In this document: positions 1 to 64,000 of the stretch, piece by piece | Position numbering within the stretch: the first letter of the stretch is position 1 | Layout of the letters: every line of letters starts with the position of its first letter | Assembly (NCBI RefSeq): GCF_029840635.1 | Contig: NZ_JAOCCU010000027.1 | Coordinates: 1-64,000, forward strand | Length of the DNA stretch: 64,000 nucleotides | Origin: Mitsuaria sp. GD03876 | Lineage (GTDB): Bacteria; Pseudomonadota; Gammaproteobacteria; Burkholderiales; Burkholderiaceae_C | Reading direction: 5' to 3' | Program-made: the position numbers and the translations under genes | The notes under the pieces: model-generated | What the model was told of the DNA's origin: nothing | The model's input: only the letters and a program-made list of their open reading frames with translations | Databases searched by the model: none

Positions 1-170
1 GCGGGCGCAGGCGTCGGCGCCGGGGCGGCGCCCGACGACCCGTCGGACCCCGGCGAGGCGCCGGAGGGCGTGGCGGAAGCCGGGGCGCTGTCGCCTCCCC
101 CGCCGCCACAGGCGCTGAGGGCCGCGGCGGCTGCCGTCACGGCGGCGGAAGACCAGGGAAATCGGAACAT
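1..170 (-). CDS. Exported lipoprotein, N-terminal fragment (cut by window edge)
   Basis: The frame starts with ATG at 170 and runs off the left edge, so only 56 residues are visible. They show a short Ala-rich hydrophobic stretch ending in a lipobox (LSA then Cys21), followed directly by five glycines and a Ser/Pro/Ala-rich linker. This is the start of a secreted, lipid-anchored protein whose folded domain lies outside the window. The same Cys-polyglycine start occurs in the DUF1800 protein at 1909-3627. The product cannot be named from this fragment. Confidence 0.7.
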   Translation of the reverse strand, partial: MFRFPWSSAAVTAAAAALSACGGGGGDSAPASATPSGASPGSDGSSGAAPAPTPAP

Positions 171-505
171 GGCGGGCGGTGTCGGTACTGCTGACGCCCG
201 GCACTCTAGGGAGTCCCGCCCGCGAAATCAGCATCGCAACCGCAACAGCGGAAAGGCTCGGAAACGCATTCGGTTACCGTGCCTTTCGACCTCGACACCG
301 GGCCGTTTGGCCCGTGATCATCGGCCTTCGCGTCGATCGGCCGGTATTTCCTCCGGCTCTCGTCGACGCCGCGTGCGACTTCTCACGCGGCGCTCCCAAC
401 GCGTCCTCGTTCATTCGACAGCCGTACCGCGCCGCCGCTCGGCGCCGCGGTCGCGGCTGTAATTGGCCGGTACAAACCGGCCAGTCCCGGCGACCGGTCC
501 GGGAT
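171..505. other. Intergenic region, 335 bases
   Basis: No convincing gene is seen on either strand. The right end carries two hairpins just past the DUF1501 stop codon (listed separately), and a small CGGGCC/GGCCCG hairpin lies at 299-314. The left part should hold the promoter of the truncated lipoprotein, but no clear -35/-10 pair can be pointed out. Confidence 0.5.
465..504 (-). terminator. Two adjacent hairpins after the DUF1501 gene
   Basis: GGCCGGT/ACCGGCC with an ACAA loop (465-482) and TCCCGG/CCGGGA (485-504) lie directly downstream of the stop codon at 506. No run of T follows on the minus strand, so termination may be weak or factor-assisted. Confidence 0.35.
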
Positions 506-1894
506 TCAGGCCGCGAAGAGCCCGAGGTCTTTCTGGTTGAAGTTCACGATCCCCGGCAGCACCGTCGGCAGGTCGGTGGGCGACACGCCCATCCACAGCG
601 CCAGCGTCGCGGCCAGTTGGTCGACCGAGGTGGTCGGCAGCAGGCGGCCCTGGCCGACGTCGTCGGGGCCGTTGACGCTGACCGACGGCAGCTGGCCGTA
701 GAAGCGGCCACCCTTGACCGCGCCGCCCATCACCAGGTGGTGGCTGCCCCAGCCGTGGTCGGAGCCATCGCCGTTGGAGCTCAGCGTGCGGCCGAAGTCC
801 GAGGCGGTGAAGGTGGTCACGTTCTGCGCGATGCCCAGTTCGCCGAGCGCCGCGTCGAAGCTGGCCATCGCGTTGGCGACCGTGCCGAGCAGGCCCGGGT
901 GCTGCGCCATCAGGTTGTCGTGCAGGTCGAAGCCGCCGACCGAGACGAAGTACACCTGCCGTTGCGCGCCGAGCGCGGCGCGGGAGCCGATCAGCCGGGC
1001 GACGAGCTGCAGCTGGGCGGCCAGGCCGTTGGTCTCGAACGGCGTCTGCAGCGTCGTGTTGGCCAGCGCGGTGCTCACGATGCCCTGGGCGTTGATCGAG
1101 CGCGCGGTGACGCGGTTGAGCTCCTGCTCCATCCAGTGCTGGCGGTCGCCGGTGATCAGGCCCTTGAGCGCCTCGGCGCAGGCGTTGGAGCCGAACAGCG
1201 CGCGGGTCGCGCCGTTGACGGCGACGGCGCCGCCGGTGCTCACCTGGTACTGCACCGCCTGGCCGCCCGACATGAACACGGCGTTGCCGGACACGTTGAT
1301 GCAACTGAAGGTCGCGTTGCCGTTGCTGGAGAGGAACTGGTCGGCCACGCGGCCGCCCCACCCGGTGGTGGCGCCTTCGGGCTTGGACGACTGCCAGAGG
1401 CTGGACTGGTCGTTGTGCGAGAACAGCTTGGGCGGCAGCGGCACGTTGCCGGCCTTGTACTGCGCCAGCGTCGTGGGCTGGATCAGCGGGCCGATGTTGA
1501 GCATCACCGCCAGCCGGCCGGCGTCGAACACCGGCTTGAGCCGGGTCATCGTCGGCGCCAGCGCCATCTGGCGGCCGTCGGGCAGCGCGGCGGACGGCGT
1601 CAGCGCCGTCGCGGCGAGCTGCTCGCGCGGCGTCGCCAGCGCCTGGCGGATGGTGGCGTAGGCCTGGTAGCTGGCGGCGTCGTAGGGCACGACGGTGTTG
1701 CCGTAGTCGTTGCCGCCGTACATGAACAGGCAGACGATGGCCTTGTAGTCGCCGGGGGCGGCCGCGGCGGCGGCTTCGCCGATCGTGGCGAGCTGCAGCG
1801 CCCAGGGCGCGGCGGCGCCGGCCACGGACACGGCCGAGGCGCGCTTGAGGAATTCGCGGCGGCGCAGCGACGCCAGCTTGGAGATGTGGGTCAT
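506..1894 (-). CDS. DUF1501 family Tat-exported protein
   Basis: A 462-residue protein of the DUF1501 family, related in fold to alkaline phosphatases and sulfatases; its substrate is unknown. The N-terminus carries a twin-arginine signal (RRREFLK, residues 11-17) and an Ala-rich hydrophobic stretch ending near residue 41, so export in the folded state is expected. The family opening is visible at residues 46-60 (KAIVCLFMYGGND). The reading frame stays open far upstream, but ATG at 1894 is chosen because the Tat signal starts there and the upstream codons are antisense-like shadow of the next gene. It lies 14 bases behind the DUF1800 gene, a pairing widespread in bacteria, so the two probably form an operon and act together. 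Confidence 0.85.
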   Translation of the reverse strand: MTHISKLASLRRREFLKRASAVSVAGAAAPWALQLATIGEAAAAAAPGDYKAIVCLFMYGGNDYGNTVVPYDAASYQAYATIRQALATPREQLAATALTPSAALPDGRQMALAPTMTRLKPVFDAGRLAVMLNIGPLIQPTTLAQYKAGNVPLPPKLFSHNDQSSLWQSSKPEGATTGWGGRVADQFLSSNGNATFSCINVSGNAVFMSGGQAVQYQVSTGGAVAVNGATRALFGSNACAEALKGLITGDRQHWMEQELNRVTARSINAQGIVSTALANTTLQTPFETNGLAAQLQLVARLIGSRAALGAQRQVYFVSVGGFDLHDNLMAQHPGLLGTVANAMASFDAALGELGIAQNVTTFTASDFGRTLSSNGDGSDHGWGSHHLVMGGAVKGGRFYGQLPSVSVNGPDDVGQGRLLPTTSVDQLAATLALWMGVSPTDLPTVLPGIVNFNQKDLGLFAA

Positions 1895-1908
1895 GGGGGG
1901 CGCTCCGC

Positions 1909-3627
1909 TCACTTCTGCACTTGGTAGTCGGGGGCGGCCAGCACCATCAGCCAGGCCGCCTTGACGCGATTGAGCTTGTTGGCGTCGGTGTCCGACTTGA
2001 TCGTCGCCACCGCGGTGGCGATGGTGTTCACCGTGGCGTCGGACACGGTGCCGCCGCCCATCAGCAGGGCCATGCGCTTGACCAGCGCCGGCGCGTCGGC
2101 GGCCAGCGCGAGGTCGGCGGTGTAGTCCGCCTTCATGTCGCCGATGCCGTTGCCGATCAGGCCCTGCATGAAGTTCAGGTAACCGGCGACCGTGCTCTCG
2201 TTGCAGAGCTGGAATTCGGGCGCGGTCACGCCGTTGGTGCCCAGCTGCGAACTCGGCGGCACGTAGCCCGGCCGGAAGAAGTTGAAGACCGAGCCGCTGC
2301 GCATCGGGCTCTGGCCCAGGCGCGAGGCCGGGTTGCTGGTGTCGCCGACGGCCCAGAGGTCGCCGGGCGAGCTCATGCCGACGGTGCGGGCCCACTGGAC
2401 CAGGCGCTGGATCGGTTCGCGCAGCTTGCCGGCGCCGGGCGCGGTGGGCACCTGGCGGGCTTCGCCGTCGAGCAGGATGGCGCGGATCACGGCGCGCAGG
2501 TCGCCGCGTTCGCCCTTGCCGTTGTTGTCGAACACCGCCGCCACGCGCTGCACGTAGGCGGGGCTGGGGTTGGAGGCGACCAGGCGCTGGATCAGCTGGC
2601 GGCCGATGAACGGGCCGACGTTGGGGTGCGCGGCCAGCGTGTCCAGCGCGGTCTTCATCGCGGTGGGGCCGTCGGCGGTGTCGGGGATGGCGACGTCGAG
2701 CACCTTCTTCGCGCCGGTCGAGAAGCGGCTGGCGTTGTGCTTCATCGGCCGCTTCATGTAGCTGGAGTCGGCGCCGTTGACGTCGGCGGAGTCGATGTCG
2801 AAGTCCCAGCCGGTGAACACGCGCGCCAGGTCGGTGATCTGCTGCAGGGTGTAGGTCTCGACCGGCTTGCCATTGGTGGTCTTGGCCGAGCCGTCGGGGT
2901 TGAGCTGGTTCAGCCCGATGGTGAACAGCTGCATCACCTCGCGGGCGTAGTTCTCGTCGGGCTGGCGGCCGGTGCGGGTGTCTTCCTTGCGGTTGCCGCG
3001 CATGGCCAGGTAGACGCCCATGGCGGGGGACAGCGTCACGCCCTCGAGCAGCGCGCGGAAGCTGCCGAAGCAGCGTTCCTCGAGCATGTCGACGTAGCCG
3101 GCGGTGGCCATGCCGGGCCAGCTCACCGGCAGGCCGTTCATCGAGACGACGAAGATTTCCGACAGCGCCAGCACGACGCGCTGGCGGAGCTGGTCGGGCG
3201 AGCTGAGCAGCTTGCGCCACAGCGTCGCGTCGACGCCGGAGAGGCTGTTGCGGAAGCTCTCCGCGGCGTAGCCCTTGGCGGTGAGCCAGTCGAAGTGGCT
3301 CTGCGTGCGGGGTGCGGCGAACTGCTGGTCGAGCCAGGCCGCGTAGCCGGAGGCCTTGACGGCGGCCAGGTCGGTGGCGGTGGCGGCGAAGCCGGCCTGG
3401 CCGAGGAAGCGGGCGGCTTCGGCGTCGGTGGGCGGCGTGGTGTTCTGGGGGGTGCTGTCCGGCCCGGCCGCCGAATCGCTGCCGCCGCCTCCGCCGCCGC
3501 AGGCGGCGAGCAGGGCGGCCGCGGCGATGGCGGCGAGTGCCGCTGGCGTCGAGGTGGAGGTGGTGGAGTCATCGACGACGCGGTCGTCGTCGTTCGGCGC
3601 GAAGGGGGTATGAACGGCGGCAGTCAT
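1909..3627 (-). CDS. DUF1800 family exported protein
   Basis: A 572-residue DUF1800 protein, partner of the downstream DUF1501 gene; the biochemical role of the pair is not established. From ATG at 3627 the N-terminus has an acidic, Thr/Ser-rich segment, a hydrophobic Ala/Leu stretch (about 29-42), then a lipobox-like LLAA-Cys43 followed by six glycines. The positive n-region normal for a signal peptide is missing (DDD and DD occur instead), so either the true start lies elsewhere or export is atypical. The body shows DUF1800 features such as SGVDATLWRKLLSSPDQLRQR and a DENYAREVMQLFTIG block. First gene of a probable two-gene operon. Confidence 0.8.
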   Translation of the reverse strand: MTAAVHTPFAPNDDDRVVDDSTTSTSTPAALAAIAAAALLAACGGGGGGSDSAAGPDSTPQNTTPPTDAEAARFLGQAGFAATATDLAAVKASGYAAWLDQQFAAPRTQSHFDWLTAKGYAAESFRNSLSGVDATLWRKLLSSPDQLRQRVVLALSEIFVVSMNGLPVSWPGMATAGYVDMLEERCFGSFRALLEGVTLSPAMGVYLAMRGNRKEDTRTGRQPDENYAREVMQLFTIGLNQLNPDGSAKTTNGKPVETYTLQQITDLARVFTGWDFDIDSADVNGADSSYMKRPMKHNASRFSTGAKKVLDVAIPDTADGPTAMKTALDTLAAHPNVGPFIGRQLIQRLVASNPSPAYVQRVAAVFDNNGKGERGDLRAVIRAILLDGEARQVPTAPGAGKLREPIQRLVQWARTVGMSSPGDLWAVGDTSNPASRLGQSPMRSGSVFNFFRPGYVPPSSQLGTNGVTAPEFQLCNESTVAGYLNFMQGLIGNGIGDMKADYTADLALAADAPALVKRMALLMGGGTVSDATVNTIATAVATIKSDTDANKLNRVKAAWLMVLAAPDYQVQK

Positions 3628-3715
3628 CTCGGCATCGGTCGAAGCGGCGGATGCGGGATGGTGGCGAGGGCGGGGCGCCAATACACCGTCATTCGTACAA
3701 CAGGTGCAAGGTGCG

Positions 3716-3730
3716 GCAACAGGCTGTTGC
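3716..3730. promoter_or_regulatory. Small perfect palindrome upstream of the DUF1800 gene
   Basis: GCAACAG and CTGTTGC flank a single G. It lies about 90 bases before the DUF1800 start, a plausible place for a repressor site. Nothing else supports it. Confidence 0.3.
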
Positions 3731-3818
3731 GGCGTGATTTCTGCACGCGCGGAACTTATCCAACTCGGATACACGCCAGCAAAAGACCTGACACCGAGCC
3801 CCCCCGCCCCGCCGCCCC

Positions 3819-3995
3819 AGGCAGTCCGCAATCGGGAGAAGCCGGGGGCGCCGGTACCCCCGGAGCGAATTCCGAGTGTGCGGAGGAGATTGAGCGGCGG
3901 GGGTTCGTCCAGGCAGTCCGTGGTTGGGAGAAGCCGGAGGCGCCGGTACCCCCCGGAGCGAATTCCGAGCGTGCGGAGGAGATTGAGCGGAGGGG
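3819..3995. repeat. Two imperfect tandem copies of an ~85-bp intergenic repeat (period 92)
   Basis: Copy 1 (about 3819-3903) and copy 2 (about 3911-3995) share nearly every base, for example AGGCAGTCCG, GCGCCGGTACC, GGAGCGAATTCCGAG and TGCGGAGGAGATTGAGCGG. Copy 1 contains a CCGGGGG/CCCCCGG hairpin (3842-3863). The pair fills most of the 400-base gap between the DUF1800 and lyase-hydrolase genes, which otherwise holds no gene. It resembles a dispersed intergenic (REP-like) element; I see no further copy in this window. Confidence 0.75.
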
Positions 3996-4027
3996 GGTAC
4001 CGGCGTCACCGGCTTCGGGCGCAGGCC

Positions 4028-6490
4028 TCAACCGTTGCCGAGTTTCACCCGCACGACTTCGGCGAAGTACCGTGCCCCGACCGGCAGGATGGTGTCGTTG
4101 AAGTCGTAGCGCGCGTTGTGGAGCGGAACGCTGCCGGGTGAATCGGCGTCTCCGTTCCCGATGAACACGAACGCGCCGGGCAGGGTGGCGAGGAAGCGTC
4201 CGAAGTCTTCCGAGATCATCAAAGGTGGGGTGTCGGCGGTGACCTGGGAGGGTCCGACCACGCGGCGGGCGGCTTCGACGGCGGTTTCGACGCAGGCGGG
4301 CCAGTTCACGGTGGGCGCGAATTCGTGGGTGTAGTCGACCTGGCAGGTGGCGCCGTGGGCGTGGCAGATGCCGTCGCAGAGCGCGCGCATGCGGGTTTCG
4401 AGCAGGGCTTGGACGGCGGGGGTATCGCTGCGGGTATCGCCCTTGATGGTGACTTCGGTGGGGATGGCGTTGCGGATGCCGTCGGTGATGAATTCGGTGC
4501 AGGACACGACGGCGGACTGGCCCGGGTCGACGGAGCGCGCGACGATGGTCTGGAGGGCGAGGACGATTTCGGCGCCGATGACCAAGGGGTCGACGGCCAT
4601 GTGGGGGCGTGCCGCGTGGCCGCCGCGGCCGGTGATGCGGATGGTGAAGTTGTCTTCGCTGGCCATGATCCCGCCGGGGCGTGTCGCGATGTGGCCGGCG
4701 GGCATGCCGGGCAGGTTGTGGACGCCGTAGATCTCGTCCATCGGGAAGCGATCGAGGAGGCCGTCGGCGAGCATGGCCGCGGCGCCGCGGCCGTGTTCCT
4801 CGGCGGGTTGGAAGACGAAGCGCACGGTGCCGTCGAAGTCGCGGCGCCGGGTGAGCAGTTGGGCCGCGCCGAGCAGCATCGCCATGTGGCCGTCGTGGCC
4901 GCAACCGTGCATGCAGTTGGCGTTGAGCGAGACATGGGGACGGTCGGGGGCGGTCTCGGCCATCGCCAGGGCGTCCATGTCGGCGCGCAGGCCGATGACG
5001 CGGGGGCTTGAGCCGACGCGCAGGTTGGCGACGACGCCGGTGCCGCCGATGCCGCGGTGGACTTCGAGGCCCATCGCGCTCAGCAGTTCGGCGACGCGGT
5101 CGGAGGTGCGGCGTTCGTTGAAGCCGGTTTCGGGGAAGCGGTGGAAGTCGTGACGCCAGCGGACCCAGTCGCCGGTGAGCGCGGTTTCGTCGGCGGGGGC
5201 CTTCGCGGCAAGCCAGGCGTGCTGGCGCAGCAGCACGGCGTCGGCGGATTCGCCCACCAGTTCGCGGTAGACCGATCGCGCGGTCGCGCCTTCGGTGTTG
5301 ATGAGCAGCACCCGCGATGTCGCGTCGAGTGCCGCTGCCCGCCACAGCGCGGGGTCGGCGCGCAGGCGCTCCAGGGCAGCGAGGCCGGCGACGCCCGATT
5401 CGCCGGTGACGATCGGGATGTCGCGGTCGCTGCCGGCCGCCAGGCGGCGCATGGCCCGCACCGCGTCGTCGTCCTCGACGAGCAGGAAATCGTCGACGCT
5501 CGTGGCCAGGAAGCGCCACGCGAGCGGCGAGGTCTCGCCGCAGGCCAGGCCCGCCATCACCGAGTCGACCCGGCCGGTGGCCGCCGCGGGCCGGCCCTGG
5601 ATCGCGCTCTGCAGCAGGCAGTCGGCCTCGCGCGGCTCGACGACGATGAAGCGCGGACGCGACGCGCCCAGGCGCTCCCACAGCACGCTGACCAGGCCGG
5701 CGGCCAGGCCGCCGACCCCGCCTTGCAACAGGACGTGGGTAAAGCCGAAGCCCTCGTTCGATGGGTCATCCGATGGCCCAGTCGATGCGCCCTTCGATGC
5801 GCCGTTCGATGGGCCATCCGACGTGACAGTCCATGCGCGTCCCGCCTGCTCCAGCAACTCCGCCGCGATCGTCCCGTAGCCTTGCATCACGTCGCGCGGG
5901 ATGTCCTCGTAGTCGTCATACGAGGTGTCGGAGATCACCTGCCAGCCGTTGGCCGAAGCCAGCCGCGCCGCCTCCGCGACCGAGTCGTCGTAGTTGCCGG
6001 CGATGCGCACGATCTCCGCGCCGAGCGCGGCGATCGCGGACTCGCGCTCCGGGCTGACATGGGCGTGCAGCACGATCACGCAGCGGCAGCCGATGTCCCG
6101 CGCCGCCGCCGCGAGCCCGCGTCCGTGGTTCCCGTCGGTGGCGCTGATGACGGTCTCGTGCCGCAGGCGATCGGCATGGCGGCCGGCGAGCAGCTCGACC
6201 GGGTCCAGGCCCGGATGGCGCCGGAGCATCTCCCGCACCAGCGCCACCGGCGCGCCGAGCGCCTTGAAGCTGCCCAGCGACGAGCGCGTCGATTCGTCCT
6301 TGACGGCGAGCCGCGCGATGCCGAGGCGCTCCGCCAGGTCGGGCAGCTCCCGCAACGGCGTCGGGCCGGGGTTCACGCCGGGCCAGGCCGCGAGCCAGCG
6401 GCGGCTTTCCTGCGCACGGTCGATGTTCATGATCGCGCGGAGGTCGTCCGGGTACGGCGCGCGGACGGCGCGCGGATTGGCGAAGTGCAT
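4028..6490 (-). CDS. Fused diaminopropionate ammonia-lyase / M20D amidohydrolase
   Basis: An 820-residue two-domain protein. Residues 1 to about 415 are a full-length PLP enzyme of the diaminopropionate ammonia-lyase type (2,3-diaminopropionate to pyruvate plus ammonia): SFK76ALG is the PLP lysine, ATD119GNHGRG matches the second catalytic residue of E. coli YgeX, and LLQGGVGGLAAG binds phosphate. Residues about 436-820 are a complete M20D metal hydrolase with Cys530 and His532 in MHGCGHDGH, Glu564/565, His591 and His791. Both halves keep their catalytic residues. The fusion implies removal of an N-acyl group followed by lyase cleavage, but the substrate is inference. Residues about 225-246 are a repetitive insert. 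ATG at 6490 has AGGA upstream. It follows the carbamoylase gene by 53 bases. Confidence 0.88.
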   Translation of the reverse strand: MHFANPRAVRAPYPDDLRAIMNIDRAQESRRWLAAWPGVNPGPTPLRELPDLAERLGIARLAVKDESTRSSLGSFKALGAPVALVREMLRRHPGLDPVELLAGRHADRLRHETVISATDGNHGRGLAAAARDIGCRCVIVLHAHVSPERESAIAALGAEIVRIAGNYDDSVAEAARLASANGWQVISDTSYDDYEDIPRDVMQGYGTIAAELLEQAGRAWTVTSDGPSNGASKGASTGPSDDPSNEGFGFTHVLLQGGVGGLAAGLVSVLWERLGASRPRFIVVEPREADCLLQSAIQGRPAAATGRVDSVMAGLACGETSPLAWRFLATSVDDFLLVEDDDAVRAMRRLAAGSDRDIPIVTGESGVAGLAALERLRADPALWRAAALDATSRVLLINTEGATARSVYRELVGESADAVLLRQHAWLAAKAPADETALTGDWVRWRHDFHRFPETGFNERRTSDRVAELLSAMGLEVHRGIGGTGVVANLRVGSSPRVIGLRADMDALAMAETAPDRPHVSLNANCMHGCGHDGHMAMLLGAAQLLTRRRDFDGTVRFVFQPAEEHGRGAAAMLADGLLDRFPMDEIYGVHNLPGMPAGHIATRPGGIMASEDNFTIRITGRGGHAARPHMAVDPLVIGAEIVLALQTIVARSVDPGQSAVVSCTEFITDGIRNAIPTEVTIKGDTRSDTPAVQALLETRMRALCDGICHAHGATCQVDYTHEFAPTVNWPACVETAVEAARRVVGPSQVTADTPPLMISEDFGRFLATLPGAFVFIGNGDADSPGSVPLHNARYDFNDTILPVGARYFAEVVRVKLGNG
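5759..5830 (-). repeat. 12-bp minisatellite inside the lyase coding region
   Basis: Six units of 12 bases beginning CGATG (last unit CGACG) run head to tail. On the coding strand they encode tetrapeptides of the type (D/N/K/T)G(P/A)S, giving a flexible Ser/Gly insert at about residues 225-246 of the lyase domain. The unit length is a multiple of three, so copy changes keep the frame. Confidence 0.85.
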
Positions 6491-6543
6491 GGCGGTTCCT
6501 GGAGAAGGAAGAACGAGGCGTTCGGGGCGATGGGCGGGGAGGG

Positions 6544-7797
6544 TCAGGGCAAGGCGAGCCGTCGCTGCACGACGTCGAGCAGCACCTCGGCGCCCTGGAT
6601 CAACTGCGCGTCATCGGTGTGCTCGCGGGGGTTGTGGCTGACGCCGCCGCGGCTGGGCACGAAGATCATGGCCGCGGGCGCGACGCGGGCGATCATCTGC
6701 GCGTCGTGGCCGGCGCCCGAGGTCATCCGGCGATGGCTCAGGCCGCGACGCGTCGCGGCGGCCTCGATCTCGTCGACCAGCGACGCGTCGAAGCTCACCG
6801 GCTCGAACCGGGCGAGGCGCTCGGTCGCGATCGACACGCCTTCGCGTGTCGCGATCGCCGCGAGGAATTCCGCCAGCCGCTGCTCCGCCTCGCGCAGGCG
6901 ATGCTCGTCGGGATCGCGCAGATCCACGGTGAACACGGCCTTGCGCGGAATCACGTTGATCAGGTCCGGCTCCAGCCGCAGGGAACCGGTCGTCGCGAGC
7001 GTCGTGTCCGGCGCGGCGGCGACGACCTGCTCGCGCAGGAACGCCATCACCGCCGCGGCCACGTAACCCGCGTCGTGGCGCAATCGCGTCGGCGTCGTGC
7101 CCGCGTGATTCGCGGTGCCGGTCACGGTGATCCGCTGCCAGGAAATGCCTTGCAGGCTCTCGACGACGCCGATATCCAGGTCCTCGGCCTCGAGCACCGG
7201 TCCCTGCTCGATGTGGAGCTCCAGGTACTCGGCGGGCACGATCTCGCCGGGCGTGAGGTCGCCGGCGTAGCCGATGCGCTCGAGCTCGTCGCCCAGCCGC
7301 GTGCCGTCGATGCCGACGGCATCGAGCGCCTCGTCCAGCGACAGCCCGCCCGCATGCACCAGCGAGCCCATCATGTCGGGCTGGTAGCGGACGCCCTCCT
7401 CGTTCGTGAACGCGGCGACGACGATCGAGCGCTCCGGCAACCGCCCCGCGTCGCGATAGGCCCGCGCGACGGCGAGTCCGGCCAGCACGCCGTAGCAGCC
7501 ATCGAGCGCACCGGCGTTGCGCACGGTGTCGATGTGCGAGCCGATCATCAGCGGCCGTCGCCGTCCTGCCTCGGTCGCCGCCGGCAGGATGCCGAAGACG
7601 TTGCCGATGCGGTCGATCCGCAATTCAAGATCCAGCGCCGAGATCCACTGCACCAACTGGTCGCGACCGGCCCGGTCGGCGTCAGTCAGCGCGATGCGGG
7701 TACGCCCACCGGGCGTTGGCTCCGCGCCGATCTCGCCCAACTCGCGGAGCTGCCGCAGCAGCGTCGGGGCGTTCAGGCTCAGCGGGGACGAGGTCAT
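6544..7797 (-). CDS. M20 family N-carbamoyl-L-amino acid hydrolase / allantoate amidohydrolase
   Basis: A 417-residue zinc-dependent amidase of the hydantoinase/carbamoylase family. Metal and catalytic positions are visible: GSH88ID90T, LD99G, NE133E134G, ELHIEQGP and the C-terminal SHNPREH. Members release ammonia and CO2 from N-carbamoyl amino acids or ureidoglycolate precursors; which substrate applies here cannot be read from the sequence. ATG at 7797 is preferred over the in-frame TTG at 7809, because GGAG lies about 8 bases before the ATG. It is the first gene of an apparent operon with the fused lyase-hydrolase and is divergent from an Lrp-type regulator, so the pathway is probably induced by an amino acid or derivative. 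Confidence 0.88.
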   Translation of the reverse strand: MTSSPLSLNAPTLLRQLRELGEIGAEPTPGGRTRIALTDADRAGRDQLVQWISALDLELRIDRIGNVFGILPAATEAGRRRPLMIGSHIDTVRNAGALDGCYGVLAGLAVARAYRDAGRLPERSIVVAAFTNEEGVRYQPDMMGSLVHAGGLSLDEALDAVGIDGTRLGDELERIGYAGDLTPGEIVPAEYLELHIEQGPVLEAEDLDIGVVESLQGISWQRITVTGTANHAGTTPTRLRHDAGYVAAAVMAFLREQVVAAAPDTTLATTGSLRLEPDLINVIPRKAVFTVDLRDPDEHRLREAEQRLAEFLAAIATREGVSIATERLARFEPVSFDASLVDEIEAAATRRGLSHRRMTSGAGHDAQMIARVAPAAMIFVPSRGGVSHNPREHTDDAQLIQGAEVLLDVVQRRLALP

Positions 7798-7842
7798 CGG
7801 GATCTCCAACCAGTCGGGGTGGAGAAATAATATTCAGCGCCT

Positions 7843-7877
7843 CAGCAAACGGATTCGAATCTCCTGGCCGTTTGCTG
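7843..7877. promoter_or_regulatory. Palindromic operator between the carbamoylase operon and the Lrp gene
   Basis: Perfect 10-base arms CAGCAAACGG (7843-7852) and CCGTTTGCTG (7868-7877) surround a small ATTCGAAT palindrome. An AT-rich tract (AAATAATATT, 7825-7834) lies beside it in otherwise GC-rich DNA. Position between two divergent starts suggests control of both by the adjacent Lrp protein. Confidence 0.7.
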
Positions 7878-7918
7878 AACGTTATTCACCTCGACGCCGC
7901 TGGCCCGGCGATGCCTTC

Positions 7919-8392
7919 ATGCCCGCTTCGCTCGACGGCTACGACCGCGTCCTGCTCGACGCCCTCCAGGAAGACGCCCGCACGCCTCAAAGCGAACTGG
8001 GGCTCCGCGCGAATCTCTCCACCGCCGCGGTGAACCGCCGGCTCAAGCTGCTGTCGGCGGACGGTGTCGTCGAGCGCGTCACCGCGCAGCTCAACCCGAA
8101 AGCGCTGGGCTACGACCTCACCATCGTCGTCGAGGTCAAGGTCGAGAACGAACGCGCCGACCTGCTCGACGCCATGCAGCGCGCCTTCACCGCCTGCCCG
8201 CAGGTGCAGCAGTGCTACTACGTCGCCGGAGACTGCGACTTCGTGCTGATCTTCCTGGTGCGGGACATGGAACAGTACGTCGCGCTCACGCGCGAGCTGT
8301 TCTTCGAGAGCAACAACGTCAAGAGCTTCAAGACGCTGGTGGTGATGAACCGGGTCAAGACCGGCAGCAGCGTGCCGGTCGACCCCGGTTGA
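7919..8392 (+). CDS. Lrp/AsnC family transcriptional regulator
   Basis: A 157-residue regulator with the standard two parts: an N-terminal helix-turn-helix (about 8-60, with LLDALQEDARTPQSELG and LSTAAVNRRLKLL) and a C-terminal ligand-binding RAM/ACT-like domain (about 65-145, with VQQCYYVAGDCDFVLIF). Lrp proteins form octamers or dimers and respond to amino acids. It is divergent from the carbamoylase/lyase operon and the palindrome at 7843-7877 lies between, so it is the likely local regulator. ATG at 7919 begins at the family's usual distance before the helix-turn-helix; an ATG at 7911 is out of frame. It ends four bases before the convergent CoA-transferase gene. Confidence 0.92.
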   Translation: MPASLDGYDRVLLDALQEDARTPQSELGLRANLSTAAVNRRLKLLSADGVVERVTAQLNPKALGYDLTIVVEVKVENERADLLDAMQRAFTACPQVQQCYYVAGDCDFVLIFLVRDMEQYVALTRELFFESNNVKSFKTLVVMNRVKTGSSVPVDPG

Positions 8393-8396
8393 GGCG

Positions 8397-9035
<639 letters not shown>

Positions 9036-9045
9036 GTCGATCTCC

Positions 9046-9747
9046 TCAGGCAGCGGAACGGATGGTGCGCTTCTCGATGCGCTTCTCGGGATGGGGGTTG
9101 TGCACGATGCGGTGCACGTAGATCCCCGGCAGATGGATGGCGTCGGGATCCAGCTCGCCGACCTCGACGACCTGCTCCACCTCCACCACCGTCACCTTCC
9201 CGGCCATCGCGCAGGCCGGGTTGAAGTTGCGCGCCGTGCGCCGGAACACCAGGTTGCCGCTCTTGTCGGCGATGTGCGCCTTGACCAGCGCCACGTCCGG
9301 ATTCAGCGCGCGCTCCATCACGTACTGGTGGCCGTCGAACTCGCGGAGCTCCTTGCCCTCGGCCACCATCGTGCCCACGCCGGTGCGGGTGAAGAAGGCC
9401 GGGATGCCCGCGCCGCCGGCGCGCAGCTTCTCCGCCAGCGTGCCCTGCGGCGTGAATTCGAGCTGCAGCTCGCCGGCCAGGTATTGGCGCTCGAACTCCT
9501 TGTTCTCGCCGACGTAGCTCGAGATCATCTTGCTGATCTGCCGCGTCTCGAGCAGCTGGCCCAGCCCGAAGCCGTCCACGCCCGCGTTGTTGCTGATGAC
9601 GGTCAGGCCCTTGACGCCGCTGTCCCGCAGCGCCGCGATCAGCGCCTCCGGGATGCCGCACAGGCCGAAGCCGCCGACCGCCAGCAACTGGCCGTCCGCC
9701 ACGATGCCGTCCAATGCCGCCTGGGCATTGGGGAAAAGCTTGTTCAT
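9046..9747 (-). CDS. scoA: 3-oxoacid CoA-transferase subunit A
   Basis: A 233-residue alpha subunit with the glycine-rich CoA-binding signature [13 protein letters not shown] (about 25-37) and the [12 protein letters not shown] block. It forms the active enzyme with subunit B, encoded 10 bases downstream. ATG at 9747 is chosen because AGGAGA lies about 7 bases before it and the family starts with this MNKLFP-like sequence; the frame extends nine codons further up without support. Promoter and likely operator are in the divergent region towards the thioesterase gene. Confidence 0.92.
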
Positions 9748-9807
9748 CCGATGTCTCCTGCTGCCGTTGTTCACGGGGATTCAGAACCAACCCGCCGGGC
9801 ATTCTGC

Positions 9808-9836
9808 TACGTAAGGCATTACGTAAGCGCTACGTA
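9808..9836. promoter_or_regulatory. Three TACGTA boxes in a divergent promoter
   Basis: TACGTA occurs at 9808-9813, 9820-9825 and 9831-9836, spaced 12 and 11 bases, that is about one helical turn each. The outer boxes are embedded in ATTCT...AGAAT, so the whole block is roughly palindromic. It sits between the CoA-transferase operon and the thioesterase gene. Confidence 0.65.
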
Positions 9837-9926
9837 GAATTGATTAAGCATCATCCCGCCGCCCGTTCCGGGCCGGCCGGCCCGCATCCCTCGACGCCAC
9901 CCGATCCCTCCCGGAAGGAAGCCCCG

Positions 9927-10334
9927 ATGACTCTGCCCCTGGACGAGCTGCGCGCGCAGATCCCGACGATCTTCGCTCCCTGGATCGTCGCACTCGGCAT
10001 CGACCCCGTCCACGCGGAGGACGGCCTGTTGCGCCTGACGATGCCGGTGGCGCCGGCGCTGGTCCACGTCGGCGGCGTGATGTGCGGCCAGGCCAGCATG
10101 GCCGCAGCCGACACCGCGATGGTGCTCCTGATGATGCGCGAGCTCGGCGAGTTCCGCCCGATGACGACGGTGCAGCTGCAGTCGACCTTCCTGCGCCCGG
10201 TCGCCGGCGCGACCTGCACGATCGAGGCCCGGCTGCTGCGCCGCGGCAAGAACCTGGCCTTCGGGCAGATCGACCTGTTCGACGAGCAGGGCCGGCTCGC
10301 CGTGCAGTCCACCACCACCTACGCGCTGCTGTGA
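9927..10334 (+). CDS. Hotdog-fold acyl-CoA thioesterase (PaaI-like)
   Basis: A 135-residue protein of the PaaI/YigI hotdog thioesterase group. The typical HVGGVMCGQASMAAADTAM block (about 50-68) carries the region that binds CoA thioester, followed by TTVQLQSTFLRP and a final beta strand. Such enzymes hydrolyse acyl- or aryl-CoA esters in the cytoplasm and relieve CoA sequestration. AAGGAAG precedes the ATG. It is divergent from the CoA-transferase genes and its stop codon overlaps the start of the PAS-LuxR gene, so the three functions are probably linked in acyl-CoA metabolism. Actual substrate unknown. Confidence 0.85.
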   Translation: MTLPLDELRAQIPTIFAPWIVALGIDPVHAEDGLLRLTMPVAPALVHVGGVMCGQASMAAADTAMVLLMMRELGEFRPMTTVQLQSTFLRPVAGATCTIEARLLRRGKNLAFGQIDLFDEQGRLAVQSTTTYALL

Positions 10335-10894
10335 CCGCCGTGACGCTGGACTACCGCACCGCCTTCGACCAGGCCCCGATCGGGCTGGTGATCTCCGAGA
10401 ACCGGCTGATCAAGGACTGCAACCGCCTGGTGCTGGAGATCTTCGGCGCGCGGCGCGAGCAGCTGATCGACCAGAGCTTCGCGCTGCTGTACCCGAGCCC
10501 GGTGGAGTTCGAGCGCACCGGCGAGCGCATCGTCGCCAGCCTCGATGCCGCCGGCTATTACGCCGACGAGCGCGTGATGAAGCGCGTCGGCGGCCCGCGC
10601 GCCGGGGAGCTGTTCTGGTGCCACGTGTCGGGCCGGGCGCTGGATCCGGCGCGCCCGCACGCCAGCGGCATCTGGAGCTTCGAGGACCTGTCGGCGGTGC
10701 GCCAGCTCAAGGCGGACCTCACCGCCCGCGAGCGCGAGATCGCCGCGCTGCTGATCGAGGGCCTGACCAGCAAGCTGATCGGCAAGAAGCTCGGGGTGAG
10801 CCCGCGCACGGTGGACGTCTACCGCGCGCGCCTCATGAAGAAATACGGCGCGGCGAGCACGCCCGACCTTGTCCACCGGCTGCTGGTGTCATGA
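10331..10894 (+). CDS. PAS domain LuxR-family transcriptional regulator
   Basis: A 187-residue regulator: a PAS domain (about 8-115; FDQAPIGLVISENRLIKDCN, FGARREQLIDQSF, ERTGERIV) followed by a LuxR helix-turn-helix (about 130-185; LTAREREIAALLIEGLTSKLIGKK, SPRTVDVYRARLMKKY split here by a few residues). No phosphoreceiver domain is present, so the PAS domain itself presumably senses the signal. The start is GTG at 10331, whose GTGA overlaps the TGA of the thioesterase gene, indicating translational coupling; GTG at 10340 is an alternative. It is a candidate regulator of the TACGTA promoter region. Confidence 0.85.
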   Translation: MTAVTLDYRTAFDQAPIGLVISENRLIKDCNRLVLEIFGARREQLIDQSFALLYPSPVEFERTGERIVASLDAAGYYADERVMKRVGGPRAGELFWCHVSGRALDPARPHASGIWSFEDLSAVRQLKADLTAREREIAALLIEGLTSKLIGKKLGVSPRTVDVYRARLMKKYGAASTPDLVHRLLVS

Positions 10895-11085
10895 CAATCG
10901 GCCCGTGACAAATTGCCACAACATCGCCGCGGGGGCCGATGGATAGGACCATCGCGCAAGACGTGACCCCGGATGTGCGATTTCATCGGTGATTTGCGGG
11001 GCAACCCGAGGATGCGTCCGCGATTTCTCGCGCACAATACGCGCCGTCTCGGCCGGTGCCGAGGCTTAACTTGCAGAGTCAACGA

Positions 11086-11448
11086 ATGAACAAGACCGAA
11101 CTGATCGAACACCTGGCTTCCAAGCACGAACTGACCAAGGCCGAAGCCGGCCGCATCCTGGAAACGCTGCTGGACGCCGTGGTCACCACGGTGAAAAAGG
11201 GCGGCGCCGTGTCCATCCCGGGCTTTGGCTCCTTCAAGCAGCACTCGCGCGCCGCCCGCACCGGCGTGAACCCCAGCACCGGCGACAAGATCAAGATCGC
11301 CGCCGCCAAGCTGCCGAAGTTCACCCCGGGCGCCGGCTTCAAGGCCGCCGTGGACCCGAAGGCCGCTGCCCGCAAGGCCGCCGCCAAGCCGGCCAAGGCC
11401 CCGAAGGCCGCCGCCGCCAAGCCCGCCAAGAAGGCCGCCAAGAAGTAA
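11086..11448 (+). CDS. HU-family nucleoid protein with Ala/Lys-rich C-terminal tail
   Basis: A 120-residue DNA-binding protein. Residues 1-90 are a standard HU/IHF fold (MNKTELIEHLASKHELTKA; GFGSFKQHSRAARTGVNP with the DNA-intercalating arm). About 30 extra residues at the end consist almost only of Ala, Lys and Pro (KAAAKPAKAPK pattern), like eukaryotic histone H1 tails; usual bacterial HU proteins stop near residue 90. The protein should bend and compact DNA, with the tail adding charge-based binding. It stands alone between the LuxR gene and the radical SAM gene and is followed by a strong terminator. Confidence 0.93.
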   Translation: MNKTELIEHLASKHELTKAEAGRILETLLDAVVTTVKKGGAVSIPGFGSFKQHSRAARTGVNPSTGDKIKIAAAKLPKFTPGAGFKAAVDPKAAARKAAAKPAKAPKAAAAKPAKKAAKK

Positions 11449-11496
11449 TCCACTTCTGGCACGACGATCGCGAGGCCCCGGCCGCGCGGTCCCGAA

Positions 11497-11527
11497 CAAA
11501 CCCGGCCCATGCCGGGTTTGTTTTTTT
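11497..11527 (+). terminator. Rho-independent terminator after the HU gene
   Basis: CAAACCCGGC and GCCGGGTTTG form a perfect 10-bp stem with a CCAT loop, followed by seven T. It lies 49 bases after the HU stop codon. Confidence 0.93.
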
Positions 11528-11544
11528 GCTCCTACAGTTCCGCC

Positions 11545-13488
11545 ATGTCCGCCGCCGCCGCGCCCGCCGTGCCCGCAGCCTCCTCGCTGCGCGTGCTGTC
11601 GCTCATCCCGCCGATGACGCAGCTCAACACGCCCTACCCGTCCACCGCCTACCTGACGGGCTTCCTGCGTTCACGCGGGCTTCACGCGGCGCAACGCGAC
11701 CTGGCGCTGGGCCTGGTGCTGGCGCTGTTCTCGCGCGACGGCCTGAAGCGCGTGCGCGCCGCCGTGCAGGCCATCCCGCTGCCGGACCGCGGCCTGGCGT
11801 CGCGCCATTTCGACGAGTCCTTCGACCGCTACCTGGCCACGATCGCGCCGACGATCGCCTTCCTGCAGGGCCGCGACCCGACGCTGGCGCACCGCATCAA
11901 CACCCGCGCCTTCCTGCCCGAGGGCGCGCGCTTCCAGTCGCTGGAGGTCTACGTGTCCGATGACGGCGAGGATCCGCTCGCCTGGGCCTTCGGCGCGCTG
12001 GGCCTGCAGGACCGCGCGCGGCACCTGGCCACGCTCTACCTGAACGACCTGGCCGACGTGCTGCGGGAATCGGTCGACCCGCGCTTCGAGTTCGTCCGCT
12101 ACGCCGAGCAGCTCGCCACCAGCCAGCCGACCTTCGATCCGCTGCGCGACGCGCTGGACGCGCCGCCCAACCTCGTCGACGACCTGCTGCGCGAGTTGAC
12201 GCTGGCCGCGATCGACGCCGAGCGGCCCGACGTGGTGCTGCTGTCGGCGCCCTTCCCCGGCGCGGTCTACGCGGCGCTGCGCATCGGCCAGACGATCAAG
12301 CGGGAGCGGCCTCACATCAAGATCCTGTTCGGCGGCGGCTTCGTCAACACCGAGCTGCGCGAGCTGACCGAGCCGCGGCTGTTCGACTACGTCGACTTCG
12401 TGACGCTGGACGCCGGCGAGCGCCCGCTGCTGGCGCTGCTCGAGCACCTCGGCGGGAAACGCGGCCGGCAGCGGCTGGTGCGGTGCTTCGTCCGCGAGGA
12501 TGAGGGCGAGCTCGCCGGCCAAGTCCGCTACATCAACTTCGTCGAGCCCGACGTGCCCTTCGAGGACGTCGGCACCCCGACCTGGGACGGCCTGCCGCTG
12601 CGCGACTACCTGTCGCTGCTGGACATGCTCAACCCGATGAACCGGCTCTGGAGCGACGGCCGCTGGAACAAGCTGACCATCGCGCATGGCTGCTACTGGA
12701 AGAAGTGCAGCTTCTGCGACATCACGCTGGACTACATCTCGCGCTACGAGGCGGCGTCGGCCAAGACGCTGGTCGACCGCATCGAGGCGATCGTCGCGGA
12801 AACCGGCCAGACCGGCTTCCACTTCGTCGACGAGGCCGCGCCGCCCAAGGTGCTCAAGGCGCTCGCGCAGGAACTCATCGAGCGCGGCGTCTCCATCAGT
12901 TGGTGGGGCAACGTGCGCTTCGAGAAGACCTTCACCCCCGAGCTCTGCCAGCTGCTCGCCGACAGCGGCTGCATCGCGATCAGCGGCGGCCTCGAGGTCG
13001 CTTCCGACCGGCTGCTCCAGCTGATGCAGAAAGGCGTGTCCGTCGAGCAGGTCGCGCGCGTCACGCGCGCCTTCACCGAGTCCGGCATCCTCGTCCACGC
13101 CTACCTGATGTACGGCTTCCCCACCCAGACCGTCCAGGACACCGTCGACGCGCTCGAATACGTCCGCCAGCTGTTCGAGCAAGGCTGCATCCAGAGCGGC
13201 TTCTTCCACCGCTTCGCCTGCACCGTGCACTCGCCGGTCGGCAAGGACCCCGCCGCCTTCGGCGTCAAACTGCTGCCGCTGCCGCCCTCGCCGTTCGCGA
13301 AGAACGACGTGGGATTCGTCGACCCCACCGGCACCGACCACGATGCCATGGGGGACGCGCTCAAGAAGGCGCTCTACAACTTCATGCACGGCATCGGGTT
13401 GGAGCAGGACGTGCGACGCTGGTTCAGCGTCCGGGTGCCGAAGCCGAAGGTGCCGAGGCAGTTCATCGCCGAGGCGTTGAACGGCTGA
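11545..13488 (+). CDS. Radical SAM protein with B12-binding-like N-terminal region
   Basis: A 647-residue protein. The N-terminal half contains a Rossmann-like, cobalamin-binding-type region (about 225-305; RPDVVLLSAPFPGAVYAALR, ILFGGGFVNTEL), the second half a radical SAM barrel. The iron-sulfur motif is HGC383YWKKC388SFC391, that is CX4CX2C instead of the usual CX3CX2C. Downstream blocks GFHFVDEAAPP, SWWGNVRFEKTF and ISGGLEVASDRLL fit the SAM-binding strands. Reaction and substrate are unknown; relatives include methyltransferases and ring-modifying enzymes. The ATG at 11545 follows the HU terminator directly and no strong ribosome site is seen. No biosynthetic partner genes are adjacent. 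Confidence 0.82.
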   Translation: MSAAAAPAVPAASSLRVLSLIPPMTQLNTPYPSTAYLTGFLRSRGLHAAQRDLALGLVLALFSRDGLKRVRAAVQAIPLPDRGLASRHFDESFDRYLATIAPTIAFLQGRDPTLAHRINTRAFLPEGARFQSLEVYVSDDGEDPLAWAFGALGLQDRARHLATLYLNDLADVLRESVDPRFEFVRYAEQLATSQPTFDPLRDALDAPPNLVDDLLRELTLAAIDAERPDVVLLSAPFPGAVYAALRIGQTIKRERPHIKILFGGGFVNTELRELTEPRLFDYVDFVTLDAGERPLLALLEHLGGKRGRQRLVRCFVREDEGELAGQVRYINFVEPDVPFEDVGTPTWDGLPLRDYLSLLDMLNPMNRLWSDGRWNKLTIAHGCYWKKCSFCDITLDYISRYEAASAKTLVDRIEAIVAETGQTGFHFVDEAAPPKVLKALAQELIERGVSISWWGNVRFEKTFTPELCQLLADSGCIAISGGLEVASDRLLQLMQKGVSVEQVARVTRAFTESGILVHAYLMYGFPTQTVQDTVDALEYVRQLFEQGCIQSGFFHRFACTVHSPVGKDPAAFGVKLLPLPPSPFAKNDVGFVDPTGTDHDAMGDALKKALYNFMHGIGLEQDVRRWFSVRVPKPKVPRQFIAEALNG

Positions 13489-13631
13489 CGCGTTGGATCG
13501 CCGAGGGGTCCTGACTTCGGTACGCCGGGCGCGGGCTCTTCACGGGGCATGGGGGATCCCTCCTGGACCCCCAAGCCCCATTCCGGCCCCACCCTCGCCC
13601 GCTGACCTCGGGCCTTGGCGTGCGAGAAGCG

Positions 13632-14939
13632 CTAGCGCAAGCCGGCGGGCGCGATCAGCGAGGCGGCCGGGACCGCGTTCGTCGCGGGCGCGGCGGCATT
13701 GGGATCGGGCAGGCGCACGGGGCGCACATCCAATCTCACATCGAGCAGCGTGACGTCCCTGGCATCGCCGTCGGCATCGATCCAGCCCTGCGTGCCCGCG
13801 CCGCGATAAAGACGGAAGACGAAACCGGTGCGGTCGCGATCGGCAGTGGCGCCCGGGCGGATGCGCGCGGCCATCGCGCGGACCTCGGCGGCGGGCGAGC
13901 TCAGCAGCTCGGTCATCGCCTGCACGATGCGGTTGTCGCCCAGGATGTCCGGCTGGAAGGTGTCCACCGGGCCGCGCGGCAACGGCGCGCCCTGCGTGGA
14001 GGCGCGCATCGCCACCGCCGGACTGGCCGCCGTCTTGCGCGCGGCCGGCTGCGTGACGCCGGACGCGAGGTCGTGGCGGTCGCCGCTGTCCAGGTAGCTC
14101 AGCCGCGCGCCGCGCAGGTTGAACATGCCCAGCGCCGGATCGCTGCGCGCGTCGCGCAGGTCCACCAGCAGCGCGCCGCGTCCGCCGATGATGTCGACCC
14201 GGTCGCCATGGATGACGGCGGCGCTGTTCTCCTCGACGCCCAGCCCCAGCCGATAACCCTTGGCCATCATCAGCGGCAGCATCCGGCCGATGCGGCCGCG
14301 CTTGAGGAAGTGCTGGTCGACGAACAAGCCGCCGCCGACGAAACCCAGGCCCTGGTCGATCTCGTGGCCGTCGCGCATCGTGCCGCGCAGGACGTCCATG
14401 ACATTGAGCGCGTCGCGGAACATCACGCGGCTCATGATGGCCGCGCCGGCGCTGGTGCCGGCGACGACGCCGCCACGGCGGTAGACGTCCCAGATCGCGT
14501 CGAGCATCTCGGTGCGCCGGCCGCCGGGCTGCAGCGTGTCGACGATGAAGCCCTGCGCGCCGCCGGAGAAGAAGACCGCGTTGGACGCGCGGACCTTGGC
14601 GATCAGCTCGGGGTCATGGAGGTTGCGCTGCAGGTCGGCGCCCTCGAGGCGCGGCGCGACGGGGATGTGCTCGGCCTGCGCGCCATGCTTCTTCAGCACG
14701 TCGACGATCAGCTTGGCGGAGAGCTCGGGATTGGCCGCGGCGGTGGCCAGCACCGCGAAGCGCGCCTGGCCGGCGCCGCCGGCCTCGTCGACGATGCGCT
14801 GCCAGACGGCGTCGTTGTCCATGCGCAGCGCGCCGCCGATGACGATGGCGGTCTGCGCCGACGCGACACCGGCGCCCAGCAGCGCCATCGCCCCCAGGAG
14901 GGCCCGGATCCGGATCGAGAGGGAACGGAAGGCATCCAT
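13632..14939 (-). CDS. Secreted cyanophycinase-like S51 peptidase
   Basis: A 435-residue serine exopeptidase of family S51. An N-terminal signal peptide (about 1-28, ending ASA-QT) predicts export. The nucleophile is in GTS163AGAAIMSR, preceded by FFSGGAQGF, and the cyanophycinase signature FVDQHFLKRGRIGR follows at about 206-219; GLGVEENSAAV is also typical. Cyanophycinases cut the cyanobacterial reserve polymer multi-L-arginyl-poly-L-aspartate into dipeptides; exported forms let heterotrophs feed on it. A C-terminal part of about 120 residues beyond the peptidase core is of unknown role. ATG at 14939 is chosen because the signal peptide starts there. Confidence 0.85.
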   Translation of the reverse strand: MDAFRSLSIRIRALLGAMALLGAGVASAQTAIVIGGALRMDNDAVWQRIVDEAGGAGQARFAVLATAAANPELSAKLIVDVLKKHGAQAEHIPVAPRLEGADLQRNLHDPELIAKVRASNAVFFSGGAQGFIVDTLQPGGRRTEMLDAIWDVYRRGGVVAGTSAGAAIMSRVMFRDALNVMDVLRGTMRDGHEIDQGLGFVGGGLFVDQHFLKRGRIGRMLPLMMAKGYRLGLGVEENSAAVIHGDRVDIIGGRGALLVDLRDARSDPALGMFNLRGARLSYLDSGDRHDLASGVTQPAARKTAASPAVAMRASTQGAPLPRGPVDTFQPDILGDNRIVQAMTELLSSPAAEVRAMAARIRPGATADRDRTGFVFRLYRGAGTQGWIDADGDARDVTLLDVRLDVRPVRLPDPNAAAPATNAVPAASLIAPAGLR

Positions 14940-15022
14940 GCGCCCATCTTGCCCATCGAGCGGCGGATGGGAAGTGGGAAGCGCCTTCAACCAGGGGGTG
15001 GAAAGGGAAGATGCCACGCCAT

Positions 15023-15088
15023 CCCCCGGCGTCGCCGGGGGGCTCGCGTGACGCACCGGCCGTCACGAACGCGGCGAATCCGCGTTCG
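15023..15088. other. Two hairpins downstream of the short-chain dehydrogenase gene
   Basis: CCCCCGGCG/CGCCGGGGG around one T (15023-15041) and CGAACGCGG/CCGCGTTCG with a 5-base loop (15066-15088). They lie between the dehydrogenase stop (15113) and the cyanophycinase start (14939). Neither has a T run, so a terminator role is uncertain. Confidence 0.4.
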
Positions 15089-15112
15089 CGACAGGGCTTT
15101 GCCGGGCAGGCC

Positions 15113-15862
15113 TCAGAGCTTCGTGCCGCCGCTGGCGTCGACGATCTGGCCGGTGGTCCAGGCGCCATCGGGGCCGGCAAGGAAGGCCACCACGCCCGCC
15201 ACGTACTCCGGCTTGCCGATGCCGGGCAGCGCCTGCACCTGCGCCAGCGTCTCCTTGCCGCCCGGCTCGTTGATCCACGCGCTCATGCGGGTATCGATGG
15301 CGCCGGGAGCGACGACGTTGACGGTGATGCCGCGCGGGCCGAGTTCCGCCGCGAGCTGCAGGCTCAGCGCGTCGACGAAGCCCTTGCTGGCCGAGTACGC
15401 GGTGATGCCCGGGAACGCGATCCGCGTGGCCGCCGTGCCGATGTTGATGACACGGCCGCCGTCGGGCATGACCGGCACGATGCCCTTGGTCACCTGGAAC
15501 AGGCTGCGCATGTTGACGCTGACCAGCCGCTCGAAGTCGACGTCCGTCGTGCCGTCCAGGCCCGCGAACACGGCGATGCCAGCGTTGTTGACCAGGATGT
15601 CCACGCGCGGCAGCCCCAGCGCCGCGACGCGCGCGACCAGTTGCTGGCCGCCATCGACGGCGGCCAGGTCGGCCTGCACCACGTGGACCTTGCGGCCGGC
15701 GTCCCGCAGCGACGCGGCCAGCGACTCGACCTCGTCGCGCCCGTTGCCGTAATGCAGCACGACTTCCGCGCCGTCGGCCGCCAGGCGTTGCGCGATCGCG
15801 GCGCCGATGCCGCGCGAAGCGCCGGTGACCAGCGCGATCTTTCCAACCAGGGACTGACTCAT
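15113..15862 (-). CDS. Short-chain dehydrogenase/reductase (SDR)
   Basis: A 249-residue classical SDR: NAD(P)-binding TGASRGIG (about 14-21), NNAG (about 86-89), and the catalytic YSASK (about 153-157). It resembles 3-oxoacyl-ACP reductase-like or glucose dehydrogenase-like SDRs; the substrate cannot be named. ATG at 15862 is preferred over an in-frame TTG at 15874 because GGAG precedes the ATG at good spacing. The upstream TetR gene (15945-16529) is on the same strand, and the same operator sequence precedes both genes, so this SDR is very likely the target of that repressor. Confidence 0.9.
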   Translation of the reverse strand: MSQSLVGKIALVTGASRGIGAAIAQRLAADGAEVVLHYGNGRDEVESLAASLRDAGRKVHVVQADLAAVDGGQQLVARVAALGLPRVDILVNNAGIAVFAGLDGTTDVDFERLVSVNMRSLFQVTKGIVPVMPDGGRVINIGTAATRIAFPGITAYSASKGFVDALSLQLAAELGPRGITVNVVAPGAIDTRMSAWINEPGGKETLAQVQALPGIGKPEYVAGVVAFLAGPDGAWTTGQIVDASGGTKL

Positions 15863-15877
15863 GATGAACTCCAAATA

Positions 15878-15892
15878 GACCGATTGGTCAAA
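15878..15892. promoter_or_regulatory. TetR operator upstream of the SDR gene
   Basis: GACCGATTGGTCAAA is the exact reverse complement of 15 bases of the palindrome before the TetR gene (16550-16567). It lies 15 bases upstream of the SDR start codon. Confidence 0.8.
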
Positions 15893-15944
15893 ATAAGGGA
15901 AAGGAAAAGCCGCTCGCGCGGCCGGTGGGGGAACGAAGGGGAAA

Positions 15945-16529
15945 TCAGGCCATGTCGAGCACGGCCACGGCGAGCGCCACGGAGCGCTGCATCTGCGACC
16001 GGCTGCGCCCGGCCTGGGCGGCGACGCGCAAGCCGCTGGTCATCGCGATGAGCAGCTCAGCCAGCTCGGCCGACGGGGTCGGATTGACGATGGAGCCGTC
16101 GCGCTGCCCGCGTTCGACGGCGGCGCGCAGCATCTCGTGGGTGGCATGCCAGCGCTGGGTCAGGGCCCAGGCGAGCGGCGCCTCGGCGAGACCTTCGAGC
16201 AGGCCGCTGGTGACGATGCAGTGCCGGTCGACGGCGTTGTCGCTGCTGCAGCTGCCGATCATCGCCTCGAAGTACCGGTCGATGGCGGCACGGCCGGTCT
16301 CAGCCGCCTCGACCGCGGCGGCGATGTGAGCGCCGCGCTGGACGGCGCACTCGATGGCCTGCAGGTACATCGCCTGCTTGTCGCCGAAGGTGTTGTAGAG
16401 GCTCTGCTTGCCCAGCCCGGTCGCTTCCTGCAACAAGGCCAGGCTGGTGCTGGCGTAGCCGTGGGTGCTGAAGACGTCGGTCAGACGTTCCAGCACCTCG
16501 GGCTCGGAGAATCGGCGTTCGCGGGGCAT
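15945..16529 (-). CDS. TetR family repressor (SDR-associated)
   Basis: A 194-residue TetR/AcrR regulator with an N-terminal helix-turn-helix (about 8-55; STHGYASTSLALLQEATGL, KQSLYNTFGDKQAMY) and an all-helical ligand domain. It is followed by the SDR gene on the same strand. Identical operators precede both genes, which indicates autoregulation plus control of the SDR. TetR-SDR pairs of this type often respond to electrophiles or quinones, but the inducer here is unknown. Start ATG at 16529 gives the normal family N-terminus. Confidence 0.92.
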   Translation of the reverse strand: MPRERRFSEPEVLERLTDVFSTHGYASTSLALLQEATGLGKQSLYNTFGDKQAMYLQAIECAVQRGAHIAAAVEAAETGRAAIDRYFEAMIGSCSSDNAVDRHCIVTSGLLEGLAEAPLAWALTQRWHATHEMLRAAVERGQRDGSIVNPTPSAELAELLIAMTSGLRVAAQAGRSRSQMQRSVALAVAVLDMA

Positions 16530-16549
16530 GGGACGGATCCTACGTCGTA

Positions 16550-16567
16550 TTTGACCAATCGGTCAAA
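16550..16567. promoter_or_regulatory. Palindromic TetR operator before the TetR gene
   Basis: TTTGACCAATCGGTCAAA is a near-perfect palindrome 20 bases upstream of the TetR start. Fifteen of its bases recur, inverted, at 15878-15892. Confidence 0.85.
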
Positions 16568-16609
16568 CCATCGGAATGTGGGGGCTTTCGGGTCTTGCGC
16601 GCCGGACGC

Positions 16610-17230
16610 TCAGGCGGTCTTCGCGACGGCCCGCAGGAAGAAGTCGACCGCGCCCACGACCAGCTCGCGGCGTTCCGCCGCCTTCATCGGCGGCGGCGCC
16701 ATCTGATAGACGCGGCTGCTGACTTGGGCGTTGAGCAGCGCCATGAACTGCGATGCCGCCACGGCCGGATCGACGCGCCGGATCTCGCCGCGCGAGACGC
16801 TCACCGCGACGAGCTGCGCGAGCTTGGCGAGCATCTGCACCGGCCCCGCCTCGCAGAACAGCTCGCCGACGCGGGACTGCCCCGCCGCCGCGACGATCAC
16901 GCGATGGATCGAGCGCGCGCGGCTGTCGTTGGCCACGACCTTCAACGCTTGGTCGCCGAAGCGCAGCAGCGATTCCTTCAGCGCGCGCTCGACCTCGATC
17001 GACGCCTCCAGTTCGGCCACCGCGTCGGCCATGTGACCGGTCGCGAAGCGCCTGACGACGGCGCTCACCAGTTCCTCCTTGGCCGGGAAGTAGCGATACA
17101 GCGTCGACTTCGACCCGCCCAGCCGCTTGGACAGCTCGCTCATCGAGGCGGCCTCGACGCCCACCTCCTCGAACAGCTTCGCGGCCGCTTCCACGATGGC
17201 GTCGCGGCGCTCGTCGGTCATCACTCGCAT
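16610..17230 (-). CDS. TetR family repressor (second)
   Basis: A 206-residue TetR/AcrR regulator. The helix-turn-helix (about 8-55) shows AAAKLFEEVGVEAASMSEL and GGSKSTLYRYFPAKEEL. ATG at 17230 is chosen; the frame is open further upstream but crosses the probable operators. It is divergent from a DUF3313 lipoprotein gene, and two similar AGTAC-N6-GTA sites lie in the shared promoter region. An envelope or efflux stress role would be usual for such a pair, but this is inference. Confidence 0.9.
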   Translation of the reverse strand: MRVMTDERRDAIVEAAAKLFEEVGVEAASMSELSKRLGGSKSTLYRYFPAKEELVSAVVRRFATGHMADAVAELEASIEVERALKESLLRFGDQALKVVANDSRARSIHRVIVAAAGQSRVGELFCEAGPVQMLAKLAQLVAVSVSRGEIRRVDPAVAASQFMALLNAQVSSRVYQMAPPPMKAAERRELVVGAVDFFLRAVAKTA

Positions 17231-17250
17231 GTCGGTCGATTCCTCATAAC

Positions 17251-17321
17251 AGTACGGCATCGTACTTTTTTGCTTGACCCCTCGCAAGACGGGCATCAAG
17301 AATAAAAGTACTGGTCGGTAT
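17251..17321. promoter_or_regulatory. Two related operator sites between the TetR and lipoprotein genes
   Basis: Site 1 AGTACGGCATCGTACT (17251-17266) is a perfect inverted repeat with 6-base arms and lies 21 bases before the TetR start. Site 2 AGTACTGGTCGGTAT (17307-17321) repeats the AGTAC-N6-GTA pattern towards the lipoprotein gene. Confidence 0.7.
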
Positions 17322-17391
17322 CGAAATAAACGACGTCGTCGTGACGGTCGATCCACCGGTCCGATCCACCTTCATTCCTGAGAGTCCGCCG

Positions 17392-18051
17392 ATGCGTTCC
17401 CTTCTTCCGGTTCTTTCGTTGTTCCTGGCCGTCGCCGCGCTGGGGGCCTGTTCCACCGTCCAGCCCAATCGCTACGAGGGCATCGCGTCGTCGCCGCAGC
17501 TGCGGCCCAACGGCGAGGACGAGACCGGCCGCATGCCCTACCGGGTGTCGAGCCACGTGGCCTGGAGCGAGTACGACAACGTGCTGCTCGAACCGGTGAA
17601 CGTCTACGGCGGCCAGGACGGCCAGTTCGACAAGGACGTGACGCCGCGGGACAAGGAGGAGCTGGCGGGCTACATGCGCACGGTCTTCTCGGAGCGCCTG
17701 GGCAAGCGCTTCCGGCTGGTCCGCGAGGAGCGGCCGCGCACGCTGCGGGTGCGGCTGACGCTGACGGGCGCGAGCACGAACACGGCGTTCGTGAGCACGA
17801 TCACCCGCTTCGACCTGGCGGGCGGGCCCTACAACGCGGTGCAGGGCATGCGCGGACGCGAAGGCGCGTTCATCGGCTCGGCGATGTACTCGGTGGAGAT
17901 CTTCGACGGGTCCACCGGCGGCCTGCTCGACGCCTACGTGGCCAAGCAGTACCCCAATGCGATGAATGTCTCCGCCACGATCGGGCGGCTCGAGGCCGCG
18001 AAGGTCAGCCTGGAGAAAGGCGCCGACGAGCTGGTGGCGCAGCTCAAGTAG
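17392..18051 (+). CDS. DUF3313-type outer membrane lipoprotein
   Basis: A 219-residue protein with a signal peptide ending in a lipobox (ALGA-Cys20), so it should be lipid-anchored in the envelope. The rest resembles the DUF3313 family of proteobacterial lipoproteins of unknown function. It is divergent from a TetR gene and shares its operator region, suggesting repression by that regulator. ATG at 17392 gives a normal signal peptide; the upstream in-frame GTG does not. Confidence 0.82.
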   Translation: MRSLLPVLSLFLAVAALGACSTVQPNRYEGIASSPQLRPNGEDETGRMPYRVSSHVAWSEYDNVLLEPVNVYGGQDGQFDKDVTPRDKEELAGYMRTVFSERLGKRFRLVREERPRTLRVRLTLTGASTNTAFVSTITRFDLAGGPYNAVQGMRGREGAFIGSAMYSVEIFDGSTGGLLDAYVAKQYPNAMNVSATIGRLEAAKVSLEKGADELVAQLK

Positions 18052-18090
18052 CGCGGCCCGGGTCGGCGCGCGGAGGCTCCAAAGCGCCGC

Positions 18091-18128
18091 GCCGGCCCCT
18101 GCGCCACCGCGCGCGGCGAGGGGCCGGC
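18091..18128. terminator. Hairpin between convergent genes
   Basis: GCCGGCCCC and GGGGCCGGC pair across a 20-base loop between the lipoprotein stop (18051) and the hydrolase stop (18136). No T run is present. Confidence 0.35.
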
Positions 18129-18135
18129 CGGGCGA

Positions 18136-18966
18136 TCAGCTCTTCACGAAGGCAAGCAGGTCGGCGTTGAGCTCGTCCTTGGCCGTGTCGCCCAGGCTGT
18201 GGCTGCCGCCCTTGTAGATCTTCAGCTGGGCGCCCTTGACGAGCTTGGACGACAGCATCGCCGCGCCCTGGATCGGGACGATCTGGTCGTCGTCGCCATG
18301 GATGATCAGCGTGGGGATGTCGAACTTCTTCAGGTCCTCGGTGAAGTCGGTTTCCGAGAAGGCCTTGATGCAGTCATAGGCGTTCTTGTGGCCGGACATC
18401 ATTCCCTGCGTCCACCAGGAGCGGATCAGCCCTTCGGACACCTTGGCGCCGGGCCGGTTGAAGTTGAAGAACGGGCCGCTGGCGACGTCCAGGAAGAACT
18501 GCGCGCGGTCGTCGAGGTAGGCCTTGCGGAAGCCGTCGAAGACCTCCATCGGCAGGCCGACCGGGTTGTTGGCGGACTTCACCATGATCGGCGGGACCGC
18601 GCCCATCAACACGGCCTTGGCGACGCGGGCGCTGCCGTGGCGGCCGATGTAGCGGGCGACCTCGCCGCCGCCGGTGGAGTGGCCGACCATCGTGGCGCCC
18701 TTGACCTCGAGCTTGGTGAGCAGCTCGTGCAGGTCGTCGGCGTAGGTGTCCATCTCGTTGCCGTTCCACGGCTGGCTGGAGCGGCCGTGGCCGCGCCGGT
18801 CGTGCGCGATGCAGCGGTAGCCGTGCGAGGCGAGGAAGAACATCTGCGCTTCCCAGGCGTCGGCGGACAGCGGCCAGCCATGCGAGAAGGTGACGACCTG
18901 GCCGGTCGCGGGACCCCAGTCCTTGTAGTAGATCTGGGTGCCGTCCTTGGTGGTGATGGTGCTCAT
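18136..18966 (-). CDS. Alpha/beta hydrolase, non-haem chloroperoxidase type
   Basis: A 276-residue alpha/beta hydrolase. The nucleophile is in GHSTGGGE, the oxyanion region in [12 protein letters not shown], the acid near [11 protein letters not shown] and the histidine in [15 protein letters not shown]. This set matches cofactor-free haloperoxidase/perhydrolase and arylesterase enzymes, which hydrolyse esters and can form peracids. No signal peptide is seen, so it is cytoplasmic. ATG at 18966 has AAAGGA upstream; the open frame continues upstream without support. No functional link to its neighbours is evident. Confidence 0.9.
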
Positions 18967-19253
18967 GGCTTTCCTTTCGGGGGATGGGCCGACGCGGCCG
19001 CGTGAGGGAATCCAAGGCCACCGGTGCGGCCTGCAGCGTTGGATCCTCGACGCAGCGGCGGGCAGGCGCATCTGCCGGCCAAGAGAGGGACGGGTCTCTC
19101 GATGGAGGGGCCCCTGCTCACCCCGAAAGGGATAGCTCTGGCGCGCTTCCCTGATGCGCCAGTCGACGATGAGGCCCGGCTCGCCGATGCGCTCGAGCGC
19201 GATCCAGGTGTCTACGCTGGCGCGAGCACGCGACAAGCGCGTCTAATGTCCGG

Positions 19254-20003
19254 ATGAAGCTGCTTCTCACGGGTGCGCGAGGCACCGTTGGCCCCTGGGT
19301 GCTGCGAGAGGCCGAGCTGCGCGGCTGGGAGGTCGTCGCCTGGCATCGCGAGCACGTCGACCCGGACGATGCGAACGCCTCGGACGCCTTCCTGCGCGCG
19401 GAGTCCCCGGACGCCATCGTCCATCTCGCGATGGGCGCGGAGGCATGGGCCGGCCGGCTCGCCGCCTTCGCTTCGCAGCGCGGCATCGCCATGGTCTTCA
19501 CGAGCACGGCGATGGTCTTCGATGCGTCGCAGGGCGGCCCCCACCGCCCCGGGGATCCGCGCGGCGCTCGGGACGAGTACGGGCAATACAAGATCCGCTG
19601 CGAGGACGCGGTGCTGGCCGCGGATCCTCGAGCCACGATCGCGCGCATCGGCTGGCAGATCGCGCCCGAGCCGGTGGGCAACAACATGCTTCGGCACCTC
19701 GACGAGCAGAACGCGCGGGAGGGCCGCATCCGCGCAAGCGCGGCCTGGCGGCCCGCCTGCTCCTTCCTGACCGACACCGCCGCGGCGCTGTGCGACCTGG
19801 TGGGCGAGCGCCCCGCCGGCGCCGTGCATCTCGACAGCAACGCGCACGACGCATGGACCTTCGACGAGATCGTGCGGCGCCTTGCGGCGAAGTACGAGCG
19901 ACGCTGGACCATCGAGGTGACGCAGGACCACGTGCACGACCAGCGGCTGCTGAACGACCTCGGCGGGTCGATGCTGCCGCCGTTGCACCAGCACCTGTCC
20001 TAG
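19254..20003 (+). CDS. NAD(P)-dependent sugar epimerase/reductase-like protein (RmlD family)
   Basis: A 249-residue extended-SDR protein. The N-terminal TGARGTVG is the NAD(P)-binding glycine motif; FTSTAMVFD and the YGQYKIRCE motif (YxxxK) match the catalytic region of dTDP-4-dehydrorhamnose reductase-like enzymes. It is shorter than typical RmlD proteins (about 290 residues) and stands alone, not in a sugar cluster, so rhamnose synthesis is doubtful. The preceding 287 bases contain no gene. Confidence 0.75.
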   Translation: MKLLLTGARGTVGPWVLREAELRGWEVVAWHREHVDPDDANASDAFLRAESPDAIVHLAMGAEAWAGRLAAFASQRGIAMVFTSTAMVFDASQGGPHRPGDPRGARDEYGQYKIRCEDAVLAADPRATIARIGWQIAPEPVGNNMLRHLDEQNAREGRIRASAAWRPACSFLTDTAAALCDLVGERPAGAVHLDSNAHDAWTFDEIVRRLAAKYERRWTIEVTQDHVHDQRLLNDLGGSMLPPLHQHLS

Positions 20004-20101
20004 GCCGGAGAAGCCCGGGCTCCGCGGGACCTCCGCGATGGCATAGCATCGCCCGGCGCCACGCCCGGCCCGCGCAGGCGCCACACCCAAGGGAGGCCTC
20101 C

Positions 20102-21517
20102 ATGACCCGTGCCTGGTCGACGCTCGCCGTCGCGCTGACGATCCTGGTTCCCCATGCCGCGACGCTCGCGGCCGAGCCCACGCCGCCGCGCGAGCTGCGG
20201 CGCTTCCACGAGATCTACAAGGAGCTCGTCGAGACCAACACCACGCAGTCCACCGGCAGCTGCACCGTCGCCGCCGAGGCGATGGCCCGGCGCTTCCGGC
20301 AGGCCGGTTATGCCGAGTCGGACATGCAGCTCGTCGTGCCGCCCGACGGGCCGACCAAGGGCAACCTGGTGCTGCGCCTCAAGGGCAGCGGCGAGAAGCG
20401 GCCGCTGCTGCTGGTCGCGCACCTGGACGTCGTCGAGGCCAAGCGCGAGGACTGGAAGCGCGACCCGTTCAAGCTGACCGAGGAGAACGGCGTCTACTAC
20501 GGCCGCGGCACGCTGGACGACAAGTCGCACGCCGCCGCGCATGTGAGCAACATGCTCCGCTACAAGGAGGAGAAGCTCGTTCCGAAGCGGGACATCGTCC
20601 TGGCGCTGACCTGCGACGAGGAGATCGTCCCCTCGAAGTGGGATGGCGTGGACTACCTGCTGAAGCACCACCGCGCGCTGATCGACGCGGAGCTCGCGCT
20701 CAACGAAGGCGGCGGCGGGATGCTCGACAAGCAGGAGCGTCCGGTCTCCTACAGCCTGCAGATCGGCGAGAAGGTCTTCGTCACCTACGAGCTGGAGGTG
20801 ACCAACCCCGGCGGCCACAGCGCGCGCCCGGTGCGGGACAACGCGATCTATCACCTGGCCGAGGGCCTGGCGCGGCTGGCGAAGTTCGACTTCCCGATCC
20901 AGTTCAACGACACGACCCGCGCCTACTTCGAGCGCGTGGCCAAGCTGGAGGGCAACAAGGACGAGGCCGCGGACATCCGCGCGCTGCTCGCGAAGCCGAC
21001 GGACACGGCGGCGCTGGAGCGCTTGTGGACGAAGTCGCCGCTGTACAACTCGAGCGTGCGCACGACCTGCGTGGCGACGATGGTCGACGCGGGCCACGCG
21101 ACGAACGCGCTGCCGCAGCGCGCCCGCGCGACGGTGAACTGCCGCATCCTGCCGGGGCAGCCGGCCGAGGAAGTCCGCCAGACGCTGGTGAAGGTGCTCG
21201 CCGACGACAAGATCGCGGTGCGCGCGACCAACGAGGCGCTCGCGTCGCCGCAGCCTCCGATGTCGCCGGCGGTGATCGGCGCGGTGGAGGCGACGGCGGC
21301 GGAGTTCTGGCCCGGCGTGCCGGTGATCCCGACGATGCTGGTGGCAACGACCGATGGCCGCTTCCTCAACAACGCGGGGATCTGGACCTACGGCGTCGGC
21401 GCGTTCACCGGCGTCGAGCCCAGCGGCGTGCACGGGCTCGACGAGCACGTGCGCATCAAGTCGCTGGAGGAGTTCCAGGCATTCATGTATCGGTTGGGGA
21501 AGCGGTTGGCGCAGTGA
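20102..21517 (+). CDS. Secreted M20 family metallopeptidase
   Basis: A 471-residue protein with an N-terminal signal peptide (about 1-24, cleavage near LAA-EP), hence periplasmic or secreted. The M20 carboxypeptidase motifs are present: LLVAH107LD109V, GRGTLD139D140K, TCDE173E174 and the late GVHGLDEHV. An M20 dimerisation domain (about 225-340; VTNPGGHSARP) is inserted. Relatives cleave C-terminal residues or dipeptides with two zinc ions. GGGAGG before ATG 20102 supports the start. No neighbour points to a specific substrate. Confidence 0.9.
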   Translation: MTRAWSTLAVALTILVPHAATLAAEPTPPRELRRFHEIYKELVETNTTQSTGSCTVAAEAMARRFRQAGYAESDMQLVVPPDGPTKGNLVLRLKGSGEKRPLLLVAHLDVVEAKREDWKRDPFKLTEENGVYYGRGTLDDKSHAAAHVSNMLRYKEEKLVPKRDIVLALTCDEEIVPSKWDGVDYLLKHHRALIDAELALNEGGGGMLDKQERPVSYSLQIGEKVFVTYELEVTNPGGHSARPVRDNAIYHLAEGLARLAKFDFPIQFNDTTRAYFERVAKLEGNKDEAADIRALLAKPTDTAALERLWTKSPLYNSSVRTTCVATMVDAGHATNALPQRARATVNCRILPGQPAEEVRQTLVKVLADDKIAVRATNEALASPQPPMSPAVIGAVEATAAEFWPGVPVIPTMLVATTDGRFLNNAGIWTYGVGAFTGVEPSGVHGLDEHVRIKSLEEFQAFMYRLGKRLAQ

Positions 21518-21603
21518 CCGCTCGACTTTCACCTTGGGGATAGCCGTCCCCCAGGCGCGCGCCTAAGGTCGTCTCGCCCGCATGAGCGGCACGGGAGGCG
21601 CGC

Positions 21604-22722
21604 ATGACGACGAGGATCTTTTCCCATCAGGACCTGATGAACGACCGCATCGACTTCAACCAGTCCGTGCCCGTCATCGCCCACGGCGACTCGTGGGGCT
21701 CCTTCGGCTCGTTGCCGCCCTGGATCACCGGCAGCCTGTTCAACGCGATGGACTTCGGCAAGGACGTGGCCGTCGTCAACTACGCGATCCCCGGCCAATT
21801 GCTGCGCGACCTGCCCGATCCGAAGAAGTTCTCCAAGTTCCACATGGCCATGACGCTGCGCGGCATGCCCAACTGGCGCGCGCTGCTAATCTCCGGCGGC
21901 GGCAACGACCTCATCGAGTGGATCCGTCGCGGCGAGGGCCACGACATCGCGCAGCGCATCCTGCGCTTCCCCGCCGAGTGGCTCCCCGCGGACCAGGGCC
22001 CCACGCGCTTCCTCTCGCAGGCCGGCTGGGCCAGCCTGTGCGACGAGCTGCTCGAGGCCTACGTGCAGCTCGACGCGCTGCGCGACCGCAACTTCGCCGG
22101 CATGGACATCGTCACCCACGTCTACGACTACATGACGCCGCGCTTCGCGCCCGCGCTGAACGGCGTGTCGGGCCCATGGATGGCGCCGGGCTTCCTCGCC
22201 GCCGGCATCCCGCCCACCGCCTGGCAGGCCGTCGCGCGCGTGCTGGTCGACTGGTTCTTCGATTTCCTCGAGCACCGCGTGAAGACGCGCATCGGCGGCT
22301 TCCTCGTGCTGGACACGCGCGGCGGCAGCACGCCCGCGCAGCCGGGTACCAGCGGCACCAGCAACGACTGGGCCAATGAGATTCACCTCACCGCAGCCGG
22401 CTACAAGAAGCTCGCGAAGGCGAAGTGCAACGCGACGCTGAGGTACCGCGCGCAGTCGTGGACCACCGGGGCGATCGTGGACACCGCCGCGATCCGCGCG
22501 TTGGCCGTGCCGATGGCCGCGGCGGCGCCGAAGGCGATGGCCGCGAACGGCGCGCTCAAGAAGAAGGCCAAGACGGCCTCGAACGGCGCGACGGCGGAGA
22601 AGGCGGAGAAGCCGATGAAGCGCGCGAAGGCGGCCAAAGCGACCAAAGCGGCGAAGGCCGTGAAGGCGGCGAAGGCCATGCGGCCCAAGGCCGGCGGGAA
22701 GACGCCAACGCTGACCGCGTGA
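21604..22722 (+). CDS. SGNH-like hydrolase with histone-H1-like C-terminal tail
   Basis: A 372-residue protein. Residues about 20-270 look like a SGNH/GDSL hydrolase: block I HGDS30WGSFG, block III SGGGND102L and block V NEIH261L. Asn258 stands where the catalytic Asp three residues before His is usual. There is no signal peptide. After about residue 310 the chain turns into an Ala/Lys-rich tail (KKKAKTAS, KAAKATKAAKAVKAAKAM) like that of the HU protein at 11086. Such a tail on an esterase-like domain is unexpected; it may direct binding to nucleic acid or polyphosphate, or be a secretion/solubility tail. The substrate is unknown. Confidence 0.75.
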   Translation: MTTRIFSHQDLMNDRIDFNQSVPVIAHGDSWGSFGSLPPWITGSLFNAMDFGKDVAVVNYAIPGQLLRDLPDPKKFSKFHMAMTLRGMPNWRALLISGGGNDLIEWIRRGEGHDIAQRILRFPAEWLPADQGPTRFLSQAGWASLCDELLEAYVQLDALRDRNFAGMDIVTHVYDYMTPRFAPALNGVSGPWMAPGFLAAGIPPTAWQAVARVLVDWFFDFLEHRVKTRIGGFLVLDTRGGSTPAQPGTSGTSNDWANEIHLTAAGYKKLAKAKCNATLRYRAQSWTTGAIVDTAAIRALAVPMAAAAPKAMAANGALKKKAKTASNGATAEKAEKPMKRAKAAKATKAAKAVKAAKAMRPKAGGKTPTLTA

Positions 22723-22737
22723 GGCGCCGTGGCGGCG

Positions 22738-23385
22738 TCAGTCGCCGATGCCCAGTTCCTGCTGGATCCGGGCGACCGCCGCCTTCAGCTGCTCGACCTC
22801 GGCGCGCAGCGCGGCGATCTCTTCATCGCGCGCGCTGTTGGAGGTCGACCCCGAGGACACAGCCGCGGAGGCCGACGCCACCGGCACCGCCGGCTCGCCG
22901 CTCAACAAGTGCGCCCATCGCGCCTCGCGCGCGCCCGGCGCCTTCGGCAGCTTCACCGCCAGCGGCGGCTCGCGCGCCGCGAGTTCGTCGAGGAATCCCT
23001 CCACCGACGACACGTCCGCGAAACGATGGATCCGCTCGCAGTTGATCCGCAGCTCGGCCGAGGTCTGCGGCCCGCGCAGCATCAGCACCGTCAACAGCGC
23101 CTCCGCCTGCCCCGGCACGCCCAGCACCCGCTTCATGTTGTGCTCGAAGCGCGCCACGCGGCTGCCGCTCACGCTGTTGACCAGGCTCATCGCCTTGAGC
23201 TCGTCCAGCACCGCTGCCACGTCGGGCTCGCTCGCGTTCATCACCGGATCGCGCGCGGTCTTCTGGTTCACGCCCAGCGTCAGGCTGTTCAGCGACATCG
23301 GATAGCTGTCCGGCACCGTGGACTCCTTCTCCACCAGCACCGCCAGCACGCGCGCTTCCAGCGCGCTCAGTTCTCTCACAGCCAT
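22738..23385 (-). CDS. YceH-family protein (DUF480)
   Basis: A 215-residue protein of the DUF480/YceH family, formed by two winged-helix units: LSALEARVLAVLVEKESTVP, NQKTARDPVMNASEPDV, LLTVLMLRGPQTSAELR and ARWAHLLSGEP are family blocks. A C-terminal coiled coil (about 190-213; ALRAEVEQLKAAVARIQQEL) follows a Ser/Ala linker. Function is not established; a DNA-binding role is likely from the fold. ATG at 23385 matches the family start. An in-frame ATG at 23460 would add a 25-residue hydrophilic stretch and overlap the upstream SDR stop by 17 bases, so it remains possible. Confidence 0.82.
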   Translation of the reverse strand: MAVRELSALEARVLAVLVEKESTVPDSYPMSLNSLTLGVNQKTARDPVMNASEPDVAAVLDELKAMSLVNSVSGSRVARFEHNMKRVLGVPGQAEALLTVLMLRGPQTSAELRINCERIHRFADVSSVEGFLDELAAREPPLAVKLPKAPGAREARWAHLLSGEPAVPVASASAAVSSGSTSNSARDEEIAALRAEVEQLKAAVARIQQELGIGD

Positions 23386-23443
23386 CGGCCCGCTTCTTTC
23401 CTTGGTTCTCTCTTCGTTGGTCTCTTGGCTCGCCGCGTCGCTC

Positions 23444-24226
23444 TCAGACGCCGAATCCATCGTCCGCCTGGATCACCGCGCCATTGATGAAGCGGCTCTC
23501 CTTCGCGCACAGCATCAGCAGCGTCGTGTCCAGGTCCTGCGGCGTGCCCACGCGCTTGCGCGGCAGCAGGTCCACCAGCTTGCGGCCCTGGTCCGTGGTC
23601 CAGTGGTGATGGTTGATCTCCGTGTCGATGTAGCCCGGGCAGATCGCGTTGACATTGATGTCGTACTTGCCCCACTCCAGCGCCATCGCCTTGGTCATGT
23701 GCACCACCGCCGCCTTGCTCATCGCGTACACGCCGATCTGCGACAGCACCCGCAACCCCGCCATCGACGCGATGTTGACGATGCGCCCGCCGGTGTACGT
23801 CCCCGGCGCCGCGCCCCGCGCCCGCGCCAGCATCCGCTTGCCGACCTCCTGCGCGACGAAGAACGCGCCGCGCACGTTCGTGTCCATCACGAAGTCGTAG
23901 TCCTCCGGCGTCACGTCCACCAGCCGCTGCGTCGTGCTCACGCCCGAGTTGTTGATCAGGATGTCCAGCGTCCCGACCTCCGTCTCCGCGCGCGCCACCG
24001 CGGCCTTGATGCTGTCCAGCTCGGTGACGTCCATCTGCACCACGTGCGCGTCGCCGCCGCCGGCCTCGATCTCCGCGCGCAACGCCTTCAGGCGCTCCAC
24101 CCGGCGGGCCGCCAGCACCACACAGGCGCCAGACTTGGCCAAGGTTCTCGCGAATTGCGCGCCCAGTCCGCTGGACGCGCCCGTGACGAGGGCCACGCGG
24201 CCCTCCAGATCGATGCTGTAGCTCAT
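23444..24226 (-). CDS. Short-chain dehydrogenase/reductase
   Basis: A 260-residue classical SDR with TGASSGLG (about 15-22), NNSG (instead of NNAG), and the catalytic YAMSK. The C-terminal LMLCAKESRFINGAVIQADDGF is typical of 3-oxoacyl-ACP/3-hydroxyacyl-CoA reductase-like SDRs. The substrate is unknown. It lies between the OsmC gene upstream and the YceH gene downstream on the same strand with short gaps, so co-transcription is possible. Confidence 0.9.
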   Translation of the reverse strand: MSYSIDLEGRVALVTGASSGLGAQFARTLAKSGACVVLAARRVERLKALRAEIEAGGGDAHVVQMDVTELDSIKAAVARAETEVGTLDILINNSGVSTTQRLVDVTPEDYDFVMDTNVRGAFFVAQEVGKRMLARARGAAPGTYTGGRIVNIASMAGLRVLSQIGVYAMSKAAVVHMTKAMALEWGKYDINVNAICPGYIDTEINHHHWTTDQGRKLVDLLPRKRVGTPQDLDTTLLMLCAKESRFINGAVIQADDGFGV

Positions 24227-24290
24227 GGCAAGGTCTCTCGCAAAACTTCTCGTGTGACCAACAAGGTGCCGAGGACGATAGCACGCGGCC

Positions 24291-24692
24291 TCAGCCCGCC
24301 ATCACCGTCTCGATCTCGGTCGTCACCTGCGTCATCAGCTTGTGCAGCGGGCACTTCTCGGCCACCGCGAGCAGCTGTTGGCGCTGCTCGTCGCTCAGGT
24401 TGCCGACGAAGGTCAGCGAGGCCTTGAGCTTGTACACGCCCTGGCGCTCCTGCGAGCCGTCGCGCTCCACCTCCACCAGCACGTCCTCCACCGGGATGCC
24501 CTTGCGCTGCGCGTACCAGAGCACCGTCAGCGCCTTGCACGCGCCAAGCGCCGTGTCGTAGAACTCGTGCGGATCGGGACCGGCGTCCTCGCCGCCGCCG
24601 GCCACCGGCTGGTCCGCCGTCAAGCGGTGGTCGCGGATGCTCACCGTCTGCCGCATCGGGCCGGTCTTGTCGCGCTGGATATGGATCGTCAT
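24291..24692 (-). CDS. OsmC family protein
   Basis: A 133-residue OsmC/Ohr-fold protein with the two redox cysteines in GACKAL and EKCPLHKL. OsmC proteins reduce organic hydroperoxides with thiols in the cytoplasm. HEFYDTALGACKALTVLWYA and the family's conserved TVEVERDG-like strand are present. ATG at 24692 gives the usual start (MTIHIQRDKTG). It is divergent from the ETF-quinone oxidoreductase gene across 271 bases. Confidence 0.88.
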   Translation of the reverse strand: MTIHIQRDKTGPMRQTVSIRDHRLTADQPVAGGGEDAGPDPHEFYDTALGACKALTVLWYAQRKGIPVEDVLVEVERDGSQERQGVYKLKASLTFVGNLSDEQRQQLLAVAEKCPLHKLMTQVTTEIETVMAG

Positions 24693-24828
24693 GCAGGTGC
24701 TCCCCGTCGAAAGGCTGAATCGCGGGCCATCGTACGACCCCTGTCCCGAGCCCGGGAGCCCCATTCGGGTCCCCGCTCCGCGGGCGTGCGATCCGCTGTC
24801 AATGCCACGGCGGTTTTTTCTATTTTGT

Positions 24829-24870
24829 AAAAAGCACGACCGTTCTTTTTTGCGTCCGCGCGGCTAGAAT
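24829..24870 (+). promoter_or_regulatory. Palindromic operator plus -10 element for the ETF-quinone oxidoreductase gene
   Basis: AAAAAGCACG and CGTTCTTTTT form an 11-bp inverted repeat with two mismatches (24829-24850). A TAGAAT -10 element follows at 24865-24870, so the operator overlaps the -35 region. The pattern resembles sites of TetR-type fatty-acid degradation regulators (FadP, LiuQ, PsrA) in related bacteria. Confidence 0.6.
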
Positions 24871-24963
24871 GCGCCGCACCCCGCCCCAGCCAGACAGCGA
24901 GCCGGCCCGCGCCGGTCCACCGCGTCGCGGCCAGGCCCCAGACTAGAACGAGCAAGGAAGACC

Positions 24964-26649
24964 ATGACCTCCGAAGAACTTGTTGCCCAGTACGGTCCGC
25001 GCGACAGCATGGAGTACGACGTCGTGATCGTCGGCGGCGGCCCTGGCGGCCTGGCCACCGCGATCCGGCTCAAGCAGATCGCCGCGGAGAAGGGGCAGGA
25101 GATCTCGGTCGTGGTCCTGGAGAAGGGCTCGGAGGCCGGCGCCCACATCCTGTCCGGCGCGGTCATGGACCCGCGCGCGATCACCGAGCTGTTCCCCAAC
25201 TGGAAGGAACTCGGCGCCCCGCTGAACCAGGCCGTCACCGGCGACCAGGTGCTGTTCCTGAGCGAGTCCTCCCACACCGACACGCCGCAGTTCCTGATCC
25301 CCGGCTGCTTCCACAACGAAGGCAACTACGTCATCTCGCTGGGCAACGTCACGAAGTGGCTGGCGCAGCAGGCCGAGGCGCTGGGCGTGGAGATCTTCGC
25401 CGGCTTCGCCGCCGCCGAGGTCGTCTACGACGAGCAGGGCCGCGTCAAGGGCGTGGCCACCGGCAACGTGGGCCTGGGCAAGGACGGCGAGCCGCACGAG
25501 GGCTTCCAGCTCGGCATGGAGCTGCACGGCAAGTACACGATCTTCGCCGAGGGCGCCCGCGGCCACCTGGGCAAGCAGCTGATCGCCAAGTTCCAGCTCG
25601 ACGCCGGCAAGGACCCGCAGACCTACGCCATCGGCATCAAGGAACTCTGGGAAGTGCCGGCCGAGCAGGCCAAGCCCGGCCTGGTGGTCCACACCGCCGG
25701 CTGGCCCATGGACAGCCAGACCTACGGCGGCGGTTTCCTGTACCACCTCGAGGGCAACAAGGTGACGCTGGGCTTCGTGGTCGGCCTGGACTACCAGAAC
25801 CCGTGGCTGTCGCCCTTCGAGGAAATGCAGCGCTGGAAGACGCACCCGGCGATCCGCAAGCACATCGAGGGCGGCAAGCGCCTGGGCTACGGCGCCCGCG
25901 CGATCACCGCCGGCGGCCTGCTGAGCCTGCCCAAGCAGGTCTTCCCCGGCGGCGCGCTGGTCGGCGACGACGCCGGCTACCTGAACGCCGCCCGCATCAA
26001 GGGCAGCCACGCCGCGATCAAGTCCGGGATGATGTGCGCCGACGCCATCGCCGAGGCGCTCGCCGCGGGCCGCCAGCTCGACGAGCTCAGCGCCTATCCC
26101 GCCGCCTTCGAGCAGAGCTGGCTGCGCGAGGAACTCGACCAATCGCGCAACTTCAAGACCTGGTTCAAGAAGGGCACGACCGTCGGCACGCTGATGACCG
26201 GCATCGAGCAGTGGCTGCTGCCCAAGCTGGGCATGAAAAGCCCGCCGTGGACGATCCACCGCGACAAGCCCGATCACGCCTACCTGCGCCCCGCGTCGGA
26301 GATGCCCAAGATCGACTATCCGAAGCCCGACGGCAAGCTGACCTTCGACCGGCTGTCGTCGGTCTTCGTGTCCAACACGAACCACGAGGAAAACCAGCCG
26401 GCGCACCTGACGCTCAAGGACGCCAGCGTCCCGGTCGCGGTGAACCTGGCGAAGTATGCGGGCCCCGAGAGCCGCTATTGCCCGGCCGGCGTCTACGAGT
26501 TCGTGAAGGGCGACGACAACGCCGAGCGGCTGCAGATCAACGCGCAGAACTGCGTGCACTGCAAGACCTGCGACATCAAGGACCCGACGCAGAACATCGT
26601 CTGGGTGACGCCGGAAGGCGGCGGCGGTCCGAACTACGTGAGCATGTGA
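24964..26649 (+). CDS. Electron transfer flavoprotein-ubiquinone oxidoreductase
   Basis: A 561-residue enzyme that passes electrons from ETF to ubiquinone at the membrane during fatty acid and amino acid oxidation. The FAD motif VVIVGGGPGGLATAIRL is at about 20-36; GDDAGYLNAARIKGSHAAIKSG closes the FAD domain. The [4Fe-4S] cysteines are Cys506, Cys530, Cys533 and Cys536 (CPAGVYEF, CVHCKTC). Full length for the family. ATG at 24964 has AAGGAAG upstream. It is monocistronic, with a strong hairpin terminator. The promoter region carries a palindrome consistent with control by fatty-acid regulators. Confidence 0.96.
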   Translation: MTSEELVAQYGPRDSMEYDVVIVGGGPGGLATAIRLKQIAAEKGQEISVVVLEKGSEAGAHILSGAVMDPRAITELFPNWKELGAPLNQAVTGDQVLFLSESSHTDTPQFLIPGCFHNEGNYVISLGNVTKWLAQQAEALGVEIFAGFAAAEVVYDEQGRVKGVATGNVGLGKDGEPHEGFQLGMELHGKYTIFAEGARGHLGKQLIAKFQLDAGKDPQTYAIGIKELWEVPAEQAKPGLVVHTAGWPMDSQTYGGGFLYHLEGNKVTLGFVVGLDYQNPWLSPFEEMQRWKTHPAIRKHIEGGKRLGYGARAITAGGLLSLPKQVFPGGALVGDDAGYLNAARIKGSHAAIKSGMMCADAIAEALAAGRQLDELSAYPAAFEQSWLREELDQSRNFKTWFKKGTTVGTLMTGIEQWLLPKLGMKSPPWTIHRDKPDHAYLRPASEMPKIDYPKPDGKLTFDRLSSVFVSNTNHEENQPAHLTLKDASVPVAVNLAKYAGPESRYCPAGVYEFVKGDDNAERLQINAQNCVHCKTCDIKDPTQNIVWVTPEGGGGPNYVSM

Positions 26650-26685
26650 GCGGCAGCGATCCGCGCGATCGCCCTCCCCTCAACG

Positions 26686-26712
26686 ACAAAGCCCGCTTCG
26701 CGCGGGCTTTGT
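26686..26712. terminator. Terminator between convergent genes
   Basis: ACAAAGCCCGC and GCGGGCTTTGT form a perfect 11-bp stem with a 5-base loop, 37 bases after the ETF-quinone oxidoreductase stop and before the stop of the minus-strand PaiB gene. Confidence 0.85.
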
Positions 26713-26741
26713 GCTTTCCGGACGGCGCGATCAGCGCGGCG

Positions 26742-27383
26742 TCATGAGCGCGGCGCGAGCTCCCGCACCCAGCGCGCCAGCATCTGCTCCTCGAGCGAGC
26801 CATGGTGCTCCTGGTGCGCCAGGATGCGCTCGCGTTCGGCGGGGCTGCGGTTCTGGCTGATCTTGGCCTTCATCGTCCAGCGCTCGACCGGGATGCGGAA
26901 GCCGACGATCGCGCCCAGCATCTTGTGCTGGAAGTCCTCGGGCAGGCCGCGCCACTGGGCGGCGTAATCGGGTTCCTGCGTCGCGATCAGGCGCTTGAGC
27001 AGCGCGTCCTTGCCGGCCTCGTCGTCGACGACCTGCACGCGGCCATGCACCTGCAGCGTCAGGTAGTTCCAGGTGGGCACCGACAGCGGCGTGTCGTAGT
27101 GGCTGGGCGAGATGTAGGCGCCAGGCCCGTTGAACTGGACCAGCACCTCGCCGAGCTCGGGCGACTTCAGCGCCGCCACATGCGGATTGGCGCGCGCCAG
27201 GTGGCCCTCGAGCCACCAGCCCTCGCCGTCCGCGGCGGTCGGCGCGCCCCAGATCATCGGCACCGGCGTCGCCGACAGCCCGTGCGCCGGATCGACCAGC
27301 ATCAGCGTGGCCAGGGGGTGTTCCTGGATCATCAGCCGCGCGTGGGAGAGATCCGGCAGGTCGAAATGCTTGGGCGTGTACAT
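26742..27383 (-). CDS. FMN-binding negative transcriptional regulator, PaiB family
   Basis: A 213-residue PaiB-type protein (split-barrel FMN-binding fold). MYTPKHFDLPD, HPLATLMLV, GHLARANPHVAAL and VQFNGPGAYISPSHY are family signatures. In Bacillus PaiB reduces sporulation and protease genes, but in proteobacteria the role is not defined. The start at 27383 gives the family N-terminus; an in-frame ATG at 27404 with GAGG upstream would add seven residues. It is a single gene between two terminators. Confidence 0.88.
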   Translation of the reverse strand: MYTPKHFDLPDLSHARLMIQEHPLATLMLVDPAHGLSATPVPMIWGAPTAADGEGWWLEGHLARANPHVAALKSPELGEVLVQFNGPGAYISPSHYDTPLSVPTWNYLTLQVHGRVQVVDDEAGKDALLKRLIATQEPDYAAQWRGLPEDFQHKMLGAIVGFRIPVERWTMKAKISQNRSPAERERILAHQEHHGSLEEQMLARWVRELAPRS

Positions 27384-27454
27384 GCCGTCGAATGTAGGCC
27401 ACATCGGCCTCGCGCGGCGATCGGCATGCCGACCCATTCCGGTGGCCGCAATGC

Positions 27455-27486
27455 AAAAACCCCCGCAGCTTGCGCTACGGGGGTTT
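27455..27486 (-). terminator. Terminator of the tRNA-Ser gene
   Basis: On the minus strand AAACCCCCG and CGGGGGTTT pair (27457-27465 with 27478-27486) and five T follow. It lies 11 bases after the tRNA 3' end. Confidence 0.88.
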
Positions 27487-27496
27487 CACATCTGGT

Positions 27497-27589
27497 TGGC
27501 GGAGACGGAGGGATTCGAACCCTCGATGCAGGTTTTGCCCACATACTCCCTTAGCAGGGGAGCACCTTCGGCCACTCGGTCACGTCTCC
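27497..27589 (-). tRNA. tRNA-Ser(GCU)
   Basis: A class II tRNA with a long variable arm. Acceptor arms GGAGACG and CGTCTCC pair, the discriminator is G and CCA is encoded (27497-27499). The anticodon loop reads CTGCTAA, giving anticodon GCU, which reads AGC/AGU serine codons. The T-loop is GGTTCGAATCC. A clean promoter and terminator flank it. Confidence 0.96.
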
Positions 27590-27605
27590 AACCGGAGAAG
27601 CAGCG

Positions 27606-27633
27606 ACTATAGCATGGCTTTGAGACGCCTCAA
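27606..27633 (-). promoter_or_regulatory. Promoter of tRNA-Ser
   Basis: On the minus strand TTGAGG (27633-27628) and TATAGT (27611-27606) are separated by 16 bases and lie just upstream of the tRNA 5' end at 27589. Confidence 0.7.
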
Positions 27634-27683
27634 CCGAAACGCCGGTTGAAACCGTCTCGAAGCCCGCGGCTTCCGCCCTCTGG

Positions 27684-28955
27684 TCAGGCCTCGATTTCCT
27701 GGTCCAGGTCGAACGCGCGATGCAGCGCGCGCACCGCCAGCTCCATGTACTTCTCGTCGATGACGACGGAGGTCTTGATCTCGCTGGTGGTGATCATCTG
27801 GATGTTGATGCCCTCTTCCGACAGCGAGCGGAACATCTTCGACGCCACGCCGACATGCGAGCGCATGCCGATGCCCACGATCGACACCTTGCAGATGCGC
27901 TGGTCGCCGGTCACCTTGGCGGCCTGCACCGCCGGCCCGACGACCGTCTCCAGCAGCTCCATCGCGCGCTGGTAGTCGTTGCGGTGCACGGTGAACGAGA
28001 AGTCGGTCTTCCCGTCCTGCGACACGTTCTGGATGATGACGTCGACGTCGATGTTGGCGTCGGCCACCGGGCCCAGGATCTGGAACGCGATGCCGGGCTT
28101 GTCCGGCACGCCCAGCAGCGTCACCTTGGCCTCGTCGCGGTTGAATGCAATGCCGGAGACGACGGCTTGTTCCATTTGTTCGTCCTCTTCAAAAGTGATC
28201 AGGGTGCCGGACTTGGCTTCCTCGTTGATGTCGATGTCCCAGGGCGTGAAGCTGCTGAGCACGCGCATCGGCACGCGGTACTTGCCGGCGAATTCCACCG
28301 AGCGGATCTGCAGCACCTTCGAGCCCAGCGACGCCATCTCCAGCATCTCCTCGAAGCTGATGGTGCTCATGCGGCGCGCCTCGGGCACGACGCGCGGATC
28401 GGTCGTGTACACGCCGTCGACGTCGGTGTAGATCAGGCATTCGTCGGCCTTGATCGCCGCGGCGATCGCCACCGCCGACGTGTCCGAGCCGCCGCGGCCC
28501 AGCGTCGTGATGTTGCGGTCCTCGTCCACGCCCTGGAAGCCGGTGATGACGACCACCCGGCCCGCGTCGAGGTCGGCCTTGACCTTGGCGTCGTCGATGC
28601 TCTCGATGCGCGCCTTCGTGTACGAGCTGTCCGTGGACACGCCCACCTGCCAGCCCGTGTAGCTGACCGCGTCCAGGCCCTCGGCCTGCAGCGCGATGGC
28701 CAGCAGGCCCACCGACACCTGCTCGCCGGTGGAGGCGATCATGTCGAGCTCGCGCATCAGCGACGGCGACGAACTGCCGGGCGACAGCTCCTTGGCCAGG
28801 CCGAGCAGCCGGTTGGTCTCGCCGCTCATCGCCGACGGGACGACCACCATCTGGTGACCCGCGCGCGCCCACTTGGCGACGCGCTTGGCCACATTGCGGA
28901 TACGGTCGGTGGACCCCATCGAGGTGCCGCCGTACTTGTGAACGATCAATGCCAT
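27684..28955 (-). CDS. lysC: Aspartate kinase
   Basis: A 423-residue monofunctional aspartokinase, the first step of lysine, threonine, methionine and diaminopimelate synthesis. KYGGTSMG opens the kinase domain; TTLGRGGSDTSAV binds substrate and ATP. Two ACT domains follow (about 265-420; SQDGKTDFSFTV and GVASKMFRSLSEEGINIQMI), typical of class II enzymes with feedback control by lysine and threonine. An internal start of a beta subunit is common in this class but cannot be proven here. A TAGAAT -10 element lies 37 bases upstream. Confidence 0.97.
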   Translation of the reverse strand: MALIVHKYGGTSMGSTDRIRNVAKRVAKWARAGHQMVVVPSAMSGETNRLLGLAKELSPGSSSPSLMRELDMIASTGEQVSVGLLAIALQAEGLDAVSYTGWQVGVSTDSSYTKARIESIDDAKVKADLDAGRVVVITGFQGVDEDRNITTLGRGGSDTSAVAIAAAIKADECLIYTDVDGVYTTDPRVVPEARRMSTISFEEMLEMASLGSKVLQIRSVEFAGKYRVPMRVLSSFTPWDIDINEEAKSGTLITFEEDEQMEQAVVSGIAFNRDEAKVTLLGVPDKPGIAFQILGPVADANIDVDVIIQNVSQDGKTDFSFTVHRNDYQRAMELLETVVGPAVQAAKVTGDQRICKVSIVGIGMRSHVGVASKMFRSLSEEGINIQMITTSEIKTSVVIDEKYMELAVRALHRAFDLDQEIEA

Positions 28956-28991
28956 GGGAGTGTCAGATGACTGCTGCAGGGGGAACGGGCG

Positions 28992-28997
28992 ATTCTA
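28992..28997 (-). promoter_or_regulatory. -10 element of lysC
   Basis: TAGAAT on the minus strand, inside the last codons of tilS and 37 bases before the lysC ATG. No good -35 is seen. It would give lysC its own promoter behind tilS. Confidence 0.4.
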
Positions 28998-30410
28998 AGA
29001 CTCGCCCTTGCCCGCAACGTCGCGTCCCATGCGCGATCCGCATGCATCCGGGCGCCATCGCAGCGTCATTTGTGGTTCATCCACCGGCGCCCACCAGCGC
29101 GCGTCCAGGCCCAGGCCCGGCACGAAGAGCAGCCGTCCATCGACGTGGATCAGCGGTCCTTCCCTCTGGACAGCGGGGATTCCCGCCGTTTGCCAGCATT
29201 TCTTCAGCGCGCGCGGCAGGCCTTTCGGATGCGCCTGGAACTGCTCGCCGCCTTCGCGCGGACGCAACTCGACATTGCTGAGCGCAGAAAGCGCGACGCC
29301 CCCCGTGGTCACGGGTTCGACATCGATCGCCCCACCCCAGTCCGGGAATGCGTGGCGCCCGATGCGGGCGAGGTCGACGAACGTCGGCCGATGCGTCGCC
29401 CCGGTGGGCGACGCGAGTCGGGGCGATGCCGCGGCACGCGCCGTCAGCCGTCCCCGATAGAGATGCAGCTCGACATCGCCGCAAGGCCAGCGCCCGCTGG
29501 CGCTCGCCGGGACTTCATCCAGCAGCCGGCGAATCAAGCTCGCCGGCGCCGCGCGACCGGTCTCGCGCCGGATCCACGCACGCAAGGCATTGGAGGCGCG
29601 CGCGGGGCTGACCGTCGACAGCATCGCCTGCGCGAGGCCGTCGGCATCGGCCCATCGCCCGAGGTCCTCGTCCGCGATCTCGCGCTGGAGGTCCGCCGCC
29701 TGCTGCGCCCACTGCGCCGATTGCGCGAGCGCCGCTTCCACGCCGGCCGATTGCGCCGTCAACGCGGGCCAGGCGGTCAGCCGCAGGCGGTTGCGGGCAT
29801 ATCGCGCGTCGGCGTTGCTGTCGTCGTCGACGAAGCGCAGGCCGTGCGCGGCGACGTAGGCCTCGATCGCCTCGCGCGGATGGTCCAGCCACGGCCGCGC
29901 CCAGCACACACCGTCGCGCCACTGCGCGCGCGGCATCGCCGCCAGGCCCGCCATGCCCGCGCCGCGGAGCGCCTGCAGCAGGAAGGTCTCGGCCTGGTCG
30001 CGGCGATGGTGCGCCAGCAGCAGCAGGTCCGCATCGGCGGCCAGGGTCAGGCGTTGCAGCGCCTCGTGGCGGCCGGCGCGAGCCCAGGCTTCGACGCTGT
30101 CGCCGGCGGCGGGCGCGCCGCGCAGGCGCTCGTGCGCCAGGGTCACCGGCAGCCCCTGGCCGCGCCAGACCTCGACCTGCTCCCGCAGATGCGCCAGCCA
30201 GGCGTCCGCCTGGGGACTCAAGCCATGATGAATGTGCAACGCCACCACGCGCAGCCCGAGCGACTGGGCCGCGACCGCGGTGGCGTGGAGGAGCGCCGTC
30301 GAATCACGACCGCCGCTGGCGGCGACCGCGATCACGCGGCGCGAGGTGCGCGAAGGGAGATCGCCGGGGCCGGCGGGATCAGCGGCTCTTGGTGTCGCTG
30401 AAACGGCCAT
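28995..30410 (-). CDS. tilS: tRNA(Ile)-lysidine synthetase
   Basis: A 471-residue enzyme that converts cytidine 34 of tRNA-Ile(CAU) into lysidine so that it reads AUA; essential in most bacteria. The N-type ATP pyrophosphatase loop [11 protein letters not shown] is at about 33-43, followed by [14 protein letters not shown] and [15 protein letters not shown]. Substrate-binding C-terminal domains show [11 protein letters not shown] and [11 protein letters not shown]. Its ATG at 30410 overlaps the end of accA by 32 bases; a later start is possible, but the glycine-rich loop needs residues from about 25 on. Confidence 0.94.
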
Positions 30411-31350
30411 AGGCCTGCAGGCGCTCGTAGCGGCGCTCCAGCAGATCCTTGGTCTTCAGGTCGGAGACCTGGCGCAGCGCGTCGCCGAGCGCGCGCTTCA
30501 GGTTGGACGCCATCTGCTTCGGATCGCGGTGCGCGCCGCCGACCGGCTCGTTGACGATCTTGTCGATCAGGCCCAGCGCCTTCAGGCGATGCGCGGTGAT
30601 GCCCAGCGCTTCCGCCGCTTCGGACGCGCGCGCGGCGGTCTTCCACAGGATCGAGGCGCAGCCTTCCGGCGAGATCACCGAGTACGCCGAGAACTGCAGC
30701 ATCAGCACCTGGTCGGCCACGCCGATCGCCAGCGCACCGCCGGAGCCGCCCTCGCCGATCACCGTCGCGACGATGGGCACTTCCAGCTGGGCCATCTCGA
30801 AGATGTTGCGGCCGATCGCCTCGGATTGGCCGCGTTCTTCCGCGCCGATGCCGGGATAGGCGCCCATCGTGTCGATGAAGGTGAAGACCGGCAGGCCGAA
30901 CTTCTCGGCCAGCTTCATCAGGCGCAGCGCCTTGCGGTAGCCCTCGGGACGCGGCATGCCGAAGTTGCGCAGCGTGCGCTCCTTCGCGTCCGAGCCGCGC
31001 TGATGGCCGATGACCATGCAGGCCTGGCCGTTGAAGCGGGCGAGGCCGCCGACGATCGCCGCGTCGTCGGCGAAATGGCGGTCGCCGTGCAGTTCCTGGA
31101 ACTCGGTGAAGACCTCGTTGCAGTAGTCCAGCGTCTGCGGACGCTGCGGGTGGCGGGCCACCTGGTACACCTGCCAGGGCAGGACATTCGCGTAGATGTC
31201 CTTGGTCAGCTGGTGACTCTTCTTGCCCAGGCGGTCGATCTCTTCGGAGATGTCGACCGCGGACTCGCTCTGCACGTAGCGGAGTTCGTCGATCTTGGTT
31301 TCGAGCTCGGCGATGGGCTGCTCGAATTCGAGGAAGTGTTTCTTGCTCAT
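30379..31350 (-). CDS. accA: Acetyl-CoA carboxylase carboxyltransferase subunit alpha
   Basis: A 323-residue alpha subunit that, with AccD, transfers carboxyl from biotin to acetyl-CoA to make malonyl-CoA for fatty acid synthesis. Family blocks: [70 protein letters not shown] and [15 protein letters not shown]. Length is normal. The gene lies directly after the alkA-like glycosylase gene (2-base gap) and overlaps tilS, in an order cysS-alkA-accA-tilS that is common in Burkholderiales. Confidence 0.97.
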
Positions 31351-31352
31351 TC

Positions 31353-32005
31353 TCAGTAATCCACGGGTAGCGGATCGAGGCTCCGCCAAATGTACCATGT
31401 GGCCACCGAGCGGTACGGGGCCCAGCCCTCGCCCAGCTCGCGGGCCTCGGCGCGCGAGACCGGCTCGTCGCTGAAGTAATGCTGCCCGATGCCCTTGAGC
31501 AGTCCCAGGTCGTCCAGCGGCAGCACGTTGGGCCGCATCAGGTGGAAGATCAGGAACATCTCGGCCGTCCAGCGGCCGATGCCGCGGATCGCGACCAGTT
31601 CCTCGATGATGGCTTCGTCCTCCATCTGCGCCCATTGGCGCACATGGACCTGGCCCGATTCGAAATGCTGCGCCAGGTCGCTCAGGTACTCGACCTTGCG
31701 CGCCGACAGCCCCGCGCCGCGCAGCGTGTCCTTCTGCAGGCCCAGCACCTCCACCGGCTTGATCCGGTTGGACGGCCCGGAGGTCAGTTCGGCGAACCGG
31801 TCCCAGACGCTCTGTGCCGCCTTCACCGAGATCTGCTGGCCCACGATCGATCTGGCCAGCGTCGTGAACGCGTCGCCGCGGCTCTGCAGCCGGGCCTCGC
31901 CGAATTGCGGAATCAGCTTCTTCATCACCCGGTCGCGCTTGACCAGGTGACGGCAGGCCTCGTCCCAATAGTCCGGGGTCACCCCGGCGGTCGCCACACG
32001 CGCCA

Positions 32006-32006
<1 letters not shown>
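31353..32006 (-). CDS. DNA-3-methyladenine glycosylase, AlkA-like (HhH-GPD)
   Basis: A 217-residue base-excision repair enzyme that removes alkylated purines. The helix-hairpin-helix is [18 protein letters not shown], and the catalytic Asp lies in LPLDDLG. It is shorter than E. coli AlkA (282 residues) and lacks the N-terminal domain, as in other minimal AlkA2-type enzymes. The start ATG shares its last bases with the TGA of cysS (TGATG arrangement), so translation is coupled. The open frame reaching upstream to 32849 is antisense to nothing and simply crosses cysS; it is not used. Confidence 0.9.
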
Positions 32007-33406
<1,400 letters not shown>

Positions 33407-33600
33407 ACGTGTGTCGCGCCGGGCGCCCCGCGCGCCGGGCCTCTCGCGCACGCCGACGCCACCGCCGCCGGGCGGGCGACGGAGGTCGCGGGCGTCGGCG
33501 CTTGGACGGTGCGGTGCGGGTGGGGCGGAAGGCCGGCCGGGAGGCGAGCGGGAGACGAAAGCTCGCTCTAGAATGCCCGGCAGTATAGCGGCCCCCCTTT

Positions 33601-34134
33601 ATGCCAAGACTTCCCGCCCTGATCCGCGCCTGCTGCGTCGCCCTGGCGATGACCGGCGCGACCCTGACGCAAGCCGCCGCGCTCGACGACGCGCAGGCCC
33701 TGTGGGCTTCCGGCAAGCGCGACCAGGCCATCCAGTCGGCCGAGGCCGGCCTGAAGGCCACGCCCGACGACCCCCGGCTGCGCTTCGCGCTCGGCACGAT
33801 GCTGCTCGAGCAGCAACAGCTCGAACGCGCGCGGACGATCTTCGTGGGCCTCACCGAGGACTTCCCCGACCTCGCCGACCCGTACAACAACCTGGCCGTC
33901 ATCCACGCCGCCCGCGGCGAGTACGAGGCCGCCCGCCAGTCGCTGACGCGGGCCCTGGACCTGGCGCCCGACCACGCGCAGGCCCGCGAGAACATGGGCG
34001 ACGTGCTGATGCGCCTGGCCCAGCAGTCGTACGAACGCGCGCTCAAGCAGGCGCTGGGCGACGACACCGCGCTCAAGGTCAAGCTGCAGCGCGTCACCGC
34101 GTTCAACAACGCCAAGGTCAATCCGGCGCGTTGA
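33601..34134 (+). CDS. Exported TPR-repeat protein
   Basis: A 177-residue protein with a signal peptide (about 1-26, ending QAAA) and about three tetratricopeptide repeats (for example DPYNNLAVIHAARGEYEAARQSL). It should act as a periplasmic scaffold. The gene lies between cysS and ppiA, a conserved order in Burkholderiales, which suggests a role near the cyclophilins, but no function is known. A TAGAAT -10 element is at 33569-33574; no Shine-Dalgarno is evident before the ATG. Confidence 0.85.
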   Translation: MPRLPALIRACCVALAMTGATLTQAAALDDAQALWASGKRDQAIQSAEAGLKATPDDPRLRFALGTMLLEQQQLERARTIFVGLTEDFPDLADPYNNLAVIHAARGEYEAARQSLTRALDLAPDHAQARENMGDVLMRLAQQSYERALKQALGDDTALKVKLQRVTAFNNAKVNPAR

Positions 34135-34213
34135 GCGTGGGGCCCCGGCGGCCCCTCCCCCGCGCCGCGCCTGGTCCTCCCCTTCCACCACCCCCAACAC
34201 CGCCATCCGCACC

Positions 34214-34783
34214 ATGAGGACATCCCCACTGCTGCTCGCCGCCGGCGCCGCCGTGCTGAGCTTCGCCTGCTCGATCGCGCAGGCGCAGGTCGTCAAGCTC
34301 AGCACCACCGCGGGCGACATCAAGATCCAGCTCGACGCCGAGAAGGCGCCCAAGACGGTCGCCAACTTCCTCGCCTACGTGAAGGCCGGCCACTACAACG
34401 GCGTCATCTTCCACCGCGTCATCGGCGACTTCATGATCCAGACCGGCGGCTACACGCCCGACCTCAAGCAGCGCCCGACCAAGCCGGCGATCCCGCTGGA
34501 GGCCGGCAACGGCCTGATGAACATCCGCGGCAGCATCGCGATGGCGCGCACCAACGATCCGAACTCGGCCACGTCGCAGTTCTTCATCAACGTCGTGGAC
34601 AACCCCGGCCTGGACCCGGGCTTCGCCGCGGACGGCCGCGGCTACGCGGTGTTCGGCTACGTCTCCGAGGGCATGGACGTCGTCGACAAGATCAAGGCGG
34701 TCGAGACCGTGAAGAAGAACTTCGCGTTCCAGAACCTGCCCGCCACGCCCATCCTCATCAACAAGGCCACCGTCGAGAAATAA
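34214..34783 (+). CDS. ppiA: Peptidyl-prolyl cis-trans isomerase A, periplasmic cyclophilin
   Basis: A 189-residue cyclophilin with an N-terminal signal peptide (about 1-24, ending AQA), so it helps proteins fold in the periplasm. Catalytic core residues are in VIFHRVIGDFMIQTGG (Arg and Gln of the active site) and SQFFINV. It is followed 12 bases later by the cytoplasmic paralogue ppiB, probably a tandem duplication. Confidence 0.95.
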   Translation: MRTSPLLLAAGAAVLSFACSIAQAQVVKLSTTAGDIKIQLDAEKAPKTVANFLAYVKAGHYNGVIFHRVIGDFMIQTGGYTPDLKQRPTKPAIPLEAGNGLMNIRGSIAMARTNDPNSATSQFFINVVDNPGLDPGFAADGRGYAVFGYVSEGMDVVDKIKAVETVKKNFAFQNLPATPILINKATVEK

Positions 34784-34795
34784 GGAGTCACCGAC

Positions 34796-35299
34796 ATGAG
34801 CAAGAAAGTCGAACTGCACACCAACCAGGGTCTGATCACGCTGGAACTGGATGACGCCAAGGCCCCCATCAGCGTCGCCAACTTCCTGGCCTACGTCGGC
34901 AAGGGCCACTACGACGGCACGATCTTCCACCGCGTCATCAAGGGCTTCATGGCCCAGGGCGGCGGCTTCGAGGCCGGCATGAAGCAAAAGCCGACCGACG
35001 CCCCGATCCAGAACGAGGCCAACAACGGCCTGAAGAACGACAAGTACACCGTGGCGATGGCGCGCACCAACGCGCCGCACTCGGCCAGCGCCCAGTTCTT
35101 CATCAACACCGTCGACAACGACTTCCTGAACTTCAAGAGCGAAAGCCCGTCGGGCTGGGGCTACGCGGTGTTCGGCAAGGTCGTCGGCGGCCAGGACATC
35201 GTCGACAAGATCGAGCGCGTGAAGACCAGCCGCTCGGGCTTCCACGACGACGTGCCGGTCGACGCGGTGATCATCGAGCGCGCCGTCGCGGTCGAGTGA
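34796..35299 (+). CDS. ppiB: Peptidyl-prolyl cis-trans isomerase B, cytoplasmic cyclophilin
   Basis: A 167-residue cyclophilin without a signal peptide. [16 protein letters not shown] and [15 protein letters not shown] mark the active site. AAGGAG lies shortly before the ATG. Its TGA overlaps the GTG start of lpxH (GTGA), so the two are translationally coupled, a conserved arrangement. Confidence 0.96.
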
Positions 35300-36120
35300 G
35301 TCCCGGTTCCGCCGCTGCCCTCCCCCTGCCCGTCCCGCTGGAGATCCTGCGGGCGGCGCCCGGGTGGCGGCGGATCGACCTGCTGTCCGACCTGCACCTG
35401 TCGCCGGACATGCCGGCGACGCTGGCGCGATGGCGCGCCCACCTGGCGGCCACGCCCGCCGACGCGGTCTTCCTGCTCGGCGACATCTTCGAGGCCTGGA
35501 TCGGCGACGACGCGCGCTGGCAGGCCGGCACCTTCGAGCAGTTCGCGCTCGAACTGCTGCGCGGGGTCTCCGCGCGCAAACCCCTCTTCTTCCTGCACGG
35601 CAACCGCGATTTCGCCCTCGGCGAGCCGATGGCCGCCGATGCCGGCATGCGGCTGCTGCCCGACCCGGTCCGGCTGGACGCCTTCGGCCGCGGCTGGCTG
35701 CTGAGCCACGGCGACCAGCTCTGCCTGGGCGACGTCGGTTACCTGCGCGCCCGCGCCGTCGTGCGCCGCCCCGAGGTGCTCGCGGCGCTGCGCGCGATGC
35801 CGCTCTTCGCGCGCCGCGCGCTGGCGCGCCACCTGCGGGCCAAGAGCCGGATGCATCAATCCGATCCGTCCACCTGGGCCGACGTCGACGACGACGCGGC
35901 GCGCTCGTGGTTGCGGGCGTCCGGCTGCGACACGCTGATCCACGGCCACACGCACCGCCCCGCGACGCATGACCTCGGCGACGGGCTCACCCGCGCGGTG
36001 CTGTCCGACTGGGACTACGACCACGGTCCCGGCCGCGGCGACGTGCTGGTCCTGGAGGCGGACGGCCTTCGCCGCATCGCCCCGATGACCTTCGCGACCG
36101 AGGTCGCCATCGCCCCATGA
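35296..36120 (+). CDS. lpxH: UDP-2,3-diacylglucosamine diphosphatase
   Basis: A 274-residue metallophosphatase that makes lipid X from UDP-2,3-diacylglucosamine in lipid A synthesis, at the inner face of the membrane. All calcineurin-type metal motifs are present: [30 protein letters not shown] and HGHTHRP. The start is GTG at 35296, overlapping the ppiB stop by four bases. The end overlaps the next gene by four bases (ATGA), giving a tightly coupled ppiB-lpxH-mtfA set. Confidence 0.95.
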
Positions 36121-36908
36121 TCGGCGGCCTGCTGCAACGCTGGCGCGAACGCCGCGAGCGCAAGCTGCTCGAGGCCTTCGCCATTCCCGAGCCGCTGTGG
36201 CAGCTGACGCTGACGCAGTACCCGTTCATCGCCCGCCGCGGCGAGGCCGATCGGGCCGAGCTGCGCCGGCTGTGCTCGCTGTTCCTCGCGTCGAAGGAGT
36301 TCCACGGCGTCAACGGCTTCGAGGTCACCGACGAGGTGGCCGTCGCGGTCGCCGCGCAGGCCTGCCTGCCGGTGCTGCGCCTGGGCCTCGAGTGGTACGA
36401 CGGCTTCGTCGGCATCGTGATGCACGAGGGCGAGGTCGTCGCCGCGCGCGAGACGATGGACGAGGACGGCGTCGTCCACGCCTATGACGAGACGCTCGCC
36501 GGCGAAGCGATGGAAGGCGGCCCGCTGATGCTGGCCTGGAGCGAGATCGCGCCGGAAGCGGTCGACCGCGTCGAGGGCCACGACTCCGTCTACAACGTCG
36601 TGATCCACGAGTTCGCGCATGTGCTCGACATGCGCGACGGCGACCCCGACGGCACGCCGGCGATCGCCGACGCGGCCCTGCGCCAGCGATGGCCGGCCAC
36701 GATGGAAGCCGAGTGGCACTGGTTCTGCGACCAGGTCGACGCGGGCCACGCGACACTCATCGATCCCTATGGCGCCGAAGCGCCCGAGGAGTTCTTCGCC
36801 GTCGCCGTCGAGGCCTTCTTCGTCGCGCCGCGCGAGCTGCTCGCCGAGCAGCCCCGGCTGTATCGCCTGTTCGTCGAGTTCTTCAGGCAAGACCCGGCAC
36901 GCGATTGA
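36117..36908 (+). CDS. mtfA: Zinc-dependent peptidase, MtfA-like
   Basis: A 263-residue M90-family protein. The zinc motif HEFAHVLDM is at about 164-172 and the third ligand region is in PEEFFAVAVEAFF. MtfA of E. coli inactivates the glucose repressor Mlc and has peptidase activity. No signal peptide is present. Its ATG overlaps the lpxH stop (ATGA). A bidirectional terminator separates it from clpA. Confidence 0.92.
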   Translation: MIGGLLQRWRERRERKLLEAFAIPEPLWQLTLTQYPFIARRGEADRAELRRLCSLFLASKEFHGVNGFEVTDEVAVAVAAQACLPVLRLGLEWYDGFVGIVMHEGEVVAARETMDEDGVVHAYDETLAGEAMEGGPLMLAWSEIAPEAVDRVEGHDSVYNVVIHEFAHVLDMRDGDPDGTPAIADAALRQRWPATMEAEWHWFCDQVDAGHATLIDPYGAEAPEEFFAVAVEAFFVAPRELLAEQPRLYRLFVEFFRQDPARD

Positions 36909-36926
36909 GCACGGCCGGGCACCAAT

Positions 36927-36952
36927 GAAAAAGCCCGCGCGAGCGGGCTTTT
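36927..36952. terminator. Bidirectional terminator between mtfA and clpA
   Basis: AAAAAGCCCGC and GCGGGCTTTTT form an 11-bp stem with a GCGA loop; T runs are present in both directions. Confidence 0.92.
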
Positions 36953-36970
36953 TCCGTGGCGTGCGCGCGG

Positions 36971-39292
36971 TCAGTCGGCGGTGGCCGGCTCGGACTTGGG
37001 CTTGTTGTCCTTCTTGTTGGGCGTGATGTCCAACAGCACTTCGCCCTTGTCGTCGACGTCCACGCTCAGGCGGCCGCCGTCGACCAGGCGGCCGAACAGC
37101 AACTCGTCGGCCAGCGCACGGCGGATGGTGTCCTGGATCAGGCGCTGCATCGGACGCGCGCCCATCTGCGGATCGAAGCCCTTGGCGGCCAGGTGCTTGC
37201 GCAGCGCGTCGCTGAAGGTGACCTCCACCTTCTTCTCGGCCAGCTGGCTCTCGAGCTGCAGCAGGAACTTGTCCACCACCCGCAGGATGATGTCCTCGTT
37301 CAGCGCGCCGAAGTTGACGATCGCATCCAGGCGGTTGCGGAACTCGGGCGTGAACAGCCGCTTGATGTCGGCCATCTCGTCGCCCTGCTCGCGCTTGGTC
37401 GTGAAGCCGATCGTCGACTTGGTCATCGCCTCCGCGCCCGCGTTCGTGGTCATGATGATGATCACGTTGCGGAAGTCGGCCTTGCGCCCGTTGTTGTCGG
37501 TCAGCGTGCCGTGGTCCATCACCTGCAGCAGCACGTTGAAGACGTCCGGATGCGCCTTCTCGATCTCGTCGAGCAGCAGCACCGCGTGCGGCTTCTTCGT
37601 GATCGCCTCGGTCAGCAGGCCGCCCTGGTCGAAGCCCACGTAGCCCGGAGGCGCGCCGATCAGGCGGCTGACCGCGTGGCGCTCCATGTACTCGGACATG
37701 TCGAAGCGGATCAACTCGATGCCCAGGATGTACGCGAGCTGCTTGGCGACCTCGGTCTTGCCCACGCCCGTGGGACCGCTGAACAGGAACGAGCCGATCG
37801 GCTTGTCCGGCTTGCCCAGGCCCGAGCGCGCCATCTTGATGGCGGCGGACAGCGCGTCGATGGACGGGTCCTGGCCGAAGACCACGCTCTTGAGATCGCG
37901 GTCCAGGCTCTTGAGCTTGCCGCGGTCGTCCGACGACACCGAGGCCGGCGGGATGCGCGCGATCTTGGCGACGATGTCCTCGACCTCGGCGCGGGTGATG
38001 GTCTTCTTCTGCTTGCTCTTGGGCAGCACGCGCTGGGCGGCGCCGGCCTCGTCGATGACGTCGATCGCCTTGTCCGGCAGGTGACGGTCATTGATGTACT
38101 TGGCCGAGAGCTCCGCGGCCGCCTGCAGCGCCGTCAGCGCGTACTTGACGCTGTGGTGCTCCTCGAAGCGCGACTTCAGGCCCTTGAGGATCTCGACGGT
38201 CTGGTCCACGGTCGGCTCGACCACGTCGATCTTCTGGAAGCGCCGCGACAGGGCCGCGTCCTTCTCGAAGATGCCGCGGTACTCGCTGAAGGTCGTCGCG
38301 CCGATGCACTTGAGCTGGCCCGACGACAGCGCCGGCTTGAGCAGGTTGCTCGCGTCCAGCGTGCCGCCCGACGCCGCGCCGGCGCCGATCAGCGTGTGGA
38401 TCTCGTCGATGAACAGGATCGCGCCGGGCTGGTCCTTGAGCTGCTTGATCACCGCCTTGAGGCGCTGCTCGAAGTCGCCGCGGTACTTGGTGCCCGCCAG
38501 CAGCGCGCCCATGTCCAGCGAATAGACCACCGCCTCGGCCAGCACGTCGGGCACCTGGCCCTCGGTGATGCGCCAGGCCAGGCCCTCGGCGATCGCGGTC
38601 TTGCCCACGCCGGCCTCGCCGACCAGCAGCGGGTTGTTCTTGCGCCGGCGGCACAGCACCTGCACCACGCGCTCGACCTCGAGCTCGCGGCCGATCAGCG
38701 GATCGATCTTGCCGTCGCGCGCCTGCTGGTTCAGGTTCTGGGTGAACTGCTCGAGCGGGCTGCCCTTGCCGCCACCGCCGCTCTGGCCCTCGCCTTCCTC
38801 GCGCTCGGACTCGGGGCCGCTGCCTTCCGGGCCCTTCGGGGGCTCGGGCGGCTCGCTCTTCTTGATGCCGTGGGCGATGAAGTTGACGACGTCCAGCCGG
38901 GTCACGCCCTGCTGGTGCAGGTAGTAGACGGCGTGGGAGTCCTTCTCGCCGAAGATCGCGACCAGCACGTTGGCGCCGGTCACTTCCTTCTTGCCGTTGC
39001 CGGTCGACTGGACATGCATGATCGCGCGCTGGATCACCCGCTGGAATCCCAGCGTGGGCTGCGTGTCGACCTCGTCCGTGCCGCCGACCGTCGGCGTGTT
39101 TTCCTTGATGAACTGCGCAAGCGACTTGCGCAGGTCCTCGATGTTCGCCGCGCAGGCGCGCAGCACCTCGGCCGCGGACGGGTTGTCCAGCAACGCCATC
39201 AACAGGTGTTCCACGGTGATGAATTCGTGGCGCTGCTGGCGGGCTTCGACAAACGCCATGTGCAGGCTGACTTCAAGCTCTTGCGCAATCAT
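36971..39292 (-). CDS. clpA: ATP-dependent Clp protease ATP-binding subunit ClpA
   Basis: A 773-residue AAA+ unfoldase that feeds substrates to ClpP. Order: N-domain (about 1-140), a Gly/Glu/Ser-rich linker (about 142-170), AAA module 1 with GEAGVGKT and [11 protein letters not shown] module 2 with GPTGVGKT and [10 protein letters not shown], and the ClpP-docking STIGF loop followed by [10 protein letters not shown]. Full length. ATG at 39292 has GGAGG upstream and overlaps the clpS stop by four bases, so the adaptor and unfoldase are co-translated. Confidence 0.97.
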
Positions 39293-39654
39293 GCGGCCTC
39301 CATAATGCACTGCAGGGGGTGACCGGCGCGCCGTGCGGCCGCCGACACCATTTCGACCTTGGTGGCCGCCACGTCCTTGGTGAAAACACCGCAGACGCCG
39401 CGACCTTCGTGATGAATCTTCAACATGATCTGGGTGGCCGTATCCAGGTCATGGCGGAAATACTCCTGCAAGACCATCACCACAAACTCCATGGGCGTGA
39501 AGTCGTCGTTGAGCATCAGCACCTGGAACAGGCGCGGCGGCTCCGTCTTCTGAGCGACACGCTCCAGCGTGGTGGAATTCCCACCATCCTCCGTGCCCGG
39601 CGGCTGAGCGCCGGGTGGACCCGCCGGGGGTGGCTGTTGGGCAAACAAAGGCAT
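39289..39654 (-). CDS. clpS: ClpA adaptor protein ClpS
   Basis: A 121-residue adaptor that delivers N-end-rule substrates to ClpAP. The core shows [22 protein letters not shown], the NDD/PMEFV pocket for N-degrons, and [16 protein letters not shown]. The N-terminus has about 40 extra residues rich in Pro and Gln, longer than usual. No Shine-Dalgarno lies before ATG 39654, and a TAGAAT -10 element ends only seven bases upstream, so the transcript may be leaderless. The stop codon overlaps the clpA start. Confidence 0.95.
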
Positions 39655-39660
39655 GAACCG

Positions 39661-39666
39661 ATTCTA
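39661..39666 (-). promoter_or_regulatory. -10 element of clpS-clpA
   Basis: TAGAAT on the minus strand, seven bases before the clpS start codon. A matching -35 is weak. The position predicts transcription start at or next to the ATG. Confidence 0.45.
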
Positions 39667-39762
39667 TAAACAGCGGGAGCACCCTACATGGGGACAGGGC
39701 ACCGCCTGTCAATGCCCCGAGTTTGTCACCTTCGCGCCGCCACACCCCGGGGAGTTCCTCAA

Positions 39763-39792
39763 TTGACACTGGCTTGACACGGATTTGAGAAT
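39763..39792 (+). promoter_or_regulatory. Promoter of the cold-shock gene
   Basis: Two TTGACA boxes lie at 39763-39768 and 39774-39779. The first is 18 bases from GAGAAT (39787-39792), a fair -10. Leader to the ATG at 39832 is about 30-35 bases. Confidence 0.5.
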
Positions 39793-39831
39793 CCGCCCCG
39801 GTGCGAGAAAGACACCGGGATGGAGAAGAAC

Positions 39832-40122
39832 ATGGCAACAGGCACGGTCAAGTGGTTCAACGATGCCAAGGGGTTTGGCTTCATTGAGCCCGAACATGGC
39901 GGAGGGGACGTTTTCGCGCACTTCTCGGCCATTCAGATGGAAGGCTTCCGCACGTTGAAGCAGGGCTCCAAGGTGAGCTACGAGCTGGTGCAGGGTCCGA
40001 AGGGCCAATTGGCCCAGAACATCCGGCCGCTGGACGGCGGCGACGCGCTCGACGAGGCGCCGCCGGTGGGCATCCCGCTGATGGCCGAGGCCCACTCGGG
40101 CCAGGCGGCCGCCGCGGCGTGA
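39832..40122 (+). CDS. cspA: Cold-shock domain protein
   Basis: A 96-residue RNA/DNA-binding protein. The cold-shock fold occupies residues 1-67 with RNP1 KGFGFI and RNP2 DVFAHF; aromatic binding residues are in place. About 28 extra residues at the end, rich in Asp, Pro and Ala, make it longer than the 67-70 residues usual for CspA. ATG at 39832 with GGAG upstream is chosen; ATG at 39820 would add four residues. A strong terminator follows. Confidence 0.94.
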
Positions 40123-40152
40123 CCCACGCCGGCTGATCCGACTCGCCCCACG

Positions 40153-40178
40153 AAAAGGCCCGCGCAAGCGGGCCTTTT
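40153..40178. terminator. Bidirectional terminator after the cold-shock gene
   Basis: AAAAGGCCCGC and GCGGGCCTTTT pair with a GCAA loop. It also serves the convergent OmpA-family gene ending at 40190. Confidence 0.9.
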
Positions 40179-40189
40179 GCATGGTGCGC

Positions 40190-41038
40190 TCAGCGCGCGC
40201 CCGGGAAGGCGCCCCGCTCGTCGGAGAAGACGATCTCCACGCGACGGTTCTGCTGGCGGCCGGCGGCATTGGCGTTCGAGGCCACCGGACGCGCCTCGCC
40301 GTTGCCGCGGACATCGATCCGCCCGGCCGCGACGCCGCGCTGGGCCAGCGCGCTCCTGACGGACTCGGCGCGGGCGCGGGAGAGCGCGAGGTTGCTTTCC
40401 GCGCTGCCGGTGCTGTCGGTGAAGCCCTCGATCAGGATGCGGCGCTCCGGATGGTTGCGCAGCGCCGAGGACAGGGTGTCCAGGCGACCGTAGGCGCCCT
40501 CCTTCAGCGTCGCCTTGCCGGTATCGAACAGCACGTCCTGCAGCATGACCACCAGGCCCTGCGGCGTCGGCTTGGCCTGGATCTCGGCGAGCTCGCGCTG
40601 CAGGCGGTTCGCGCGTTCCGACGCGGCCATGGCGGCGGCTTCGGCGCTGGCGGCCTGCCCTTGCGCGACCTGCGCCTGACGCGTGCGAACCTCGGCGCGC
40701 AGGCGTTCGCGTTCGGAGCCGGCCGATTCGACCTTCGCGTCCGCGGCGCGCGCGGCGCCGAGGTTCATCGCGGTCTGCGCCCGCTGCGAGGCGACCGTGG
40801 CGGCGCTGTCGAGCTCGACGGCGTCCTTGCGTTCACGCCAGGCGTTGTCGGCGCGGTCCAGGGACTCGCGGGCCTTGGCCAGTTCCGGCGCGGCGTAGCG
40901 CGTGGCGTTCGGATCGCTGCTGGCCTGGGCGTAGTCGCGCTTGGCCGCTTCCAGGCCCGCGTGGGGCACGGGCACCGAGGAGCAGGCGGCCAGCGCGAGC
41001 GCGGCGAGACCACCGGCGAGAGGCAGATATCGATTCAT
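40190..41038 (-). CDS. OmpA-family lipoprotein with DUF4398-like region
   Basis: A 282-residue outer membrane lipoprotein (signal ALA-A-Cys19). After a DUF4398-like helical region (about 25-80) comes a long coiled coil (about 80-155), then an OmpA peptidoglycan-binding domain (about 160-275; LFDTGKATLKEGAY, IEGFTDSTGSAESNLALSRARAESV, NGEARPVASN). It should tether the outer membrane to the cell wall. It is the second gene of an operon with a smaller DUF4398 lipoprotein, 30 bases upstream. Confidence 0.9.
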   Translation of the reverse strand: MNRYLPLAGGLAALALAACSSVPVPHAGLEAAKRDYAQASSDPNATRYAAPELAKARESLDRADNAWRERKDAVELDSAATVASQRAQTAMNLGAARAADAKVESAGSERERLRAEVRTRQAQVAQGQAASAEAAAMAASERANRLQRELAEIQAKPTPQGLVVMLQDVLFDTGKATLKEGAYGRLDTLSSALRNHPERRILIEGFTDSTGSAESNLALSRARAESVRSALAQRGVAAGRIDVRGNGEARPVASNANAAGRQQNRRVEIVFSDERGAFPGAR

Positions 41039-41068
41039 GTCGTTCTCCTGATTGAAGTCGCCGGGGCA

Positions 41069-41467
41069 TCACCGCGTCGGGGATGCGGGGGCCGGAGAAC
41101 GGTTGAGCTCCTCGCGCAGCGTCGACAGGCTGCGATCGAGTTCCGCGGAGGCCTTTTCCGACCGATCGCGCGCGGTCTTCGAGCGCGCGAGGGCGGCGGC
41201 GGCTTCCGCCTCGTCGGCCTTGCGGCGCGCGGTGGCGTGGTCGCCCTTGCGGGCGGCCTCCTGGGCCTCGGCGAGGCGCGCGCGCGCCACCACCAGGTCC
41301 GGCGAGTCGCCGGTCCCGACGGTGGCCTGGGCGGCGTCCAGCGCGCCGCGGCTTTCGCCGAGCTGGCCGGCGGTCTCGATCTTCTTGGAGGCGCAGCCGG
41401 TCAGCGCGACCACGGCGACCATGCCGGCGGCGACCAGGGCGCGCCCTGGGAACAGAGGGTGTCTCAT
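41069..41467 (-). CDS. Small DUF4398-type lipoprotein
   Basis: A 132-residue lipoprotein: signal peptide and lipobox (ALTG-Cys25), then an Ala/Glu/Arg-rich helical region (about 35-125) predicted to form coiled coil. The N-terminal part resembles DUF4398. It is transcribed just before the OmpA-family lipoprotein and shares its helical design, so the two may assemble together. Function is unknown. Confidence 0.82.
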   Translation of the reverse strand: MRHPLFPGRALVAAGMVAVVALTGCASKKIETAGQLGESRGALDAAQATVGTGDSPDLVVARARLAEAQEAARKGDHATARRKADEAEAAAALARSKTARDRSEKASAELDRSLSTLREELNRSPAPASPTR

Positions 41468-41594
41468 GAAGGATCCTTCGCAAGGCAAAGTGATCCATGA
41501 GCGTGGCAAAGGGTATACCCGAAGTTCATCCGGCGACCGCCCCCTTCGCGGAAGCCGGTTCACGACCCCATGAGCCGGAACATCTTCCGGGCAT

Positions 41595-41627
41595 GAAAAA
41601 ACCCCAGGCGCTTTCGCGCACTGGGGT
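41595..41627 (-). terminator. Terminator of icd
   Basis: On the minus strand ACCCCAGTGCGC pairs with GCGCCTGGGGT across a GAAA loop, and six T follow. It lies 43 bases after the icd stop. Confidence 0.9.
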
Positions 41628-41669
41628 CTTGATCCCGCGAGACCCGGCTCGTCGCCGGGTCCCCGCCGA

Positions 41670-42923
41670 TCACATGTTCTCGATCATCACCTGACCGAAG
41701 CCGGAGCACGACACCTGGGTCGCGCCGTCCAGCAGGCGGGCGAAGTCGTACGTGACCTTCTTCGACAGGATCGACTTCTCGATCGACGAGATGATCAGGT
41801 CGGCCGCTTCGGTCCAGCCCATGTGGCGCAGCATCATTTCGGCCGACAGGATCTCGGAACCGGGGTTCACGTAGTCCTTGCCGGCGTACTTCGGCGCGGT
41901 GCCGTGGGTGGCTTCGAACATCGCGACGGAGTCACTCAGGTTCGCGCCCGGGGCGATGCCGATGCCGCCGACCTGCGCGGCCAGGGCGTCGGAGATGTAG
42001 TCGCCGTTCAGGTTCAGCGTCGCCACGACCGAGTACTCGGCCGGACGCAGCAGGATCTGCTGCAGGAACGCGTCGGCGATGCTGTCCTTGACCACGATGT
42101 CCTTGCCGGTCTTCGGGTTCTTGAACTTGCACCACGGGCCGCCGTCGATCAGCTCGGCGCCGAATTCCTTCTGCGCCAGCGCGTAGGCCCAGTCACGGAA
42201 GCCACCTTCGGTGAACTTCATGATGTTGCCCTTGTGCACGATGGTCACGCTGGGCTTGTCGTTGTCGATCGCGTACTGGATCGCCTTGCGGACCAGGCGC
42301 TCCGTGCCTTCGCGCGACACCGGCTTGACGCCGATGCCCGAGGTCTCGGGGAAGCGGATCTTCTTGACGCCGAATTCCTCTTGCAGGATCTTGATCAGCT
42401 TCTTGGCCTTCTCGCTCTCGGCTTCGAACTCGATGCCGGCGTAGATGTCTTCCGAGTTCTCGCGGAAGATGACCATGTCCGTCTTGTGCGGTTCCTTGAC
42501 CGGCGACGGCACGCCTTCGAACCAGCGCACCGGGCGCAGGCAGACGTACAGGTCCAGTTCCTGGCGCAGCGCGACGTTCAGCGAGCGGATGCCGCCGCCG
42601 ACCGGCGTCGTCAGCGGGCCCTTGATCGAGACGACGTAGTCCTTCAGGACCGTCAGCGTCTCTTCGGGCAGCCACACGTCGGGGCCGTAGACCTTGGTCG
42701 ACTTCTCGCCGGCGTAGATCTCCATCCAGTGGATCTTCTTGGCGCCGCCGTAGGCCTTCGCGACGGCCGCGTCCACCACCTTGATCATCACCGGGGTGAT
42801 GTCGAAGCCGGTGCCGTCACCCTCGATGTAGGGAATGATCGGGTTGTTCGGAACGTTGAGCGAGAAGTCGGCATTGACCGTGATCTTCTGGCCGCCCTCG
42901 GGCACCTTGATGTGCTGGTACAT
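41670..42923 (-). CDS. icd: Isocitrate dehydrogenase (NADP+)
   Basis: A 417-residue TCA-cycle enzyme converting isocitrate to 2-oxoglutarate and CO2 with NADP. The substrate loop GGGIRS114LNVALRQ contains the serine that AceK phosphorylates in E. coli; [13 protein letters not shown] and the metal-binding [14 protein letters not shown] and [17 protein letters not shown]-type blocks (here NLNGDYISD) are present. Full length. It has its own terminator and a -10 element (TAGAAT) about 52 bases upstream. Confidence 0.97.
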
Positions 42924-42974
42924 GGAGTTGTCTCCGCGAATCGCGTGGGTGGGTGGGGTAAACCGGAAGCGCCG

Positions 42975-42980
42975 ATTCTA
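42975..42980 (-). promoter_or_regulatory. -10 element of icd
   Basis: TAGAAT on the minus strand, 52 bases before the icd ATG. The -35 is weak. Confidence 0.4.
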
Positions 42981-43031
42981 TGACAGCGAAACTTTCAATC
43001 GGCTGATCGCGGGGCCATGTCCCTGGGCGGC

Positions 43032-43739
43032 TCAGCCGCAGTACGCGCGGACCTGCGCCCACGCGCCGTGGCCCAGTCCCCAGATCGCGCCCGCCGCCAG
43101 CAGGGCGCCCGACAGGCGGGTCGCGAATCGCACGCCCGGTCCACCCAAACGGCGCCCCCCGAGCCTGGCGAGAAACCACGGCCCCGCCAGGAGTCCCGGC
43201 GAGGAGCCCGCCGCGAACGCCGCCATCACGGCGGCGCCCTGCCAAGGGGCCTCCGCCAGGGCCGCGACGGTCAAGGCGGATTGCAACAGGCCGCAGGGCC
43301 ACGCCAGCCAAGCGAGGCCGGCCAGGCCCGACGCGGCGGCACGGGTCGGCGTCAGCGCGACGGCCCCGTGACCGAGCGTCCCCACCGGGATTCCGACGGC
43401 CGCCGGCGCCCGGGCGGTCCACAGCCGCGCCAGCCAGCGAGGGAACTCGGCCCTCAAGAGAAGGAAGACGCCGAAGGCCAGCACCGCCAGTTGCAGGGCG
43501 AGCCAGACCGGCCGAAGCGCTCCGGTGGTCGACTCCCAGCGCAACAGCCCACCGACGCTGGCCGCCACCGCCGCGCCGCCCGCCGCATAACCCAGGACAC
43601 GCCCTGCCTGGAACAGCGCCATGCCGGATCGCCGGCCCGCGGTCACCGCCGCGCAGGGCGCGACGCACATCGCCGCGCAGTGCGGGCTGCCGATGGCGCC
43701 CATCAGGAAGGCCGAGCCGACCAGCGCGAGCCACAGCAT
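43032..43739 (-). CDS. SafE/TauE-like integral membrane protein of the cbb3 island
   Basis: A 235-residue protein with about six hydrophobic segments. It belongs to the small TauE/SafE- or DsbD-like family often found beside cbb3 oxidase genes. The first loop has GSPHCAAMCVAPCAA, a Cys-rich motif suited to binding copper or a thiol pair. A role in metal or redox supply for oxidase assembly is likely, but no substrate is known. It lies 13 bases after hemN on the same strand. Confidence 0.78.
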   Translation of the reverse strand: MLWLALVGSAFLMGAIGSPHCAAMCVAPCAAVTAGRRSGMALFQAGRVLGYAAGGAAVAASVGGLLRWESTTGALRPVWLALQLAVLAFGVFLLLRAEFPRWLARLWTARAPAAVGIPVGTLGHGAVALTPTRAAASGLAGLAWLAWPCGLLQSALTVAALAEAPWQGAAVMAAFAAGSSPGLLAGPWFLARLGGRRLGGPGVRFATRLSGALLAAGAIWGLGHGAWAQVRAYCG

Positions 43740-43752
43740 GCCGGCCAGCCGA

Positions 43753-45207
43753 TCAGAGGATGCGGGAGAAGCGCACCGGCGCTTCCGGCGCTTCCGGCGC
43801 GCTTGCCGAGACGCCGGCGGACGCCGCGGCCGGCGTGGCCTTCAGATAGCGATCGAACACCATCGCCACCGCCCGCACGAAGAACCAGCCCATCGGCGTG
43901 ACCTGCACCGCGCGCGGCTCAAGGGTGACCAGGCCATCGGCTTCCAGGCGACGCAGACGCGCCAGCTCGGGCGCGAAGTAATCGGTCATCACGATGCCAT
44001 GCGAGCGCTCGATCGGATCGAAGGCCAGCCGCCCCTGGCACATCAGCGCCATGATCGCGTCCCGTCGCACGAGGTCGTCCTGATCCAGCGACAGCCCCCG
44101 CTCGATCGGCAGCCGTCCCTCGCGGAGCGCGGCGTAGTACTCGGGCAAGGTCTTCACGTTCTGCGCGAACGACGACCCCACCTTCGAGATCGCCGACACG
44201 CCCAGCGCCACGAGATCGCAGTCCGGTTGGGTGCTGTAGCCCTGGAAGTTGCGGTGCAAGCGCCCTTCCCGTTTCGCGACGGCCAACGGATCGTCCGCGA
44301 GCGCGAAATGGTCCATGCCGATGTAGCTGTAGCCGCGCGCGATGAAGCCGGCGATCGCGCCGGACAGCATGCGCAGCTTGTCCGCCGGCTGTGGCAGCGC
44401 CGACGCCTCGATGCGGCGCTGCGGCTTGAACCGGTGCGGCAGATGGGCATAGGCGTACAGGGCGATGCGGTCCGGCCGCAGCGAGGCCACTTGCTCGACG
44501 GTCCGCGCGAACGAGGCGGGCGTCTGCAGCGGCAGGCCGTGGATCAGGTCCACGTTGATCGACCGGAACCCCAGGTCGCGCGCGGCGCCCATCAGCGCGG
44601 CGACGCTCTCGAGGCTTTGCTCCCGGTGCACGGCGCGCTGCACGTCGGGGTCGAAATCCTGCACGCCGAAGCTCAGCCGGTTGAAGCCGAGCGTGCGCAG
44701 ATGGCGCAGGCGGCCCACGTCGATCGTGCGCGGGTCCACCTCGATCGAGATCTCGGCGTCGGCGCACAGACGGAAGTGGCGATGCAGCAGCGCCATCAGT
44801 GTCGAGAGTTCGCCATCGGACAGGAAGGTCGGCGTGCCGCCACCGAAGTGCAATTGCGACACCAGCGCACGTGTGCCCAGGCGCTGCTGCACCAGCGCCA
44901 TCTCGAGCGCCAGCGCATCGACATAGGCGGCCGCTCGCTCGTGATGCCGCGTGACGACCTTGTTGCACGCGCAGTAGTAGCAGACCGATTCGCAGAACGG
45001 GATGTGCACGTAGACCGACATCGGCTGCTGCGCCACCGGCCCGAAAGCGCGCAGCGCGAGCGTCTCGGCATGCTGGGCGGCATCGACGCCGGCATGGAAT
45101 CGATCGGCGGTGGGATAGGAGGTGTAGCGCGGTCCGGCGATGTCGAACCGGCGCAGCAGATCGGCGTCTGGGATGCTGCGGTCCCACGAGGTCGTGTCAG
45201 GGCTCAT
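43753..45207 (-). CDS. hemN: Oxygen-independent coproporphyrinogen III oxidase
   Basis: A 484-residue radical SAM enzyme that decarboxylates coproporphyrinogen III for haem synthesis without oxygen. The cluster motif is PFC72ESVC76YYC79AC, as in E. coli HemN; QLHFGGGTPTFLS, SFGVQDFDPDVQ and YSYIGMDHFA are also present. The N-terminal start MSPDTTSWDRSIPDADLLRRFD fits the family. It is divergent from fnr with an FNR-like site between, and supplies haem for the cbb3 oxidase under low oxygen. Confidence 0.95.
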   Translation of the reverse strand: MSPDTTSWDRSIPDADLLRRFDIAGPRYTSYPTADRFHAGVDAAQHAETLALRAFGPVAQQPMSVYVHIPFCESVCYYCACNKVVTRHHERAAAYVDALALEMALVQQRLGTRALVSQLHFGGGTPTFLSDGELSTLMALLHRHFRLCADAEISIEVDPRTIDVGRLRHLRTLGFNRLSFGVQDFDPDVQRAVHREQSLESVAALMGAARDLGFRSINVDLIHGLPLQTPASFARTVEQVASLRPDRIALYAYAHLPHRFKPQRRIEASALPQPADKLRMLSGAIAGFIARGYSYIGMDHFALADDPLAVAKREGRLHRNFQGYSTQPDCDLVALGVSAISKVGSSFAQNVKTLPEYYAALREGRLPIERGLSLDQDDLVRRDAIMALMCQGRLAFDPIERSHGIVMTDYFAPELARLRRLEADGLVTLEPRAVQVTPMGWFFVRAVAMVFDRYLKATPAAASAGVSASAPEAPEAPVRFSRIL

Positions 45208-45241
45208 GGGGCGATCCTCACCCGTTGATGGCAAAGCGTCA

Positions 45242-45255
45242 TTGATTGATGTCAT
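45242..45255. promoter_or_regulatory. FNR-like site between hemN and fnr
   Basis: TTGATTGATGTCAT fits TTGAT-N4-ATCAA at 8 of 10 positions. It lies 35 bases before hemN and about 60 before fnr. Confidence 0.5.
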
Positions 45256-45313
45256 TGCCGCCATCGAGGCCGAGACAAAGAATCCGCCGCTTCCTCGCAT
45301 GCCGGCCGAACTC

Positions 45314-46060
45314 ATGTCGAGACCCCTCCAACCCGCCCCCATCGCTCCGCCACAAGACGCGTTCAAGGTCGCCTGCTCGACTTGCGCGCTGCGCCAGGTC
45401 TGTCTGCCGACCGGCTTGCCCGTGGCCGACGTGGAGCAACTCGAACGCATGGTGTCCGAGCGCCGCGCCGTGCCGAGGAACACGGTGCTGTTCAAGGCCG
45501 GCGAGGCGTTCGAGGCGATCTACATCGTGCGCACGGGCTTCTTCAAGACCTCGGCGATCGCCGAGGACGGCCGCGAGCAGGTCACCGGCTTCCACATGGC
45601 CGCGGAGATGCTGGGGCTGGATGGCATCTTCAGCGGCGCCCATGCCAGCCAGGCGGTGGCTTTGGAGGACTCGCAGATCTGCGTCGTGCCCTACGGCCGG
45701 CTCGAGGACGTGACTCGCGAGGTCGATCGCGTTCGGCGTCAATTCCACCGGCTGATGAGCCGGGAGCTCGTCCGAGACCAGGGCGTCATGACGATGCTGG
45801 GCGCGATGCGGGCCGAGAAGCGCGTGGCGGTCTTCCTGATCAACCTCATGCGCAAGCTGCGCGCGCGAGGTTTCTCGTCGTCGAGCGTGGTGCTGCGGAT
45901 GACGCGCGACGAGATCGGCAGCCACCTCGGACTGACGCTGGAGACGGTCAGCCGGACCTTCTCCCGCATGCAGGGGGACGGCTTGCTGGAGGTCCGGGCG
46001 CGCGAGGTCCGGGTGCTCAAGCCGCGACAGCTGTTGCAGTTGGCTCGCCGCGCCGCATGA
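45314..46060 (+). CDS. fnr: Oxygen-sensing regulator Fnr
   Basis: A 248-residue Crp/Fnr regulator. The four [4Fe-4S] cysteines are Cys21, Cys24, Cys30 (CSTCALRQVC) and Cys123 (SQICVVPY), one position from the E. coli numbering. A cAMP-like beta barrel and a helix-turn-helix (LGLTLETVSRTFSRMQ) follow. It should activate the ccoNOQP and hemN promoters when oxygen falls. ATG at 45314 is used; an in-frame ATG at 45299 would add five residues, and neither has a clear Shine-Dalgarno. Convergent with the ccoH-like gene. Confidence 0.94.
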   Translation: MSRPLQPAPIAPPQDAFKVACSTCALRQVCLPTGLPVADVEQLERMVSERRAVPRNTVLFKAGEAFEAIYIVRTGFFKTSAIAEDGREQVTGFHMAAEMLGLDGIFSGAHASQAVALEDSQICVVPYGRLEDVTREVDRVRRQFHRLMSRELVRDQGVMTMLGAMRAEKRVAVFLINLMRKLRARGFSSSSVVLRMTRDEIGSHLGLTLETVSRTFSRMQGDGLLEVRAREVRVLKPRQLLQLARRAA

Positions 46061-46067
46061 CGCCGCG

Positions 46068-46346
46068 TCACGGTGCCTGGCCACCGGTCGCCGCGTGATT
46101 GCGCGCCTTCATCGCGGGCGACAGCGCGGCGTCCTGGACCTCTTCCGCGGCCACGCCGCTGCGGTCCAGCGCGCTCGATGCATGCACCACGGGATCCGGA
46201 TGCGTGATCGCGAGCACCAGCGTGGCGATCGCGGCGACGACCACCGTTCCCGGTCCGCCGACCACCAGCCACATCATCGGGTGCCGCCACCACGGGCCGC
46301 TGCCCGGCAGGTCCGCATCGATCCGGTGTGTTGTCGTCGAGGTCAT
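46068..46346 (-). CDS. ccoH: Short FixH/CcoH-like membrane protein
   Basis: A 92-residue protein with one transmembrane segment (about 25-47). The PWWRHPMMWLVVGGPGTVVV start resembles the N-terminus of FixH/CcoH, the assembly factor of cbb3 oxidase, but the periplasmic FixH domain (about 100 more residues) is missing. It is the last gene of the cco cluster, 40 bases after ccoG. GGAG precedes ATG 46346. Confidence 0.72.
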   Translation of the reverse strand: MTSTTTHRIDADLPGSGPWWRHPMMWLVVGGPGTVVVAAIATLVLAITHPDPVVHASSALDRSGVAAEEVQDAALSPAMKARNHAATGGQAP

Positions 46347-46386
46347 GGTTGCTCCAGGTGAGGCGAAGTCGGCCTGCATGCCGCGC

Positions 46387-47805
46387 TCATCGCGGCACGA
46401 CGAAAGTGGATTTCTCAAGCAGCTCGTGGTCGGCGGAGTCGGTCCCTGCCGCCATGCGCCGGACCGAGAACTGCATCGGATGTGCACCACCGCCGAGTTG
46501 CCGGGCGACATCGGGCGGCAGGCGCAGGGACACCGTGACCCACCGCGCCTGCGCGGGCGCCAGCGTCAGCTCGCCCGAAGGAGACGCCACGCGCAGGCCA
46601 CCGATCCCGCGCACGTCGAGGCGGAACCGCTGCGTCGATTCCGCCGCGTTCATCACCTGCAATCGATAGACGTTCTCGACAAGGCCGTCCTCGACCTCCC
46701 GTGCCAGGACCGCCCGATCCCGCACGACGTCGACCTTGAACGGCACGCGCAGCGCCAGGCTGCCCACCAGCGCCGCGGAGACCGTCAGCAGGATCGCACC
46801 GTAGATCAGCACCCGTGGCCGGAACACGCGCCGCCACTGCTGGCCGACAGTCCAGCGGTTCTGCATGCCGTTTTGCGTCGCGTAGCGGATCAGCCCGCGC
46901 TGATAGCCGAACTTGTCCATCACGTCGTTGCAGACGTCGATGCAGGCGGCGCAACCGATGCACTCGTATTGCAGGCCTTGCCGGATGTCGATGCCAGTCG
47001 GACAGACATGGACGCATTGACGGCAGTCGACACACGCGCCAAGGCCGGCCTGGGCGGGGTCGATCCGTTTCGATCTGGGTCCGCGCGGGTCGCCTCGCGT
47101 GGCGTCGTAGCTGATGACCAGCGTGTCCCGATCGAACATCGCGCTCTGGAAGCGCGCGTATGGGCACATGTACTTGCAGACCTGTTCCCGCAGATAACCC
47201 GCGTTGCCGTAGGTCGCCAATCCATAGAACAGGATCCAGAACATCTCCCAGCCGCCCAGCGCCCCTTGCGCCGCGCTCGCGACGAGCGCGCGGATCGGCT
47301 CGAAGTAGCCGACGAAGGTGAACCCCGTCCACAGCGACACCGCGAGCCATGCCGCGTGCTTGCCGCCCTTGCGCAGCAGCTTCTCCGCGCTCCAGCCGGA
47401 ACGGTCGAGCCGGATGCGCGCGGCGCGATCGCCCTCGGTGTGGCGCTCGATCCAAAGGAAGATTTCCGTGTAGACCGTCTGCGGGCAGGCGAAGCCGCAC
47501 CAGAGCCGGCCGGCGACCGCCGTGAAGAAGAACAGCCCGAAGGCCGATACCACCAGCAGCGCGGTGAGGTAGATGAAGTCCTGGGGGTACAGGATGAGGT
47601 CGAAGATCAGGAAGCGGCGGGCCTCGAGATCGAAGAGCACCGCCTGGCGGCCGTTCCATGACAGCCAGGGCAGCCCGTAGAACAGCAGTTGGGTCGCCCA
47701 GACGAGGACCCATCGCCACACGGCGAACCAGCCGTGCACCGCGCGGGGATAGATCTTCGCTTCGGACTCATACAGCGAGATCGTCCTGGGTTCAGGGCCG
47801 CTCAT
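46387..47805 (-). CDS. ccoG: cbb3 oxidase assembly protein CcoG
   Basis: A 472-residue membrane protein (FixG/RdxA) with about five transmembrane segments and two [4Fe-4S] ferredoxin motifs (CVDCRQCVHVCPTGIDI and CIGCAACIDVCND), plus WCGFACPQTVYTE and CKYMCPYARFQSAMFD. CcoG reduces Cu(II) to Cu(I) for the oxidase. The C-terminal Ig-like domain (about 370-470) faces the periplasm. Its start overlaps the ccoP stop by 14 bases, so the two are co-translated. Confidence 0.96.
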   Translation of the reverse strand: MSGPEPRTISLYESEAKIYPRAVHGWFAVWRWVLVWATQLLFYGLPWLSWNGRQAVLFDLEARRFLIFDLILYPQDFIYLTALLVVSAFGLFFFTAVAGRLWCGFACPQTVYTEIFLWIERHTEGDRAARIRLDRSGWSAEKLLRKGGKHAAWLAVSLWTGFTFVGYFEPIRALVASAAQGALGGWEMFWILFYGLATYGNAGYLREQVCKYMCPYARFQSAMFDRDTLVISYDATRGDPRGPRSKRIDPAQAGLGACVDCRQCVHVCPTGIDIRQGLQYECIGCAACIDVCNDVMDKFGYQRGLIRYATQNGMQNRWTVGQQWRRVFRPRVLIYGAILLTVSAALVGSLALRVPFKVDVVRDRAVLAREVEDGLVENVYRLQVMNAAESTQRFRLDVRGIGGLRVASPSGELTLAPAQARWVTVSLRLPPDVARQLGGGAHPMQFSVRRMAAGTDSADHELLEKSTFVVPR

Positions 47806-48694
47806 GCGACAACCCCCAGACGTACCCGGCCAGCACGCGGATCTGCTCGGGGCTCAGTCGCGAGCCGTGCTCGGGCATGTGGCTGTGCTTGCCGTTGTTG
47901 ACCATCGCGACGATCGCGGGCTCGCCCCAGCCGTGCAGCCAGACCTTGTCGGTGAGGTTGGGCGCGCCCAGCGCCTGGTTGCCCTTGCCATCCATCCCGT
48001 GGCAGGCGGCGCACGCGCTGAACTTGGACTTGCCGAGCGCCGCGGCCACCGAGTTGTGCGGGCTGCCCGACAGGCTCAGCACGTAATGGGCCAGGTTGCG
48101 CACGTCCTCGCCGTTGCCCACCGCGGCGGCCATCGGCGGCATCGTGCCCTCGCGCCCCTGGGTGATGGTCTGGACGATCGCGTCGCCGCTGCCGCCATAG
48201 AGCCAGTCGTTGTCGGTCAGGTTGGGAAAGCCCTTCGAGCCCTTGGCGTCGGAGCCATGGCAGGTCGCGCAGTTGTTGGCGAAGAGCCGCTCGCCGATGC
48301 CGATCGCCTGCGGATCCTTCGCCAGCGACTCGACCGGCTGGCCGTCGAACCTCGCGTAGATGGCATGCATCGTTTCGCGGGCGCTCGCCTGCTCGGCCTG
48401 GTACTGCTCGGCGCTGGACCAGTTCAAGCTGCCGCCATAGCTGCCCAGGCCGGGATACAGCGCCAGGTACAGGCCGGAGAACACCACGGTCAGCACGAAC
48501 AGGACCATCCACCAGCGCGGCAACGGGTTGTTGAGTTCGCGGATGTCCTCGTCCCAGACGTGTCCGGTGGAGTTGTCCTCCGCCATCACCTTGCGGCGGC
48601 TGGCGATGATCAGCAGCGCCAGGCACAGCGCCAGACCGAGCACCGTCGCCGCGGCCACGAACAGCGACCAGCCGTTCGAAACGAAATCACTCAT
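47792..48694 (-). CDS. ccoP: cbb3-type cytochrome c oxidase subunit CcoP (dihaem)
   Basis: A 300-residue membrane-anchored dihaem cytochrome c. Two N-terminal transmembrane segments (about 9-31 and 62-82) are followed by haem sites C142ATCH and C228AACH with Met ligands (TMPPM and HSHMPEHG). It passes electrons to CcoN. The gene starts inside the ccoQ stop region and overlaps ccoG by 14 bases. Confidence 0.96.
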   Translation of the reverse strand: MSDFVSNGWSLFVAAATVLGLALCLALLIIASRRKVMAEDNSTGHVWDEDIRELNNPLPRWWMVLFVLTVVFSGLYLALYPGLGSYGGSLNWSSAEQYQAEQASARETMHAIYARFDGQPVESLAKDPQAIGIGERLFANNCATCHGSDAKGSKGFPNLTDNDWLYGGSGDAIVQTITQGREGTMPPMAAAVGNGEDVRNLAHYVLSLSGSPHNSVAAALGKSKFSACAACHGMDGKGNQALGAPNLTDKVWLHGWGEPAIVAMVNNGKHSHMPEHGSRLSPEQIRVLAGYVWGLSHERP

Positions 48695-48863
48695 GACGAC
48701 CTCCTCGGGGCGCGGATTCCTCGTCGGCGAGGACGAGCGCGCCCAGGTCTTCGAAACGTTCGCGGTTGCGCCGGGCGAAGGCCCAGGCGACGATGCCCAC
48801 GAACACCAGCAGCGACACCACCGTCACCGCGGAACGCACGGCGTTCAGATCCATGTCAGGCAT
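48687..48863 (-). CDS. ccoQ: cbb3-type oxidase small subunit CcoQ
   Basis: A 58-residue protein with one transmembrane helix (about 11-30; VTVVSLLVFVGIVAWAFA) followed by RRNRERFEDLGALVLADEE. It stabilises the oxidase and holds its small-subunit position between ccoO and ccoP. GGAGG lies 6 bases before ATG 48863; ATG 48854 is a possible later start. It overlaps ccoP by eight bases. Confidence 0.9.
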   Translation of the reverse strand: MPDMDLNAVRSAVTVVSLLVFVGIVAWAFARRNRERFEDLGALVLADEESAPRGGRHE

Positions 48864-48875
48864 GACGGCCTCCGA

Positions 48876-49502
48876 TCACTTCTTCAGCGCGGTGCCCAGC
48901 ACCTGCAGGTAGGCGACGACCGCGTCCATCTCCGTCTTGCCCTGCACTTCGTCGGCCGCGCCGGCGATCTGCGTGTCGGTGTAGGGCACGCCGACGGTCC
49001 GCAGGCCGCGCATCTTGGGCGCCAGTTCCTTGGGATCGAGCGCCGCGCCGGCCAGCCATGCGTAGGCGGGCATGTTGGACTCGGGCACCAGGTCGCGCGG
49101 GTTGGTCAGGTGCAGGCGATGCCATTCGTCGCTGTACTTGCCGCCCACCCGCGCCAGGTCGGGTCCGGTGCGCTTGCTGCCCCATTGGAAGGGGTGGTCG
49201 TAGACGAATTCGCCGGCCACCGAGTAATGGCCGTAGCGCAGCGTCTCGGCCCGCAGCGGGCGGATCATCTGCGAGTGGCAGTTGTAGCAACCCTCGCGGA
49301 TGTAGACATCGCGGCCGGCCAGCTGCAGCGGCGTGTAGGGCCTCAGGTTGTCGACCGGCTGCGTGGTCGAGCGCTGGAAGAACAGCGGGACGATCTCGAC
49401 GATGCCGCCGACGATCACCGTCAGCAGCACCAGCACGATCATCAGGAAGTTGCTGGTCTCGATGCGTTCGTGGCCGACGGGTTTGGCATGGGCATTGGCC
49501 AT
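48876..49502 (-). CDS. ccoO: cbb3-type cytochrome c oxidase subunit CcoO
   Basis: A 208-residue monohaem cytochrome c subunit. A single N-terminal transmembrane anchor (about 18-40) precedes the haem motif GC72[11 protein letters not shown]; the Met axial ligand is in SNMPAYAWL. It relays electrons between CcoP and CcoN. It follows ccoN by 24 bases and precedes ccoQ by 12. Confidence 0.96.
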
Positions 49503-49526
49503 GGAGTGCTCCTCGGGTCCGTGCGA

Positions 49527-50987
49527 TCAGGCGGCGGCCGCGAGCGCGGCGCCGGGAATGGGGTGGCGAGCCGGCTGCCCGGCCCGGACGGTCATCACGA
49601 CGTTCCAGGCCATCAGGCACATCCCGCTGAGGTACAGCAGGCCGCCCAGCAGGCGCACCACGTAGAACGGATAGGTCGCCTTGACGCTCTCGGCGAAGGT
49701 CCAGGTCAGCGTGCCGTCGGGATTCACCGCGCGCCACATCAGCCCCTGCATCACGCCGGCGATCCACATCGCGGCGATGTACAGGACGATGCCCAGCGTG
49801 GCGATCCAGAAGTGCAGCTCGATGGCGCGCTTCGAATACATCTCGGTGCGGCCGTACATGCGCGGGATCAGGTGATACAGCGCGCCCATCGAGATGAAGC
49901 CCACCCAGCCCAGCGCGCCGCTGTGCACGTGGCCGACGGTCCAGTCGGTGTAGTGGGACAGCGCGTTGACGGTCTTGATCGACATCATCGGCCCCTCGAA
50001 GGTCGACATGCCGTAGAACGACAGCGCGACGATCAGGAACTTCAGGATCGGGTCGTCGCGCAGCTTGTGCCAGGCGCCGCTGAGCGTCATGACGCCGTTG
50101 ATCATCCCGCCCCAGCTCGGCGCCAGCAGGACCAGCGAGAACAGCATGCCCACGCTCTGCGCCCAGTCGGGCAACGCGGTGTAGTGCAGGTGGTGGGGGC
50201 CGGCCCACATGTAGGTGAAGATCAGCGCCCAGAAGTGGACGATCGACAGCCGGTAGCTGTACACGGGCCGGTTGGCCTGCTTCGGGATGTAGTAGTACAT
50301 CAGCCCGAGGAAGCCGGCGGTCAGGAAGAAGCCCACCGCGTTGTGGCCGTACCACCACTGGACCATCGCGTCCTGCACGCCGGCGTAGGCGGAGTAGCTC
50401 TTGGTCAGCGAGACCGGGATCTCGGCGCTGTTGACGATGTGCAGCAGCGCCACGGCGATGATGAAGGCGCCGAAGAACCAGTTGGCCACGTAGATGTGGC
50501 GGACGCGGCGCACGCCGATCGTGCCGAAGAACACGACCGCGTAGGCGACCCAGACGACGGCGATCAGGATGTCGATCGGCCACTCGAGTTCGGCGTACTC
50601 CTTGCCGGTCGTCAGGCCCAGCGGCAGCGTGATGGCGGCCAGCACGATCACCAGTTGCCAGCCCCAGAAGGTGAACCAGGCCAGGCCTGGAGCGAACAAA
50701 CGCACATGGCTCGTGCGCTGCACGACGTGGAAGGCGGTGGCCATCAGCACGCAGCCGCCGAACGCGAAGATCACGGCGTTCGTGTGCAGCGGCCGCAGGC
50801 GGCCATAGCTGAGCCAGGGGATACCGAAATTCAGCTCCGGCCAGGCGAGTTGCGCGGCGATGACGACGCCGACCAGCATGCCCACCACGCCCCACAACAC
50901 CGCGGCCAGCGAGAACGCGCGGACCACGCCGTCCTCGTAACTGGGCGCCAGCGTGCGTCCTCCCACCGGTTCTGATCTGCTTGCCAT
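49527..50987 (-). CDS. ccoN: cbb3-type cytochrome c oxidase subunit CcoN (catalytic)
   Basis: A 486-residue subunit I with about twelve transmembrane helices that reduces oxygen with high affinity. Haem and CuB histidines are in [37 protein letters not shown] and [17 protein letters not shown] at 50987 has AAGGAG upstream. A 9-of-10 FNR box lies about 70 bases before the start, so it is probably induced when oxygen is low. First gene of ccoNOQP. Confidence 0.97.
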
Positions 50988-51053
50988 GTCGGCTCCTTGT
51001 GGCGCTCCTCGCGCGAATGGCAAAGATTGTTTTGCGCCGTCCCCGGGAGCGTG

Positions 51054-51067
51054 TTGATGCCTGTCAA
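51054..51067 (-). promoter_or_regulatory. FNR box upstream of ccoN
   Basis: TTGATGCCTGTCAA matches TTGAT-N4-ATCAA at 9 of 10 positions. It overlaps the ccoS stop codon and lies about 67 bases before the ccoN ATG, suitable for class II activation. Confidence 0.75.
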
Positions 51068-51210
51068 GCTTGGGCGTCGTCCTCGAGGATTCGCGTGCCT
51101 TCGCGATCGAGCGACTCGAGCTGGCCGTCCTGCACGGCCCAGCCGAACACGGCGAGCACGAGCAGCACCAGCACAACCGACAGCGGGATCAGCAGGTAGA
51201 GGATGTCCAT
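51064..51210 (-). CDS. ccoS: cbb3 oxidase maturation protein CcoS
   Basis: A 48-residue protein: [16 protein letters not shown] starts one transmembrane helix, followed by [16 protein letters not shown], the CcoS signature. It is needed to put haem b and CuB into CcoN. It lies between ccoI and ccoN, its usual place. Confidence 0.93.
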
Positions 51211-51249
51211 CGCGCGTCTCCGATCCGGCGGCTTCGCCTGGCCACGCCG

Positions 51250-53553
51250 TCAATCCGCGCGGCCGAGCCGCGCGGCGTTGCCGACGACCAGCAGCGAGCT
51301 CATCGCCATGCCTAGCCCCGCCGCCCACGGCGGCAGCCAGCCGACCAGCGCCATGGGCACGCAGACCGCGTTGTAGAGCGCCGACCAACCGAGGTTCTGG
51401 CGGACGACGCGCCGCGCGCGGCGCGCGAGCCGCAACGCGTCCGTCACGGGGTCGAGGTGGTCCGCCAGCAATAGCGCGTCGGCGCGCGCCTTCGCGAGGT
51501 CGGCGCCCTGCCCCATCGCCACGGACACCTGGGCGCGCGCCAACACCGGCGCGTCGTTGATGCCGTCGCCGATCATCAGCACGCGACGTCCACTCGCCTG
51601 CAGCTCGGCGACATGCGCCAGCTTGTCCTCGGGACTCGCGCCGCCTCGCCAGCGCGCGATGCCGGCGCGCTCGGCGATCTCCTCGACACGCGCCGGCGCG
51701 TCGCCCGAGAGCAGGTCGATCTCCAGGCCCATCGCGCGCCACGCTTCAAGCGCCCGGCCGGCGCCATCGCGCAGCGCTTCATCGAACATCCACGCGGCAC
51801 GGGGAACGCCGTCGCAGGACAACACGATCCGGGCTTGCGGGACCGCGCCAGGCACGGACGCGTCGGTGGCCCATCGCGGCGCGCCGAGTCGCCATCGTCG
51901 TCCTCGCGCGTCGACGCCCTGCATGCCCCGCCCCGCGAGTTCCTCCATCGCCCGCCACTCGGCCGTGACAGGCCCCGTGCCCAGCGCGGCGACCAGCGCG
52001 CGCGACAAGGGGTGAAGCGATCCGCCCGCCAGCCCTCTGGCGAAAGCGGTCGACTCGGGATCGAGGGCCGCTGGCCATTGGCTCGTCAGTCGCGGCGCCG
52101 GATCGGTCAGGGTGCCGGTCTTGTCCATCACGACGTGGTCGACGCCGGCGAGCGCCTCGATCGCGTCGAGCCGCGACAGCAACAGCCCTCGACGCGCCAG
52201 CGCGCCCGCGGCGGCGACCCAGGCCGCCGGCGCCGCCAGCGACAGCGCGCAGGGGCAGGTCACGATCAGCACGGACACCGCGACCGCCAGCGCCTTCGAC
52301 GGATCGATGAACTGCCACACGATGGCCGCCGCGCCCGCCAGCACGATCACCACCGCGAGGAACCAGCCCGCCACCCGGTCGGACAGGCGCAGTGCCGCCG
52401 GTCTGTCCTGGAACGCCTGCGCCATCAACTGGCGAATGGCGGCGAGTCGCGTCTGCTCACCGGTCCGCAGGATGCGCAGCGTCAACACGCCGCTGAGGTT
52501 CAGGCTGCCCGCGAGCACCGCCTCGCCGGGCGATTTCGAGATCGGTCGCGATTCGCCGGTCAGCAGCGACTCGTCGACGGCGCCATGCCCAGCCTCGACG
52601 GTGGCGTCGGCCGGGATGCGCTGGCCCGCGGCCACCCGCACCCGATCGCCGACCGACAACTGCTCGACTGCCACCCATTCCGTCGCGCCGTCCGGCCGCA
52701 AGCGCTCGACCTTGCCGGGCAGCGCGTCGGCCGCCTGCTCGAGCGCCTCGGCCGCGCGGTGCCGGGCGCGCAGCTCCAGGTAGCGCGCGCCGAGCAGGAA
52801 GCTCACGAACATGGTGATCGAGTCGAAGTAGACCTCGTGCCCGAACGGCCCGCCGGGATCGAGCGTCGCGCCGCTGCCGGCGACGAAGGCCACCGCGAGG
52901 CCGAGCGCGACCGGCACGTCCATGCCCAGCCGCCGACCGCGCACCTGCGCGAACGCGGCACGGAAGAACGGGCCCGCCGACAGCAGCATCACCGGCAGCG
53001 TCAGCACCCACTGGCCCCAGCGCAGCAACGCGGCCTGGTCGGGCGCCAGTTCGCCGGGCGCGGCGACATAGGACGGCCAGGCCAGCATCATCACCTGCAT
53101 CATCAGGAAGCCGGCGACGAACCATCGCCACAGCGCCTGCCGATGCTCGCGGCGGCGCAGGTCGCGGGCGGGACCAGCGAGGTCCGGCGCGAAGTCATAA
53201 CCGGCCGGAGACAGGGACTCGCGCAGCCGGTCCAGCGACACCGTGTCCGGCAGCCAGTCGAGCGTCAGGCCTTGGGTCGACGCGTTCACCTGCACCGACC
53301 GCACGCCGGGCTGCGCTTGGAGCAGCGCCTCGATCAGGCCGGCGCAGGAGGCGCAATGCATCCCCGACAGTCGCAGGCGCGAGCACGCGACGCGGCGGCC
53401 ATCGGCGGCCTCGCGCCATTGCGTGAACGGGCGCAGCGCCTCGTCGTCCTCGACCGGCGACATCAGCGAGGCGTCGGGGTCGGGGCGATTGGCGGGGCCG
53501 GCATCGGCGCCCGGGGCGCCGGCGGTCGCCAGGGCGGCAAGGGCGTGCGACAT
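51250..53553 (-). CDS. ccoI: Copper-translocating P-type ATPase CcoI
   Basis: A 767-residue P1B ATPase that exports copper for insertion into CcoN. An N-terminal metal-binding domain has GMHC67ASC70; the membrane metal site is TCPCALS; DKTGTLTD is phosphorylated; TGESRPISKSPG is the actuator and MIGDGINDAPVLA the hinge. The first 50 residues are Asp/Ala-rich and not part of the usual fold. It heads the ccoI-ccoS pair before ccoNOQP. Confidence 0.95.
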   Translation of the reverse strand: MSHALAALATAGAPGADAGPANRPDPDASLMSPVEDDEALRPFTQWREAADGRRVACSRLRLSGMHCASCAGLIEALLQAQPGVRSVQVNASTQGLTLDWLPDTVSLDRLRESLSPAGYDFAPDLAGPARDLRRREHRQALWRWFVAGFLMMQVMMLAWPSYVAAPGELAPDQAALLRWGQWVLTLPVMLLSAGPFFRAAFAQVRGRRLGMDVPVALGLAVAFVAGSGATLDPGGPFGHEVYFDSITMFVSFLLGARYLELRARHRAAEALEQAADALPGKVERLRPDGATEWVAVEQLSVGDRVRVAAGQRIPADATVEAGHGAVDESLLTGESRPISKSPGEAVLAGSLNLSGVLTLRILRTGEQTRLAAIRQLMAQAFQDRPAALRLSDRVAGWFLAVVIVLAGAAAIVWQFIDPSKALAVAVSVLIVTCPCALSLAAPAAWVAAAGALARRGLLLSRLDAIEALAGVDHVVMDKTGTLTDPAPRLTSQWPAALDPESTAFARGLAGGSLHPLSRALVAALGTGPVTAEWRAMEELAGRGMQGVDARGRRWRLGAPRWATDASVPGAVPQARIVLSCDGVPRAAWMFDEALRDGAGRALEAWRAMGLEIDLLSGDAPARVEEIAERAGIARWRGGASPEDKLAHVAELQASGRRVLMIGDGINDAPVLARAQVSVAMGQGADLAKARADALLLADHLDPVTDALRLARRARRVVRQNLGWSALYNAVCVPMALVGWLPPWAAGLGMAMSSLLVVGNAARLGRAD

Positions 53554-53588
53554 GGCCGCGATAATCCGCGAAACCTTGAGGTCGACCC

Positions 53589-54065
53589 ATGCTCAATATC
53601 AAACGCGCCGCATCGTCCGTTGCCCTGTCGGTCATCGTGCTCATGACCGCGCTGTCCGTCGCCGAACCAGCCGCCGCGCAGCAGATCCCGCAGACCGGCC
53701 TGCCCGTCGTCGAGCTCGGCGCCGGCATGCACCTGATCCATGCCGAGGTCGCCCGCACCGACGAGCAGCGCGCCATCGGCCTGATGGCGCGCAAGGAGAT
53801 GGCCCAGAACGCCGGGATGATCTTCGTGTTCGAGCAGCCGTCGCAGCAATGCTTCTGGATGCGCAACACGCTGATCCCGCTGTCGGCCGCGTTCGTCGCC
53901 GACGACGGCACCATCGTCAACATCGTCGAGATGCAGCCGCTGTCGGACGCCTCGCATTGCTCGGCCAAGCCGGTGCGCTACGTGCTGGAAATGAACAAGG
54001 GCTGGTTCGACAAGCGCGGCCTGAAGGCCGGCGCGAAGCTGCGCGGCGGCCCGTGGCCCAAGTGA
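53589..54065 (+). CDS. DUF192 family exported protein
   Basis: A 158-residue protein with a signal peptide (about 1-34, ending AAA-QQ). The DUF192 core shows HAEVARTDEQRAIGLMARKEMA, GMIFVFEQPSQQCFWMRNTLIPLSAAF and VEMQPLS. The function of DUF192 is not known; the fold is a small beta-barrel. It is divergent from ccoI by 35 bases and followed by a long hairpin. Confidence 0.88.
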   Translation: MLNIKRAASSVALSVIVLMTALSVAEPAAAQQIPQTGLPVVELGAGMHLIHAEVARTDEQRAIGLMARKEMAQNAGMIFVFEQPSQQCFWMRNTLIPLSAAFVADDGTIVNIVEMQPLSDASHCSAKPVRYVLEMNKGWFDKRGLKAGAKLRGGPWPK

Positions 54066-54088
54066 GCGCGATCTGATCGCCTGAAACG

Positions 54089-54120
54089 ACGACGGCCCGG
54101 GATCGCTCCCGGGCCGTCGT
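54089..54120. terminator. Long hairpin between the DUF192 and sodB genes
   Basis: A perfect 14-bp stem, ACGACGGCCCGGGA with TCCCGGGCCGTCGT, around a TCGC loop. No T run follows on either strand, but the place between two convergent genes supports termination. Confidence 0.7.
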
Positions 54121-54156
54121 CCTTCGGCGGTGCGCGCGAGGCGCGCCGCCGCGGCT

Positions 54157-54741
54157 TCAGTTGCCGAAGTTGGCTTGCGCGAAGTCCCAGTTGACCAGGC
54201 TCTTCAGGAAGGTCTCGACGAACTTCGGACGCGCGTTGCGGTAGTCGATGTAGTAGGCGTGTTCCCACACGTCGACGGTCAGCAGCGCGGTGTCGGCGGT
54301 CGTCAGCGGGGTGCCGGCGGCGCCGGTGTTGACGATGTCGACCGAGCCGTCAGGCTTCTTCACCAGCCAGGTCCAGCCCGAGCCGAAGTTGCCCACCGCG
54401 CTCTTCTGGAAGGCTTCCTTGAACGCGTCGACGCTGCCCCACTTGGCATTGATCGCGTCGAGCAGCTTGCCGGTGGGCGCGCCGCCGCCGTTGGGCTTCA
54501 TGCAGGACCAGAAGAAGGTGTGGTTCCAGATCTGGGCCGAGTTGTTGTAGATCGGACCGCTCGAGGTCTTGACGATCTCTTCCAGCGTCTTGCTCTCGAA
54601 CTCGGTGCCCTTCTGCAGGTTGTTCAGGTTGTCCACGTAGGCCTTGTGGTGCTTGCCGTGGTGGTACTCGAAGGTCTCGGCGCTGATGTGCGGCTCCAGC
54701 GCCTTCTTGTCGTACGGCAGCTCGGGCAGGACGTGTTCCAT
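54157..54741 (-). CDS. sodB: Superoxide dismutase (Fe)
   Basis: A 194-residue Fe-type superoxide dismutase acting in the cytoplasm. Metal ligands are in EYHHGKHHKAYVDNL, NHTFFW and DVWEHAYYIDYRNARPKF. GGGAPTGKL and the Gln-type outer-sphere neighbourhood (FGSGWTWLV) fit the iron form rather than the manganese form. It is alone between the DUF192 and xseA genes. Confidence 0.96.
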   Translation of the reverse strand: MEHVLPELPYDKKALEPHISAETFEYHHGKHHKAYVDNLNNLQKGTEFESKTLEEIVKTSSGPIYNNSAQIWNHTFFWSCMKPNGGGAPTGKLLDAINAKWGSVDAFKEAFQKSAVGNFGSGWTWLVKKPDGSVDIVNTGAAGTPLTTADTALLTVDVWEHAYYIDYRNARPKFVETFLKSLVNWDFAQANFGN

Positions 54742-54857
54742 GAGGGACTCCTAATCGGGTTGGTGGTGGGACGGATGTCGCGGGCGATTGTAGGCAGCGA
54801 AAGCAAGCCCCTGACAGGAGCGCGCGTACCCCGGCGCCCCTGGGCGCCAGCCGCCCC

Positions 54858-56222
54858 TCAGCCGTCCTGGCGAACGACGCGCCCGACCTTCAGCTCGGCC
54901 TCGCCGTCGGCCAGCACCGCGCGCAAGTCCTGACCCTCGCGCAACTGCTCGACGGAGCTGAGCGCCCGTCCCTGCCCGTCGTCCAGCCAGGCGTAGCCGC
55001 GCGCCAGCACCTGGCGCGGATCCAGCGCCTGCAGCCGCGCCTGGAGCGCATCCAGCCGATGCGCGCCACGCTGCGCCTGCTGCGGCAGCGCGCGGTCGAG
55101 CCGTTGCGCGAGGTGTCGCAGCCGTTGCGCCTCGAGCGCCGCCACGCGCGGCGCCACCTGCCCGAGCCGCTGCTCGAGGTGGCGCAGGCGTTGCGCGTCC
55201 AAGCCGACGGTGCGTGGCACCACCTGCCCGAGGCGCTGGGACAGCAGGTCCAGCCGGCGCCGCTGGCGGGCCAGCGCGTCGCCCGGCCGGGCCAGCCGCA
55301 ACGCCAGCCGGTCCAGGCGCTGCGCCGCGCCGTCCAGCCGTTGCTCGACCCGGCGCAGCAGTTGCCGCTCCAGCGCGTCCAGCGTCTCCAGGCACTGCTG
55401 GCGAGCAACCGTCGCGAGCTCGGCCGCGGCGGTCGGCGTCGGCGCGCGCAGGTCGGCCGCCAGGTCCGCCAGCGTGATGTCGGTCTCGTGCCCGACGCCG
55501 CAGATCACCGACAGCGCCGATTCGGCCACCGCCTGCACCACGCGCTCGTCGTTGAAGGCCCACAGGTCCTCCAGCGAGCCGCCGCCGCGCACCAGCAGCA
55601 GGACCTCGGCATCGGCGCGCTCGTTGGCCGCGGCCAGCGCACGCACGATCGCCGGCGGGGCGTCGGCGCCCTGCACCAGCGTCGGGTAGATGAACACCCG
55701 CGCATGCGGCGCCCGCCGCCGCAGCGCGGTCAGCACGTCGTGCAGCGCGGCACCGGCGGTCGAGGTGATCACGCCGATCCGGCGCGCGTACGGCGGCGGC
55801 CGGCGCTTGCGGTCGGCGTCGAACAGCCCCTGCGCCTCCAGCCGCGCCTTCAGGCGCAGGAACTGCTCGTACAGCGCGCCTTCGCCGGAGCGCCGCATCG
55901 CCTCGACGATGAACTGCAGCTCCCCGCGCGGCCCGTACAGGTCCAGGCGGCCGCGCAGCTCGACGGTCATGCCGTCCCGGGGCGCGAAGTCCACCATGCC
56001 CGCCACCCGGCGGAACATGGCGCAGCGCAGCATCGCCGGCTGCCCGTCGGCGTCCTTCAGGCTGAAATAGCAGTGCCCGCTGGCGGCGCGCGTGAATCCC
56101 GAGAGCTCGCCTTGCACCGCCACGACGGGGAATCGCGACTGCAACGCGTCGGAAAGGGCCGTCAACAGGGCCGCCACCCCCCAGACCATCCGTGGCGATG
56201 CGGGTTTGGAGGCGTCAATCAT
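54858..56222 (-). CDS. xseA: Exodeoxyribonuclease VII large subunit
   Basis: A 454-residue large subunit of exonuclease VII, which degrades single-stranded DNA in repair. The N-terminal OB fold (about 25-110; VQGELSGFTRAASGHCYFSLKD) binds DNA; IGVITSTAGAALHDV and LLLVRGGGSLEDLWAFND are catalytic blocks. A long coiled coil follows, containing three 22-residue repeats (55038-55235). Two earlier in-frame starts exist (ATG 56237 and TTG 56270), but they fall inside the inverted repeat; ATG 56222 gives family length. Confidence 0.94.
   Translation of the reverse strand: MIDASKPASPRMVWGVAALLTALSDALQSRFPVVAVQGELSGFTRAASGHCYFSLKDADGQPAMLRCAMFRRVAGMVDFAPRDGMTVELRGRLDLYGPRGELQFIVEAMRRSGEGALYEQFLRLKARLEAQGLFDADRKRRPPPYARRIGVITSTAGAALHDVLTALRRRAPHARVFIYPTLVQGADAPPAIVRALAAANERADAEVLLLVRGGGSLEDLWAFNDERVVQAVAESALSVICGVGHETDITLADLAADLRAPTPTAAAELATVARQQCLETLDALERQLLRRVEQRLDGAAQRLDRLALRLARPGDALARQRRRLDLLSQRLGQVVPRTVGLDAQRLRHLEQRLGQVAPRVAALEAQRLRHLAQRLDRALPQQAQRGAHRLDALQARLQALDPRQVLARGYAWLDDGQGRALSSVEQLREGQDLRAVLADGEAELKVGRVVRQDG
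55038..55235 (-). repeat. Three 66-bp (22-residue) repeats in xseA
   Basis: The coiled coil repeats units starting RLGQVVPR, RLGQVAPR and RLDRALPQ, each 22 residues, the first two nearly identical (LxAQRLRHLxQ). The units are at 55235-55170, 55169-55104 and 55103-55038. This likely arose by tandem duplication within the helical stalk. Confidence 0.75.
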
Positions 56223-56230
56223 GCGCAAAC

Positions 56231-56276
56231 CCAGCATTGGCGCGGGTCTGGAACTCCACAGCCGCGCCAATGCTGG
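56231..56276. repeat. Perfect 15-bp inverted repeat upstream of xseA
   Basis: CCAGCATTGGCGCGG (56231-56245) and CCGCGCCAATGCTGG (56262-56276) surround a 16-base loop. It starts nine bases before the xseA ATG, inside the 328-base divergent region to the exbB-like gene. That region otherwise holds an AAAAGCTTTT motif (56336-56345), a DnaA box and no gene. Confidence 0.85.
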
Positions 56277-56427
56277 CTCCGCGGGCCATCCGGGCCGTCA
56301 TGCCCGCGTCACAGATCGATAAGCGCTTGTTTTTCAAAAGCTTTTTCCTGCCTCTTTTTTGAGCAGGCTAATCCTTGCCGTTTGCCGACGGGCCCTGGCG
56401 CGGTTCCGCGACGGGTTTCCCACAAAG

Positions 56428-56436
56428 TTATCCACA
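56428..56436 (+). promoter_or_regulatory. DnaA box
   Basis: TTATCCACA matches the strong DnaA consensus exactly. It is a single box in the divergent xseA/exbB-like promoter region; dnaA and dnaN are not near, so it may be regulatory or by chance. Confidence 0.5.
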
Positions 56437-56550
56437 GGTTCGGTGGATGTTTGTAAGGGCATGTGATGAGGGTCGGCAGTGGGCTGTGCCGGGGCGGCGT
56501 GGCGCCATAATGCGCCGCCGGGCCGGAGATGCCCGAACGGAGGGAAAGCC

Positions 56551-57267
56551 TTGTTTTCGATCATACAAGCCGCCGGCTGGCCGATCTGGCCGTTGCTGCT
56601 GTGTTCCGTGGTGGCCCTGGCGCTGATCATCGAACGCATCGTCAGCCTGCGGGCCGCCCGGGTGGCGCCGCCCAGCCTGATCGAGGAGGTGCTGGGCGTG
56701 ACCCAGTTGCAGATCCCGAGCGGCGAGGTCGTCGGCAAGCTGGCCGAGAACTCGCTGCTGGGCCAGGTGCTGGCCGCCGGGCTGCGCGCCTCGCAGGCCG
56801 ATCCCCGCGCCGGCGAGACCCGCCTGCGCCAGGTCTTCGAGCTGGCCGGCCGCCACGCGATCCACCAGATGGAGCGCTACCTGAACACGCTGGGCACGAT
56901 CGCCGCGGCCGCCCCGCTGCTGGGCCTGCTGGGCACCGTGGTGGGCATGATCGAGATCTTCGGCAGCCAGAGCCCCAACGGCAACAACCCGGCGCTGCTG
57001 GCGCACGGCATCTCGATCGCGCTGTACAACACCGCGTTCGGCCTGATCGTCGCGATCCCGTCGCTGATGACCTACCGCTACTTCCGCGGTCGCATCGAGG
57101 CCTACATCGTCGACATGGAGCAGGCCAGCGAGCGGCTGCTGACCCACCTGGTCAACCGCGCGATGCCCGCCGCGGCCAACGCCGCGAACACCGCCAACGC
57201 CGGACCGGCCAGCGTGCCGCCCGCCGTGGCCGTGCCCGCCCCGTCGCAAGGCAAGGCCAAGGCATGA
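56551..57267 (+). CDS. exbB: MotA/TolQ/ExbB family proton channel protein
   Basis: A 238-residue inner membrane protein with three transmembrane segments (about 10-30, 120-145 and 165-185; LLGTVVGMIEIFGS and GLIVAIPSLMTY). With ExbD it turns the proton gradient into motion for TonB-type transport. The start is TTG at 56551, supported by GGAGGGA nine bases before; no ATG fits. It overlaps the following exbD by four bases, and in this gene neighbourhood precedes lpxK as in many beta- and gammaproteobacteria. Confidence 0.9.
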   Translation: MFSIIQAAGWPIWPLLLCSVVALALIIERIVSLRAARVAPPSLIEEVLGVTQLQIPSGEVVGKLAENSLLGQVLAAGLRASQADPRAGETRLRQVFELAGRHAIHQMERYLNTLGTIAAAAPLLGLLGTVVGMIEIFGSQSPNGNNPALLAHGISIALYNTAFGLIVAIPSLMTYRYFRGRIEAYIVDMEQASERLLTHLVNRAMPAAANAANTANAGPASVPPAVAVPAPSQGKAKA

Positions 57268-57677
57268 AGTTCCGCCGTCGTCAGGGCGAGGAACCGGAGA
57301 TCAACCTGATCCCGTTCATCGACGTGCTGCTCGTGGTGCTGATCTTCCTGATGCTGTCGACCACGTACTCGAAGTTCACCGAGCTGCAGCTGACGCTGCC
57401 CACCGCCGACGCCCAGCAGCTCAAGGAACGGCCGGCGGAGATCATCGTGTCGATCTCGGCCGACGGCCGCTACGCGATCGACCGCGGCGCGGTCGAGGGC
57501 CGCAGCGTGGACCTGCTGACGGCGGCGCTGCTGCAGGCCGCGCAAGGCAAGGCCGAACCGGTGGTGATCATCTCCGCCGACGCGGCCACGCCCCACCAGG
57601 CCGTCGTCAACGCGATGGACGCGGCCCGCCGCGCCAACCTGACGCGCCTGACCTTCGCGGCCAACAAGCCGCAATGA
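57264..57677 (+). CDS. exbD: ExbD/TolR family biopolymer transport protein
   Basis: A 137-residue ExbD/TolR protein. A basic start (MKFRRRQGEEPEINLIPFIDV) is followed by one transmembrane helix (about 18-38) with the proton-carrying Asp in FIDVLLVVLIFLM, and a periplasmic domain. Partner of the upstream ExbB-like protein (ATGA overlap). The pair may serve envelope energy transfer near lipid A genes. Confidence 0.92.
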   Translation: MKFRRRQGEEPEINLIPFIDVLLVVLIFLMLSTTYSKFTELQLTLPTADAQQLKERPAEIIVSISADGRYAIDRGAVEGRSVDLLTAALLQAAQGKAEPVVIISADAATPHQAVVNAMDAARRANLTRLTFAANKPQ

Positions 57678-57702
57678 CCGCCGCGATGGCCCGGGACCGG
57701 AC

Positions 57703-58758
57703 ATGACCCGGCCGGCCCTCGAGGACCGGCTGCAGCGCGCCTGGCGGGACGACGACCGCCTCGCCCACCTGCTGCGCCCGCTGGCCGCGCTGCATGGCGC
57801 GGTGCTGCGGCTGCGCGTGGCGCTCTACCGGTTCGGGCTCAAGAAGAGCGAGACGCTGCCGGTGCCGGTGGTCGTCGTCGGGAACTGGGTCGTCGGCGGC
57901 GCCGGCAAGACGCCCACCACGCTGGCGCTGCTGGAGACGCTGCGGCACATGGGCCTGCGCGCCGGCGTGATCTCGCGCGGCTACGGCCGCGTCGACGAGG
58001 AGCGCGTGCGCGTGATCGCCGACGGCGACCGGGCCGAGGACGTCGGCGACGAACCCCTGCTGATCCGGCTGCGCGCCGGCGTGCCGGTGGCCGTCGGCCG
58101 GGACCGCGTCGCCGCGGCGCGGGCGCTGCTCGAGGCCTGTCCCTGGATCGAGGTGCTGGTCTCCGACGACGGCCTGCAGCACTGGCGGCTGCCGCGGCAG
58201 TTGAGCCTGCTCGTGTTCGACGAGCGCGGCCTGGGCAACGGCCGGCTGCTGCCCGCCGGGCCGCTGCGCCAGGCGCGCGCGCTGCCGCCGCCGCCGGGCT
58301 CGTCGCCCGACACCCTGGTGCTGTACAGCACCGGCCGCCCGAGCACCGCCCTGCCCGGCTTCGTCGGCACGCGGCAACTGGCCGGCGCGGTCGCGCTGGC
58401 CGACTGGTGGCGCGGCGAACCCGCGCGGATGGACCGCCTGCAGGCGTTGCGCGGCAAGCCGCTGCTGGCGGCGGCCGGACTGGCGCGGCCGCAGCGCTTC
58501 TTCGACATGCTCGGCGAACAGGGCCTGACCTTCCGCGCGCTGGCCTTGCCGGACCACGCGTCGCTCGACCCGCTGCCCTGGGCCCGCACCGACGAGGTCG
58601 TCATCACCGAGAAGGACGCGGTGAAGCTGCGCCCCGAGGCGCTGCAAGGCTGCCGCATCTGGGTGGTGGCGCTAGACTTCCGCCCCGAACCCGCTTTTGA
58701 AGAGGCGCTGCAGCGCGAGCTGCGGCGGCTGCTCCCCCATGGACCATCGACTGATTGA
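57703..58758 (+). CDS. lpxK: Tetraacyldisaccharide 4'-kinase
   Basis: A 351-residue membrane-associated kinase that phosphorylates lipid IVA precursor at the 4' position. The P-loop is [20 protein letters not shown] (about 59-78). [17 protein letters not shown] and [11 protein letters not shown] are family motifs; [11 protein letters not shown] occurs near the end. It overlaps the next gene by 20 bases. Its place beside kdsB and exbB/exbD is conserved. Confidence 0.95.
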
Positions 58759-58942
58759 GATGCTGGTGTGCCCCGTCTGCAAGGGCCCGCTGGACGACCG
58801 CCGCAATGCCGCGGCCACCGGACTGCCGGAGCGCGAACTGGTGTGCCCCGCCGACCGCCTGGCCTTCCCGATCCGCGACGGCATCCCGGTCATGCTGGCC
58901 AACGAGGCCCGCGCCACCGACGCCGAGGGCGACCCGGCGTGA
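58739..58942 (+). CDS. Trm112-family small protein (YcaR-like)
   Basis: A 67-residue protein with the zinc-ribbon-like [10 protein letters not shown] and [21 protein letters not shown] blocks of the Trm112/UPF0434 family. In eukaryotes Trm112 activates methyltransferases; in bacteria the role is not clear. It starts inside lpxK and its TGA overlaps the GTG of kdsB, forming a coupled lpxK-Trm112-kdsB unit. Confidence 0.93.
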
Positions 58943-59697
58943 GCGTCGACTTCCACATCGTGATCCCGGCCCGGCTGGCCTCGACCCGCCTGCCCAACAA
59001 GCCGCTGGCCGACATCGCCGGCGCGCCGATGATCGTGCAGGTCGCGCGGCGCGCGGCGCTGGCGGGCGCGGCGCAGGTCGTCGTGGCCACCGACGCGCCC
59101 GAGGTGCTCGCCGCCTGCGAGGCCCATGGCGTGCGGGCGCTGATGACGCGGGCCGACCACGCCAGCGGCAGCGACCGCCTCGCGGAGGCGGTCGAGCTGC
59201 TCGGCCTGCCGGATGACGCGGTGGTCGTGAACGTCCAGGGCGACGAGCCGCTGATCGCGCCGGAGATGATCCAGTCGTGCGCGGCGCTGCTGGCCGCGCG
59301 GCCGGCGTGCGCGATGGCGACGGTGGCCCATGCGATCGACGACGACGCCGAGTTCGCGAACCCGAACGTCGTCAAGCTGGTCACCGATGCCCAGGGGCTG
59401 GCGCTGTACTTCTCGCGCGCGCCGATCCCGTGGTGGCGCGACGCGCCCGGCGGCGGTGCCCGCGTCAAGCCGGACGCGGTGCTGCGCCACGTCGGCCTGT
59501 ATGCATACCGCGCCGGCTTTTTGCGGCGTTTCCCGACGCTCGCGGTCTCGCCGCTGGAGCAGATCGAGGCGCTCGAGCAGCTGCGCGTGCTGTGGCACGG
59601 CGAGCGCATCGCGGTGCATGTCAGCGCCGAACGTCCGGGCCCCGGCGTCGACACGCCCGAGGACCTCGAACGCGTGCGACGCCTGATGGGCCACTGA
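58939..59697 (+). CDS. kdsB: 3-deoxy-manno-octulosonate cytidylyltransferase
   Basis: A 252-residue enzyme that makes CMP-Kdo for lipopolysaccharide. The CTP loop is [30 protein letters not shown] and [12 protein letters not shown] are family blocks. The start is GTG at 58939, overlapping the stop of the Trm112 gene by four bases, with no better codon nearby. Full length. Confidence 0.95.
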
Positions 59698-59806
59698 GCC
59701 GCGCCGCGGCGGATCCCCGCGTTCATCGGCCCTGTCCGCGATCCGGGGGCATGGCCCGACAGGGTTACACCCCAGTTCATTCAGCTGCCGCGTCAGCGGG
59801 CCGTAG

Positions 59807-60544
<738 letters not shown>

Positions 60545-60568
60545 TCCGGCGCCTCCGATCCGGACGAC

Positions 60569-60594
60569 GGCGGCCCGCGGGGCCGCCATTTTTT
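60569..60594 (+). terminator. Terminator of adk
   Basis: GGCGGCCC and GGGCCGCC form an 8-bp stem with a 3-base loop followed by A and six T, 25 bases after the adk stop. Confidence 0.93.
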
Positions 60595-60603
60595 CGCCGA
60601 CAA

Positions 60604-60619
60604 TTGACGTTTACGTCAA
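60604..60619. promoter_or_regulatory. LiuR-like palindrome upstream of the SDR gene
   Basis: TTGACGT and ACGTCAA flank two T. It lies 80 bases before the SDR start, just after the adk terminator. The pattern resembles sites of the MerR-type regulator LiuR of branched-chain amino acid and fatty acid breakdown. Confidence 0.6.
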
Positions 60620-60698
60620 CGGCAACTACTCCGCCTCCGGCCACCGCCGGCGCGCGGACTTCCCGACAACTCACGGACAACGTGGAAGGAGACATCCC

Positions 60699-61457
60699 AT
60701 GGACATCGCGAACAAGGTCTTCATCGTCACCGGCGGCGCGTCGGGCCTGGGCGAAGGCACGGCCCGGATGCTGGCGCGCGAAGGCGCCACCGTCGTCATC
60801 GCCGACCTGCAGGTCGAACGCGGCGAGGCGCTGGCCAAGGAACTGAACGGCGCCTTCGTCAAGTGCGACGTCAGCCAGGAGGCCGATGGCCAGGCGGTCG
60901 TCGCCAAGGCGGTGTCGCTGGGCAAGCTGATGGGCCTGGTGAACTGCGCCGGTATCGCTCCGGCCGCCAAGACCGTCGGCAAGGACGGCGCGCACTCGCT
61001 GGCGACCTTCGCCAAGGTCATCACCGTCAACCTGGTCGGCAGCTTCAACATGATCCGCCTGGCCGCCGAGGCGATGAGCAAGAACGAGCCGGAAGCCACC
61101 GGCGAGCGCGGCGTGATGATCTCGACGGCCTCGGTGGCGGCCTACGACGGCCAGATCGGCCAGGCGGCGTACGCGGCCTCCAAGGGCGGCGTCGTCGGCA
61201 TGACGCTGCCGATCGCCCGCGACCTGGCCCGCAACGGCATCCGCAACATGACGATCGCCCCCGGCATCTTCGGCACGCCGATGCTGTTCGGCATGCCGCA
61301 GGAGGTGCAGGACGCGCTGGCCGCCAGCGTGCCCTTCCCGTCGCGCCTGGGCCGCCCGGAGGACTACGCCAAGCTGGTCCACCAGATCGTCACCAACGAC
61401 ATGCTCAACGGCGAGGTGATCCGCCTGGACGGCGCGATCCGCATGGCGCCGAAGTGA
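60699..61457 (+). CDS. Short-chain dehydrogenase, 3-hydroxyacyl-CoA dehydrogenase type II-like
   Basis: A 252-residue [18 protein letters not shown] (NAD motif), NCAG, and the YAASK catalytic motif at about 158-162. [18 protein letters not shown]-like text (here [19 protein letters not shown]) matches the type II 3-hydroxyacyl-CoA dehydrogenase (HSD17B10) group, which oxidises 3-hydroxyacyl-CoA, including the 2-methyl form from isoleucine. This agrees with a LiuR-type operator upstream. AAGGAGA precedes ATG 60699. Confidence 0.9.
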
Positions 61458-61512
61458 GCCGAAGGCCGCCGGCCCCGGCGGCCCTGGCGGGCCTCCTTGT
61501 GGGACGGCCATG

Positions 61513-61545
61513 AAAAAGGCCTCCCGGCGCGAGCCGGGAGGCCTT
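61513..61545 (-). terminator. Terminator of the TPR gene
   Basis: AAGGCCTCCCGGC and GCCGGGAGGCCTT form a 13-bp stem with a GCGA loop. On the minus strand five T follow, so it ends the ExbB-ExbD-ExbD-TPR operon at 61566. Confidence 0.9.
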
Positions 61546-61565
61546 GTCGCTTCAGCGCGCGGCGT

Positions 61566-62813
61566 TTACTTCGCGCTGCGGGCGTAGACGGACCACAGGC
61601 CGGCCAGGTCGGCCGAGCCGTCGGTGCCCTTGACGGTGCGCCACGTGGCTTGCGCCTTGGCCTTCTCGCCGCCCAGGAACTGCGCCAGGCCCAGGTAGAG
61701 CTTGGCGTCGTCCGGCCGCTTCAGGTTGCCCTTGGCGATGCCTTCCTCGATCAGCTTGATGCCGGCGGCGGCCTGGCCGCGCTGCACCTGCGCGAAGCCG
61801 ACCTTCACCAGTTCGTCGCCCTCGCGGGCGCCGCGGGCGGCCGTCTCGGCCGCGGCCGCGCCGGCCTTGGCTTCGGCGATGCGCTTGTCCAGCAGATCGG
61901 CCAGGCGCTTCGGACGGGCGTTGTCGTCGGTCGGCTTCAGGATGCCGGAGGCGAAGCCCTTGTCCAGGACCTTCTTGCCCTCTTCCGGATAACCGGCGGC
62001 GCCGGCCAGCTGCGCCAGCTCCATGTAGTCGTTGGCGCCCTGCATGTTGTCGGTCACCAGCCTCAGGCGCAGCACGTCGACCTGGTAGCGGCCGGCGGCG
62101 AAGCCCTTCTTGCTCTGCAGCGTGCCCAGCGACTGCGCCCACAGCTTCTGCGTCGGGTAGTAGTTCAGCAGCTTCTGGATCAGCACCGACTCGGTGGCGC
62201 CGTCGCCCTTCTTGTTGGCGGCCCACAGCGCGGTGTTGAGCTTGTCCTGCGACGGGGCGCGGCCGGCCTTCTCCTCGGCGGCGATGTCGGCCAGCGTGTC
62301 CTTGAGCACGGTGGTCACGTCGCCCGAGCGCAGCTGGGCGGCGCTCTGGATCTGCTTCATCGTGGGGCTGTTGCCGCCCGCGGCGTTGTACTTGTTGACC
62401 CACTCCAGCGCCTTGGCGCCGTTGCCCGCCCGCAGGTAGGTGCCGGCGATGGCTTCCATCGTCAGCAGCTTGTTGGCCGCGGGCATCTTGCCGGCGGCGC
62501 TCAGCGCGTCATAGGCCTTGGCCATGCCGTCGGCATCGCCCAGGCGCGAGGCGGCGGACAGGCGCAGGCCTTCCAGCGTCGCGTTCTCGTCGGCGTTGCG
62601 GCCGGGGACGGCCTCGGCCTCGCGGATCTTGCCCATGGCCTCTTGCGCCTTGCCCGCCTTGAGCAGGTCGGACGCGGCCTTGAGCGCGCCGCCCACCTGG
62701 GGGCGCACCTGCGCGGCGGCCTGGGACAGGACGCTCAGGCTGCCTTCGGGCGTGGAGCCCAGCACCAGCGCGGCGGCGCCGACGGCAGCGGTTGCCAGCA
62801 GTTTGAGTTTCAT
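61566..62813 (-). CDS. Exported TPR-like protein of the ExbB/ExbD operon
   Basis: A 415-residue protein with a signal sequence (about 1-36) and about ten tetratricopeptide-like helical hairpins (for example KAASDLLKAGKAQEAMGKIREAEAV and GAKALEWVNKYNAAGG). It follows two ExbD genes and probably works in the periplasm with the ExbB/ExbD energy system, as seen for similar clusters in Burkholderiales. Its target is not known. ATG at 62813 gives the best signal peptide; the open frame extends 21 codons more. Confidence 0.85.
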   Translation of the reverse strand: MKLKLLATAAVGAAALVLGSTPEGSLSVLSQAAAQVRPQVGGALKAASDLLKAGKAQEAMGKIREAEAVPGRNADENATLEGLRLSAASRLGDADGMAKAYDALSAAGKMPAANKLLTMEAIAGTYLRAGNGAKALEWVNKYNAAGGNSPTMKQIQSAAQLRSGDVTTVLKDTLADIAAEEKAGRAPSQDKLNTALWAANKKGDGATESVLIQKLLNYYPTQKLWAQSLGTLQSKKGFAAGRYQVDVLRLRLVTDNMQGANDYMELAQLAGAAGYPEEGKKVLDKGFASGILKPTDDNARPKRLADLLDKRIAEAKAGAAAAETAARGAREGDELVKVGFAQVQRGQAAAGIKLIEEGIAKGNLKRPDDAKLYLGLAQFLGGEKAKAQATWRTVKGTDGSADLAGLWSVYARSAK

Positions 62814-62897
62814 TCGCTTGCTCTCCTGGAAGAAAAAACGCGCCACCCTCGCGGGCAGCGCGTTTCGTTCAGTCATCGATCAGACGGTCACCCGGCC

Positions 62898-63329
62898 TCA
62901 GTTCAGGAACTGTTCGTTCCCGACCATCGCCATCTTCTTGACGCCGAGGCGCTGCGCCGACGCCATCACGTTGGCGACATAGCCGTATTCGGCCAGCTTG
63001 TTCGGCTTGATGTGCACTTCCGGCTGGTCCGGAATCGCGACGACCTCGGCCAGCTTGGCCTCGAGCGCCGCGTGGTTCGGCACCGCGGCGCCGTCCCAGA
63101 ACACCGTGCCGTCGAAGTCGATCGCCACTTCGTGGACGATCGGTTCGGTCGGCGGCGTCTGGTTGTTCGGCGGCGGCATGTCCAGGTTGACCGAGTGCAG
63201 CTGGATCGGGATGGTGATGATCAGCATCACCAGCAGCACCAGCATCACGTCGATCAGCGGCGTCGTGTTGACGTCCAGCATGGTTTCGGGATCGTCACCA
63301 CCGCTGGAGCTTCCGACATTCATACCCAT
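62898..63329 (-). CDS. exbD: ExbD family protein (second copy of the cluster)
   Basis: A 143-residue ExbD protein: NTTPLIDVMLVLLVMLIITIP carries the transmembrane helix (about 22-42) with its key Asp, and the periplasmic domain follows (about 55-135). It differs from the neighbour at 63342 mainly in the periplasmic part (MPPPNNQTPPTEP linker). Two ExbD copies in one operon are common in Xanthomonas-type iron-uptake systems. Confidence 0.92.
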   Translation of the reverse strand: MGMNVGSSSGGDDPETMLDVNTTPLIDVMLVLLVMLIITIPIQLHSVNLDMPPPNNQTPPTEPIVHEVAIDFDGTVFWDGAAVPNHAALEAKLAEVVAIPDQPEVHIKPNKLAEYGYVANVMASAQRLGVKKMAMVGNEQFLN

Positions 63330-63341
63330 TCTTCAGCTCCT

Positions 63342-63770
63342 TCAGCCACCACGAGCCGGCGGCTCGGTGACGAACTTGATGGACATGATGCCCGCGCGCT
63401 GGCACGCGACCATCACCTTGCCCACGTTCTCGTAGCGCGATTTCTCGTCGCCGCGGATGTGGACTTCCGGCTGAGGGTTCAGGACCGCGACCTTCTTCAG
63501 GCGCGACACCAGCGTCTCCGTATCCGGAATCGGCTGGACGCCCCAGTAGATGTCGCCATCCTTGGTCACCGCGATCTCGATGTTTTCCGGCTTGGTGACG
63601 CGGACGACGTTCGTCTCCTTCGGCAGGGTCACCCCCACCGACTGCGTCACCACCGGCACGGTGATGAGGAAGATGATCAGCAGCACCAGCATCACGTCCA
63701 CGAGGGGCGTGGTGTTGATGGTCGAGACCACCTCGTCGTCGCCACCGGACGAACCTACGTTCATCCCCAT
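63342..63770 (-). CDS. exbD: ExbD family protein (first copy of the cluster)
   Basis: A 142-residue ExbD protein. The motif NTTPLVDVMLVLLIIFLITVP at about 19-39 contains the proton-relay Asp in the single transmembrane helix; the periplasmic domain includes HIRGDEKSRYENVGKVM. It lies 12 bases upstream of the second ExbD gene and 25 bases downstream of exbB. Confidence 0.93.
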   Translation of the reverse strand: MGMNVGSSGGDDEVVSTINTTPLVDVMLVLLIIFLITVPVVTQSVGVTLPKETNVVRVTKPENIEIAVTKDGDIYWGVQPIPDTETLVSRLKKVAVLNPQPEVHIRGDEKSRYENVGKVMVACQRAGIMSIKFVTEPPARGG

Positions 63771-63795
63771 ATTGCGTCTCCGGGACTGCGGTGGA

Positions 63796-64000
63796 TTAGC
63801 GGCCTGCGACCTTGCGGCTGCCCATCAGGACGCCGTGCAGGTCAGCAGCGAAGGCACGGACCTGGCCCATCACCGACTTGTTGCGGTTGACCAGCCAGTT
63901 GTAGCCCAGCACGGCCGGAACGGCCACGCCCAGACCGATGGCGGTCATGATCAGCGCGGCGCCCACGGGGCCGGCGACCTTGTCGATCGACGCCTGACCG
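63796..64000 (-). CDS. exbB: ExbB proton channel protein, C-terminal fragment (cut by window edge)
   Basis: The last 67 codons of an ExbB gene are visible; the rest lies beyond the right edge. The end contains DKVAGPVGAALIMTAIGLGVAVPAVLGYN in two blocks, the third transmembrane helix of ExbB, followed by a cytoplasmic tail (LHGVLMGSRKVAGR). It is the first visible gene of the ExbB-ExbD-ExbD-TPR operon; tonB would be expected just outside. Confidence 0.9.
   Translation of the reverse strand, partial: GQASIDKVAGPVGAALIMTAIGLGVAVPAVLGYNWLVNRNKSVMGQVRAFAADLHGVLMGSRKVAGR

Follow-up and report, generated by a model that had tools for sequence, protein, structure and literature searches.

Background

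The closest described system is the pair formed in E. coli by YgeX, a diaminopropionate ammonia-lyase (DAPAL; structure 4d9g), and YgeY, an M20-fold hydrolase encoded beside it, in a cluster where ygeW, hyuA, ygfK, ssnA and xdhD are also found. According to the accessible portion of PMC12507026, the two enzymes convert albizziine (2-amino-3-ureidopropionate) to pyruvate: in reductive urate breakdown, YgeY removes the ureido group from albizziine, freeing 2,3-diaminopropionate (DAP) for YgeX. For the lyase, Lys77 and Asp120 are indicated as the likely catalytic residues in the available sections of PMC4000059.

The window, that is the whole stretch of 64,000 nucleotides that was analysed, resembles this arrangement in that a DAP lyase sequence adjoins that of an M20-fold hydrolase. 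It differs in that the two genes, separate in E. coli, are here joined; the lyases are 37% identical, and the other genes of the E. coli cluster listed above are absent from the window's operon. The parallel with E. coli, drawn by an earlier note on this DNA, is real as far as the separate neighbours are concerned, but YgeY belongs to another M20 subfamily: its BLAST similarity to the M20D half of the fused protein is at chance level (E 5.6 and 8.3), and none above chance is found to the carbamoylase-type hydrolase (CARB) of the window either. By analogy, the division of labour is the same, with an M20-fold hydrolase that would uncap the substrate and a lyase that would cleave it.

Aminoacylases of the M20D family are the second term of comparison. 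The M20D half of the fused protein belongs to this family, and scores about 209 bits to both YxeP (1ysj), an N-acetyl-cysteine-type deacetylase, and a plant IAA-amino acid hydrolase homologue (1xmb); N-alpha-acyl-glutamine aminoacylase (6slf) and DoeB2 are members as well. Unlike all of these, the window's M20D half is joined to a lyase.

The fused gene and its domains

The fused gene occupies positions 4028..6490 of the minus strand, as a single open frame of 820 amino acids. The earlier note, where the strand was not stated, had described it as one gene with both halves whole, and this is borne out. The lyase half, PLP-dependent and of the DAPAL family, covers approximately residues 1-422 (5225..6490, minus strand); it is followed by a linker, approximately residues 423-438 (5177..5224, minus strand), and by the M20D amidohydrolase half, approximately residues 439-820 (4028..5176, minus strand). 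Pfam PALP is found at residues 41-380 (197.7 bits, cut-off 35), Peptidase_M20 at residues 501-813 (139.6 bits, cut-off 24.6) and the M20_dimer stretch at residues 615-697.

The lyase half passes the NCBIfam model NF006058, diaminopropionate ammonia-lyase (459.6 bits, cut-off 276); it misses the stricter equivalog TIGR03528 (276 bits, cut-off 532) and also TIGR01747 (250 bits, cut-off 274). The M20D half passes the amidohydrolase model TIGR01891 (340 bits, cut-off 153.75), and stays under the cut-offs of two equivalogs: DoeB2, N2-acetyl-diaminobutanoate deacetylase (NF038260; 310 bits, cut-off 550), and CpsA (cut-off 500). The window's genome has no second close DAPAL; two further M20D-like proteins, at 45% and 43% identity, are encoded there.

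The catalytic residues named in the earlier note (Lys76 and Asp119 in the lyase; Cys530, His532, His591 and His791 in the hydrolase) are correct. By alignment, Lys76, Asp119 and Asp188 of the lyase half correspond to Lys77, Asp120 and Asp189 of 4d9g; Asp189 of the E. coli enzyme is counted with the catalytic set. Lys76 and Asp188 are kept in all 65 aligned lyase rows and Asp119 in 63, the two others (L139 and L140) bearing Ala. In the hydrolase, Cys530, His532, Glu565, His591 and His791 presumably form the metal and catalytic set of M20D: the first four are kept in 76 of 76 aligned rows and His791 in 75, since the row of L130 stops short and has a gap there. Loss of activity in one domain in all relatives was named by the earlier note as evidence against its reading; no such loss of residues is seen, the catalytic positions being near-invariant.

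A low-complexity insert, not found in the related locus L007, lies in the lyase half at approximately residues 218-247 (5750..5839, minus strand), and contains a 12-bp tandem repeat at 5782-5815. The repeat was considered as a genome-wide element and rejected: elsewhere in the genome it has one site only, with 3 mismatches.

Integrity of the fused frame

The linker region has the composition of coding sequence: G or C occupies the third position in 25 of the 28 codons of residues 413-440, a share similar to that of the lyase half (377 of 412) and of the M20D half (341 of 380). No ATG or TTG codon occurs between residues 400 and 472 of the fused gene; GTG codons at 412 and 419 fall within the tail of the lyase, and a ribosome site is not obvious by eye. 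The frame is open throughout and, with coding-type third positions in the linker, the frameshift that the earlier note had named as a possible refutation is not observed.

On the lyase tree, the window has as its sister locus L007 (support 99/84), where the genes of the operon are separate and in the same order. At its junction, the TAG stop of the lyase gene and the ATG of the M20D gene lie in the same frame, within a stretch matching the window's linker. Differences between the window and L007 at codon positions 1/2/3 are 76/61/164 for the lyase, 66/43/143 for M20D and 75/61/165 for CARB: the excess at third positions is as expected if all three are under purifying constraint. By tree path and identity, locus L121 is slightly nearer to the window than L007; on the CARB tree the window groups, with weak support, with L121, L118 and L123.

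That an assembly or sequencing error united two separate genes appears most improbable. The fusion is known from one genome, assembled in 94 contigs and with reads absent, which would fit such an error; yet the error would have to remove both the stop and the downstream start, and the linker, whose third positions are of the coding type, aligns with the L007 junction. Comparison of the sequences confirms the DAPAL-M20D chain as a genuine fusion, with both halves intact.

Distribution of the fusion

Whole-genome searches were run with the fused protein as query, on overlapping samples, and the reported counts include the window's own genome. In the family, order, class and phylum searches the two best first-look candidates were scored for each genome, so that a second, weaker copy may have escaped notice. 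The family search covered 399 genomes, with 27 matches at E 1e-115; the order search 399, with 9 matches; the class search 369, with 6 matches; and the phylum search 398, with 22 matches at E 1e-110. In each of them a single-frame fusion is found in the window's genome alone, as is also the case among the 60 nearest relatives. The one match among the 16 genomes of the genus is the window's genome itself.

DAPAL-M20D fusions are likewise found in none of the 48 loci obtained by searching genome contigs, and in none of 24 plasmid loci whose frames were tested, out of the 40 listed among 700 matching plasmid records; the 24 include 21 of the 35 listed records in which 80% or more of the query matches at a single site. 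The earlier note had envisaged that the fused architecture might be met in other genomes: it is not conserved, being present in this genome alone in all samples searched. Having been seen once, the fusion is not in itself evidence of selection for tethering. A literature search, whose coverage mostly left out subscription papers, gave no relevant paper on the fusion among the matches listed.

Neighbouring genes and the urate route

Directly upstream of the fused gene, CARB (6544..7809, minus strand) encodes an amidase of the hydantoinase/carbamoylase family, with the M20 fold; its start, as called, is a TTG, and an ATG is present at 7797. Divergent from both genes is a regulator of the Lrp/AsnC family (7916..8392, plus strand). 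CARB passes TIGR01879 (366 bits, cut-off 204) and matches the structures of L-carbamoylase (3n5f), beta-alanine synthase and allantoate amidohydrolase. Among the best 25 of 26 model matches no equivalog is passed (AllC, 253 bits for a cut-off of 598; ErtE, 336 for 520): the family assignment does not fix the substrate of CARB.

A carbamoylase-family gene in the operon makes it conceivable that the locus serves a ureide route similar to that of urate breakdown, where CARB and M20D would strip both carbamoyl groups from 2,3-diureidopropionate, and the lyase would finish the process. This would follow the logic of YgeW/UacY and YgeY, as set out in the available parts of PMC12507026 and PMC12990295. 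Two loci add to it: in Aliiroseovarius (L079) a gene for hydroxyisourate hydrolase, of the oxidative urate route, lies about 3.7 kb from DAPAL, and a hydantoinase B/oxoprolinase gene is present at the edge of L150. Other observations argue against it. The best match to SsnA (TIGR03314) in the genome reaches 198.5 bits, under the cut-off of 455.5, in a control where 8 of 14 genomes, E. coli included, have a match and one is above the cut-off; the best match to D-hydantoinase reaches 85 bits, under the cut-off of 393, and here matches occur in 12 of the 14 control genomes, two of them above the cut-off. No SsnA, YgfK or XdhD is found among 20 scanned neighbour proteins, and these names do not appear in the annotated plasmid stretches, whose gene tables are incomplete. 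Finally, the solved M20D relatives with a named substrate are hydrolases of amino-acid conjugates or N-acyl compounds, not of ureido compounds. A urate-like role is therefore considered quite unlikely and, with both SsnA and D-hydantoinase below their cut-offs, was set aside as the leading interpretation of this genome.

Operon architecture in related genomes

The arrangement of the genes was scored in 86 loci, including 6 repeats. Separate CARB, DAPAL and M20D genes, in this order and with a divergent Lrp gene, are present in 7 distinct loci (L007, L019, L022, L118, L121, L123, L132). Variants are seen elsewhere: in L081, from a Pseudomonas plasmid, a permease gene is located between DAPAL and M20D; in L075 and in four rhizobial plasmid loci (L156-L158, L165) CARB is located after M20D; some other loci feature M20D and DAPAL without CARB. 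The carbamoylase and the Lrp regulator, placed by the earlier note beside the fused gene, are indeed there, and are kept in many relatives. The window's fusion is derived from a broader operon type, which consists of a divergent Lrp gene, CARB, DAPAL and M20D.

A different fusion is more widespread: 17 distinct loci (L008, L009, L012-L015, L017, L031, L111, L112, L114, L116, L117, L119, L120, L122, L125), from Variovorax, Ideonella, Pelomonas, Rubrivivax and others, feature an M20D gene followed by a DAPAL-CARB fusion. These proteins share with the window's one a homologous N-terminal lyase, about 58-64% identical, and the same operon partners; they differ in that the C-terminal partner is CARB, M20D being a separate upstream gene. 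On the lyase tree the DAPAL-CARB loci form, among labelled rows, one side of a branch (99/97), with unlabelled rows without CARB falling inside; on the CARB tree they form a clade (100/100). These groupings are consistent with a single origin of the DAPAL-CARB fusions.

In both fusion types, the lyase occupies the N-terminus.

Association of M20D and DAPAL genes

The frequency with which the two genes are found together was evaluated in two samples. The count on family genomes is the fairer one, since contig-search loci were obtained with search patterns from both halves, and are biased accordingly. Of the 26 genomes of the family, other than the window's, that gave a close match, 24 have a DAPAL-family gene beside M20D; CARB is present in 14 (fused to DAPAL in 10, separate in 4) and was not found in the other 12 loci, one of which (L130) is at the start of a contig.

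In the partly biased sample of 47 distinct loci where M20D is at least 64% identical to that of the window, a same-strand DAPAL gene lies within 1.3 kb in 42; the 5 others are L010, L126 and L128, plus L026 and L081, where DAPAL is located further off. At 53-64% identity, DAPAL is adjacent in 9 of 19 loci, and the other 10 have no same-strand DAPAL at this distance (L039 has one at 1.5 kb); at 46-53%, 5 of 12 loci are without it by the same measure. Several of the M20D loci without DAPAL sit on short contigs. As a control, 21 loci of distant M20D paralogues (43-50% identical) were analysed, with flanks of about 1.5 kb or less: none contains DAPAL, and a single weak match to CARB is found, in L066 (26.5% identical, E 8e-7). 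Both the M20D loci that lack a nearby DAPAL and L139 and L140, where M20D is located beside a lyase-like protein with Ala at the position of Asp119, count against the function proposed below.

In Bacillota and in one Neisseriaceae MAG, an M20D homologue (55-64% identical) adjoins a DAPAL which passes TIGR03528: scores are 655 bits in L024, 625 in L023, 554 in L040 and 551.5 in L025, for a cut-off of 532. Three of these canonical DAPALs were compared to YgeX and are 50-53% identical to it, as against 37% for the window's lyase, and on the lyase tree YgeX falls within their group (100/100). CARB homologues accompany both DAPAL subfamilies, being present on the canonical side in L024 and L040. 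M20D is thus located beside both canonical and divergent DAPALs: one M20D lineage is paired with two DAPAL subfamilies. This pairing is the strongest argument that the divergent lyase, too, cleaves DAP and is fed by M20D.

The low identity to YgeX and the missed TIGR03528 and TIGR01747 models indicate that the substrate of the lyase may differ. Its substrate in vivo could be a different beta-substituted alanine, such as a derivative of cysteine, serine or a heterocyclic alanine, with CARB and M20D removing N-carbamoyl or N-acyl groups from it; the presence of YxeP among the nearest solved relatives of the M20 half points the same way. Such a substrate is judged unlikely: the lyase passes NF006058 and keeps the Lys/Asp/Asp set of E. 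coli DAPAL, and the neighbours of the homologous M20D in Bacillota are canonical DAPALs.

Proposed function

We consider it fairly likely that the product of the fused gene is a genuinely bifunctional enzyme of a catabolic operon, in which M20D and CARB would uncap N-substituted DAP and the lyase would cleave the freed product. The fused chain would have arisen by loss of the stop and of the start between adjacent DAPAL and M20D genes. Its M20D half would strip N-acyl or N-carbamoyl groups from N-substituted DAP, CARB would do so separately, and the lyase half would turn the freed DAP into pyruvate and two ammonia. Here we infer which reactions take place and in what order, which N-linked group is removed, any benefit from tethering and control by the Lrp regulator.

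The earlier note had proposed that DAP is first freed and then cleaved. This pathway is strengthened by the DAPAL-CARB fusions and by the occurrence of M20D beside canonical DAPALs, while the substrate remains a matter of deduction: as to the N-acyl or N-oxalyl DAP there suggested, the presence of a carbamoylase in the operon makes N-carbamoyl forms at least as likely. That one lyase is found in two alternative fusions, and that M20D is paired with both subfamilies of DAPAL, speaks for a module which frees and cleaves DAP. As far as may be judged from sequence, the fused gene is a real, probably bifunctional, one-off variant of this uncharacterised three-enzyme module. Taken by itself, the fusion adds little that is new; more is gained from the module, in which the lyase has alternative fusions and DAPAL comes in two subfamilies. 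The two fusions may be regarded as natural evidence for which enzymes cooperate. If the proposal is true, the module would represent a way of degrading amino acids outside the anaerobic urate pathway, and would provide an assayable prediction for two families of hydrolases, whose substrates are hidden from sequence.

Plants offer possible sources of the substrate. In the accessible part of an Acacia review (PMC9658407), albizziine is reported together with an amino-acetylaminopropionic acid in more than 60 species, while other species hold oxalylaminopropionic acid and free diaminopropionic acid. A carbamoyl hydrolase and an acyl hydrolase feeding one DAP lyase would fit this set of compounds, if the two are linked as we suppose. 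Two of the related loci come from isolates of Mimosa: L074, on a plasmid of a root-nodule isolate of Paraburkholderia sabiae, and L150, on plasmid pSYMBR3459 of P. phenoliruptrix, isolated from Mimosa flocculosa. More tentatively, CARB, DAPAL and M20D may constitute a widely shared, uncharacterised route, leading N-capped DAPs (albizziine, acetyl and oxalyl forms, as in acacias) into one lyase, which became joined separately to both of its feeders; the plasmids of Mimosa isolates might then allow host plant amino acids to be used as food. This could explain the use of legume non-protein amino acids, some of which are neurotoxic to animals, by soil and plant-associated bacteria.

Published data touch on the operon at a few points, and the literature search found no assay of any of its members. 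A diaminopropionate ammonia-lyase gene of rhizobia is listed in PMC4417242 and PMC8407117, in whose available sections its function is tested in neither case; in a table of the former it stands two rows above a hippurate hydrolase. The available text of PMC9269122 merely cites an albizziine paper. The accessible part of PMC4000059 reports that DAPAL activity is reduced when a His6 tag is fused to the enzyme; from the SUMO-eDAL construct used there, we take the N-terminus to be the sensitive end.

In keeping with the proposed function, several loci also encode carriers for amino acids. In L030 a sodium:alanine symporter gene separates CARB from M20D; L024, L026 and L074 have amino acid permeases, and L025 has a protein similar to serine/threonine carriers.

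Alternative partners of the lyase

The M20D amidohydrolase is one of two partners to which the diaminopropionate ammonia-lyase (DAPAL) is found fused. At locus L008 (7187-9622) a homologous lyase is joined to the carbamoylase-type hydrolase (CARB), not to M20D, in a single DAPAL-CARB chain. This fusion is recurrent, being present, when architecture is scored per locus, in L008 and in 16 more distinct loci; in one of them, L014, the chain is 811 aa long. The CARB tree is consistent with a single origin of the DAPAL-CARB fusion.

Two other lyase relatives have a gene for gamma-glutamyltransferase in their vicinity: one is carried by a Klebsiella plasmid (L080, 9001-13424), the other by a Rhodoferax plasmid (L151), where the lyase is broken into pieces in more than one frame. 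M20D has no match in either plasmid stretch. This context may perhaps indicate a substrate in gamma-glutamyl form. In Aliiroseovarius (L079), uraH, the hydroxyisourate hydrolase gene, is found at 12485-12850, at a distance of about 3.7 kb from DAPAL.

Neighbours of M20D relatives

At two loci, L139 (8206-9159) and L140 (8428-9381), M20D is adjoined by a lyase-like protein, featuring Ala at the position of the catalytic Asp119. In the lyase tree the two proteins are placed together on a branch of great length, and the one from L139 scores 267.6 bits against the curated DAPAL model NF006058, slightly below its cut-off of 276; they possibly catalyze a different reaction. At two further loci the M20D relative is followed by an open frame of 487-489 aa (L033, 7158-8627; L037, 6672-8135). 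In L033 this frame matches the PLP-lyase domain PALP weakly (32.9 bits, cut-off 35), and is without NCBIfam match at 1e-20. In L032 the gene adjoining the M20D relative (7225-8043) is dimethylargininase-like, with 397.6 bits against a cut-off of 450.

Repeats in and near the fused gene

The lyase half of the fused gene contains an insert, not present in L007, its sister on the lyase tree; within it, a 12-bp tandem repeat is found in 2.8 copies (5782-5815). G or C occupies 20 of the 30 third positions of the insert, a lower proportion than in the remainder of the gene. The 12-bp pattern occurs at one other site in the genome, with 3 mismatches. A 93-bp unit, in 1.9 copies, lies immediately downstream of the fused gene (3817-3996). 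The open frame at 13632-15056 (-) we take, by eye, to be a putative cyanophycinase-like gene.
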